Shown: positions 1 through 42,376 of the stretch, one piece after another
Layout: the number at the start of each line of letters is the position of its first letter
Position numbering within the stretch: the stretch's first letter is position 1
NCBI GenBank assembly: GCA_900319955.1
Contig: ONQM01000025.1
Span: 1-42,376, forward strand
Length of the DNA stretch: 42,376 nucleotides
DNA from: an uncultured Eubacteriales bacterium
Lineage (GTDB): Bacteria > Bacillota_I > Bacilli_A > RF39 > UBA660
Reading direction: 5' to 3'
Made by a program: the position numbers and the translations under genes
Notes under the pieces: model-generated
The model's input: only the letters and a program-made list of their open reading frames with translations
Told to the model about the DNA's origin: nothing
Database searches by the model: none

Positions 1-44
1 AAACAAGGTATTGATATTAGAAATTATTCTTACTAACATGCAAA

Positions 45-72
45 ATGAGAATGCAATTTCTTACATTCTCAT
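45..72 (-). terminator. Intrinsic terminator downstream of the PrsA-like gene
   Basis: A perfect 9-bp inverted repeat (45-53 with 64-72) around a 10-nt loop. Read on the minus strand the stem is followed by TTTTG, so it would end the minus-strand foldase transcript about 75 nt past its stop codon. The rest of 1-145 shows no gene. Confidence 0.6.
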
Positions 73-145
73 CTATAAAATCAATTAAATTGTAGCAATT
101 CTAATTTTTATTCACCAACACTACTTGAAATTTAATCTTTTCTTT

Positions 146-1180
146 TTACTCTTCTGTATTACTATTTGATGAAGAGCTGTCTTCTAATCTTTTTATGTAA
201 GTTCTATATGCACTTTCAAGTTCAGAATCTTTGAATGTAACTTTATTTTTCTTACGATATCCATCTAATGCTTCATAGAATAGGCTATTGTTATTTTTAA
301 GTTTTTCATCTGCAAGAGTTTTTTTAATAGTTTTTTTAACACTCTTTAGTTTAGGCTTAGCTTTTTCTGCTTCTTTTAATATTATTTCATAGCCATATTC
401 TGTTTTTACTGGCTCTTTTGTATATTTACCATTTTCAAGTGCAGCAGCTGCTAGGACAAACTCTTCTTCATAGTTATCATCAGTATTGAAGTATCCAAGT
501 TCACCACCTGAGGATGCTGTACCTTCATCATCTGAGTATTTCTTAGCAAGTTTAGAAAAGTCTTCTCCTGCATCTAATTTAGCAATAATATCTTCAGCTT
601 TCTTTTTAGCTTCTTCTTCTTTTTTAGACTTTTCAGAATCACTATCTTTATCAGATGCATTTGATCTTATTAGAATGTGTTTAGCTTTAACATCACCAAT
701 AACTTTAGTATCATAATAATTATTTATTTCAGTATCTGTTACAACATTATCTGCAACATAATCTTTAACTGCTTGCTGTCTTTTATAGCTTAGACTTAAC
801 ATACTTCTAAATTCTTCTTCTGATGATACACCATAATATGATGATATGGCATTTAAGAATTCTTCGTCAGTAGAGTAGTTTGACTTTAATGATTTAATTT
901 GTGAATCAACATAATTTGTTTCAGCATCATCTGTCTTATATTTATTATCAAGAAGTAAATGATCAATTTTATCAATCATAACATTTGTTGCATATTTATC
1001 TTTTAAATCAGTATATAAGTCATCTGCAGTTATTTTATTTTTACCTACTCTAATTGCAACTTCTTTTCCATTCTTTAATTTTGATGTATGTGTGAAATTT
1101 AAAATTACACTTACAAGTAAGCATGCACATAAAATTCCTATAATTACATAAAATTTAGTATTTTTGTTTTCTTTCTTCAT
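146..1180 (-). CDS. prsA: PrsA/SurA-like peptidyl-prolyl isomerase, membrane-anchored foldase
   Basis: Extracytoplasmic foldase that helps exported proteins fold by cis-trans isomerisation of prolyl bonds. About 344 residues, starting at MKKENKNT; GGAGG lies 8 nt upstream, while the upstream in-frame TTG at 1186 sits too close to it. One hydrophobic segment (about residues 9-28) anchors the protein. It contains cysteines but no clear lipobox L-x-G-C, so it may be a signal-anchor protein and not a classical lipoprotein. A parvulin (PpiC) domain spans about 163-270, opening with KAKHILIRS and containing the family pattern FSKLAKKYSDD...GGELGYF. A Lys/Glu-rich stretch is inserted early in this domain. 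It is transcribed alone, with its own terminator. The family call is firm; the symbol follows function and not proven orthology. Confidence 0.85.
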   Translation of the reverse strand: MKKENKNTKFYVIIGILCACLLVSVILNFTHTSKLKNGKEVAIRVGKNKITADDLYTDLKDKYATNVMIDKIDHLLLDNKYKTDDAETNYVDSQIKSLKSNYSTDEEFLNAISSYYGVSSEEEFRSMLSLSYKRQQAVKDYVADNVVTDTEINNYYDTKVIGDVKAKHILIRSNASDKDSDSEKSKKEEEAKKKAEDIIAKLDAGEDFSKLAKKYSDDEGTASSGGELGYFNTDDNYEEEFVLAAAALENGKYTKEPVKTEYGYEIILKEAEKAKPKLKSVKKTIKKTLADEKLKNNNSLFYEALDGYRKKNKVTFKDSELESAYRTYIKRLEDSSSSNSNTEE

Positions 1181-1311
1181 TTTCAATTCCTCCGAACACT
1201 TATTATAATACTAAAAATACGTTGCTTTGTAAATATTTTATTAAAAACCATCACACTTTTTTAACTTTTACCATAAAATAATGTGAATACCAAAGAAGGA
1301 GGTAAAGAAAT

Positions 1312-1392
1312 ATGGGAAATTACGTATCAGGTTCTGCTATTGTTTTAGTTCTATTTATTTTACTTGTAATAATCTTAGGAGCTTATATTTAA
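1312..1392 (+). CDS. YjcZ-like micro-membrane-protein (26 aa)
   Basis: A 26-residue ORF behind a strong ribosome binding site (AAGGAGG, 1295-1301). It begins MGNYVSGSAIVLVLF and is one continuous hydrophobic helix ending GAYI. This layout (short Gly/Tyr/Ser head, then a hydrophobic run with L/I/V and a GA near the end) matches the tiny YjcZ-type proteins annotated in Bacilli as sporulation proteins, whose role is poorly known. The next ORF, 16 nt downstream, has the same design, so the two probably form one transcript. No sporulation genes are visible in the window, so the family name should not be read as function. Confidence 0.6.
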   Translation: MGNYVSGSAIVLVLFILLVIILGAYI

Positions 1393-1408
1393 GTTAAGGA
1401 GGGATAAT

Positions 1409-1528
1409 ATGGCTTGCAATGAAAATAAAGGTAGAGGTGGACTAGTAATTGTTGTTGTTCTTTATATATTACTTGCAATAATTACTATGGGAACTTCTAG
1501 AAATAATAATACCAATATAATTTATTAA
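1409..1528 (+). CDS. Second YjcZ-like micro-membrane-protein (39 aa)
   Basis: A 39-residue ORF with AAGGAGGG (1397-1404) close to the ATG. It has a short polar head (MACNENKGRGG), one transmembrane helix of about 17 residues and a polar Asn-rich tail. It follows the 26-aa ORF by 16 nt and ends just before a hairpin terminator, giving a compact two-gene operon. The head differs from that of its neighbour, so this is more than a simple duplication. The strong SD, correct spacing and terminator support real expression; function is unknown. Confidence 0.55.
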   Translation: MACNENKGRGGLVIVVVLYILLAIITMGTSRNNNTNIIY

Positions 1529-1532
1529 TATA

Positions 1533-1557
1533 AAAGAGCTTAACCATTAAGCTCTTT
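1533..1557. terminator. Bidirectional terminator between the micro-protein operon and the HIT gene
   Basis: A perfect 11-bp stem (1533-1543 with 1547-1557) with a 3-nt loop. The last codons and stop of the convergent HIT gene lie inside it. On the minus strand a TTTTA tail follows; the plus-strand tail is weaker. Confidence 0.7.
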
Positions 1558-1935
1558 AAATGTATCTTCTATATCTTTTATTTCATCTTTATTATATTCT
1601 GATTTAAATCCATCATTATTATATCTTGGAATTAAATGTATATGAAGATGCTTTACTTCTTGTCCATATCCATTATTTTGTATTATTGTAAGTCCATCTA
1701 TTTTTAATTTTTCTTTTAAAATGGGTGTTATCTTATTTTTTATTATGTCCATCATATGATTAAATGTTTCATTATCTACTTCAAATATATCTTTTACATG
1801 TTTTTTAGGTACTACAAGTAAGTGTCCATTTGCAACAGGATTTATATCCATGTAACACAAAACTTTATCGTCCTCATAAATTTTTTTTGAAGGAATTTCT
1901 CCTTTAATTATTTTACAAAATGTACAACTGTCCAT
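1540..1935 (-). CDS. HIT family nucleotide hydrolase
   Basis: Histidine-triad hydrolase of the Hint type, which cleaves nucleoside phosphoramidates or related bonds. 131 residues, the usual length. The catalytic triad is visible as HLHIHLIP with H96, H98 and H100. The N-terminal CTFC (C4, C7) with H46 fits the zinc site seen in many Gram-positive HIT proteins, and the early motif IPSKKIYEDD is typical. The start has a good SD (AAGGAG) at normal spacing. It lies just downstream of the minus-strand gene at 1947-2654, so the two may be co-transcribed. Confidence 0.9.
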   Translation of the reverse strand: MDSCTFCKIIKGEIPSKKIYEDDKVLCYMDINPVANGHLLVVPKKHVKDIFEVDNETFNHMMDIIKNKITPILKEKLKIDGLTIIQNNGYGQEVKHLHIHLIPRYNNDGFKSEYNKDEIKDIEDTFKELNG

Positions 1936-1946
1936 AATATCACTCC

Positions 1947-2654
1947 TTAATTTAAATATTTTATTTTTACATTAAACTTTTCCAAAGTACTTTTATCATT
2001 ATTATTAATAGCATTAACTAATATCTCAGTACTTATATTCATTATATCACTAGGTATGTTTATATTTATACTTTTATTTATATTTTTTTTATTTTCTAGT
2101 GTTAAATTATATTCTTTTGGATTTAGTTTTATACTTGATGCATAATTCTTTACTTCATTTAGCTTAGTACTTAAATCATTATATTCATCATTAAAATATA
2201 AAGTATAAATAGGCAAGTCATAATTTCCTTTAATAAGACTTTCTTTTACATTTTTAGTACAATTGTTTAATTTTACTTCATATTTTACTTTGTATTTATT
2301 ATTTTTTATTTTTTTATTTTGATATTTAGACATATAATTATTTAAGGTTCTTCCTTCTAAATAATCTTTTTTATATGTATTTGTTATTTTTTTATTTTCA
2401 TAATATATATAAAAGTATAAATGATTATTATCTTTATTTGATACTTTTAGTGTATATTTTCCAACTTGGTATTTAATCTTTGATGTATTAAAACTTTCTT
2501 TATAATTAGTTTTTAAATATTCTTTTAATTTTTCTTCTACTTTAGGCTTTTTATAGTCTCCAGCTTTTTCATTTATAATGATTAAGCCAAACGATAGTAT
2601 CACAACTAAATAAAGAATTCCCATACCAAGCGTTAATTTATTTTTGCTATCCAT
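1947..2654 (-). CDS. Single-pass membrane protein of unknown function
   Basis: 235 residues. The N-terminus is a signal-anchor (about residues 8-27, LTLGMGILYLVVILSFGLI) followed by a Lys/Asn/Tyr-rich extracytoplasmic region of about 200 residues with no recognisable catalytic motif. The C-terminal part is predicted to be mixed alpha/beta. The gene is 11 nt upstream of the HIT gene, so they probably share a transcript. The SD is modest (GGTGG). I do not recognise the family. Confidence 0.6.
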   Translation of the reverse strand: MDSKNKLTLGMGILYLVVILSFGLIIINEKAGDYKKPKVEEKLKEYLKTNYKESFNTSKIKYQVGKYTLKVSNKDNNHLYFYIYYENKKITNTYKKDYLEGRTLNNYMSKYQNKKIKNNKYKVKYEVKLNNCTKNVKESLIKGNYDLPIYTLYFNDEYNDLSTKLNEVKNYASSIKLNPKEYNLTLENKKNINKSININIPSDIMNISTEILVNAINNNDKSTLEKFNVKIKYLN

Positions 2655-2782
2655 ATAACCACCAATTATATTTTATCATGATAATTAATTTTTTAAAATA
2701 TATCAAATTATTGTTTACTTGATTTAAAAAATATGATAAGATTTAATGTAGAAGAATAAGAATAAGAAGAGGAGGCCTTTTT

Positions 2783-4336
2783 ATGAACAATGGGTTAAAT
2801 ATTATTAAGGCTAGGGTTGAGCAGGATAAATATGCTGCAGTTGAGTTAAAAATAATTAAAGCTGATGGTAAAAAGATTGATAGAGATCTTTATGTTGAAA
2901 AAGAGATTAATGGTGGAGAGTTTTATGTTGTTAGTGATAATGTTTTAGTTGCTCTTCATAGAACATTAAGAAGTGGAGATATTCCTAATTTAGAAGTTAT
3001 TTCTAATAAAGGGGATGTTTTAATTGAACCATCATTTTCTAAAATAGATTCTTTTGAGGATAATTTATTTGTTTGTACTAAAAGTGTATCTTCAATGATT
3101 AGCGTTGAAAATAATCAAAACTCTAAAAAAGATGCTTTAAAGGTACAAGAAATTGCTAATACAAGTACTGCTATTAAAGAACAGATGAGTGAAGTAATGT
3201 CTAAGAACAACCCTAATAATGATACTTTTAAGTTTATATTTGATGATGCCTATAATGAAGCTAGAGTATATCATATCGTTAAAGATGGTGATGGCTATAG
3301 AGTAGATATTGTTGCTGATAATGCATCATTTGTTGCTTATGATGGAATTAATTTATATAGTCATAGTAATATTGTTACAGATAATACTAGAGTAGAAATA
3401 ATAGGTACTCCAACTATTACAGGTGATTCTAATTTAACACCTATTGTTGAAGAAAATTTATATTCAAAGTTTGCTCCAAAACGTTTAGATGATAAGAAAG
3501 ATGATACTAAAGATTTATATGTTAAGTTTGCTCCTAAAAAATTAGATGAAGTTAAAAATGATGATATATCAGATGATGGAACAGGAGAGGGCGGAGAAAG
3601 TAATTATAAGTCTAAGAGCTTATTTAAGAAGTTTGCTCCTAAGAGAATGGATGCAAAAAAAGAAGATAAAGATGAAGATTTGTATGAAAAATATGCACCT
3701 AAGAGAAAAAATTCTAAAAAGGTTGAAGCTAAACCAATTCCAGTTGCTCCTGCAGATGTATTTACAGAAGATGTTATAGAACCTAAAGATGAGAAGAGTG
3801 AACTTGCTGATTCTACTTTTGATACTTTCTTTGATTTAATTGAAGAAGATAAAAATGAAGATAAGAAAGATAGTAAGAAAAAAGAAAAGAAGGAAAGCAA
3901 GAAAGAAAAGGCAGATGTTAAAGAAAGCAATTTTGATGATGATATAATAGATGATGAAGAGTCTTTTGACAAACTTTCTGATATGATTAATAAACTTATT
4001 GAAAAAGATAGAAATTCTTCTGATATGATTGCAGGGTTAAATGATCAAATAGATAATTTAAATGATAAACTTGATAAAATGAGCAGAGAACTTGAGTCTA
4101 AGACTAAGAAGAATAATGATTTAATAAATGATAATCGTAAGTTAAGTGATGAAAACAGAACACTAAAGAGTAGAATATCTTCACTTGAAGAAGATAATAG
4201 TAAATATTTAGAAGAAAATAAGAAGTTAAGAAGGGAAGCTAAAGATAGTAGAAATAGAATTAATGCTGTTATATCAACTATTGGTGAAGTACTTGATTCT
4301 TATGATGAAAAAGTTTTGGTTAAGAAGGCATCTTAA
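2783..4336 (+). CDS. Large protein with four KFAPKR repeats and a C-terminal coiled coil
   Basis: 517 residues behind a strong SD (GAGGAGG). There is no signal peptide or membrane helix, so it is probably cytoplasmic. Residues 1-215 form a beta-rich, globular-looking region. A low-complexity acidic/basic stretch then carries four spaced copies of the motif L-[YF]-x-K-[FY]-A-P-K-[RK], starting near residues 226, 245, 280 and 300 and separated by Asp/Lys-rich linkers. Residues about 350-395 are strongly Lys/Glu/Asp-rich, and about 400-500 form a long heptad-like coiled coil. Repeated short linear motifs in a disordered linker suggest multivalent binding to a partner, followed by dimerisation; that is inference. 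The gene is monocistronic and has its own terminator. I do not know the family. Confidence 0.75.
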   Translation: MNNGLNIIKARVEQDKYAAVELKIIKADGKKIDRDLYVEKEINGGEFYVVSDNVLVALHRTLRSGDIPNLEVISNKGDVLIEPSFSKIDSFEDNLFVCTKSVSSMISVENNQNSKKDALKVQEIANTSTAIKEQMSEVMSKNNPNNDTFKFIFDDAYNEARVYHIVKDGDGYRVDIVADNASFVAYDGINLYSHSNIVTDNTRVEIIGTPTITGDSNLTPIVEENLYSKFAPKRLDDKKDDTKDLYVKFAPKKLDEVKNDDISDDGTGEGGESNYKSKSLFKKFAPKRMDAKKEDKDEDLYEKYAPKRKNSKKVEAKPIPVAPADVFTEDVIEPKDEKSELADSTFDTFFDLIEEDKNEDKKDSKKKEKKESKKEKADVKESNFDDDIIDDEESFDKLSDMINKLIEKDRNSSDMIAGLNDQIDNLNDKLDKMSRELESKTKKNNDLINDNRKLSDENRTLKSRISSLEEDNSKYLEENKKLRREAKDSRNRINAVISTIGEVLDSYDEKVLVKKAS

Positions 4337-4344
4337 CCTTTTTT
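4318..4344 (+). terminator. Intrinsic terminator overlapping the stop codon of the KFAPKR-repeat gene
   Basis: A perfect 8-bp stem (GGTTAAGA 4318-4325 with TCTTAACC 4331-4338), a 5-nt loop and six T residues. The stop codon lies in the descending arm. Confidence 0.8.
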
Positions 4345-4384
4345 CTATGGATTATAAATTTCATGTTTATAAAAATGATAGAAG

Positions 4385-4606
4385 ATGCTTCCACAAAAAC
4401 TTTTAGAAAAAAGATATTAGATAGTTCCATGAGAGAAGTATTAAGGCAGATTAAATATAAATAGTGAAACTAAAAACTTAAATGTAATAAAATGTGAATG
4501 AAGTAAATGCCATAGTATTAATGATAGAGATATAAATGCAAGTGTAAATATATTAATGGAAGGAATAGAAAGATATTATAAAGAACATTTAGAATTAGTA
4601 AAATAA
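4385..4606 (+). pseudogene. Remnant of an IS200/IS605-type tnpB
   Basis: Conceptual translation around internal stops and frame changes gives ILDSSMREVLRQIKYK near 4410-4464, then KCE-stop-SKCH, and then NDRDINASVNILMEG ending in a stop at 4604-4606. The last part is the hallmark C-terminus of TnpB (zinc ribbon C-x2-C, then RDxNAxxNI). Only the C-terminal region is left and it cannot be made as one protein. An imperfect inverted repeat (about 4608-4640) follows and may be the old element end or a terminator. The remaining bases to 4766 hold a terminator-like hairpin near 4687-4713 and the TATAAT at about 4737 that probably drives the next gene. Confidence 0.7.
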
Positions 4607-4766
4607 AATTCTATTAAAACTAATGTTTTATTAATAGAATTATTAATGATATGCACTTGATAATTATGTTAAATAAATTAATGTGTAAATAAGATGAAAA
4701 AAGTCTTATTTTACTTTTACCTTTTTCTTTATTATTATATAATATTCTTAGGAAGAAGATGATGTT

Positions 4767-6122
4767 ATGGCTCTTGATGTACATAAATGTCCTAAGTGTA
4801 GTTCCATTAATATTTCTTATGATAGTTTATCTCATAAGTATAAGTGTAATAATTGTGGAAATGTTTTTTCCTTTGAAGAGAAGAGTGAAAATAATTTATT
4901 TAATAGTTTAGAAACATTTCAGAATAATAGTGTAAATATTACTAGTAATTCACTTGTTTCATATAAATGTCCTAACTGTTTAACTTCATTTATTACTCAT
5001 TCATCAACAATAAAAAAAGTGTGTCCTTGGTGTAACTATGAAGTTAGTGATAAAGATATTATTAATTCTTTAAATACTGAGGATTTTATACTTCCTTTTT
5101 CTGTTAGTAAGGAAGATGCAGAAACTGAAATGAAAAAATTTGTTGATAGTAGAAGTTTATTTGCAAATCCAAAGTTTAAATCTAATTTTAGTGTAGAAAA
5201 TATAAAATGTGTTTATTTTCCTTATTTAGTTGCAAATTATAATGCTAATGCTAATTTTAAAGGATTTGGTGAGAAAAATGTTAAAAGTTATAGCATGAAG
5301 TTTGATAATGGTAAAACACATGAGACTAAGGAAGTATATGATGCTGATTTGTTTTCAATAGATAGGTCTTTTGATATATCAATTAATGGACTTTTATCTT
5401 CTATTTCAAATATAGATAGTAATGATACTTTTAATGATATTATTCCTTTTGATATAGAGAATGTTAATTCTTTTAATCCTAATTTTTTAATTAATTATAG
5501 TGCTTTTCCTAGTAATATTAATATAGATAGTTCTAAAGAAAAACTTAAAGTTAATGCTAGGTCTATTACAAGACACAATTTTAATGATACTATAACTGGA
5601 TATGATAGAGGGGTTAGACTTGAAAATATGTCCTTTAATATAATAAGTGCTGATTATAAGAAAGTATATTTACCTGTTTATTTCTATAGTTATTCTGATG
5701 CTAAAGATGGAAAGGGTAATACTTATTATGTTATATTAAATGGTAGAAATAAAAGTGTTAGTGGAAATGTTCCATTTTATATTCCTAGGGTTATTTTATT
5801 TACTGCAATTCTTTTAGTTTTAAGTTTATTACTTGGAAAATTTTCTTCCTCATTTTTATCAGGACTTGTTTTAATAGGAGGTTTTTCCTTTATTATTTAT
5901 CTCCTTTATAAATATAAAGGTGGAAATAAATCTAATAATTATTTAAATACTAGTCATACTATCTCTAATGCTAAATCAAATGATGTCTTAGTAAAAAGAG
6001 AAGAGGCTTTAGAAAATGATAAGATTGAAGGAGAAAATTTAAATAACTTTGATGATTACTCTATAAGTAAAGATAAGTTAAGTAGTAGTATCTCTAATAT
6101 TTTTGATAAATTTAGGAAATAA
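4767..6122 (+). CDS. Double zinc-ribbon protein with two C-terminal membrane helices
   Basis: 451 residues. Two Cys4 zinc ribbons occupy the N-terminus: CPKC...CNNC (about residues 8-32, TFIIB-like) and CPNC...CPWC (about 68-92). A long Asn/Ser-rich region with no known motif follows (about 95-340), then two adjacent hydrophobic segments (about 338-380) and a cytoplasmic Lys/Asp-rich tail. The ribbons and the tail should therefore be on the same side, with the protein anchored near its C-terminus. It heads a group of three co-directional genes for membrane proteins. It resembles widespread 'zinc ribbon domain, hypothetical membrane' proteins of Bacillota; function is unknown. Confidence 0.75.
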   Translation: MALDVHKCPKCSSINISYDSLSHKYKCNNCGNVFSFEEKSENNLFNSLETFQNNSVNITSNSLVSYKCPNCLTSFITHSSTIKKVCPWCNYEVSDKDIINSLNTEDFILPFSVSKEDAETEMKKFVDSRSLFANPKFKSNFSVENIKCVYFPYLVANYNANANFKGFGEKNVKSYSMKFDNGKTHETKEVYDADLFSIDRSFDISINGLLSSISNIDSNDTFNDIIPFDIENVNSFNPNFLINYSAFPSNINIDSSKEKLKVNARSITRHNFNDTITGYDRGVRLENMSFNIISADYKKVYLPVYFYSYSDAKDGKGNTYYVILNGRNKSVSGNVPFYIPRVILFTAILLVLSLLLGKFSSSFLSGLVLIGGFSFIIYLLYKYKGGNKSNNYLNTSHTISNAKSNDVLVKREEALENDKIEGENLNNFDDYSISKDKLSSSISNIFDKFRK

Positions 6123-6157
6123 ATGTATAATAATAAATAAATTAAGAGGTGATTTTG

Positions 6158-6808
6158 ATGGAAAAAATAAAAAAAGAAAAGATGTGGTATGATAATGCAG
6201 ATTTTCTTACTAATCTTATAATTGGTTTGATTATTGTAACTATTATATTAAGTCAGTCTTTTGCTGTTAATAATAATATTGGTGCTATAAATACATTTAG
6301 AAGTTTATTTAATCATAATAGTTCTTATATACTTGCTCTTATATATTTTGTTTTAATTAAAAGTAAATATTTTCAAAAGTATTTTAATATTACTAATTTA
6401 CTTTATATTTTCTTTTATTTTTTAAATGTTTTTGCAGCTTTTTTAACTATATTTCAGTCATTTAGTGTTGCAAGTTTATGTAGTTTATTTTTAAATATTA
6501 TATTGCTTATTTATATGATTTATACTTTTTTATATGATACGCGTATATGGAAAGATTTTAAGCTTGGTAATTTACCTTTTGATGAAATTAAGAATGAATG
6601 GTATTATTATGCTATTAATTTCTTTGCTATAGTTGCTTTATTTGCAAATTTGATTGGTGCAAATATAAGTAATTCTAATTTTGATGGTGTTGTTTTATCT
6701 GTATTTGATGCAATATATAAATGTTTATTTGCTAGATACGTATTTTTATATAAAAGGTATGAGCTAGAGAAAAATAATGGTAAGGAGGATTTAAAGAATG
6801 AAAGATGA
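6158..6808 (+). CDS. Polytopic membrane protein, about five helices
   Basis: About 216 residues from the ATG at 6158. I prefer this to the GTG at 6149 because AGAGGTGA (6145-6152) is the likely SD and would overlap the GTG. Hydrophobic segments lie near residues 13-37, 60-76, 85-108, 112-135 and 152-175. Conserved-looking polar residues are few and no transporter or enzyme motif is visible. It sits 35 nt after the zinc-ribbon gene and overlaps the next gene by 11 nt, which suggests translation coupling. Function unknown. Confidence 0.7.
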   Translation: MEKIKKEKMWYDNADFLTNLIIGLIIVTIILSQSFAVNNNIGAINTFRSLFNHNSSYILALIYFVLIKSKYFQKYFNITNLLYIFFYFLNVFAAFLTIFQSFSVASLCSLFLNIILLIYMIYTFLYDTRIWKDFKLGNLPFDEIKNEWYYYAINFFAIVALFANLIGANISNSNFDGVVLSVFDAIYKCLFARYVFLYKRYELEKNNGKEDLKNER

Positions 6809-7136
6809 TTTATTTGAACAAATAGATAGGAATAAAGAAGATTTTCCTACAATAAAAAAGAAGATTAATTATATTAAGAATTATAATTATAATTTTTATG
6901 AAAAGGTAGCTATATTTACGATGTTTATAGGTTTTTGTACTGGTATAGTGCTTGGTAATGTTTTTCCTTCTTGTCAGTCAGGTTTTCTCTATTCAAAAAG
7001 GTGTACTGATACTGAATATAATGTTACTTTAACTGTTATTTTTTGGTTTGTATCTTTTTTATTTTCAATGATGATATTTTTTATGGGACATGTAATAGAT
7101 ATTCTTTCAAAAATAGAAAAAAATACAAAAAAATAA
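6798..7136 (+). CDS. Small membrane protein with two helices
   Basis: 112 residues, starting inside the end of the previous gene behind AAGGAGG (6782-6788). A charged N-terminal segment of about 35 residues is followed by two transmembrane helices (about 39-60 and 78-102). The loop between them contains two cysteines (CQSGFLYSKRC) that could form a disulfide if outside. Overlap and direction suggest it is made with, and perhaps binds, the five-helix protein. No family is recognised. Confidence 0.65.
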   Translation: MKDDLFEQIDRNKEDFPTIKKKINYIKNYNYNFYEKVAIFTMFIGFCTGIVLGNVFPSCQSGFLYSKRCTDTEYNVTLTVIFWFVSFLFSMMIFFMGHVIDILSKIEKNTKK

Positions 7137-7192
7137 TGTAAAATGTATGTTTTTTGTTGAAATTTAAAGTTATATGTGGTAATTTATATATG

Positions 7193-7209
7193 TAAGCATA
7201 GTATGCTTA
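7193..7209. promoter_or_regulatory. 17-bp palindrome upstream of HU
   Basis: TAAGCATA-G-TATGCTTA, a perfect 8-bp dyad with a single central base, located 12 nt before the HU SD. It is short-looped for an RNA hairpin and has the geometry of a dimeric repressor operator. A TTGAAA at 7157-7162 could be the -35 of the HU promoter. Confidence 0.4.
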
Positions 7210-7238
7210 ACAAAATTTATGGGAGGTATTTTTATACT

Positions 7239-7514
7239 ATGAAAAAAATTGAATTAGTTGAAAAAGTAGCTGAAGAGGCTGGACTTACTAAGGCTGATGC
7301 TACACGTGCAATTGATGCTACATTTAAAGCAATCACTGATGCACTTGCAGAAGGAGACAGAATTCCTTTAGTTGGTTTTGGTACATTCGCTGTATCTAAG
7401 AGAGCTGCTAGAGAAGGTAGAAATCCTAGAACTGGTGAAACAGTTAAGATTGCTGCTAGAAATGCTGTTACATTCAAGGCTGGTTCTGCATTAAAAGAAG
7501 CAGTTAATAAATAA
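7239..7514 (+). CDS. hup: DNA-binding protein HU
   Basis: Nucleoid-associated protein that bends DNA without sequence specificity. 91 residues from the ATG at 7239, placed behind GGGAGG (7221-7226); a longer upstream reading frame has no SD and no homology. The family signature is intact: IELVEKVAEEAGLTKADA at the N-terminus, the GFGTFAVSKRAAREGRNP core and the DNA-binding arm around RTGETVKI. GC content and codon choice are richer than in neighbouring genes, as usual for a highly expressed protein. An insertion sequence begins 13 nt after the stop, so any native HU terminator has been displaced. Confidence 0.95.
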   Translation: MKKIELVEKVAEEAGLTKADATRAIDATFKAITDALAEGDRIPLVGFGTFAVSKRAAREGRNPRTGETVKIAARNAVTFKAGSALKEAVNK

Positions 7515-7535
7515 AAAGACTTTTAGTGTGACTTT

Positions 7536-7586
7536 TCAGTAAAAATGTTACATGAAAATAAAATGAATTATCAGTAAAAATGTTAC
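7536..7586 (+). repeat. Left-end double transposase site, copy 1
   Basis: TCAGTAAAAATGTTAC occurs at 7536-7551 and again at 7571-7586, exactly 35 bp apart. The same pair occurs inverted at the right end with the same 35-bp spacing. Confidence 0.8.
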
Positions 7587-7589
7587 GTG

Positions 7590-7616
7590 GGAAATCGAAG
7601 TAAGATTTCCTTTTTC
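7590..7616 (+). terminator. Terminator inside the IS left end
   Basis: GGAAATC (7590-7596), a 7-nt loop, GATTTCC (7604-7610), then TTTTTCTTT. It lies between the left end and the transposase ATG, so it would stop read-through from HU and keep the transposase silent, a common IS strategy. It also serves as the terminator HU now lacks. Confidence 0.7.
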
Positions 7617-7640
7617 TTTGCAAATAAAGGAAAATTAAAA

Positions 7641-9002
7641 ATGACAAAGAAAGAAGAAATAAAAAAAGAAGTAATAAAAAAAGAAGTAATAAAAAAGGTT
7701 ATAAAAGGTGAAATGACACGCAAAGAAGCAATGGCAAAATTATATTTGTCACGCCAACAAGTATACAGACTAATAAAAAATTATTTAAAAAACGGAGACA
7801 AATGTTTTATTAATGGCAATAAAGGAAAGCAAAATAAAAATAGAATTGATAATACAGTGATTGAAAAAATACAAAATTTATATATTGAAGAATACTATGA
7901 TTATAATTTCATAGCATTTTACGAAGTACTTCAAGAAAAATATAAAGATGAATATGAAATATCATACTCATCCTTGTATAGAATGTTCCAAAGTGGCGAT
8001 ATTGTGTCGCCTCTAGCCCATAAAGGAACACTTAGATTATATAATGAAAAAATGGAAAATGCAATTTCAGATAAGACAGTTATTGATGAAAAATCTGAGA
8101 AAATATATGAATCACGACAAATAGCCATAGAAAAAGCACATACCAGAAGATCAAGTAATAGTTATGGTTTTGGTCAAGAAGTTCAAATGGATGCATGTGA
8201 AAATATTTGGTTTGGAGATAGAGTAACTTATTTACATCTTGCAGTAGATAAGGGAACTAAAAAAGTATTATTCGGTTGGTTTGAGTATGAAGAAATAACT
8301 AGAGGATACTTTGTATTGTTATATAATATAATAATAAATTATGGTATCCCAGCAAGAATTAAAACTGATAATAGAAATTCTTTTTCAAATCAGCAAAATA
8401 AAGTAGATACAACTCAATTTGGCACAATATGTGGTAAATTAGGCATAGAACTTATAACAACAAGTTCTCCAACAAGTAAGCCAAATGTGGAAAGAGAAAA
8501 TGGAACTTTTAAAAACAGATTAATTTCAGAATTAAGACATGAAGAAATTACTGATATTGATGCCGCAAATGCCTATGTTAATGAAAAATTTATTCCAAGA
8601 ATGAATAAAACTTTTTCGTTTGAAATTAATAAAAAAACAAGCAAAATGAAACCAAATAATTATACGGAAGAAGAATTGAATTTAATTATTTCAGAAAGAA
8701 AAGAAAGAATTATTGATAATGCTTCATCAATAAAATATGAAAATTATTACTACGTTCCTGTAAAATTAGATACTGGCGAACAAGTATGCTTTACAAAAGG
8801 TACTAAATGTATTGTTATACTGAGTTATCATGCTGAACTATGGTGTGAAATTGAAAATGTTTATTATAAATTATGTAAAATAGAAAAAAGAGAAACAGTT
8901 ATGAAAAAAGAAAAAGAAAATAATAAACCAATTGAAAAGAAAAAAACTATAGTACCTAAGAATACTCCTTGGAGAAAATTTAAAATTAATACAAGAATTT
9001 AA
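7641..9002 (+). CDS. ISNCY-family DDE transposase, copy 1
   Basis: 453 residues from the ATG at 7641 (AAAGGA upstream). It catalyses cut-and-paste or copy-out movement of the element. Residues 1-75 form a helix-turn-helix DNA-binding region (YLSRQQVYRLIKNYLKNG). The integrase-type catalytic core has D184 (VQMDACENIWFGD), D243 (KTDNRNSF) and E284 (NVERENGTFKNRL), spaced as in rve/DDE enzymes. TQFG before the Glu motif and the LHLAVDKGTKKVL strand match the ISNCY (ISDol1-like) group. A basic tail follows. The ORF is intact, so the element may be active. It is clearly related to, but not the same as, the transposase at 35922-37283. Confidence 0.85.
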   Translation: MTKKEEIKKEVIKKEVIKKVIKGEMTRKEAMAKLYLSRQQVYRLIKNYLKNGDKCFINGNKGKQNKNRIDNTVIEKIQNLYIEEYYDYNFIAFYEVLQEKYKDEYEISYSSLYRMFQSGDIVSPLAHKGTLRLYNEKMENAISDKTVIDEKSEKIYESRQIAIEKAHTRRSSNSYGFGQEVQMDACENIWFGDRVTYLHLAVDKGTKKVLFGWFEYEEITRGYFVLLYNIIINYGIPARIKTDNRNSFSNQQNKVDTTQFGTICGKLGIELITTSSPTSKPNVERENGTFKNRLISELRHEEITDIDAANAYVNEKFIPRMNKTFSFEINKKTSKMKPNNYTEEELNLIISERKERIIDNASSIKYENYYYVPVKLDTGEQVCFTKGTKCIVILSYHAELWCEIENVYYKLCKIEKRETVMKKEKENNKPIEKKKTIVPKNTPWRKFKINTRI

Positions 9003-9055
9003 TGCAATAAAATAAGAATTTTTTAAACATCTTGGGTTTATCGCTTATGGTTTTC

Positions 9056-9107
9056 CAAAAAAGGAACTAAAATAAAGAACTTAGCCAATGACCAAGTTCC
9101 TTTTTTG
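9056..9107. terminator. Bidirectional terminator after transposase copy 1
   Basis: Outer arms AAAAAAGGAAC / GTTCCTTTTTT with an alternative inner hairpin GAACTT...AAGTTC. Runs of A on one side and T on the other let it end both the transposase transcript and the opposite-strand small RNA. Confidence 0.65.
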
Positions 9108-9166
9108 TATAAACATATTTAAGTGCTCTGGTCGCTCCCCAGCGTTGCCATATCCCCTTAAATACG
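9058..9166 (-). ncRNA. Candidate IS-encoded structured small RNA, copy 1
   Basis: Opposite-strand unit between the transposase stop and the IS right end. An 8-bp outer stem (9157-9164 with 9116-9123) encloses 33 nt with the core GGCAAC-CTGG-GAG-GACC. Inside is a small hairpin CGCT-GGGG-AGCG (9133-9144 on the plus strand). Promoter-like boxes lie just upstream (9173-9200) and an intrinsic terminator just downstream. The second IS copy has the same layout with compensating changes in both stems (37318-37418). I do not recognise an Rfam family. Expression is inferred. Confidence 0.55.
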
Positions 9167-9172
9167 AAAATT

Positions 9173-9200
9173 AGTATAACATAATACTTCTATTTTGCAA
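9173..9200 (-). promoter_or_regulatory. Promoter of the copy 1 IS small RNA
   Basis: On the minus strand, TTGCAA (9195-9200), a 16-nt spacer and TATACT (9173-9178). Transcription would start near 9166, at the foot of the outer stem of the candidate RNA. Confidence 0.5.
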
Positions 9201-9210
9201 GAAAAACAAT

Positions 9211-9261
9211 GTAACATTTTTACTGATAAATGACGTATTATTTATGTAACATTTTTACTGA
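9211..9261 (-). repeat. Right-end double transposase site, copy 1
   Basis: GTAACATTTTTACTGA at 9211-9226 and 9246-9261, the inverted counterparts of the left-end pair, again 35 bp apart. Confidence 0.8.
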
Positions 9262-9264
9262 TAA

Positions 9265-9293
9265 TTCACATTTATGTAATTTTCTGATATACT
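9265..9293 (+). promoter_or_regulatory. Promoter of the SipW-type gene, with its -35 box in the IS end
   Basis: TTCACA (9265-9270, the last bases of the IS), a 17-nt spacer and TATACT (9288-9293). Both boxes match the sigma-A consensus at 5 of 6 positions. The start codon is at 9317. Confidence 0.55.
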
Positions 9294-9316
9294 ATCATTA
9301 TAGGGTAGATGATATT

Positions 9317-9862
9317 ATGAATGAAAATGTTAAAAATAATGGAAAATTTTTGAGTATTGGTCTTTCACTTCTTTTGATACTAGCTTTTGGAGTTAGTTAT
9401 GCTTATTATCAAGTAACATTAACTTCTAAGAATGATATTAATGTAACTGCTGGTACTCTTACTACGTCTTTTAATGAAGGAAAAGCCATTAGTCTTGCAA
9501 ATAGTGAACCAATGAAAGATGCTGATGGATTAACAACAAATGGTTATACTTTTACACTTAATAATACTGGTGATATTCCACTTAGTTATAATGTTTATTT
9601 AAATATTACTTCACATACTCTTCCACTTTCTAGTATTAAGTTTTCTATTTCTGATAGTGATGCTTATATGAGTCCTGTGCTTCTTTCTAGTTATACACTT
9701 GATAATAATAGAATAAATATTAAGAGTGGAACGTTAGAAGCTGGTGGATCTCAAAAGTATACTATTAAGCTTTGGATTGATGAGGGAGCAGATAGCAGTA
9801 CTTATTCAAAAGACTTTAATGCAAATATTAGCGTTGAAAGTACGCAAACGAATGTTAAGTAG
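9317..9862 (+). CDS. SipW-dependent secreted protein, TasA/camelysin-like
   Basis: 181 residues from the ATG at 9317. The upstream in-frame extension reads through the IS end and is not likely. The N-terminus is a SipW-type signal: basic NGKFLSIG, a hydrophobic run LSLLLILAFGVSYA, cleavage near AYA/YYQ, then a mature part opening LTSKNDINVTAGTL. This signature (GVSYAYYQ...N.VTAG.L) is shared by TasA, camelysin and other SipW-processed surface or fibre proteins. The mature region is a beta-sandwich rich in Ser, Thr and Asn, with the NTGDIPLSYNVYL motif typical of these folds. No metalloprotease motif is visible. A terminator follows at once, so it is monocistronic. Confidence 0.8.
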   Translation: MNENVKNNGKFLSIGLSLLLILAFGVSYAYYQVTLTSKNDINVTAGTLTTSFNEGKAISLANSEPMKDADGLTTNGYTFTLNNTGDIPLSYNVYLNITSHTLPLSSIKFSISDSDAYMSPVLLSSYTLDNNRINIKSGTLEAGGSQKYTIKLWIDEGADSSTYSKDFNANISVESTQTNVK

Positions 9863-9880
9863 AGGTTTTAACCTCTTTTT
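9861..9880 (+). terminator. Terminator after the SipW-type gene
   Basis: AGAGGTT-tt-AACCTCT (9861-9876), a 7-bp stem with a 2-nt loop followed by a T run; it overlaps the stop codon. Confidence 0.75.
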
Positions 9881-9897
9881 CTATTTGGAGGGATAAT

Positions 9898-10977
9898 ATG
9901 TTAGATGCTTCAAAAAATGTTTTAAAACTTATAGAAGATTGTGGATTTAAAGCATATATAGTTGGAGGATTTGTTAGAGATTATTTACTATCCAAGAAAT
10001 CAAATGATATTGATATTACAACAAATGCAACTCCAAGAGATGTTTTAAAAATTTTTCCTAATGCAGATATTTCTAATGAAAAGTTAGGTGTTGTTACGAT
10101 AAATTATAATGATGTAAGATTTGAAATAACAACATTTAGAATAGAATATGATTACGTTAATAATAGAAGACCAAGTAAAGTTTTATATACTGATAATTTG
10201 ATTGAGGATTTAAAAAGAAGAGATTTTACTATTAATGCTATTTGTATGGATAATAATGAAAATATAATTGATCCTTTAAATGGAAGAGATGATTTAAAGA
10301 GTCATACGTTAAGATGCATAGGGAATGCTAATATGAAGTTTCAAGAAGATGCTTTAAGAATACTTAGATGTATTAGATTTGCAACAAGTCTTAATTTTAA
10401 TATTGATGAAGAAGCACTTAATGCAATAAAGGAGAATAAAGATTTACTTAAAAACATATCTTATGATGTAAAGAGGCATGAACTTGATAAAATATTTACA
10501 TCTAGTAATGCTATTTATGGAATAAAACTTATTTTAAATTTAGATCTTGATAAAAGTTTAGAACTTAATAATTTAAATAAAGTTACTTATACTGATTCTT
10601 TAATGGGTGTATGGGCTGTTATTGATACTTGCAAATATCATTTTACAAAGATTGAGTCTCAGGAAATTGAATCAATTAAAATGTGCTTAAAGCTTGATAA
10701 TTCTGATCCTTATGTTCTTTATAAGTATGGTCCTTATTTTAATTTTGTTGCTTCTTCTATTAAGCATGATAATATTAATACTGATTTACTTTATAAAAAT
10801 TTGGTTATACATTCTTTTTCAGATATAGATATATCTATTAATGATATTGTTAATATTATTAATAATAAAGATGTTTCTTTAAGTGATGTTAAAGCTGATA
10901 TAGAAAAGCAGATTTTATATAAGAGTCTTACTAATAATCGTAAAGAAATAGTAAAATATATTATTTCAAATTATTAA
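9898..10977 (+). CDS. cca: CCA-adding enzyme (tRNA nucleotidyltransferase)
   Basis: Adds or repairs the 3'-CCA of tRNAs. 359 residues, class II type. The nucleotidyltransferase head carries YIVGGFVRDYLL and the metal site NDIDITTNATP (DxD). The flexible neck includes RRDFTINAI and the EDALRILRCIRFAT motif. The C-terminal helical part is more divergent and shorter than in Bacillus. The SD GGAGGG is at good spacing. In Bacillus, cca also lies in the dnaD-nth neighbourhood, which supports orthology. The tRNA-Gly gene in this window already encodes CCA, so here the enzyme may act on other tRNAs or in repair. Confidence 0.92.
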   Translation: MLDASKNVLKLIEDCGFKAYIVGGFVRDYLLSKKSNDIDITTNATPRDVLKIFPNADISNEKLGVVTINYNDVRFEITTFRIEYDYVNNRRPSKVLYTDNLIEDLKRRDFTINAICMDNNENIIDPLNGRDDLKSHTLRCIGNANMKFQEDALRILRCIRFATSLNFNIDEEALNAIKENKDLLKNISYDVKRHELDKIFTSSNAIYGIKLILNLDLDKSLELNNLNKVTYTDSLMGVWAVIDTCKYHFTKIESQEIESIKMCLKLDNSDPYVLYKYGPYFNFVASSIKHDNINTDLLYKNLVIHSFSDIDISINDIVNIINNKDVSLSDVKADIEKQILYKSLTNNRKEIVKYIISNY

Positions 10978-11014
10978 ATTTTGTGTTAGTATAGTTGAAA
11001 AGAGGTGATTATAC

Positions 11015-11674
11015 ATGGATAATGTCAGAGAAATTGTTAAAAATGGTAGTATTGTACTTCCTCTTTATTTGCTTAAAAATTATAAAGAACTTAATTTAGA
11101 ATTAAATGAATTTATTTTTCTTATGTATTTATATAATAAAGGTAATAATATTCCTCTTAATCCTAAACTTTTTAGTGAGGAGCTTGGAGTAGATAGTAAG
11201 GAAATAATGATTTTAATTGATACTCTTTCAACTAAACATTTAATAGAAGATAAAGTTATTAAAAATGATAAAAATATAAGTGAAGAAGTTTTATCTTTAG
11301 ATTTATTTTATGATAAGTATTCTAATTTAATTGTTTCAAATATAAATGAAAAAGATAAAGATAACACTGATATATTTGATTTTATTCAGAAAGAATTTGG
11401 AAGAACTTTGGCATCAACTGAATATGAAGTTATTAAAGCTTGGATTGATGATGGAAATAGCGAAGAAGTCATTAAAGAAGCTGTTAAAGAGGCAATTATT
11501 AATGGTGTGAGTAATCTTAGATATATTGATAAAATTCTCTTAGAATGGCGAAAAAAGGGCATTAAAACAGCTGCTGATGTTGAAAAAAATAGAAAGAATT
11601 ATAGAAAAAAGGAAGAAGAGAGTGAAGAGAAGATATTTGATTATGACTGGATGGATGATTCTATAGATGAATAG
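11015..11674 (+). CDS. dnaD: DnaD-domain replication initiation protein
   Basis: Primosomal protein that acts with DnaB/DnaI-type loaders at origins and restart sites. 219 residues, close to the Bacillus length. The N-terminal winged-helix region (about 1-95) contains PLNPKLFSEELGV. The DnaD C-terminal domain (about 120-190) shows FGRTLASTEYEVIKAWID and the signature YIDKILLEWRKKGI. An acidic tail ends the protein. SD AGAGGTGA precedes the ATG. It overlaps nth by 8 nt, the same pairing as in Bacillus. Confidence 0.9.
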   Translation: MDNVREIVKNGSIVLPLYLLKNYKELNLELNEFIFLMYLYNKGNNIPLNPKLFSEELGVDSKEIMILIDTLSTKHLIEDKVIKNDKNISEEVLSLDLFYDKYSNLIVSNINEKDKDNTDIFDFIQKEFGRTLASTEYEVIKAWIDDGNSEEVIKEAVKEAIINGVSNLRYIDKILLEWRKKGIKTAADVEKNRKNYRKKEEESEEKIFDYDWMDDSIDE

Positions 11675-12305
11675 AGAAAAAATAGTAGAAGATTATTTGG
11701 ATTCTTTGATTCCTAATCCTTATTGTTCTTTAAATTTTAGTACTGATTATGAACTTTTAATTGCAATAGTTTTAAGTGCTCAGACAACTGATAAAAGAGT
11801 AAATGTAATAACTTGTGTATTATTTAATAAGTATAAATCACTTGATGCTCTTTCTAAGGCTGATATTAATGATGTAATTAGTATATTAAGACCTCTTGGA
11901 AATTTTAGAAAGAAAGCTTATTATGTTATAGAAATATCTAACATTTTACATAATAAGTTTAATGATAAAGTACCAAAGGATAGAAAGGTACTTGAGAGTT
12001 TTCCAGGAGTTGGCAGAAAGACGGCTAACGTATTTTTAATTGAATATTATAATGAAAGTTTAATGGCTGTTGATACACATGTTGAAAGGGTGAGTAAGAG
12101 GCTTGGACTTGCAAAAGACGTTGATAATGTTTTAGAGGTTGAGAAAAAGCTTTCCCGTAAGTTTGATAAATCAAAGCTTGGAATAAGGCATAAACAAATG
12201 GTTTTATTTGGAAGATATTATTGTACTGCTAAAAGTCCTAAATGTTCTTTATGTGGGCTTAAAAATATATGTAAATATTATAAAAAAAATATCACACTTA
12301 AGTGA
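11667..12305 (+). CDS. nth: Endonuclease III, DNA glycosylase/AP lyase
   Basis: Removes oxidised pyrimidines and cleaves at the abasic site. 212 residues, full length. The helix-hairpin-helix LESFPGVGRKTANV holds the catalytic Lys and VDTHVERVSKRLG the catalytic Asp. The [4Fe-4S] cluster ligands are C-x6-C-x2-C-x5-C at the C-terminus (CTAKSPKCSLCGLKNIC). The start codon lies within the end of dnaD. The TGA stop sits inside the terminator hairpin. Confidence 0.95.
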   Translation: MNREKIVEDYLDSLIPNPYCSLNFSTDYELLIAIVLSAQTTDKRVNVITCVLFNKYKSLDALSKADINDVISILRPLGNFRKKAYYVIEISNILHNKFNDKVPKDRKVLESFPGVGRKTANVFLIEYYNESLMAVDTHVERVSKRLGLAKDVDNVLEVEKKLSRKFDKSKLGIRHKQMVLFGRYYCTAKSPKCSLCGLKNICKYYKKNITLK

Positions 12306-12314
12306 TATTTTTTT
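12282..12314. terminator. Bidirectional terminator between nth and ponA
   Basis: The stem ATATCAC/GTGATAT is extended by eight A and seven T residues (12282-12295 with 12302-12314). It works in both directions between convergent genes and contains the nth stop codon. Confidence 0.85.
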
Positions 12315-15252
12315 ATGGAGTTTGATTTGAGTCAGTACCAGTTCCACTTGATCCATTATTTTTCTTTGGTAATGTAATTGTTACTGTGTCTCCATCTGAA
12401 ACTTCATATTTATCTGCTGTTGCAGTACTAGAAGATACATCACATACGTTTGATTGATCACTAACTCCTACAAGTAAATCAGATATGTTTACTGTGTATT
12501 TTCCATTACCTTTTACTGTTCCTGTTTTTGTTCTTGGACTTGAATAAAGATCTGTTCCATTACATTTATATATTACTTTGTATGTTATTTGTTTTGTTTC
12601 TTCTTCAGCTTTTACTGAAATTTCCGCTCCATCTGATGCTAAAGCATTATAGCTTTCATATGTTGCAACTACTTTATATTTTACTGTTCCATTACCTGGA
12701 TTTGTATCAGTATATGTTGTTCCATCTACGACTTTTAGAAGTGTATTTCCTCTATAAACGTTATAAACTATTTTTCCATATCCATTATTTGATGGGGCTG
12801 TAACTCCTGTCCAAGTAAGTACAACTTTTCCACTTGAGTATGTTCCACTTAAGTTTGTTGGATTTGGAAGTTTAACATCATCTTCTACATTGCTTGATGC
12901 ACTATTTGGTAAGTTATCTTTTAGGAATAGTTCTGATACTACTGGACCTGTATATCCATCAGGTGCTTGACGTGCTGGATTGGTTCCTGAAATTATGTTT
13001 ATTCTTTCAACTGTATCTGGCATTTTAAAGTCTTCTTTATTTTGTTCAAATGCATTTGCTAATGCTTTAAATTCTTTATCTTTTGCAATTGTTGCTGGTA
13101 TATTTCTTAATACATACTGACTATTTTCATTTGAGTCATATCCATACCACATTGATATAACTGTTTTTGTTGTATAGCCAACAACCCATGAATCTCTTAT
13201 TGCATCTGCTGGTAAGCCTCTTGCTTTTACTGTTGCATCATCAAAGTTTGTTGTTCCTGTTTTTGCTGCCACATTTTTAATTGAACCTCCAGTTAGTTGT
13301 ACATCTTGAAGTACACTTGAAATCATATATGCTGTTGCTTCACTCATCATTTTTCTTTTTACTTCTTTATGTTTTACTGTTTCTCCCGTTTGTCTATAAG
13401 TAAAGTGATCAACTGTATATGGTTCATAGTATGTTCCACCATTTGAGAATGCTGCATATGCTGCGGCCATTTGCATTGGTGTTGCACCTGGAGAGAATGC
13501 TCCGATTGAATGTGCTTCAAATATTTTTGTTGGTTTTTTTGTTTCTTTTTCATTTTCTTTGCTTATACATAAATCTTTATCTCTATCGTATGTATAACCA
13601 GTATTGTTCTTTCCACATATTTCTGGTGTTATTCCAAGTCCTGTTACAAATTCTTTAATTTTGTTATTGTCATTTTTTTGGAATGCTTTTAATGCTGGTA
13701 TGTTACGTGATGTTGATAATGCTTTTCTTAATGTTATAGCACCATAATATCCGTTATCCCAGTCACTTATTGATGTTCCATCTGAATATGAGTATGGTGT
13801 ATCTTCAAATAATTTGTAACTATTATCACCATCTTGATATCCAAATGTTGACCATTTACCATATTCAAATCCTGGACCATAATCAAATATTGGCTTTGCA
13901 GTTGATCCTATTTGTCTAAATGCACTTGTTGCTCTTATTGTGTCTCCTGCATTTCTATTTCTTCCTGCACCTACTGCAAGTACTTTTCCTGATCCTGAAT
14001 CAAGTATTGTTATACCTGTTTGTATTTTATCATCTTTCCATGTATAAGTTTTTCCACTTTCTACATCATTTACAATATCTTGTTTTGATGTATCTAAGTT
14101 TGTGTATATTTTTACAGATGTTGTTTTAGGATTAATTTCATATTTATCTTGCATTTCTTCAATTACTGTATCTATATAGTCTTGATATTTTCCACCTTCT
14201 CTTGATGTTCCACCTGATGCATCTTTTGTAAGTGATTCAACCGGTATACTATTTGCTTCTATTTCTTCATCTTTTGTTATGTATCCATGTCTTTCCATTA
14301 AGTATAAAACTGTTTTTCTTCTTGCTGCTGCATTTTCTGGATATGCTGTTGGTCTATAACTATTTGGTGCTTTAAACATTCCTGCAATTATTGCTGCTTC
14401 ACTTAGGTTTAAGTCGCTTACATCTTTATTGAAGTATGCTTTTGATGCTTCTTCAACTCCATATATCATTCCACCAAGTGGGTGGTTATTTACATAAAAC
14501 TCTATTATTTCTTCTTTTGTGTATTTCTTTTCTAGTTTGAATACTGCTAAATATATATCTGTAAATTTTCTTATTATTCCTTTAATTCCTGTTGACTCAC
14601 TACTTGTAAATGCATTTTTTATAACTTGCATTGAAAGAGTAGATGCACCACCTGCACTTGATCTTCCCATTAACTGTCCAATTGTTGCTTTTGCAAAACG
14701 TGGAGCATCAAATCCATTATGTTCAAAGAATCTTGAGTCTTCTGTTGAAACTAATGCATCAACTAGTACTTCTGGTAGATCGTTATATGATACTTTTTCA
14801 CGTTTCTCATCACCAAGACGAGTTATTTCTTTTCCATCTTTATCATATATAATTGATATTTCTTTTGTGTTTAAGTTATCAACATTAAATTTTGGTGCAT
14901 TAATTGTTATATATATTAAGAATGCTCCAAAAAGTATCATTATTAATATAAATAGTGTTAGAAATATTATTAAGAATATGTTTAATATCTTTCTTTTCTT
15001 TGTATCTTTTTTTGTTGATTTAACAAGATAGGCAAGCCCTGATATTATAAGTAGCATTATTGCTGCACAAAGTGTTACTAAAAATCCCATCTTTAATGCG
15101 CATAGTGCAAGTATAAATACGCATATTACAAACCATGCTATCCATAGATTGCTTGATTTTTCTTCTTCTATTTTTTCTTTTTTTAAATTTACTTTTCCAT
15201 ATGTTTTTGTTTTACCTAAATTCTTTTCCCTTTTATTTATTCTTTTAGCCAT
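12313..15252 (-). CDS. ponA: Class A penicillin-binding protein 1A, with a FN3-like tail
   Basis: Bifunctional glycosyltransferase/transpeptidase that polymerises and cross-links peptidoglycan. About 979 residues from MAKRINKREK, which has GGAGG 8 nt upstream; a start 15 nt further up would lack an SD. A basic cytoplasmic head is followed by hydrophobic segments (about 40-70 and 90-115, more than the usual single anchor). The GT51 domain has E171 in TEDSRFFEHNGFD. The transpeptidase has S450-x-x-K453 (GSTAKP), SRN in ALSTSRNIP and K664-T-G. A fibronectin-III-like module (about 795-885) and a second beta domain follow, then a Ser/Gly/Thr-rich end. The SD overlaps the stop of recU, as in the conserved recU-ponA operon. 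Confidence 0.95.
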   Translation of the reverse strand: MAKRINKREKNLGKTKTYGKVNLKKEKIEEEKSSNLWIAWFVICVFILALCALKMGFLVTLCAAIMLLIISGLAYLVKSTKKDTKKRKILNIFLIIFLTLFILIMILFGAFLIYITINAPKFNVDNLNTKEISIIYDKDGKEITRLGDEKREKVSYNDLPEVLVDALVSTEDSRFFEHNGFDAPRFAKATIGQLMGRSSAGGASTLSMQVIKNAFTSSESTGIKGIIRKFTDIYLAVFKLEKKYTKEEIIEFYVNNHPLGGMIYGVEEASKAYFNKDVSDLNLSEAAIIAGMFKAPNSYRPTAYPENAAARRKTVLYLMERHGYITKDEEIEANSIPVESLTKDASGGTSREGGKYQDYIDTVIEEMQDKYEINPKTTSVKIYTNLDTSKQDIVNDVESGKTYTWKDDKIQTGITILDSGSGKVLAVGAGRNRNAGDTIRATSAFRQIGSTAKPIFDYGPGFEYGKWSTFGYQDGDNSYKLFEDTPYSYSDGTSISDWDNGYYGAITLRKALSTSRNIPALKAFQKNDNNKIKEFVTGLGITPEICGKNNTGYTYDRDKDLCISKENEKETKKPTKIFEAHSIGAFSPGATPMQMAAAYAAFSNGGTYYEPYTVDHFTYRQTGETVKHKEVKRKMMSEATAYMISSVLQDVQLTGGSIKNVAAKTGTTNFDDATVKARGLPADAIRDSWVVGYTTKTVISMWYGYDSNENSQYVLRNIPATIAKDKEFKALANAFEQNKEDFKMPDTVERINIISGTNPARQAPDGYTGPVVSELFLKDNLPNSASSNVEDDVKLPNPTNLSGTYSSGKVVLTWTGVTAPSNNGYGKIVYNVYRGNTLLKVVDGTTYTDTNPGNGTVKYKVVATYESYNALASDGAEISVKAEEETKQITYKVIYKCNGTDLYSSPRTKTGTVKGNGKYTVNISDLLVGVSDQSNVCDVSSSTATADKYEVSDGDTVTITLPKKNNGSSGTGTDSNQTP

Positions 15253-15253
15253 T

Positions 15254-15838
15254 TTATATTCCTCCATTTTTTCTTAATGCTTCTAAGTAGTCTAGTCTTG
15301 GTTGATATTTTATTTTTATTTTATATCCTTTTTTTCTCATATATGATATTGGAATAGATTTTCTTTTATTTTCTTTCATGAAGTCAAGCAGGTCTTTTTC
15401 CATTAGAATAAACGTTTCTTCAAGACGTGTGAATCTTATTATTAAAAATGCTACTCCTTTATGTCTATATATGTTTTCTAGGTGTTTTAACTGATGTGAA
15501 TGAATGTTTCCAAGTGGAAATGATGTTAAAGATGTTGTTTCTTTTGCTTCAAAGTCTATGTATTTTCCTTTATATATTCCATTATAGTCTGTTGTTGATG
15601 GCATATCAAAGTATGCTTCTTTTATTTTTCCTATCTTATAGTCAACTTTTACAAGTTTGATTGGAGTAGGCTTTTTATATATGTATGCAATATCTTTTTC
15701 TCTATAATAGGAATTTGTTACGTTCAAATCATCCTCGAGTCCCATACCTCTTTTAGTATAGTTTATTTTTGTTGTTTTATCATTTGATGTTTTATTTTTT
15801 ATTCCTTTTTCTTTAACAATTCCTTCTGGGTACTTCAT
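15254..15838 (-). CDS. recU: Holliday junction resolvase RecU
   Basis: Cuts four-way junctions during recombination and modulates RecA. 194 residues, near the Bacillus length. The conserved N-terminal G-x-G-LEDDLNVTNSYY region is present, then the nuclease core TTDYNGIYKGKYIDFEAKET with the D...E-x-K metal site, and IHSHQL. It is the first gene of the recU-ponA operon (stop and next SD overlap). It is divergent from gpsB, and a 111-bp gap carries both promoters. Confidence 0.93.
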   Translation of the reverse strand: MKYPEGIVKEKGIKNKTSNDKTTKINYTKRGMGLEDDLNVTNSYYREKDIAYIYKKPTPIKLVKVDYKIGKIKEAYFDMPSTTDYNGIYKGKYIDFEAKETTSLTSFPLGNIHSHQLKHLENIYRHKGVAFLIIRFTRLEETFILMEKDLLDFMKENKRKSIPISYMRKKGYKIKIKYQPRLDYLEALRKNGGI

Positions 15839-15893
15839 TTAATCACCTATTTAGTATTATACTATAACTTTTTAAATTTTACTATAAGTTTGA

Positions 15894-15939
15894 TTGACAA
15901 ATATCAATCCTTTTGCAATAATATTAATATAAAGGATTG
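15894..15939 (+). promoter_or_regulatory. gpsB promoter with a 9-bp inverted repeat across the -10 region
   Basis: TTGACA (15894-15899), a 17-nt spacer and AATAAT (15917-15922). An inverted repeat CAATCCTTT (15905-15913) / AAAGGATTG (15931-15939) brackets the -10 box and the likely start site. This layout fits a repressor operator, or a leader hairpin if transcription starts further upstream. Confidence 0.6.
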
Positions 15940-15949
15940 GTGAGATATT

Positions 15950-16315
15950 ATGTACCAAAATAAGATAGCTCTTACTGCTAAAGATATTTTAAATAAAGAT
16001 TTTAAAATTGATACTAGGGGCTACAGATTAAAAGAAGTTGATCAATTTCTTGATATTATTATTGGAGACTATGAGCAGTTTAATAATATTATAAGCAATC
16101 TTGAAAAAGAAAAAGCTGATTTACTTGCAGAAAATATGAATTTGAAGCAGGAACTTAGAAGTGCAAAAATGCATGCTGAGATTGTAGAGAATAATACATC
16201 TGATGTTGGGGTTAGCAACATGGATTTATTAAAGAGAATTTCTAGACTTGAAAAGATTGTTTATGGTAGCAGATCAGAAGAAAATGATCCAAAAGATGAT
16301 AGTGAAGACGAATAA
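15950..16315 (+). CDS. gpsB: Cell-cycle protein GpsB (DivIVA family)
   Basis: Membrane-curvature-associated adaptor that shuttles PBP1 between septum and side wall. 121 residues. The N-terminal DivIVA/GpsB domain reads LTAKDILNKDFKI...GYRLKEVDQFLD, with the family's membrane-binding start. A coiled coil follows (about 35-75) and a short C-terminal oligomerisation segment (LLKRISRLEKIVYG) before an acidic tail. Its client PBP1A is encoded by ponA next door, and rnpB follows directly, both as in Bacillus. Confidence 0.9.
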   Translation: MYQNKIALTAKDILNKDFKIDTRGYRLKEVDQFLDIIIGDYEQFNNIISNLEKEKADLLAENMNLKQELRSAKMHAEIVENNTSDVGVSNMDLLKRISRLEKIVYGSRSEENDPKDDSEDE

Positions 16316-16317
16316 TT

Positions 16318-16643
16318 AAAGTAGTATTTTAGACAAACGCGGGAGCTCATTTGAGGCTCCTGAGGAAAGTCCATGCTCACACAAACTGTGATGTTTGTAA
16401 CGATCGTGCTTAGGGAAAAAATAACCTAAGGTAGTGAAAGCTAACGACAAATTAAAGTGCCACAGTGACGATGCTCTATTTTTGTAGAGAGTGAAACGAG
16501 GTAAACTCCACGAGTGAGAAACCCAAATTTTGGTAGGGGAGCTTTAGCGAGGTAATTAAGAACCAGTGCTAGGGACTAGAAATAGTAGATAAATGTTTGT
16601 CGCCTTTTAAAGGTACAGAACATGGCTTATTAAATATTATTTT
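16318..16643 (+). ncRNA. rnpB: RNase P RNA
   Basis: Catalytic RNA that trims the 5' leader of pre-tRNAs. About 326 nt. The conserved core GAGGAAAGTCCATGCTC is at about 16360-16377. The downstream conserved strings CGAGTGAGAAACCC and ACAGAACATGGCTTA, near the 3' end, are present. The ends are set by the pairing of P1: 16318-16329 with 16632-16643, 12 pairs counting two G-U. It starts 3 nt after the gpsB stop codon, so it may share the gpsB transcript. Confidence 0.95.
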
Positions 16644-16664
16644 GTTATTAAAGAGGTGTTACTA

Positions 16665-17177
16665 TTGAAGGACTTAGGTAATTATTTAAAAAAAGAGAGA
16701 ATTGCAAGTGGTGTTAGTCTAGATGAAGCTGCAAATGATATGGGTATTTCGGTTACACTTCTTGAAAATATAGAACTTGGTAATACTAAAGCTTTTAAGG
16801 ATATTTATGAACTGAGAGAACTTGTCAAAAAGTATGCTAAGTATCTTGGACTTGATATTAATATGGTTAATGATTCTTTTAATGATTTTTTATTTGAAAA
16901 AACTTCTAAGATTTCTCTTGAAGATATAGAAGAAGCTTTAAAGAAAGAAGAATTAAAAGAAAAAGAAGATAATAAGAATGTTAAAGTTATTCATTCACCT
17001 TATACCATTCCACATAAGAGAAAGCTTAATTTAAAACCTATTATTATTTGGCTTGCAGCATTTTTAGTTATTGTTTCTATATCACTTCTTGTTATTAGAA
17101 TTGCTACACGTGAACCTGTTAGGGATTCTGAACTTAAATGTTCATGGAAGGAGAATGTTTATGAATTTACCTACTAA
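16665..17177 (+). CDS. RodZ/YmfM-like protein: HTH domain plus one membrane helix
   Basis: About 170 residues from a TTG at 16665, chosen because AAGAGGTG (16651-16658) is the likely SD and would overlap the in-frame GTG at 16656. The N-terminal Cro/C1-type HTH is LGNYLKKERIASGVSLDEAANDMGIS (split here only by reading order, about residues 3-28, extending to 75). An acidic linker leads to one transmembrane helix (about 127-149) and a very short outer part. RodZ links MreB to the elongation machinery, but this protein lacks the long periplasmic domain. The position directly before pgsA is that of Bacillus ymfM. It overlaps pgsA by 17 nt. Confidence 0.8.
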   Translation: MKDLGNYLKKERIASGVSLDEAANDMGISVTLLENIELGNTKAFKDIYELRELVKKYAKYLGLDINMVNDSFNDFLFEKTSKISLEDIEEALKKEELKEKEDNKNVKVIHSPYTIPHKRKLNLKPIIIWLAAFLVIVSISLLVIRIATREPVRDSELKCSWKENVYEFTY

Positions 17178-17754
17178 ATTTACAGTTACTAGAATTGTTA
17201 TGACTTTTATAATTATATTTATTTTACTTTTCCCATTTTATACTATTGGAATTACCATGCCACGTTTTTCCATTAATGGAATATTAATTAAGAGTGAATA
17301 TATTATTGCAGGAGTTTTATTTATTCTTGCAAGTATTACTGATTCAATTGATGGTAAACTTGCTAGAAAAAATAATATGGTAACTGATCTTGGAAAGATG
17401 CTTGATGCTATTGCTGATAAGATTTTAGTTGATTCAGTTTTAATTATTTTAGCTTATCAAGGGTTTATTAGCGTACTTGTACCTGTTATTATTGTTTTAA
17501 GAGATATATTTGTTGATGCTATTAAGATGCAAGCTGCTAGTAAAGGAAAAGTTGTCGCTGCTATTAAATCAGGAAAAATTAAAACAGCTACTTTAATGAT
17601 TGGTACTGTACTTACATTTTTCTATAATTTACCATTTGAACTTATTGGTATAGATGTTTCATCTTTTATGCTTTTAATAGGATGTATTATGTCTATAGTT
17701 TCTGGTATTGAGTATTTTGCAATGAATAAAAATTTATTCTTAGAAAATAATTAA
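17161..17754 (+). CDS. pgsA: CDP-diacylglycerol--glycerol-3-phosphate 3-phosphatidyltransferase
   Basis: Makes phosphatidylglycerol phosphate, the first committed step to PG. 197 residues from MNLPTKFTVTR at 17161; the SD AAGGAG (17148-17153) fits this ATG and is too close to the one at 17155. The CDP-alcohol phosphotransferase signature is intact, D-G-x2-A-R-x8-G-x3-D-x3-D, running from DSIDGKLARK to LDAIADK. Several membrane helices follow. The order rodZ-like/pgsA/recA matches Bacillus except that cinA is missing. Confidence 0.93.
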   Translation: MNLPTKFTVTRIVMTFIIIFILLFPFYTIGITMPRFSINGILIKSEYIIAGVLFILASITDSIDGKLARKNNMVTDLGKMLDAIADKILVDSVLIILAYQGFISVLVPVIIVLRDIFVDAIKMQAASKGKVVAAIKSGKIKTATLMIGTVLTFFYNLPFELIGIDVSSFMLLIGCIMSIVSGIEYFAMNKNLFLENN

Positions 17755-17780
17755 ATTACTTGAATAGTTAAAAAATTATG

Positions 17781-17817
17781 AAAAAAATGAAAAAAATTAA
17801 ACTTTTTTCATTTTTTT
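17781..17817 (+). terminator. Strong terminator after pgsA
   Basis: A perfect 15-bp AT-rich stem (17781-17795 with 17803-17817) with a 7-nt loop, ending in a run of seven T. Confidence 0.8.
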
Positions 17818-17936
17818 GTGCATTTCTTAAAAGTTTTGTCGAATATTATATATAGGAGGGTATAAATATGACATAATTTTTAGATGAATAAAAAGGAAGT
17901 ATATGCTGAAATATTAAATTAAAGGAGGTTATAAAG

Positions 17937-18565
17937 TTGGAAGAAAAATTTTATATTTGTAAAAATGATATAGCTATGAAGTATATCTTACTTAATAAAA
18001 AGAACTAGGATATACTAGAAACTATATTAAAAGAAACATTTAGTTGATGCTATTATAGAATTTAGCTTTATATATTTAGTGTTTATAATGATGAAGTTAA
18101 GGTGGATGAAAAGATAATAGATAATAAAACAAATATGGTTTATCAAGTAAATTTAACTTATGGATTAAGTAGTAAAGAAGAAATATATGATGAATATTTT
18201 GTACAAAATAAGAAAGAAAAGAAATGGATAGAAGATTTTGAAATAATAGAATTAAATATGTCAAAGATAACAAAAATGTGGTATCATAATACTTAGGAAA
18301 AGAGAAAAATATAAGTATCCAATGATTCTTGATTTAGATAAAGAGAAATTAGAAAAGTATTGTGAGGGTGATTCTATTATGGAAAAGTTTGAAAAAAATA
18401 GAAAGCACTGTTAGAGATGAGGACATCAAGAAAGGAAGAATAGAAGGCATAAAAGAAAGAAATTATTCAATTGCTAAAAATATGTTAAAAGATAATCTTG
18501 ATTTTAGAATTATAGCTAAGTATACTGGACTTTCTGAAGATGAAATAAAGAATATTAAATTATAA
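17937..18565 (+). pseudogene. Decayed Rpn-family (PD-(D/E)XK recombination-promoting nuclease) gene
   Basis: A good SD (AAAGGAGG) precedes a TTG. Translation gives KNDIAMKYILLNKKN-stop-DILETILKETF, like the opening of Rpn/YhgA-type putative transposases. A frame change leads to 18102-18296 (MVYQVNLTYG...), and another to 18362-18565, whose end (KGRIEGIKERNYSIAKNMLK, then IIAKYTGLSEDEIKNIKL) is the typical Rpn C-terminus. At least two stops and two frame changes make it non-functional. It occupies the place of cinA between pgsA and recA. The stretch 17820-17936 shows only a short abortive reading frame with its own SD. Confidence 0.7.
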
Positions 18566-18604
18566 AAAAATTTGTTATAATGTATTTTACAAGGAGGATT
18601 TAAG

Positions 18605-19657
18605 ATGAAAAATAAAAATACAAATGTATCTGATAAAGATTTGGATGCAGTACTTGCAAATATTGAAAAAGAATTTGGAAAAGGGTCAATTATGAAACTT
18701 GGTGAAAATCCACATATGAAAGTTGATGTCGTTTCAAGTGGCTGCTTATCACTTGATATAGCACTTGGTGTTGGAGGCTTCCCAAAGGGTAGAATTGTTG
18801 AAATATATGGACCTGAATCTAGTGGTAAAACTACTTTTGCATTACAGGCTATTGCATCAGTTCAAAGAAATGGTGGTCGTGCTGCGTTTATTGATGCTGA
18901 GCATGCTCTTGATCCAGTTTATGCTGAAAAGTTAGGCGTTAATATTGATGAACTTTTACTTTCTCAACCGGATACTGGAGAACAAGCTCTTGAAATTTGT
19001 GATGCTTTAGTTAAAAGTGGTGCAATTAGTATTGTTGTAATTGATTCAGTTGCTGCTTTAGTTCCACAAGCTGAAATAGATGGTGAAATGGGAGATACTC
19101 ATGTTGGACTTCAAGCAAGACTTATGTCTCAAGCTTTAAGAAAATTAACTGGATCTCTTAGTAAAACAAATACTATTGCAATATTTATTAATCAGTTAAG
19201 AGAAAAAGTTGGTGTTATGTTTGGTAATCCTGAAACAACAACAGGTGGAAGAGCTTTAAAATTTTATTCAACAATAAGACTTGAAGTTAGAAAGAAAGAA
19301 CAGCTTAAGATGGGAGATGGAGTTGTTGGTAATAGAACAAGTATTAAAGTTGTTAAAAATAAAGTAGCACCTCCATTTAAAACTGCTGAAGTTGATATTA
19401 TGTATGGTGAAGGAGTATCTAGAGAAGGAGAACTTATTGATTTAGGTACTGAAGCTGGTGTTTTAGAGAAGATGGGTTCATGGTATTCTTATCAAGGAGA
19501 AAAACTTGGACAAGGTAAAGAAAATGTTAAGGCAATATTAAAGGAAAATACTGAACTTAAAAATGATATTGAAAGAAAAGTTAGAGACTTTTATGGTATT
19601 CCACAAGACAATAATGTAAATGATGAAAAGGGCGGTGAAGAAAAAAGTGACAAATAG
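18605..19657 (+). CDS. recA: Recombinase RecA
   Basis: Strand-exchange ATPase and LexA co-protease. 350 residues. The Walker [10 protein letters not shown], the MAW-like region, Walker [10 protein letters not shown] and the L2 loop ending in TTGGRALKF are all intact. The C-terminal tail is acidic and Lys-rich ([14 protein letters not shown]). SD AAGGAGG precedes the ATG, and a TATAAT (18576-18581) lies upstream. A terminator overlaps the stop. Confidence 0.98.
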
Positions 19658-19668
19658 TTGCTTTTTTC
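19640..19668 (+). terminator. Terminator overlapping the recA stop
   Basis: GAAAAAAG (19640-19647) pairs with CTTTTTTC (19661-19668), extended by CAA/TTG past a small bulge. It lies between recA and the murE-type gene, so expression of the latter may depend on partial read-through. Confidence 0.6.
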
Positions 19669-19684
19669 ATATTATATTGTAGTT

Positions 19685-21073
19685 ATGAAAAATATTAATG
19701 AATTAATTAAATCTAATTTAAATATAAAAATAAAATCTATAGAAACTAATTCTAAAAATGTTAAGGATGGTTCTTTATTTGTTGCTGTTAATGGTTTTTT
19801 TACAAATCATGAAGATTTTATTGATGATGCTATAAGAAGAGGTGCAGTATGTATTATTGCTAGTAATGGATATAATAAAAAATGCAGTGTTCCTTTAATT
19901 AAAGTTGAAGATGTTAACAAAACTTTATTTAATATTTTAGATAAATTTTACGATAATATTTTTTCTAAATTTTTTATAGTTGGTATAACTGGAACTGATG
20001 GTAAAACAACAACATCATCTATTGCATCTGAAATAACTGATAGTGCTTATATTGGAACAAATGGTGTAAAGTATAAGAATTTTGAAATTAAGACTGATAA
20101 CACAACACCAGATGAAGTTTCTCTTTATAAAATATTTGATAAACTTTATAAATTAGGGGCAAGAAAAGTTATTATGGAAGTTTCAAGTGAAGCTCTTTTA
20201 CATGATAGATGCCATTCAATTACCTTTGATATTGCATGCTTAACAAATGTTTCTGAGGATCATTTAAATATTCATAAAAGTCTTGATAATTATATTGAAT
20301 CAAAAGAAAAATTATTTAAACAAGTAAAAAAAGATGGTATTTCTATATTAAATGTAGATTCTATGTATTATGATAGATTTAAATGTGTAGTCAAATCTAA
20401 ATTAATTACTTATGGTATTAATAATTCTGACTTTAATATTTCTAATATTAATTTGAAAGACAATTCGTTTACTATAAATGATAAATATAAAATAAAAAGT
20501 CATTTTCCTTTTGTTTATAATATGTATAATATTACTCTTGCATTTATAATTGGAATTAGTATGGGATTTAGTAGTTCTGATCTTATAAGAAAGATTTCTT
20601 TAGTTAAAACAGTACCTGGTAGGACTGAGAAAATTGATTTTGGACAAGACTATGCAATAATACTTGATTATGCACATACTTTGAATGCTATTCAGAATTT
20701 AGTTTTAAGTGTAAAAAATAAGTACAAGAGAGTATTTGTGGTTACTGGAGCAGCAGGAGGTAGAGAAAAGAAAAAAAGAAAAGAGATAGGTAAGTTCTTG
20801 CTTTCAAATACATATCTTACTATATTTACTATGGATGATCCTAGATCTGAAAGTGTTGACGATATAATAAATGATATGATATCTGAATCTAATAAAATTA
20901 ATTATTTACGAATTAATGATAGATCTGATGCAATTAATAAAGGCCTTTCTTCATGTAAAAAAGGGGATATTATATTAATAATTGGAAAAGGAAGAGATAA
21001 TTATATGGCAATTGGTAATAAAAAAATTCCTTATAATGATTTTGATGTTATAAAAAAATATTTTGAAAAATAA
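19685..21073 (+). CDS. murE: Mur ligase of the MurE type (UDP-MurNAc-tripeptide synthetase)
   Basis: Adds the third amino acid of the peptidoglycan stem. 462 residues from MKNINELIKS at 19685; an upstream reading-frame extension lies in the recA terminator. The N-terminal UDP-substrate domain contains DGSLFVAVNGFF. The P-loop is G103-TDGKTTTSS and the central ligase domain has EVSSEAL. The C-terminal domain has PGRTEKIDFG, VTGAAGGREKKKR and D384-D-P-R387-SE. The amino-acid-binding motif is DNPR in diaminopimelate-adding MurE, so DDPR is a one-residue variant and suggests, without proving, a DAP-like substrate. There is no clear SD at the ATG. Confidence 0.85.
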   Translation: MKNINELIKSNLNIKIKSIETNSKNVKDGSLFVAVNGFFTNHEDFIDDAIRRGAVCIIASNGYNKKCSVPLIKVEDVNKTLFNILDKFYDNIFSKFFIVGITGTDGKTTTSSIASEITDSAYIGTNGVKYKNFEIKTDNTTPDEVSLYKIFDKLYKLGARKVIMEVSSEALLHDRCHSITFDIACLTNVSEDHLNIHKSLDNYIESKEKLFKQVKKDGISILNVDSMYYDRFKCVVKSKLITYGINNSDFNISNINLKDNSFTINDKYKIKSHFPFVYNMYNITLAFIIGISMGFSSSDLIRKISLVKTVPGRTEKIDFGQDYAIILDYAHTLNAIQNLVLSVKNKYKRVFVVTGAAGGREKKKRKEIGKFLLSNTYLTIFTMDDPRSESVDDIINDMISESNKINYLRINDRSDAINKGLSSCKKGDIILIIGKGRDNYMAIGNKKIPYNDFDVIKKYFEK

Positions 21074-21117
21074 TCTTTATTTTTAAAGGCTTTTAAAAGT
21101 TTATAAAAAATATGTTA

Positions 21118-21146
21118 TTGACAAGGCTTTAAAACAATTTTACAAT
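21118..21146 (+). promoter_or_regulatory. rny promoter
   Basis: TTGACA (21118-21123, a perfect match), a 17-nt spacer and TACAAT (21141-21146). The start codon follows at 21184 with SD GGAGG. Confidence 0.75.
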
Positions 21147-21183
21147 TGAAGTGGAATAGTAATTATTCTATGGAGGTAAAAAT

Positions 21184-22737
21184 ATGAAATTTAATTTACT
21201 TTCCATTTTACTTTTAGTTATTGGAGTAGGAGCAGGTGTACTTGTTTCTTACGTTATTTCTTATTTAAAAAATAACGATGCTTCTAAGAAGGCTGAAAAG
21301 ATACTTGATGATGCTAAGAAAGAAGCAGATAAACTAAAAAATGATTTACTTGTTCAAAATAAAGATGAAATAGAGAAAATCAAAAATAGTGCTTTAAATG
21401 AAGTAAAAGAAAAAAAAGATGAACTTAAGAGAAATGAAGACCGCCTTTTACAAAGAGAAGCTAGTTTGGATAAGAGAGATGAACTTTATCAGCAGAGAGA
21501 GACTAATCTTTCTAAAAAAGAGGAAAAGCTTAATGATCTTTCTTCAGAAATTCAAGCTGAAAAAAGTAAAATGGATGACTTAAAGAAAGAAGAAGAAGAA
21601 AAACTCGAAAAAATTAGTAAACTTAGCAAAGAAGATGCTAGAAAAATCCTAATGGATGATGTTAAGAAAGATATGGATAAGGATGTTGCTGAGTATATAA
21701 AAGAAAGAGAAGATGAAGCTAAAGAGTCAGCAGATAAAACTGCTAAGGAACTCATTGTTACTTCTATGCAAAGATATGCTGCAGATGTGTCTTCTGAGCA
21801 AACAGTAACAGTTGTTAGTCTTCCAAATGATGATATTAAAGGAAGAATAATCGGAAGAGAAGGAAGAAATATTAGAACATTAGAGGCCGTATGCGGTGTT
21901 GACTTAATAATTGATGATACACCAGAAGCTGTAGTTGTTTCTTCATTTGATCCTTTAAGACGTGATATTGCTAGAACAACTCTTGAAACACTAGTTAAAG
22001 ATGGGAGAATTCATCCAACTAAGATTGAAGAAGTTTATGATAAGACTTGTAGAGATTTTCATGATAAGATTATTGAATATGGAAATGATGCACTTTTCGA
22101 ACTTGGCATTAGTAAGATGGATCCAGCACTTGTTGAGCTTGTTGGAAAACTTCATTTTAGAACTAGTTATGGTCAGAACTGTTTAGACCACTCAATAGAG
22201 GTCGGACAACTTGCAGGTGTTATGGCAGGTGAGCTTGGAGAAGATGTAACTCTTGCTAAAAGAGCAGGTCTTTTACATGATATTGGTAAAGCAATTGACC
22301 ATGATATTGAAGGAAGTCATGTTGAACTTGGTGTTAATATAGCTAAAAAGTATCATGAAAATGATATTGTTATTAATGCTATTGCAAGTCATCATGGTGA
22401 TACTCCTGCAACATCTATTATTGCAAATTTAGTTGCAGTTGCAGACGCACTTTCTGCATCACGTCCAGGAGCTAGAAATGATACTCTTGAAAATTATATT
22501 CAAAGATTAACAGGACTTGAAGAGGTTGCAAATAAGATTGATGGTGTTTCTAAGTCTTATGCATTACAAGCAGGAAGAGAATTAAGAATTTTAGTTGATC
22601 CTGAAAAGATAGATGATGCTGGAAGTCATAAGATAGCAAGGGACGTTAAGAAAGAAATTGAAGCAACACTTAAATATCCTGGTACTATTAAAGTAACTGT
22701 TGTTAGAGAAACAAGAGCAGTTGAGGAAGCAAAATAA
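21184..22737 (+). CDS. rny: Ribonuclease Y
   Basis: Membrane-bound endoribonuclease that starts mRNA decay in Gram-positive bacteria. 517 residues, the standard length. One N-terminal transmembrane helix (about 5-26) is followed by a long charged coiled coil (about 30-195). A KH domain follows ([12 protein letters not shown]). The HD domain has the metal pair H365-D366 in [12 protein letters not shown], then SHHGDTPA. It sits after recA and murE-type genes as in Bacillus, where ymdA/rny follows recA. It has its own strong promoter and faces rnjA, the gene for the other main RNase. Confidence 0.97.
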
Positions 22738-22756
22738 TTGTTTTTAAACAATTAAG

Positions 22757-22792
22757 AAAAAGAGATGATACTTATTTAGTTTCATCTCTTTT
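22757..22792. terminator. Bidirectional terminator between rny and rnjA
   Basis: AAAAGAGATGA (22757-22767 region) pairs with TCATCTCTTTT (22782-22792), with a T run on either side in each direction. The stop codon of rnjA lies in the loop. Confidence 0.85.
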
Positions 22793-24460
22793 AATATCTA
22801 GTATTATTGGTAAAATTATAGGCCTTCTTCCTGTAAGATCGTTTATATATGGAACAAGATTTTTTGTTAGTTCTTGTTTTATACTCAAAAATGTTCCATG
22901 TGGGTTATCAAGTTCTTCTTTGATAACACGTTCTGCTACATATTCAATCTTTCTTAGAAGTTCTTCATTTTCATTTACTTTAACAAATCCTCTAGTTGTT
23001 ATATTAGGTTTAATAAGAAGTTTTCTTTTCTTCATATCAACATTTATTATTACAACAAGTATTCCATCATTTGCCATTGATTTTCTATCTCTTATTACAG
23101 CACTTCCTATTTCACCAATTCTATTACCATCAACATAGATGTCATCACCTTCATAAGACTCACCACGTGTTATTACGTGATTAACTAAGTTAAGTGAATC
23201 GCCATTTTTAAGAATAAACGTATTTTCTTTTGGTATTCCACACATTATTCCAAGTCCTGCGTGATGCTTTAACATTCTGTATTCACCATGGAATGGCATT
23301 AAATATTTTGGATTTAGAAGTCTTATCATAAGCTTTAATTCTTCTTCATTTGCATGCCCTGATGTATGAAGGTCAGTATATGCTTTATTTGTATATACTC
23401 TAACTCCATTTAAGCATAGTTTATTAATTATTTTAGATATACTTAGTGCATTACCAGGTATTACAGATGAAGAGAATATTGCTATATCATCTGGCCTTAA
23501 TTTAACGTATTTATGTGTTCCAGCGGCCATTCTTGATAGAGCTGCTAGGGGTTCTCCTTGAGATCCTGTACATAATATACATACTTCATATGGTTTATAG
23601 TTTTTTAGTTCATCTGCTGTAATTAGAAGTTCTTTGTGATCTATATATCCACCTTCTATGGAAATTCTTATATTGTTTTCCATACTTCTACCAAATACAC
23701 AAATTTTTCTATTCTTTTTAAAGCATGTTTCAAATATATGCTTTACTCTATATATGTTGGAAGCAAAAGTTGCAATTATTATTCTATTTTTTGGATAGGC
23801 ATCAAACATTTCATTAAGTGCATAGTCTACTTTAGACTCACTTGTTGAAAATCCAGGATTTAAAGCATTAGTAGAATCACTTATAAGTAAGTCTACACCT
23901 TTATGACCAAGCTGTGCCATTTTATATAGGTCTGCAACTGGTCCAATTGGTGTTAAATCAAATTTAAAGTCTCCAGTTGTAAATATTGTACCATCTGGTG
24001 TTGTAACTGCAATTCCATGTGCATCTGGTACTGAGTGTGTTACACGAGCAAACTCAACTTCGATTTCACCAAATTTTAATTTAGTATCATCATCATATGA
24101 ATATAAATTATCATAACGAATATTTCTGTCTTCAAATTTTACTTTAATTAATTCTGTTGCATGACGAGGTGCATATATTGCAGGTATATTAACGCTTTGT
24201 ACTAAAAATGGTATTGCACCAATATGATCTTCATGTCCATGTGTTATTATTAATGCTTTTATTTTACTTTCATTTTCTTTTAAGAAAGTGAAGTCAGGTA
24301 GTACATAATCAACTCCTAATAAATCACTTTCTGGAAAAGCTATACCGGCATCTAATATTACAATGCTATCTTTATGCATTACTGCATACATGTTTTTTCC
24401 AATTTCGCCTAATCCACCTAGAACAACAAGCTTTGTTCCAACTTGTTCTTCTTTATTCAT
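22772..24460 (-). CDS. rnjA: Ribonuclease J
   Basis: 5'-3' exo- and endoribonuclease of the beta-CASP metallo-beta-lactamase family. 562 residues, as in RNase J1. Metal ligands are seen in HGHEDHIGAIPF, the beta-CASP region around FASNIYRVKHIFE, and HTSGHANEEEL, then PFHGEYRML. The C-terminal domain carries the conserved SIKQELTKNL-like end. SD AAAGGAG is at good spacing. Its promoter overlaps that of the divergent DUF488 gene. J1 rather than J2 is an assumption; only one RNase J is in the window. Confidence 0.95.
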   Translation of the reverse strand: MNKEEQVGTKLVVLGGLGEIGKNMYAVMHKDSIVILDAGIAFPESDLLGVDYVLPDFTFLKENESKIKALIITHGHEDHIGAIPFLVQSVNIPAIYAPRHATELIKVKFEDRNIRYDNLYSYDDDTKLKFGEIEVEFARVTHSVPDAHGIAVTTPDGTIFTTGDFKFDLTPIGPVADLYKMAQLGHKGVDLLISDSTNALNPGFSTSESKVDYALNEMFDAYPKNRIIIATFASNIYRVKHIFETCFKKNRKICVFGRSMENNIRISIEGGYIDHKELLITADELKNYKPYEVCILCTGSQGEPLAALSRMAAGTHKYVKLRPDDIAIFSSSVIPGNALSISKIINKLCLNGVRVYTNKAYTDLHTSGHANEEELKLMIRLLNPKYLMPFHGEYRMLKHHAGLGIMCGIPKENTFILKNGDSLNLVNHVITRGESYEGDDIYVDGNRIGEIGSAVIRDRKSMANDGILVVIINVDMKKRKLLIKPNITTRGFVKVNENEELLRKIEYVAERVIKEELDNPHGTFLSIKQELTKNLVPYINDLTGRRPIILPIILDIKRDETK

Positions 24461-24495
24461 TTTAACTCCTTTCCATCAAGAACTAACTGTGTATA

Positions 24496-24524
24496 ATGAT
24501 ACCACTTTTTTTAATATTTGTCTA
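24496..24524 (-). promoter_or_regulatory. rnjA promoter
   Basis: On the minus strand: TAGACA (24519-24524), a 17-nt spacer and TATCAT (24496-24501), each 5 of 6 to consensus. Confidence 0.65.
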
Positions 24525-24546
24525 TAAGGGCAAAATCAGTTATAAT
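24518..24546 (+). promoter_or_regulatory. DUF488-operon promoter, overlapping the rnjA -35 box
   Basis: TTGTCT (24518-24523), a 17-nt spacer and TATAAT (24541-24546). The -35 boxes of the two divergent promoters share five bases, so RNA polymerase can occupy only one at a time. Confidence 0.6.
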
Positions 24547-24565
24547 GTATTTAGGTGAAAAAAAT

Positions 24566-24898
24566 ATGTATAGATTTATGAGAATTTATGATTATAAAAA
24601 TGATGATTCTTGCAAAATACTTATTGATAGAATGTGGCCTAGAGGTATTTCTAAAGATAAAATAGATTTATGGTTTAAGGATATAGCTCCTTCTAAAGAA
24701 ATAGTCTTAAATTACCATAAAGATGGTAATTATTATTTATTTAAAGAAAGATATTTTAAAGAATTAGATGATAATAAAGAAATAGTTAATAAATTTAAAG
24801 ATATTATTAATAGTAAAAATACTGTACTTTTATTTTCTTCTAAGAATAAACTTAATAATGCAACAGTTTTAAAAGAGTATTTAGAGAGGTTAGTATGA
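24566..24898 (+). CDS. DUF488 family protein (YeaO-like)
   Basis: 110 residues from the ATG at 24566 (SD AGGTGA at 24553-24558). It has the family pattern RIYD...ILIDRMWPRGISKDKIDLWFKDIAPS and a C-terminal LLFSSKN strand, where the family usually has LLYxAKD. DUF488 proteins are small alpha/beta proteins of unknown biochemical role. The leader is only about 10-15 nt. The next gene starts inside its last codons (ATGA overlap). Confidence 0.85.
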   Translation: MYRFMRIYDYKNDDSCKILIDRMWPRGISKDKIDLWFKDIAPSKEIVLNYHKDGNYYLFKERYFKELDDNKEIVNKFKDIINSKNTVLLFSSKNKLNNATVLKEYLERLV

Positions 24899-25518
24899 AC
24901 AAGAAAGATGATATATGGGAGTTAATTGGAAGTTACTACTTTTGGACTAAGATTGTACCAAAGGTAGTCGCTCCAATTATAATTATATTAATTATTTTGA
25001 TAATTCTTATTTTGCAGTTGTCAAATAGTGGTATAAAAAGTTTAAAGTATAGAAGTGATAATAATTCTATTCTTGCAACTCAGTTTGTTGATAAAACTTA
25101 TTCCTATGCAAAGAATGTTTATAACAAGGATGAATTTAATATAAAACTTGTAAGTGATAAAAATAGGATAGAGTATACTTTTAAAGATAAGAATAAGAAT
25201 GCAAGTTCCTATGATCTTCTTGCTAAAGAAGAGCTTACTAAATTATATAATAAGTTAAAAGATAAAAAGTTAATTGATGATTATATATTTTCTGATATAG
25301 GCATTAGAACTATAGAATTAGAGTTTCTCTATCCAACTGATTATGCATTTAATTATTTAGGTACTACTGAAATAGAGTATGATGAAAAAACTGGTTTTAA
25401 TAAAAATAGATATAATGAAGAAATGAATAGAACTATAATAACTGATGAAAGATTAAATAAAGTTATTAATAGAGAAGAGTTATATAATTATTATACGGGG
25501 AGAAATAAGTATGAGTGA
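24895..25518 (+). CDS. Single-pass membrane protein of unknown function
   Basis: 207 residues. A short cytoplasmic head (KKDDIWELIGSYYFW) precedes one hydrophobic helix (about residues 23-44, VVAPIIIILIILIILILQL). About 160 charged residues follow, predicted alpha/beta and outside the cell, rich in Tyr, Asp and Lys, without cysteines or a recognised motif. The start overlaps the DUF488 stop and the end overlaps the next start, so the genes are translationally coupled. Confidence 0.65.
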   Translation: MNKKDDIWELIGSYYFWTKIVPKVVAPIIIILIILIILILQLSNSGIKSLKYRSDNNSILATQFVDKTYSYAKNVYNKDEFNIKLVSDKNRIEYTFKDKNKNASSYDLLAKEELTKLYNKLKDKKLIDDYIFSDIGIRTIELEFLYPTDYAFNYLGTTEIEYDEKTGFNKNRYNEEMNRTIITDERLNKVINREELYNYYTGRNKYE

Positions 25519-26083
25519 GATTGATAAGTATGGACATTATGTTAATTATTAAGGAGTAGAAATTAATGTTAATACAGACAAGAATGGTAAAGATCATATA
25601 AGTATTTATGATAGTTGTCCAGCAGAAAATAAAGATCATGGTTCAATTCATGTTAATTATGATAGCAATACTGGAAAAGGTGAAATCACTGATACAACTA
25701 GTGGTAGTAAAACAACAACTGATACCCAGTGTTATTTAGCTACTGCCTGTATGAGACATCTGCAGAAAAAATTCGATGATAATTGTGATGAATTAACAAC
25801 ACTTAGGTGGTTTAGAGATAAATTTGTATCTAAAGAAGATAAAGAACATTATTATATAACAGCACCAATTATAGTGGAAGCAATAGATGAACTTAATGAT
25901 AACAATAAAATATATGATTATATATATAATAATGTTGTAAAGTCTTGTGTTGAAGCAATAAAAAAAGGTGATTATGAATTTGCATATAATAAGTATAAAA
26001 ATTCTGTTTTAACATTTGAAGAAGAGTTTGCAAGGCCAAAATTAACTGGAAAGTTTGTTAAAGTTTTAAAAAGAATAGGATAA
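25511..26083 (+). pseudogene. CFI-box protein gene interrupted by an in-frame TAA
   Basis: The frame opens at 25511 with MSEIDKYGHYVNY, overlapping the previous stop. It meets TAA at 25550-25552 and then continues in the same frame for 176 codons. After a Gly/Thr/Asp-rich low-complexity stretch comes CYLATACM, then DELTTLRWFRDKFV (about residues 77-105 of the full frame). This is the CFI-box pattern (C-[FY]-[IL]-A-T-A-C ... LRxFRD) found at the ends of many bacterial proteins of unknown role. The next in-frame ATG (25751) lies after the first Cys of the box, so a restart would lose the motif. Everything past the stop looks intact, so the mutation is recent or is suppressed. Confidence 0.65.
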
Positions 26084-26084
26084 T

Positions 26085-26477
26085 ATGTTAAAAATAAATA
26101 ATATAGAATATGATGTGGTATCTTCTGAAATTAAATATGTTGATTCTGTGCATAATAAAGAAAAATACTATTCAATTTTAGTAAACATAAATATAGAACT
26201 AGATGGTAATAGTGGCTATATTAGGTTTTATATAGACAGATTCAAAAATAGAGATATTAATAATATTAAAAATAAAAAGTTTATTGACTTACCAACTAAC
26301 TTAGATTCAAAAATAAATATGATTGAAATATTTGATACTAATAATTTTATTGATTTTATTGATAGTAAAGTTATAGTAGATTTTAAAAATGTTATTGATA
26401 ATAAAATTGAAACAAAAATTATTATTAATGATGAAAGTATTAATTTAGAATATCAGGGATTACTTGATATTAAATAA
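26085..26477 (+). CDS. Hypothetical protein, last gene of the DUF488 operon
   Basis: 130 residues; the ATG follows the previous stop by 1 nt, so it is probably translated by restart. Composition is Asn/Ile/Lys/Asp-rich, with no membrane helix or signal. Alternating hydrophobic strands (SIKY..., SGYIRFYIDRF) suggest a beta-rich fold. No family recognised. A terminator follows within 35 nt. Confidence 0.6.
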   Translation: MLKINNIEYDVVSSEIKYVDSVHNKEKYYSILVNINIELDGNSGYIRFYIDRFKNRDINNIKNKKFIDLPTNLDSKINMIEIFDTNNFIDFIDSKVIVDFKNVIDNKIETKIIINDESINLEYQGLLDIK

Positions 26478-26509
26478 TAAAAAATTAGGAAATTATTAAC
26501 ATAAAAGGT

Positions 26510-26545
26510 AAAAACTATCAGTTTATTTCTGGTAGTTTTTATTAT
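26510..26545 (+). terminator. Terminator of the DUF488 operon
   Basis: AAAAACTATCAG (26510-26521) pairs with CTGGTAGTTTTT (26529-26540): 12 pairs with one G-U, a 7-nt loop and a T-rich tail. Confidence 0.75.
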
Positions 26546-26583
26546 TTTCTTTATTCGCCAAACATCTATTTATTTGTTTCATC

Positions 26584-27177
26584 TTATAGTTTTTTAACTG
26601 TTTCTGGTTTATCATCTTCTGATAAATCATCACTAGATTTTAATCCTCAAAGTGATAAAACATATGATAAATTTTTATAGCTTTCTCTATAATCTTTTAC
26701 AAGTGATGCAATATCTTTAACATTATTGCTAGGTGATACATTTACTAATTCATCATGCTCGTATATGCAGTCTCCATATTTTATTTTCCATAACTAGTCT
26801 TGCAAATATTCTAGCAGGTGATGTCATATACATAAAGCAACCTTTAATATTTATTCTTGGTGATAACATCATAACTTGAATTTCTTCAACTGCTTTATCT
26901 CCATTTAAGAATACTACTGTTGAAAATATTTTATGTTTAGATACTGCACCTTTAGCATTTCTTGTTTTTTTTTCAGTATTCACTAGCAGGTCCATTAAAC
27001 CAAGATACATGTTGTGTAATCACTATAGCAAGATGCTGCCTTATCGTATAGACTATTATCTCTTGCATAACGTTCATATTCCATTAATTCACGAATTTTT
27101 ATTCGGTCTAATACTTTTTCTTTATTTTGCTGATCTAGTGGTATCTTTCTAAAATCTTTTACTTCCATTTTTATCAT
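26584..27177 (-). pseudogene. Decayed NTF2/SnoaL-like gene
   Basis: The parts add up to a SnoaL-type small protein. The start frame gives DFRKIPLDQQNKEKVLDRI and LMEYERYARDNSLYDKAASCY. A second frame gives WFNGPASEY. A third (26753-27010) gives SKHKIFSTVVFLNGDKAVEE, VMMLSPRINI and ARLVMENKIWRL. A fourth restores the family end YGDCIYEHDELVNVSP, running to a stop at 26584 with one internal TGA. Three or more frame changes and stops show it is dead. Neighbours are also decayed genes. Confidence 0.65.
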
Positions 27178-27289
27178 TCTTTCTTAATTTATTTAATTTT
27201 ACTCAATTATATAAATAAGTAAAGATTTTAAAATATCTTGATGATCTTTTATTTGATCAATATATTTACTTTGAAAGGTGTAATTTATT

Positions 27290-27534
27290 GTGAAAAAAAT
27301 AAAAGTAAAATATCAAGATGTTAGTATTAGAATTCCAAAAGAAAAAGAAAGAAAAATTTATTTTATTATGAACTAAGAGATGATGAGGGAACAAGTTACA
27401 GAATAGAGCAAAGTGTAATTATAAATAATATTGGAAGTCTAATAATTGATAAGGATATATTAGGTAATAAAAAATATATTATGGATAAAGATTTAGATAA
27501 TTTTGATCTTGAAGAGACACAAGAATTTTTTTGA
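27290..27534 (+). pseudogene. Small frameshifted gene, about 80 codons
   Basis: A GTG at 27290 behind GAAAGGTG opens VKKIKVKYQDVSIRIPKEKERK. The frame then stops within about 6 codons, after an A-run near 27348. One base change in phase continues as LFYYELRDDEGTSYRIEQS, then VIINNIGSLIIDKDIL, ending in a TGA at 27532-27534. The joined product of about 80 residues looks like a compact beta-rich protein, but I cannot name it. An A-run slip could be mutation or programmed; nothing supports the latter. Confidence 0.45.
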
Positions 27535-27637
27535 TACATCTTTGAAAACAAAATGACTTTTTTTAAAATTCAAAAAGTTGTTCAAAAATACTTAAAATTA
27601 TGTTATTCTATAATGTAGTGAATTAAAGGTGATGTAA

Positions 27638-28699
27638 ATGATCAAAGGAGCTTCAATGTTTTCTGGTGCAGGTGTTGCTGAAACATATTTTAAAGATGCA
27701 GGTATTGATATAGTTGTCGCAAACGAATTATTGGAAAATAGAGCAAGATTTTATAAGCATATGTATCCAAAGTGTAATGTTATTACAGGTGATATTAGAA
27801 AAGAAGAAATAAAAAAACAATTCATTAATTACATTGATGATGATGTAAAATTTTTAATAGCTACGCCTCCATGTCAAGGAATTAGTAATTTAGGAAAGAA
27901 CAAAAATTTGAAAGATAAACTAAAAGATTCTAGAAATTTTTTGATTTTTGATACATTTGATGTGATAGATAAAAGTAATTTTGATTATATAATGTTTGAA
28001 AATGTTCCAGGCTTTTTAAAAATGAGATATCCTTATAATGGAAAGCTAGAGGGATTAATTGAAATATTAAATGAAAAATATAGTAAAAAATATAATATTG
28101 AATATAAAATATTGAATGCAAAAGATTATGGAGTTCCACAAAGTAGACCAAGAGCAATTATTAAAATGTATAAGAGAGGACTAAAGTGGTCATGGCCAAA
28201 AAAGCAAAAAGAAATTACTTTGCGCGAATCAATTGGTGATTTACCATCTTTGGAATCTGGTGAGGATAGTGGAATTAAATTTCATTATGCTAGGAAGCAT
28301 GATCCCAGACATATTTTATGGATGAGGCATACTCCAACTGGATGTAGTGCTCATGATAATGATGAATTTTTTCCAGTAAAGAGAGATGGAACTAAAATAA
28401 AAGGATATAAAGCTACTTATAAAAGAATGAGTTGGGATGCTCCAGCCTCAGCAGTTACAATGAGAAATGATGCTATTTCTTCTCAAGATAATGTTCATCC
28501 TGGTCGAAGATTGCCTGATGGGACATATTCAGATGCTAGGGTATTAACATTATTGGAATTATTTAGAGTTTCTTCATTACCTGATGATTGGAAAGTTCCT
28601 TCTTGGGCATCAGATACTTTTATAAGACAGGTAATTGGTGAAGGTGTTCCTCCTCGCTTTACTTATAATATAGTGAAAGGAATTGATAAAGATGATTAA
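27638..28699 (+). CDS. DNA (cytosine-5) methyltransferase 1 of a restriction-modification cassette
   Basis: 353 residues. Motif I is SMFSGAGVAETYF (SAM binding), motif IV ATPPCQGISN carries the catalytic Cys, motif VI is ENVPGFL, and motif VIII QSRPRAIIKM is present. Motifs IX-X are at the end (VLTLLELFRVSSLPDDW, IGEGVPP). The target-recognition region lies between VIII and IX. A TATAAT is at about 27611. The gene overlaps the next methyltransferase by 8 nt. It protects host DNA from the nuclease encoded downstream; the recognised sequence cannot be read from the protein. Confidence 0.9.
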   Translation: MIKGASMFSGAGVAETYFKDAGIDIVVANELLENRARFYKHMYPKCNVITGDIRKEEIKKQFINYIDDDVKFLIATPPCQGISNLGKNKNLKDKLKDSRNFLIFDTFDVIDKSNFDYIMFENVPGFLKMRYPYNGKLEGLIEILNEKYSKKYNIEYKILNAKDYGVPQSRPRAIIKMYKRGLKWSWPKKQKEITLRESIGDLPSLESGEDSGIKFHYARKHDPRHILWMRHTPTGCSAHDNDEFFPVKRDGTKIKGYKATYKRMSWDAPASAVTMRNDAISSQDNVHPGRRLPDGTYSDARVLTLLELFRVSSLPDDWKVPSWASDTFIRQVIGEGVPPRFTYNIVKGIDKDD

Positions 28700-29756
28700 A
28701 GGTGTTTCTATGTTTTCTAGCGCCGGTATTGCTGAAACATATTTCAAAAAAGCTGGAATTAATATTACTACTGCAAATGAGTTGTTACCAAAAAGAGGAA
28801 ATTTTTATAAATATTTATATCCGGAAACTGATATGATAGTTGGTGATATAAGAAAAGTAAAAAAAGAATTTCTTGATAGTATACCTAACGATGCTGAATT
28901 TTTAATAGCAACTCCACCTTGCCAAGGCTTTAGTACACTTGGAATTAACAAACACTTATCGCAAATGCAGGCAGATAGTAGAAATTATTTAATTTTTGAT
29001 ATTATTGATGTTATAAATGCAAAAAAATTCAATTATATTATGATAGAAAATGTTCCTAGATATTTAAATATGCTTTTTCCCTATAAAAATGATTTTAAAA
29101 ATATAGAATATATATTAAATGATAATTTTTCTAAAAAATATAATATAGAAATACGAATTTTAAACGCAAAGGATTATGGAGTTCCACAAAGTAGACCAAG
29201 AGCAATTATTAAAATGTATAAGAAAGGTTTAAAATGGCCTTGGCCTAAAATTCAGAAGGAAATTACATTACGTGAAGCAATAGGAAATTTACCTTCTCTT
29301 GAGTCTGGAGAAGATAGTGGAATTAAATTTCATTATGCAAAAAAACATAATGAAAGAGATATTTTGTGTATGAGACATACAGCAGAGGGGTGCAGTGCTT
29401 TAAAAAATGAAGTGTTTTATCCCAAAAAAAAAGATGGAACTAGGATTAAAGGCTTTCATAATACATATAAAAGAATGAAATGGGATGCACCAGCTCCAGC
29501 GCGAACAATGAATAGTGGAAATATCGGATCACATAATAATGTTCATCCTGGCCGAAGATTACCTGATGGAACTTATTCAGATGCTAGAGTATTAACTTTG
29601 CGTGAATTGTTTATAGTATCATCTTTGCCTCCAGAATGGAATATTCCTGAAAATATAAGTGATACATTTATAAGACAGATTATAGGTGAAGCTATACCTC
29701 CTATGCTTGCTTATAACATTGTTAAATTGATAGGATGTGACAATAATAATGATTAA
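28692..29756 (+). CDS. DNA (cytosine-5) methyltransferase 2, tandem paralog
   Basis: 354 residues from the ATG at 28692, whose opening MIKGVSMFSSAGIAETYF mirrors that of methyltransferase 1; a TTG 9 nt upstream is possible but unlikely. Motifs I (FSSAGIAETYF), IV (ATPPCQGFST), VI (ENVPRYL), VIII (QSRPRAIIKM) and X are intact. The two enzymes are closely alike over their whole length, including identical blocks such as LPSLESGEDSGIKFHYA, and differ most before motif VIII. Such pairs usually methylate the two strands of an asymmetric site. It overlaps the nuclease gene start. Confidence 0.9.
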   Translation: MIKGVSMFSSAGIAETYFKKAGINITTANELLPKRGNFYKYLYPETDMIVGDIRKVKKEFLDSIPNDAEFLIATPPCQGFSTLGINKHLSQMQADSRNYLIFDIIDVINAKKFNYIMIENVPRYLNMLFPYKNDFKNIEYILNDNFSKKYNIEIRILNAKDYGVPQSRPRAIIKMYKKGLKWPWPKIQKEITLREAIGNLPSLESGEDSGIKFHYAKKHNERDILCMRHTAEGCSALKNEVFYPKKKDGTRIKGFHNTYKRMKWDAPAPARTMNSGNIGSHNNVHPGRRLPDGTYSDARVLTLRELFIVSSLPPEWNIPENISDTFIRQIIGEAIPPMLAYNIVKLIGCDNNND

Positions 29757-31224
29757 ATTAAATCGAAGTAAAGATAATAAATGGATAATGCAAAAAAATA
29801 TAAGTTCAAGTGACTTATTTGAGGTTTTTGTCGAAGCTATGAATAATCAAAATAATATCATAGATAATGAGTATTTGTTAACTCAATTTAAGAGAAAATT
29901 TTCTTATCGCGGTAGGAGTAATGAAGGAAGTTCAAATACAATGGGTGTTAGATTAAGTCAGGCATGTTTTTATATGTTAGGATACAAAAAAGGTAAAAAT
30001 TTTTATCCAAGTCCTATGACAGATATGTATTTGAATAATAAAAATTACTCCAAAGAAAAACTTTTTTTAGTAAATTTATATTCAATGCAATTTCCTAGCC
30101 CATATAGTGATACTCCAAATAATTTTAAGATATATATAGGAAGATTAATAATTAAATTACTTTTAGATAAAAGAATAGATAATCGATTGTATATTGATGA
30201 GTGTATTTACTTTTTACCTTTTATGGAAACTATTAATTTTGAATTATATGAAGAGTTAATTTCAAGTATACTTGAATATAGAAAACTTTCCTATGATGAA
30301 AAATTAAAATTGTTTAAAAATATTGATATGTATGATGATTTGTTTGCAAATTGTGCTCATGAAATGAATTATTATTTTATAAGAATTTTTAGTGGCTTTG
30401 GTGTTTTTAATATTGTTGAAGATAAAAATCATAATCGAGGTAGAATTTTTTCTTTTAAACATGGAAAGGGGAGTACCTATAGAACTGATGCCTATGCATC
30501 ACGAAAAAAATATAGCGGTTATATTGAATTAAATAGTCTTATTGTGAAAAATGCACATGATTTGGCAAGTAAATACTCAGCTTTTGATATGCCTGAATTG
30601 CAATCTAATTGTCTTTCAAGAGAAGAATGGATACGCGACTTATATGAATTTAAGCCACTTAAATTTATTTCAGTTGTTTTTCCTGCAGAAAGCAAAGATA
30701 GTAATGTTATTGATATTGTAAAAAATATGGTTTATCAATCAAGATATGGTTCAAGAGATGGTAAAACTTTTGAGAATAGTTTAAAACCAATTTTTGAATT
30801 GTTTAGGGAGAATCGAAATGTAGAAATTATTAGTGGCTCTGGAGACACTGACTTGTTGTGTGTGATGACTGAATTAAATAGTGATGAAAAATATAAGATT
30901 AATGTTGATGCAAAGACATCACATCACGCAACTGAACAAATTAATCCAATTAGGATTACAAATCATATAAAAAAGAACAATTCGAGGTATTGCATTATAG
31001 TATCTCCAAAATTTAGTCGAGGAGTAAAAACAGATATTAGTGGATTTAATATTGTCACAATTGAAGCTGAAACATTGGCTAATTATTGTTTAAAAGAATG
31101 CATAAACTCAAGTGATGGACTTGCAAATTATAGTAATTTGGACATTTACATAAAAAATGCACTTGGAACAGATATTACTCGTGCTGTAAATAATTATTTA
31201 GAAAATAATTACAATATTATTTAG
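29749..31224 (+). CDS. Putative type II restriction endonuclease (PD-(D/E)XK)
   Basis: About 491 residues from the ATG at 29749, inside the end of methyltransferase 2; a GTG at 29737 is an alternative. The nuclease site is in the C-terminal third: ISGSGDTDLLCVM with D368, then YKINVDAKTS with D387-x-K389, a D-(18)-DxK arrangement on two strands. The N-terminal 300 residues (opening ISSSDLFEVFVEAMNNQ) are probably a DNA-recognition part; TMGVRLSQACFYMLG is helical. Position after two m5C methyltransferases is the main reason for the call. No ATPase or helicase motifs, so not type I or III. Confidence 0.7.
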   Translation: MIKLNRSKDNKWIMQKNISSSDLFEVFVEAMNNQNNIIDNEYLLTQFKRKFSYRGRSNEGSSNTMGVRLSQACFYMLGYKKGKNFYPSPMTDMYLNNKNYSKEKLFLVNLYSMQFPSPYSDTPNNFKIYIGRLIIKLLLDKRIDNRLYIDECIYFLPFMETINFELYEELISSILEYRKLSYDEKLKLFKNIDMYDDLFANCAHEMNYYFIRIFSGFGVFNIVEDKNHNRGRIFSFKHGKGSTYRTDAYASRKKYSGYIELNSLIVKNAHDLASKYSAFDMPELQSNCLSREEWIRDLYEFKPLKFISVVFPAESKDSNVIDIVKNMVYQSRYGSRDGKTFENSLKPIFELFRENRNVEIISGSGDTDLLCVMTELNSDEKYKINVDAKTSHHATEQINPIRITNHIKKNNSRYCIIVSPKFSRGVKTDISGFNIVTIEAETLANYCLKECINSSDGLANYSNLDIYIKNALGTDITRAVNNYLENNYNII

Positions 31225-31425
31225 AAAAAGTGTTATTCTAAAATTAATTTGATCAATTTAGTTAAAAAGTCATTTTAGTTTTTTATTTATATATGATAGA
31301 TAAGAGCTTGTTGGAAGTAATGATGTGTGTAAATATGTTTTCGTATATGAAGATTCATTTATCCTTTGACTTTTAACCTGTATGTTTGAGATTGTAAATG
31401 TCAAATTATTTTTTGATTTCTTTAT

Positions 31426-31479
31426 ATAAAATAAAAATTATTGATGCTTTTAGTATCAACAGTTGATTTCAAATGAAGC
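31426..31479 (+). repeat. Hairpin repeat, copy A
   Basis: 54 bp closely matching 37631-37683. It consists of ATAAAATAAAAA, a hairpin TTGAT...ATCAA (31441-31445 with 31455-31459) and the tail TTGATTTCAAATGAAGC (31463-31479). The tail is one base different from copy B and resembles the 3' end of the tRNA-Gly gene at 42268-42286. The surrounding non-coding 31225-31596 also shows a terminator-like hairpin near 31500-31529. Confidence 0.6.
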
Positions 31480-31596
31480 ATATATGTTAATGATAATATA
31501 AAAATGTGCAAAATGTGTACATTTTTTACTCGAATATATTTTTATCTTAATAGAGTGGATAATTTAATTGTCATTTCTTTGTAAAGGTATAGACAA

Positions 31597-31839
31597 ATGT
31601 GTAATTTATTTGATACAATTTATTCGAGATATAATTTATGGATGTTACTTCCACAGACTTATACTGCTTTAAAGAGGGATTTAGGTGATGCAACTGTATA
31701 TTTTATTTATGACATCATATTTTTGTTGGAGATACTACTAATAATATATCTTATTCTAGATAAGATAGAAGGATTAATCTACATTTTTCATCTTTTGAAT
31801 AACAAAAAAAAGACACTTTTAATTAAGTGTCATTTCTAA
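31597..31839 (+). CDS. Doubtful small membrane ORF (80 aa)
   Basis: An 80-codon frame with a weak SD (AAAGG) and one hydrophobic helix (about residues 36-58, IYDIIFLLEILLIIYLILD). It runs into a terminator stem that faces the other way. The opening MCNLFDTIYSRYNLWMLLPQ looks protein-like but has no family. It may be chance in AT-rich DNA. Confidence 0.22.
   Translation: MCNLFDTIYSRYNLWMLLPQTYTALKRDLGDATVYFIYDIIFLLEILLIIYLILDKIEGLIYIFHLLNNKKKTLLIKCHF
31804..31831 (-). terminator. Minus-strand terminator downstream of the STAND gene
   Basis: GACACTT (31812-31818) pairs with AAGTGTC (31825-31831). On the minus strand the stem is followed by eight T. It is the first good terminator after the STAND stop at 32039. 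Confidence 0.65.
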
Positions 31840-31930
31840 AAAAATGTGAAGATACATCTAACCAGGACTATATCTCATTTTATATGTAAACAACTATATT
31901 ATATGTATAATACAATTATTTATTCATAAT

Positions 31931-31960
31931 GGAGCGATAGTTGAGTGGTTACACAACTTT
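31931..31960 (+). other. tRNA 5'-half-like fragment
   Basis: GGAGCGA-TA-GTTG, a loop AGTGGTTACA and CAAC reproduce an acceptor 5' strand, positions 8-9 and a D-arm. No anticodon stem or T-arm follows; instead a hairpin GGATGAT...ATCATCC is found at about 31972-31991. It cannot be a working tRNA as it stands. It may be the scar of a recombination at a tRNA gene, or chance. Confidence 0.3.
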
Positions 31961-32038
31961 TTCCCGTATGAGGATGATATATAAATCATCCATCTATAAA
32001 TATTATAACACATTTTATTTTTTTTGAAATACTATTTG

Positions 32039-35000
32039 TTAGTTAAGAAAGTCATCAACATATTCTTCAATTTGTGTTCTTTTAATTTCTTGTTTATAAC
32101 TATCAATTCTTTCATTTAAATAATTAATATGCTCTATATATAATAATTTGTCTTTTCCTTTAATTTTTGTTAGTAAAGATTGAATAAATTCTATCTTTTG
32201 TTCAATAATTGGAATTCTACTTCCACTCCATGATTCGGAATGGGAGAATAAACATACATTTTTGAATATTTCAATATTATTTGTATTATCTAACAAAAAT
32301 AATATCAATTCTTCTTTTAAACTATTGTCTTTTTCTCCAATTACATAAAATAAATAGTAAATTTTTTCTTTGTCATTCTTAGATTCTAATATCTTATTTT
32401 TGAACCAGCCTATTTGATTATTTTTTATATTTTCATCTGTAGTTGATTCAAATAATGAGTGTAATCGCAAATATCCTAAGTTAGAATCAATTATTTTATT
32501 GTAATTATAAGAAATTATTTCATTATGTTTAGGATGAGTCCATATTTTTTTTATAATATTTTTGATTTTACCTGTATGATTATATCTATCTTTTTCGAGG
32601 ATTTTGTTTAATAAATCATAATTATTTATGCACAACAAATATCCTAAATTACCTTCATAATCTCCATGGCATTCTACTGATTTCAAATATAATTCTTCAA
32701 GTAGCTTTTTATTAGCGAATGCATTATATACAATTTCAGCATATTCTTCATCAGCAAATGAAATTGTATAACATGAATACAAGCCAAATTCATCTTGCTC
32801 TAATATTTCCTTCGTATAATTTTCTAATAATCCCTTATTGTACTTAGAATATTCAATAACACTTTCGATTGATAAAGTATATTTATTAGTAGTATTTTGA
32901 TTTTTTATAAAATCTTTTACTATGAATATATATTTTTTATTATGATAGTTATTAAGTATACATGTTAATAAGTAATATTTCTTTGTTGTAGTACTTTTTA
33001 TTATATTATCTATTATTGCATCTAATAAATCTTTATCTAATATATCTCTGATAAAGAACAGTCCGTTTACAAATGGACAGTCTTCATATAAATACGATTT
33101 AAAAATATCTTTGAATAAAGAAGCGTCTTTTGCTATTAAATATTTAAATAAGATATCCAATGAACTTTGTATTTTCCAGTTGTCAACTTTTATGTTTTGT
33201 TTTTCAACTTTATTTAAAGTTTGAAATATTTTTGTGTAAGATTCTTTATTTTTGTTTTCTAAAAATTGTATTAACTCTTTATTTGATTTTCCATAATCAT
33301 ATTTTTCAAATATATTTATTATTAAAAATTCTGGACATTCTTTATACTTTTCTAATGATATTGGTATATTTACTTTTAATTTTTCACATTTTAGTTTTAG
33401 TAAGTATAATATTTTGCCCTGTGTTATAGAAATATTTTTCCAGTTAATAAAGTAGTTTTCATCTAAATATTGTACATCATTTTTTAATATTTCTATTTGA
33501 TCATTGCCATAGAACCAGATTGACTCATTTAATAGTATTTTATAATTACATTTATTTTCATCGCATAGCTGAAATACAATATCAAATAGTTTTTTTCTGA
33601 ATAAGAAAACATTTTCACTTTCTTGCAATTTTAGTGTAATAAGATTAATTGTTCTTGCATTTTTTCCCTGTTCACTAATATGAAATTCTAATTCTAGGCA
33701 ATATAGTAAAGACTGTTCTAATAATATATGATATATATCTTTCATTTTAGAATTTTCTTCTTCTTTATACTTTGAATATAATATACTAGTAATTTCAACT
33801 TCTAATGCAAAGCTAGGATATAATTCTTTTACTAGCCAATAATCTTTAAGGCTTTTACATATTTCATTATATAATCCTGGCTTTTTTTCAAGATACGACA
33901 ATAGTAATTCAAAAGACATTTTTAAATATTCTGTATTTTTAAAATCAGATATTAGATTTAATAAACCATCATTTAAGTAAACATTACTATTATATTTAAT
34001 TTCTTCAGGAAGTTCCTCTTTGGTATAACTGTCAATTTTATTTTTAATTTTAAGTAATGCCTTTGAAGGGTTGACATTGTGAAAATATTCTACAAATTTC
34101 CAATCATTGTTATAGGTTTCTTCATTCCATACTTCATTTATTTCTGCTGTTATGTAATTAAGTGTTTCTTCATTATAAAATTGTTCATTAATCATATTTA
34201 TTGCATTAATAAATTTATTAATAAAATTAGGGTATAGTTTCTTTAACAAATCTGAAATTGTAATTGTTTTATCAACAATTAGATATTTGCATAATAGATA
34301 ATTAGCAAAATTTTGATCACAAATTTTTAATGCATCTTCATTAAAATAGTCAATTAGTTCCATATCCCTTAATTTTTTAAATTCATTTACATCGAAAATT
34401 TGCAAATCACTTAATATTTTTTTTACAATTTCATTAGAAGTACTTATTGGAGATAGTAATGAGATGTAGAATAATATATCTATTTCATGAGATGATATAT
34501 TTTTTTCTTTAAAAATACTATCGTAATAATTTTTAAAAACATCATACACACTATTTAAAGATTCTATCTTTCCGTCTCTAACAGCAATAAAACTCATTAT
34601 TGCTAGTCGCGGATTGCCATTTGCTATTTTTAGTATTTTTTCTTGCCAATTCTTATTTTTAACATTATAATTTTTTTCTAAAATATCTATAAGTTCTGAA
34701 TCTTCCATTTTATTTAATAGATAAATATTCGGTTCAATACATGCATTTAATTTATTTAGAACATCATCTAGTAAATAATCTCTAACAGTTGCAACTATTT
34801 TTATTTCTTCATTTTTATTAGTTATTATTAAATCAATAATTGAGTTTAATCCATTAAGATTATTAATATCATCGATAAATATAATATACTTTTTATCATT
34901 TTTTATAGATGTTTTTATATCATCATATAAATTTAAACCATTTATTCTAATGCATAATGGAGTGTAATTATCTTTTTGTTCTAGTTCTTTTAATATTTCT

Positions 35001-35656
35001 AATGAAATTTTGGTTTTACCATTGCCTGGCTTCCCAGATATTATTGTCATTTTTGAATTTATAATATTTTTGTAAATTAAATCTTTATCTTTTCTATATA
35101 TAAAGTCTAGCTCTAAAGGTGAATTAATTGAAAATTTATCATAACGTTCTATAAAAGTTTTAATATCACTAATTTGATTTGTATCTATTGGGATGTTTAA
35201 AAAGTCATATGCAAGCCCTTGATAATTTTCACAAATATCATGTGCCATTGAATCTATATCTATTAATGTTATTTTTATACCAGGTGCCAAATTTCTTAAT
35301 TTATTATCATCGCCTGGCTTTATATTTGTATTTGTATAAAAGCAAATAATTTCTTTTATTTGTTCTTTTTTTAGTCTTGTTTTTTTTTCATTACATGCAT
35401 CTTTAATATCTTTTTCTAGCTTTCCAACTGATTCTTTTTCTACTGTACCATACATTAATAAAGTGTATTTTTGATTTTCATCAACTGAATAAGAATCTGG
35501 AATACCTTTGGTTGTTTTATTTGTTCCTTCTTTACTTCCTAAGTCATGCATATTACTGAATTTGAATCTTTTAATACTATATTCTGAACAAAGACGTTGG
35601 TATTCTCCTGGTCCTAAACCTAATATAGCACTTTGAATTTCTAAAAATTTAGACAT
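32039..35656 (-). CDS. Large STAND-type NTPase with N-terminal nuclease-like domain, putative antiphage protein
   Basis: 1205 residues from MSKFLEIQSA; GGGAG precedes this ATG at 9-10 nt, and the upstream ATG at 35665 is too close to it. Residues 1-150 resemble a restriction-type fold with KTTKGIPDSYSV. The NTPase has Walker A G208-KPGNGKTK and Walker B FIDDINN (D262-D263), then ATVRDYLL (sensor-like) and a winged-helix part. Residues about 480-1150 are helical repeats that probably sense a ligand. The C-terminus has ESWSGSRIPIIEQKIEFI, which I recall as characteristic of this family. STAND ATPases with nuclease heads (Avs-like) cut DNA when they recognise phage proteins. Placement beside a restriction cassette supports defence. 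The gene is single and preceded by a leader terminator. Confidence 0.75.
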   Translation of the reverse strand: MSKFLEIQSAILGLGPGEYQRLCSEYSIKRFKFSNMHDLGSKEGTNKTTKGIPDSYSVDENQKYTLLMYGTVEKESVGKLEKDIKDACNEKKTRLKKEQIKEIICFYTNTNIKPGDDNKLRNLAPGIKITLIDIDSMAHDICENYQGLAYDFLNIPIDTNQISDIKTFIERYDKFSINSPLELDFIYRKDKDLIYKNIINSKMTIISGKPGNGKTKISLEILKELEQKDNYTPLCIRINGLNLYDDIKTSIKNDKKYIIFIDDINNLNGLNSIIDLIITNKNEEIKIVATVRDYLLDDVLNKLNACIEPNIYLLNKMEDSELIDILEKNYNVKNKNWQEKILKIANGNPRLAIMSFIAVRDGKIESLNSVYDVFKNYYDSIFKEKNISSHEIDILFYISLLSPISTSNEIVKKILSDLQIFDVNEFKKLRDMELIDYFNEDALKICDQNFANYLLCKYLIVDKTITISDLLKKLYPNFINKFINAINMINEQFYNEETLNYITAEINEVWNEETYNNDWKFVEYFHNVNPSKALLKIKNKIDSYTKEELPEEIKYNSNVYLNDGLLNLISDFKNTEYLKMSFELLLSYLEKKPGLYNEICKSLKDYWLVKELYPSFALEVEITSILYSKYKEEENSKMKDIYHILLEQSLLYCLELEFHISEQGKNARTINLITLKLQESENVFLFRKKLFDIVFQLCDENKCNYKILLNESIWFYGNDQIEILKNDVQYLDENYFINWKNISITQGKILYLLKLKCEKLKVNIPISLEKYKECPEFLIINIFEKYDYGKSNKELIQFLENKNKESYTKIFQTLNKVEKQNIKVDNWKIQSSLDILFKYLIAKDASLFKDIFKSYLYEDCPFVNGLFFIRDILDKDLLDAIIDNIIKSTTTKKYYLLTCILNNYHNKKYIFIVKDFIKNQNTTNKYTLSIESVIEYSKYNKGLLENYTKEILEQDEFGLYSCYTISFADEEYAEIVYNAFANKKLLEELYLKSVECHGDYEGNLGYLLCINNYDLLNKILEKDRYNHTGKIKNIIKKIWTHPKHNEIISYNYNKIIDSNLGYLRLHSLFESTTDENIKNNQIGWFKNKILESKNDKEKIYYLFYVIGEKDNSLKEELILFLLDNTNNIEIFKNVCLFSHSESWSGSRIPIIEQKIEFIQSLLTKIKGKDKLLYIEHINYLNERIDSYKQEIKRTQIEEYVDDFLN

Positions 35657-35673
35657 AATTACCATCTCCCAAC

Positions 35674-35702
35674 AAAAAAAGTATCATTCTATTGAATGAT
35701 AC
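35674..35702 (-). terminator. Intrinsic terminator in the leader of the STAND gene
   Basis: On the minus strand a perfect 9-bp stem GTATCATTC/GAATGATAC (35694-35702 with 35681-35689) with a 4-nt loop is followed by seven T (35680-35674). It ends about 18 nt before the start codon. TATAAT/TATACT boxes lie upstream at about 35709-35725. Either it attenuates the gene or it shields it from transcription entering from the IS side. Confidence 0.7.
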
Positions 35703-35759
35703 AAAAACTATTATAAGTATAACATATTTTTAAGAATTAGTCTTCATTCTCAATGATTT

Positions 35760-35869
35760 TTGTGAATAATTAGTAATAATGTCAGTACATTTGTAGTCGA
35801 ATAAATAGTAAAAATGTCAGTAAAATTACTGGCCATTTTTTTATGCAACAATTTATGAAAATGTCAGTA
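35760..35869 (+). repeat. Left-end triple transposase site, copy 2
   Basis: AATGTCAGTA at 35778-35787, 35813-35822 and 35860-35869, spaced 35 and 47 bp. The innermost copy lies in the transposase promoter spacer. Confidence 0.75.
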
Positions 35870-35903
35870 TTTTGATATAATTAGTCATCGTATCAATTGA
35901 TAC
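35853..35903 (+). promoter_or_regulatory. Transposase copy 2 promoter and leader palindrome
   Basis: TTATGA (35853-35858), a 17-nt spacer containing the third end motif, and TATAAT (35876-35881). A perfect 14-bp palindrome GTATCAATTGATAC (35890-35903) follows, just before the SD (35906-35913). Confidence 0.5.
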
Positions 35904-35921
35904 AGAAAGGAGATATTGCAC

Positions 35922-37283
35922 ATGAATAATAATGAATTAAAGAAATATAGTGCAATAAAAGATTTAGTCGATGGCAAAAAAAACATTGAAGAGGTAAAAT
36001 TTGAACTCAGTATGAGTGATAGACAAATTTATAGGCTAAAAAAGAAATTTAAGGAAGAAGGGAAAAAAGGATTCATTCATAAAGGTAGAGGAAAGAAAAG
36101 TAATAAAAAACTTGATAACAAAATATTAAAAGAATTAGAAAACCTATATTTGACAGAATATTATGATTACAGTATTGAAACATTTTACGAAGAAATTAAA
36201 AATAATTATAAAATTTCATATGATGCAATTTTAAAAGCATTTAAAAAGGATGATATAATATCACCCTATGCCCACCATGGCACATTAAAATTATATAAGG
36301 AAAATATGGAAAATGCAATTAAAGATAATAATCAAATTGATGAAGCTAAAGTAGAATTATATGAAACTAGAAAATTGGAAGATGAAAAAAAACATATAAG
36401 AAAATCAAGTAATTTATATGGCTTTGGTCAAGAAGTTCAGATGGATTCATGTTTTGATGTATGGTTTGGTGATATTGTATCAGCACTTCATCTTGCAATT
36501 GATAAAGGAACAAAGAAAGTTTTATCAGGTCAATTCGAATATGAAGAAATTAATGAAGGGTATTATATTATTCTTTATAATATGATTATTAATTATGGTA
36601 TTCCTGCAAAAATTAAAACTGATAATAGAAATTCTTTTTCAAATCAAGATAATGAAACTGATACTACTCAATTTGGTGTAATATGTCAGGACTTAGATAT
36701 AATTTTAACAACATCAAGCAATCCAACATCAAAAGCAAATGTTGAAAGAGAAAATGGAGTTTTTAAAAGAAGATTAAAAGCAGAACTAAGACACGAAAAT
36801 ATAACAAATATCAATGATGTTAACAATTATTTAAACGAAACTTTCATTCCAAAAATTAATGCTAAATTTTCTTTTATGATTAATCATAAAAATTACAAAA
36901 TGAGAAAAAACAATTACACAAATGAAGAATTAAATTTAATCATTTCTGAAAAATACAAAAGATTAATTGATAATGCTTCTGCAATTAGTTTTAAGGGAGA
37001 ATATTATGTGCCAGTCAATAATGATACTGGTGAAGTTGTAAGTTTTAAATTCAGAACCGAATGTACTGTTATTATTGCATATAATTTGGAATTATGGTGT
37101 AAGATTGAAAATACTTATTACAAATTAGTTAAAGTTGAAAAAAGAGATACTACCATGACTAAAGAAAATGAAAATACAACAACTCATTATACTTATACAC
37201 CACCAAAAGAACATTCATGGAGAACTAATATGATGCTAAAAAAAGAGTCTGAACTTAAAGATAAAGAAAAAGATAAAAAATAA
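35922..37283 (+). CDS. ISNCY-family DDE transposase, copy 2
   Basis: 453 residues from the ATG at 35922 (SD AAAGGAGA). It has the same plan as copy 1: an N-terminal helix-turn-helix (ELSMSDRQIYRLKKKF), the catalytic D in VQMDSCFDVWFGD, the second D in KTDNRNSF and the Glu in NVERENGVFKRRL. TTQFGV and LHLAIDKGTKKVL are also shared. The central domain is very similar to copy 1 and the ends of the protein are more diverged, as are the DNA end sites it should bind. The frame is intact. A Lys/Glu-rich tail closes the protein. Confidence 0.85.
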   Translation: MNNNELKKYSAIKDLVDGKKNIEEVKFELSMSDRQIYRLKKKFKEEGKKGFIHKGRGKKSNKKLDNKILKELENLYLTEYYDYSIETFYEEIKNNYKISYDAILKAFKKDDIISPYAHHGTLKLYKENMENAIKDNNQIDEAKVELYETRKLEDEKKHIRKSSNLYGFGQEVQMDSCFDVWFGDIVSALHLAIDKGTKKVLSGQFEYEEINEGYYIILYNMIINYGIPAKIKTDNRNSFSNQDNETDTTQFGVICQDLDIILTTSSNPTSKANVERENGVFKRRLKAELRHENITNINDVNNYLNETFIPKINAKFSFMINHKNYKMRKNNYTNEELNLIISEKYKRLIDNASAISFKGEYYVPVNNDTGEVVSFKFRTECTVIIAYNLELWCKIENTYYKLVKVEKRDTTMTKENENTTTHYTYTPPKEHSWRTNMMLKKESELKDKEKDKK

Positions 37284-37317
37284 AAGAGTTTATCGCAGTT
37301 AGATTTCCAAAAAAGAA

Positions 37318-37418
37318 GCATAAAAAATGGAGTATGAAATAAATCATACTTCTTTTTTGTATAATCATCATTTGATGCTCAGGTCACTCTCCAGTGTTGC
37401 CTTATCCTCCAAATGACA
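37318..37418 (-). ncRNA. Candidate IS-encoded structured small RNA, copy 2
   Basis: The counterpart of 9058-9166. A 7-bp outer stem (37410-37416 with 37368-37374) encloses 35 nt with the same GGCAAC-CTGG-GAG-GACC core. Inside is a hairpin CACT-GGAG-AGTG (37385-37396 on the plus strand). Relative to copy 1, five of seven outer pairs and one inner pair have changed on both sides and still pair. A near-consensus promoter lies directly upstream and a terminator downstream, giving an RNA of about 100 nt. Confidence 0.6.
37328..37359. terminator. Bidirectional terminator after transposase copy 2
   Basis: GAGTATGA (about 37330-37337) pairs with TCATACTTC (37344-37352), with TTTTTT after it on the plus strand and ATTTTTT on the minus strand. 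It serves both the transposase and the opposite-strand RNA. Confidence 0.75.
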
Positions 37419-37424
37419 TATATT

Positions 37425-37453
37425 ATTATATTCTAGCCATTTATAAATCTCAA
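37425..37453 (-). promoter_or_regulatory. Promoter of the copy 2 IS small RNA
   Basis: On the minus strand: TTGAGA (37448-37453), a 17-nt spacer and TATAAT (37425-37430, perfect). The expected start is at about 37418, directly before the outer stem. Confidence 0.7.
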
Positions 37454-37558
37454 CTGCCATTTTCATAAATTATTGACTAAACGTATTATATAAGCTACTG
37501 ACATTTTTATAAATTAATGACTGCCTTTTTTACTGACATTTTTACTAATTATTCACAA
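37452..37558 (-). repeat. Right-end triple transposase site, copy 2
   Basis: TACTGACATTTTTA at 37496 and 37531 (35 bp apart), and a weaker AACTGCCATTTTCAT at 37452. The pattern mirrors the left end (35 and 47 bp there, 35 and 44 bp here). Confidence 0.7.
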
Positions 37559-37630
37559 CTTAGTCAACACTATTTTATGCAATTTAATAAAAAATATCAC
37601 TAAATATTACTAATAACGATACATTTATTT

Positions 37631-37683
37631 ATAAAATAAAAACTATCGATACATTTGTATCGACAGTTGATTTCAAATGGAGC
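37631..37683 (+). repeat. Hairpin repeat, copy B
   Basis: The counterpart of 31426-31479. The hairpin is perfect here (TCGATAC 37646-37652 with GTATCGA 37657-37663) and extended by AACT/AGTT. The tail at 37667-37685 differs from the tRNA-Gly 3' end (42268-42286) at one base in 19. The rest of 37559-37850 shows a nested hairpin at about 37681-37718 and a TATAAT near 37787. Confidence 0.65.
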
Positions 37684-37850
37684 GGTTAAGCAACAGCTTA
37701 CGAACTATAACGCTCTCTTTCTAAAAATATTATATATGAAATCGTATTAAATTTCAATGGGAGTATGTTAATATTATTCAAAATATAGTATAATATTCTT
37801 GATATTTTTAATTTAAGGTGTAAAAAAATAGAAGAAAGGAGTTTAATAAA

Positions 37851-39455
37851 ATGAAAGATTCTTTTTTAAAATTAATATTAGATTTTATTAAAAGATATCC
37901 GCAAAAATATGAAGGAAAAATCGGATATACATTTGCAGGAAGTATATCGCTTAATTTATTAAGTTGTATTAGTGGTAATACAATAAATATGTATTCATTT
38001 AAAGATTTTAAATTAGAAAAAATTAAAACTTTAAAAGTAGATAATATTTTTAAAAACTTTTTCCGTCCGATATCGGATATAGATATTGAAGTATATCAAG
38101 AAGAAATATTTAAAACTGTTGATTATAAAAATAAAATTTTGAATATGAATTTTGAATTTGAGAATTATTCAAGTTGCTTTAACCAGAATATTGATAAAAT
38201 ATATCTTGACTTTTTTAATTCTAAAAGTGATTATATTTTTGAATTGAAAGTGAATAATATAAGCATTTGGATTGATGATTTTCGCTTAAATTATGGTTAT
38301 CGATTAAAAACACTTACAAATCTGCCTAATGAAAGATTTAACATTAATCATCCAAAATATAAATATACTATCAGTAAATATAGTCATGATATTGATTATT
38401 TATATAAGATTTTTATTAAATGCTTTGGAAAAGAAATGACTGGTAAATATATAAAAAAATCATTGCACAGTTTTTCTAATGATGTTGTAATGGCTCCTAG
38501 AGATTTAAAAATTAATAGTCTTTTAAAAAAGTTAGAAATGCTAAATATTTCCAAATGTTCTAAATCTTTTTTATATAATGTTGTAGAAACGTTTAAAATA
38601 GAAACATATAATACGCTTTTTTTTAATGAAAACATATTCTTATTAAATAGATTTAATGATGTTCAGACGATAGAGTTGATTAAATTAGGTAAAAGTAAAA
38701 ATAACAAATATAAGATAAAAGAAAATAATCAAATTTACTTACTAAAAACAAACGATTTTATAACTGAAAAAGAAACTATTAATTTAGTTAATGTCATAAA
38801 AAGAATAAATAAATTTTTACCAGAAAATACACAAAATTTGGAATTCTATGGTTATTCGAAAGAATTAAAAAAATCTTTCATTGCTTATAAATACATTATG
38901 GGTAAAAGTTTAAATGAATGTAATAATCAAGATTTATATTCTTTAGGTATTAATGCTGGTAGAATATTATCTAAATTTCATCAAATTCCTACTATTGGAT
39001 TAAAATTGAAAAATGAAAGTAAATTTTTAAATAAAATTAAAAAGTGTGCCGTTAAAGACAAAACAGGTGAAAACACTATACAAAGTATTATTAAGTTTAT
39101 TAAAAATAATAATTTTAAATTGGGTAAAAACAAGGTATTACTCCATAATGATTTGAATTTAGGGAATATTATTTTATCTAATAACAAAATAATATTTATA
39201 GATTTTGACAATTGTGTAAAAGGAGATTGGTTCATAGATTTTAAAAAGAAAATACGTAATAAAAATGATTTTTTTGAAGGATTGTTTAAAGGGTATTCTA
39301 AACATGAACCATCTTTTGATAAAAAAATTAATCTTATATTATTTTTATATGAATACTATTATATGAAGAATTTACCTGTTGAAATGACTAGAAGAAAAGT
39401 TGATATTTTAAAACGTCATAAAGAATTTTTAGATTATTTTTCAGATTTGTTATAG
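37851..39455 (+). CDS. Nucleotidyltransferase-like domain fused to an APH-type kinase
   Basis: 534 residues behind AAAGGAG. The N-terminal half (about 20-190) has a nucleotidyltransferase signature: FAGSISLNLL (G-S turn) and RPISDIDIEVY (the DxD metal site), with a candidate third acidic residue in IWIDDFRL. About 40 residues between the G-S turn and the DxD are an unusual insertion. The C-terminal half is an APH/choline-kinase fold. A Lys-bearing strand (QIYLLKTND) comes first. VLLHNDLNLGNII gives the catalytic HxDxxxxN and IIFIDFDN the metal-binding Asp. It could be a bifunctional drug- or sugar-modifying enzyme, or an AbiEii-like toxin with a kinase. The next gene follows by 42 nt. Confidence 0.7.
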   Translation: MKDSFLKLILDFIKRYPQKYEGKIGYTFAGSISLNLLSCISGNTINMYSFKDFKLEKIKTLKVDNIFKNFFRPISDIDIEVYQEEIFKTVDYKNKILNMNFEFENYSSCFNQNIDKIYLDFFNSKSDYIFELKVNNISIWIDDFRLNYGYRLKTLTNLPNERFNINHPKYKYTISKYSHDIDYLYKIFIKCFGKEMTGKYIKKSLHSFSNDVVMAPRDLKINSLLKKLEMLNISKCSKSFLYNVVETFKIETYNTLFFNENIFLLNRFNDVQTIELIKLGKSKNNKYKIKENNQIYLLKTNDFITEKETINLVNVIKRINKFLPENTQNLEFYGYSKELKKSFIAYKYIMGKSLNECNNQDLYSLGINAGRILSKFHQIPTIGLKLKNESKFLNKIKKCAVKDKTGENTIQSIIKFIKNNNFKLGKNKVLLHNDLNLGNIILSNNKIIFIDFDNCVKGDWFIDFKKKIRNKNDFFEGLFKGYSKHEPSFDKKINLILFLYEYYYMKNLPVEMTRRKVDILKRHKEFLDYFSDLL

Positions 39456-39497
39456 GTTAATTGTCGAGGTATTCATAATTAAAATGAGGTGATTATA

Positions 39498-39803
39498 GTG
39501 AAAATAATGACAATATGTGGAAGTTTAAAATTTCAAAAAGAAATGATGGAAATGGCTGAAAAAATGGCATTAGATGGTAATTGTGTTTTAACACCTACTT
39601 ACCCTGTATCTAATAATTTAAATATAACTGATAATCAATTGAATTATTTAAAGGAAGCCCATTTTAAGAGAATAGAGTTATCTGATATTATACTCGTAAT
39701 GAATGTAAATAATTACGTTGGAGAAAGTACAAGTTTAGAAATAGAGTATGCCACAAAACTTGGAAAGGAAATAATATATTATAGTGATTTAATTAAAAAT
39801 TGA
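39498..39803 (+). CDS. Nucleoside 2-deoxyribosyltransferase-like protein (DUF4406 type)
   Basis: About 101 residues from a GTG at 39498; GAGGTG (39486-39491) is its SD, which makes the in-frame GTG at 39489 unlikely. The fold is visible in MTICGSLKFQKEMMEMAEKM (nucleotide-binding loop), then ELSDIILVMNVNNYVGESTSLEIEYA (about 62-87, the conserved N-x-Y-x-G-E-S-T...E block) and LGKEI. Such small proteins cleave nucleosides or act in nucleotide-based signalling and defence. It is paired with the nucleotidyltransferase-kinase gene and shares its terminator. Confidence 0.75.
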   Translation: MKIMTICGSLKFQKEMMEMAEKMALDGNCVLTPTYPVSNNLNITDNQLNYLKEAHFKRIELSDIILVMNVNNYVGESTSLEIEYATKLGKEIIYYSDLIKN

Positions 39804-39826
39804 GTTGGAAAAATCCAACTTTTTAT
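39803..39826 (+). terminator. Terminator of the nucleotidyltransferase-kinase operon
   Basis: AGTTGGA (39803-39809), loop AAAA, TCCAACT (39814-39820), then TTTTT. It overlaps the stop codon. Confidence 0.8.
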
Positions 39827-39956
39827 TTGCAATAATACATCCCACTATTTTTATAAATTATATTAAATTAGGATATACATAACCCTAATAGTTTTAAAGG
39901 TAAAACTATTATTACAAACTTGTTTTGGGATTGATTTTGCAAGTGCGAAATAAGTT

Positions 39957-40010
39957 TGGTACCACTACAAACATATATTTTATATAGGTAAAATGTGTGT
40001 TGTGGTACCA
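39957..40010. other. Long imperfect inverted repeat, candidate recombinase attachment site
   Basis: TGGTACCAC (39957-39965) and GTGGTACCA (40002-40010), extended inward by ACA/TGT and AC/GT, around an AT-rich centre of about 22 bp. It lies 34 bp past the end of the serine recombinase gene. Size (about 54 bp) and symmetry fit an attP-type site; there is no T run to make it a terminator. Confidence 0.4.
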
Positions 40011-40024
40011 TCTTCTTATCCTGA

Positions 40025-40056
40025 TAAAAAAATACCATAATAATTATGGCATTTTT
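40025..40056 (-). terminator. Terminator at the end of the recombinase gene
   Basis: CCATAA (40035-40040) pairs with TTATGG (40044-40049) with a 3-nt loop and flanking A/T extension, followed by TTTTTTT on the minus strand. The recombinase stop codon is in the stem. Confidence 0.7.
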
Positions 40057-41812
40057 GGGATAAATAAGACTTCATCAACAAACTTATTATCTAGTATAAT
40101 TGCTCCAACTAATACACCTTGATTAGCTACTAGATTATTTATTATATCTTTGTGATCTTCATGAATATTATGATTATTATTTAAGTAATCTTCTACACTA
40201 ATTGAGTTATAGTTTTCATATAAAGTTAATAATGTATCCATATCTTTAATTTGTTTATATTCAAATCCTTTATAGTTTTCTCTTAAAGATAGCATTAAAT
40301 CATTTAAAAACTCATCAGCATTTTTATTAAAATATTGTTTCTCAAATTTAATGTTTGTTATTTCTATAAAATATTCTTCATCACGACTAATTTCTATTTG
40401 TCTTATAAATTTATGTAATATTAATTTTTTAGTTTCAGGATCTAACTTTAACCATTTTTGATAAATAGGTAATTCCTTATTCATTAAATAATTGTTTAAA
40501 TTAGTATTATTAAAAGAATCTATTAATTCTATTTTAATGTCTAGTGGTTCTTCATAATTTAATTCTTTTTTCTTTGCTTCAAGTTCTGTAATTTCATTTT
40601 TAATCATTTCATTTTTACGATTAATAGTTTCTACATCTAAACTACTAGAAAGATATAATTCAACTAATTTTTCTTCTTGTTGTTTTAGTTTTTGAATCGC
40701 TTTTTCTATATTCTCAAAATCTTTATTAGTATCTATTTTAGGTTTAATAATATTCTCTGGATTTTCAGTCATATAGATTATTAATTCATTTAATAATTTA
40801 GATAAAGTTCTTTCTAATCTATCACAACTATAATGTAATCCTTTACCAATACATTTTTTGTTCTTACAAACTAGAAAATAATAGTCTTGATAACCATCTT
40901 TAGTTTTCTTATGAGAAAAAGTAGAACTTAATATATTTCCACAATGAGGACATACAACTAAATTAGAAAATATATGAGTATGTTTTCCATAGTTCTCGTG
41001 ACAATTTCTTTTTATTTGTTTTCTAGATTTATTCCATATCTCTTTACTAATAATTGGTTCACAATAATTCTCAATTATTAATTGTTCTTCTTTTTTACGA
41101 TTATATTTACCAAATCTAAATGTACCAATATATATTTCATTATCTAATATTTTACACACTCTAGAATCAGACCATTTTCCTCGTTTTAAATATCTATTTT
41201 CATTTCTCATTTTTTCAGCTATTTGTCTATAAGAAATTCCATCAACTGACATATTAAATTAAATATATCTTTAACAACTTCTGCCTCAATAGGTTCTATT
41301 TCTAAATGTTTAGTTACTTTATCTCTTGTATAGCCATATGGTGGTTTATTAGGGTGTTTATGCTCAATAGCCATTTGTTCTAGTCCTCGTTTAGTTCTAG
41401 CACTTATTTCTTTTCTTTCTCTTTGTCCAAAGGCTAAATTAAGTCCAAACATCATTTCTCCATTAGCAGTAGATATATCAAATGGTTCAAGTGTTAATTC
41501 AATTCTTACATTGTATTTATCGCATTGATGTAGTAACCAATATCCATCATAACCATCTCTTGTTAATCTGTCTGTTTTAATAGCTAAAAGAATATCAATT
41601 TTACCATCTTCAATATCTTTTAATAATCTTTGCATTTCAGGTCGCATTAAGTTTTTACCAGAGTATCCAGCATCATTATATATTCCAACTATATTATAAT
41701 TATTTTTATCAGCATATTCTATTAACATACGAAGTTGTGAATCAATAGAATATCCATTATCTCTTTGTTCATCAGTTGATACTCTTACATATATAGCAAC
41801 TTTATTATACAT
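40044..41812 (-). pseudogene. Large serine recombinase, split by a 2-bp frameshift
   Basis: Two overlapping frames make one site-specific recombinase of about 585 residues. Part 1 (41812-41219) holds the resolvase domain: VAIYVRVSTDEQ with the catalytic S12, KTDRLTRDGYD, the LAFGQRERKEISARTKRG helix, and the start of the recombinase domain. Part 2 (41252-40044) continues it with ISYRQIAEKMRNEN, a zinc ribbon (CPHCG...CKNKKC) and a long coiled coil. The frames meet at about 41250-41255, where an extra AT (reading TTTAATATGTC) breaks the phase. The rest is undamaged. Such enzymes integrate and excise phages and conjugative elements. Confidence 0.8.
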
Positions 41813-41908
41813 ATTTAACCTCGTTTTCTATTAAATAAGTTCTTTCTTTAGTTTTTTATAATAGACTTCAAATTTATTAAAGTCAATTCCTTATTTAGGG
41901 AATGAATT

Positions 41909-42196
41909 CTAATAATTTGCTATATATGCTTTTAATTCATTTTTGTTAAAAGTTTGTTTTGTTTGATGATTTATAAAATTATTTCCTTTAATTCGATCTT
42001 CTGGATATTCGTAAAATTCAATTATTTTAGTTTTATAAAATAATAAATATCTTATAGGGATAATAGTTTCAATATTAGTAGGTTCAAGTACATTTATTTT
42101 GCCACTAGTTATTTGTATCTTATATGGATGAGTAGAACTAATTGCCTTTAGTGTCCTTTGACTTGGATTTAATTCTTGTAATAATTTTACTTTCAT
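41909..42196 (-). CDS. Small hypothetical protein next to tRNA-Gly
   Basis: About 95 residues from the ATG at 42196 (SD GGAGG at 42208-42212); the longer frame to 42277 runs through the tRNA terminator. Opening MKVKLLQELNPSQRTLKAIS; there is no membrane helix. Two beta-rich stretches (YKIQITSGKINVLEP, IIPIRYLLFYKTKIIEFYEY) suggest a small cytoplasmic fold, and the end is basic and polar. No family recognised. It lies between the recombinase and the tRNA, a usual place for accessory or excision genes. The stretch 41813-41908 holds nothing clear. Confidence 0.5.
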   Translation of the reverse strand: MKVKLLQELNPSQRTLKAISSTHPYKIQITSGKINVLEPTNIETIIPIRYLLFYKTKIIEFYEYPEDRIKGNNFINHQTKQTFNKNELKAYIANY

Positions 42197-42200
42197 AGAA

Positions 42201-42234
42201 AAAAGTGCCTCCTTTCTACAAAAGAAAACACTTT
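42201..42234 (-). promoter_or_regulatory. Hairpin holding the SD of the small hypothetical gene
   Basis: On the minus strand AAAGTG pairs with CACTTT (42229-42234 with 42202-42207) and TTTCT with AGAAA inside it. The SD GGAGG (42208-42212) is bulged out between the two helices on one side. T residues follow, so it can also act as a weak terminator. Confidence 0.4.
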
Positions 42235-42246
42235 GAAAAATAAAAA

Positions 42247-42271
42247 GTACATCATTTCTGACGTACTTTGA
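42247..42271 (-). terminator. Terminator of the tRNA-Gly transcript
   Basis: AAAGTAC-G-TCA and TGA-T-GTACTTT form 11 pairs (one G-U) with a 4-nt loop, then TTTTATTTTT on the minus strand. It starts 8 nt after the CCA end. Confidence 0.75.
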
Positions 42272-42278
42272 ATTCAAA

Positions 42279-42352
42279 TGGAGCGGATGATGGGAATCGG
42301 ACCCACGTCAGGAGCTTGGAGGGCTCTTATTCTACCATTAAACTACATCCGC
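42279..42352 (-). tRNA. tRNA-Gly(UCC)
   Basis: 74 nt including an encoded CCA (42279-42281). The acceptor stem GCGGATG pairs with CATCCGC. The D-loop is AATGGTAGAA, the anticodon loop CCTCCAA has anticodon TCC, and the T-loop is GTCCGATTCC-like. The gene marks the edge of the accessory region, and its 3' end is repeated at 37667-37685. Confidence 0.93.
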
Positions 42353-42376
42353 ATTTCAGTTGACAATTAAAAGTAT

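What the first reader, a model, noticed from the sequence alone, without database searches (positions are those of the whole stretch)
37318..37453. Copy 2 of the IS RNA shows compensatory changes at six base pairs
In the outer stem, five of seven columns differ between the two IS copies and every pair is kept (ATTTAAG/CTTAAAT against TCATTTG/CAAATGA). In the inner hairpin CGCT/AGCG becomes CACT/AGTG. The single-stranded core stays nearly constant. Its promoter is close to perfect (TTGAGA-17-TATAAT). Two sequences are few, but this is the pattern of selection on RNA structure rather than on sequence.
Basis: seen in the sequence. Interest (0 to 1): 0.8.

Follow-up and report, generated by a model that had tools for sequence, protein, structure and literature searches.

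The report
Pseudoknotted RNA carried by unrelated transposons
Two small jumping genes in this gut Bacilli genome each carry a gene for the same unusual, intricately folded RNA, which also rides in other, unrelated jumping genes and matches no catalogued RNA family, so it looks like a new shared RNA tool of transposons whose job is not yet known.

Summary
Both IS copies encode, on the minus strand downstream of the transposase, a structured RNA with its own promoter. In 37 aligned copies, 26 of 32 pairs show changes on both sides, 96.0% of pair cells are intact, and the covariation score is 0.435 against at most 0.105 for slid controls.

The RNA runs on past the supposed terminator. A second helix pairs the linker after P1 with the strand after P4. 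The P3 tetraloop (GRRG) forms a pseudoknot with a CYYY strand about 100 nt downstream in copy 2. Its 7 inferred changes are each matched by a change in the partner. Between the window copies, seven pairs change on both sides, the pseudoknot included.

The RNA is not specific to one IS type. It lies inside IS1202-like elements with 26-27 bp duplications, in both orientations, and inside an IS3-type element found at two sites. It also sits beside IS30- and UPF0236-type transposases and a phage integrase. Nothing in Rfam matches.

Antisense to the transposase start and a target-guide role were tested and not supported. Best guess: a trans-acting RNA working through its fold, probably with a protein partner (inferred).

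The parts
35761..37557 (+). IS copy 2 (IS1202-like), TIR to TIR, TGTGAATAATTAG...CTAATTATTCACA; contains the transposase and the RNA
   Evidence: 21/22 terminal inverted repeat match, 1797 bp; no target duplication left in this copy
35922..37283 (+). transposase of IS copy 2, 453 aa
   Evidence: best NCBIfam match NF033594 (ISNCY), E 2.5e-67, below its cut-off (227.6 vs 250); 56% identical to copy 1
37425..37453 (-). promoter of the RNA, TTGAGA-17-TATAAT
   Evidence: consensus scan, 11 of 12
37286..37419 (-). structured RNA, copy 2, from the start of P1 to the pseudoknot strand
   Evidence: R2 99.6 bits, R3 110.9 bits; ends inferred from promoter spacing and alignment
37366..37418 (-). P1-P2-P3 domain: P1 37418-37409/37375-37366; P2 37402-37400/37383-37381; P3 37396-37393/37388-37385
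   Evidence: all pairs intact in both copies; family-wide covariation
37389..37392 (-). P3 tetraloop GGAG, 5' half of the pseudoknot
   Evidence: MIp ranks 6 and 8 of 5778 column pairs; 7 concordant changes on a tree
37286..37288 (-). CUC strand, 3' half of the pseudoknot, after the conserved GCGAUAAA
37302..37366 (-). P4b: linker GAUU (37366-37363) with AAUC (37305-37302)
   Evidence: found by mutual information (cols 60-165, 61-164), counted; register in this copy read by eye
37308..37359 (-). P4: CAAAAAAGAAG (37359-37349) with CUUCUUUUUUG (37318-37308)
   Evidence: helix 7; versions with G-C pairs in L038 and L114
37322..37349 (-). hairpin inside P4 plus U-tract: embedded intrinsic terminator; the + strand of the same hairpin is a terminator for the transposase mRNA
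   Evidence: + strand hit 37329-37352; a group II intron sits just after this U-tract in L112
7528..9269 (+). IS copy 1 (IS1202-like), TIR to TIR
   Evidence: 20/22 TIR match
9034..9168 (-). structured RNA, copy 1; loop GGGG pairs with CCC at 9036-9034
   Evidence: R2 134.6 bits; pairs

Best explanation
The feature is one copy of an undescribed family of structured noncoding RNA, roughly 110-160 nt to the pseudoknot strand (often with one or two further 3' hairpins). It is carried as an exchangeable module by insertion sequences and other mobile elements of Bacillota. Shown by sequence comparison: an adjacent promoter, a P1-P2-P3 hairpin, a second irregular hairpin (P4b-P4) containing an intrinsic terminator, a conserved strand GCGAUAAA, and a pseudoknot between the P3 loop and the CYYY that follows it. 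Inferred: the RNA acts in trans through this three-dimensional fold, most likely by binding a protein (a host factor shared by the different elements rather than one transposase), to the benefit of the element carrying it. The embedded terminator probably limits how much full-length RNA is made and also ends transposase mRNA coming from the other side.
For: Structure: 26 of 32 pairs double-changed, 96.0% paired, slid controls at most 55% paired. Pseudoknot: 7 of 7 loop changes matched on a tree built without those columns, ranks 6 and 8 of 5778 column pairs by corrected mutual information. Invariant unpaired residues (GGAUA/GAGCA, CAA/A, GCGAUAAA) and a correlated triple at columns 18/46/172 suggest one specific fold. 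Mobile and modular: inside IS1202-like elements with 26-27 bp target duplications; in the opposite orientation inside another with a 27 bp duplication (L066); inside an IS3-type element of about 1.9 kb at two unrelated sites (L114/L115); next to IS30-type, UPF0236-type and phage integrase genes. Rare otherwise: 24 of 386 family genomes and 5 of 395 class genomes.
Against: No transcript, binding partner or phenotype is known; protein binding is an inference from the pattern of conservation. The RNA is dispensable for many relatives (L008, L022, L023 and about 18 further transposase loci lack it; the IS3 relative L116 also lacks it). If the embedded terminator is efficient, little full-length RNA would be made.
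Confidence: 0.6

Rival explanations
1. Antisense control: the RNA, or readthrough from it, pairs with the transposase mRNA and represses it, as RNA-OUT and other IS antisense RNAs do.
For: In most IS1202-like and IS3-type carriers the RNA is transcribed towards the 3' end of the transposase gene; readthrough would be antisense.
Against: Complementarity to the transposase leader is no better than shuffled in 21 elements (mean z -0.04). In L066 the RNA is in sense orientation inside an intact element, and in L037, L092 and L090 it is sense and upstream of the tnp or integrase gene. A conserved pseudoknot is not needed for plain antisense pairing.
Confidence: 0.12
2. Transcription-control device (riboswitch- or antiterminator-like): the 5' domain decides whether polymerase passes the terminator nested in P4.
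For: Aptamer-like hairpin followed by an intrinsic terminator; a group II intron sits just after the terminator U-tract in L112; sense and upstream of tnp or integrase in L037, L092 and L090.
Against: The terminator hairpin is nested in P4, not mutually exclusive with it, so no antiterminator is visible; in most carriers nothing encoded on the same strand follows; the conserved parts lie on both sides of the terminator.
Confidence: 0.13
3. Guide RNA for target or end recognition, as in IS110/IS1111 (bridge RNA, seekRNA).
For: IS-borne structured RNA with its own promoter.
Against: Longest shared run between RNA and its own target (mean 8.1) equals that with other elements' targets (8.2); the same RNA serves elements with different transposase types; many relatives lack it.
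Confidence: 0.04
4. Small self-cleaving or otherwise catalytic RNA.
For: Compact pseudoknotted fold with many invariant unpaired residues.
Against: No match to any Rfam ribozyme family; no cleavage evidence.
Confidence: 0.1

Closest known systems
IS-encoded regulatory small RNAs (RNA-OUT of IS10, art200 of IS200, RNA-C of IS30, as cited in PMC12323649; Asr9/Ssr9 of ISPpu9, PMC8450116)
   Same: A small RNA gene inside an IS, often antisense to the transposase gene; transposase start regions here can also form hairpins around the ribosome-binding site (by eye)
   Different: Those act by base pairing with tnp mRNA or with each other; here no pairing with the tnp leader is detected and the same fold recurs in unrelated elements
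Bridge RNA / seekRNA of IS110 and IS1111 (PMC11187229)
   Same: Structured noncoding RNA within an IS
   Different: Different transposase class; no target match; RNA not required by all family members
Mobile/repeat-sequence RNA candidates (MRSC motifs, PMC11109978)
   Same: Structured motif found with transposases, orientation not fixed
   Different: The example described there (MRSC-65-2) is a single long stem, often dozens of copies per genome; this is a multi-helix pseudoknotted RNA with one to three copies per genome. Its supplement could not be checked
IS1202 family (host element; PMC10132070)
   Same: TGT...ACA ends, long target duplications (26-27 bp here, 27 in IS1202), repeated end motifs, related transposase
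   Different: No RNA of the element is mentioned in that paper; residue at E+7 reads K, not Q

Membership tests
Any family in Rfam release 15 | covariance-model match at or above the gathering score | tested here: not met
   No match for the window RNA, nor for L029 and L031
IS1202 family (host element) | ends 5'-TGT and ACA-3' with imperfect TIRs | tested here: met
   15-22 of 22 TIR matches in 16 elements
IS1202 family (host element) | long target duplication (16-28 bp subgroup) | tested here: met
   Exact 26-27 bp in 9 relatives and 27 bp in L066; absent in the two window copies
[quoted passage not shown]
   Both copies read NVERENG(T/V)FK, i.e. K if the E of NVE is the catalytic one; the catalytic E was not verified by structure, so the element is called IS1202-like only
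Antisense RNA to the transposase start (RNA-OUT type) | complementarity to the tnp leader above chance | tested here: not met
   mean z -0.04 over 21 elements
IS110/IS1111 bridge or seekRNA | RNA segments matching the target site | tested here: not met
   own targets 8.1 nt vs other targets 8.2 nt longest run
IS110/IS1111 bridge or seekRNA | DEDD transposase partner | tested here: not met
   ISNCY/IS481-type and IS3-type transposases
Small peptide gene rather than RNA | conserved reading frame | tested here: not met
   Frame from the AUG after P1 runs 9-58 codons with variable sequence; several copies have no AUG there

The most novel reading that the evidence does not exclude
A previously unknown class of structured RNA that unrelated transposons and phage-like elements of Bacillota share as a portable accessory, doing the same job (for example binding a common host factor) for each of them: a transposon accessory made of RNA alone.
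Probability: 0.4. Interest if true: 0.88.

Novelty: new variant of a known kind. Interest (0 to 1): 0.76.

Why it matters
Known IS-borne RNAs are either antisense regulators or guides tied to one transposase type. An RNA fold kept by selection and moved between IS1202-like and IS3-type elements, and perhaps others, points to a shared host-facing function. That is testable with one well-defined RNA of about 130 nt and point mutants of its pseudoknot.

Tried and rejected
Rfam search, gathering and permissive thresholds: only chance snoRNA or miRNA hits. Target-guide idea: no excess match. Antisense to the tnp leader: none. Coding: no conserved frame. 'P4 is just a terminator': rejected because L038, L112 and L114 keep the helix with G-C pairs and the pseudoknot lies beyond it. 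CsrA, SRP, K-turn, FMN-aptamer and pistol resemblances were considered by eye only and dropped. BLAST of the RNA against annotated phages and plasmids: nothing useful. Distant Enterococcus ISNCY elements and the nearest IS3 relatives tested lack the RNA. Whether the RNA lies inside the IS30- and UPF0236-type elements, or only beside them, was not settled.

Full report
Observation. The window carries two related insertion sequences, copy 1 (7528-9269) and copy 2 (35761-37557), bounded by TGT...ACA terminal repeats. Their transposases are 56% identical and match NCBIfam NF033594 (ISNCY), with IS481 second. For copy 2 the promoter is TTGAGA-17-TATAAT (37453-37425), and the 57-nt hairpin folds better than its shuffles (z -2.70; copy 1 z -3.29). 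In the family-wide register, six pairs of P1-P3 differ on both sides between the copies and all stay paired, plus one pair of the pseudoknot.

Relatives. One genome-collection scan gave 22 transposase relatives. Every element with enough downstream sequence, except L008, L022 and L023, carried the core GGATAWGGCAAYRCTGRGGAGYRACCWGAGCA (with a few substitutions) downstream of tnp on the opposite strand. A covariance model (R1) and fuller models (R2; R3) found more: 24 of 386 genomes of the host's family and 5 of 395 genomes of the class. The RNA is rare, mostly one to three copies per genome.

The RNA is larger than reported. Aligning complete units shows that conservation continues past the A6/U6 helix. 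L038 keeps that helix as CGAGGGAAUG:CAUUUCCUUG and L114 as CGGGGAAGGC:GCCUUUCCCG (read), so it is not simply a terminator. The strand after it, GCGAUAAA-CYYY, ends in a partner for the P3 tetraloop: GAGG with CCU, GGGG with CCC, GGAG with CUC, GAAG with CUU(C) (for the first 24 copies; later copies by reading). On a tree built without these columns the loop changes 7 times and every change is matched; the one mismatch is L081, near a contig end. Corrected mutual information over 5778 column pairs puts the two variable pseudoknot pairs at ranks 6 and 8 among the helices. It also points to a further helix, P4b (linker after P1 with the strand after P4), and to a correlated triple at columns 18/46/172. 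For the whole structure 96.0% of pair cells are standard, 26 of 32 pairs have double changes, and the score is 0.435 against 0.179 shuffled and at most 0.105 slid. The alignment was fitted to P1-P4 but not to the pseudoknot or P4b, so those two are the cleanest tests.

Terminator. The inner hairpin of P4 followed by a U-tract is a terminator-like site (+ strand in copy 2, - strand in copy 1). In viral contig L112 a reverse-transcriptase-bearing intron of group II type sits immediately after this U-tract. Group IIC introns are known to insert after terminators (general knowledge; a paper search found no held source). The two halves of the RNA there are separate model matches, and the outer strands of P4 and the pseudoknot (GGAG/CUCC) remain complementary across the intron (by reading).

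Context. Nine IS1202-like carriers have exact 26-27 bp target duplications with the RNA inside. L066, a more distant relative (238 bits), has a 27-bp duplication and carries the RNA in the opposite orientation. L114 and L115 share a 1910-nt stretch, flanked by unrelated sequence, that holds an IS3-type OrfA/OrfB and the RNA antisense to OrfB; the IS3 assignment rests on the annotation of its plasmid relatives, and the similar carrier L038 has a fragment matching the IS3 model. The RNA also lies upstream of IS30-type transposases (L037, L092), next to a UPF0236 (ISLre2-type) transposase (L094), and between Zot-like and tyrosine-integrase genes (L090). For these it is not shown that the RNA is inside the element. 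Decayed copies occur in the host genome (G000:C42) and elsewhere.

Function tests. Pairing with the transposase leader equals shuffles (mean z -0.04). Matches to target sites equal those of swapped pairs (8.1 vs 8.2). There is no conserved peptide. A fold conserved in its unpaired residues, in either orientation and with different transposases, fits a trans-acting RNA with a binding partner better than antisense, guide or simple insulation. That last step is inference; I give the full explanation 0.6 and the existence of a conserved pseudoknotted RNA module well above 0.9.

Novelty. No Rfam family matches, the IS1202 paper mentions no RNA of the element, and literature searches found no description. 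Only open-licence full text was searched and the supplements of motif surveys could not be read, so an earlier unnamed listing is possible.

Noticed in passing
L112:4467-6366: A reverse-transcriptase-bearing group II type intron sits directly after the U-tract of the RNA's inner hairpin, a natural marker that this hairpin is a terminator.
   Followed up: partly
window 35761-35900 and 37455-37557; same in relatives: Each IS end carries two to four copies of a motif like AATTAGTRAAAATGTC, reminiscent of the multiple transposase-binding sites of Tn7-like ends.
   Followed up: no
transposase leaders in L007, L011, L018, L020, L051: The ribosome-binding site of the transposase can be drawn into a hairpin (e.g. 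CTTCTTGTC...GACAAGGAGG), suggesting translational control independent of the RNA.
   Followed up: partly
L083:123-686 (+): A ToxN-type toxin gene (type III toxin-antitoxin, Pfam E 1.3e-49) lies convergent to a copy of the RNA about 150 nt away.
   Followed up: no
L090:600-2679: A copy of the RNA lies between a Zot-like gene and a tyrosine integrase, possibly a filamentous prophage.
   Followed up: no
many copies, just 3' of the pseudoknot strand (e.g. L011, L038, L114): An optional, covarying hairpin GGGGCAAAGCCCC (variants GGGGACAGAGUCCCC, GAGGGCAGAGCCCUC) follows the core; copies 1 and 2 lack it.
   Followed up: partly
window 31448-31481, 37652-37685, 42253-42286: A 34-nt sequence with TTCAAATGGAGC(GG) occurs three times, the last one overlapping the end of a tRNA-Gly gene; unexplained.
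   Followed up: no
window 32039-35665 (-): A 1208-aa protein with an nSTAND3 NTPase domain, a possible defence gene, sits directly beside IS copy 2.
   Followed up: no
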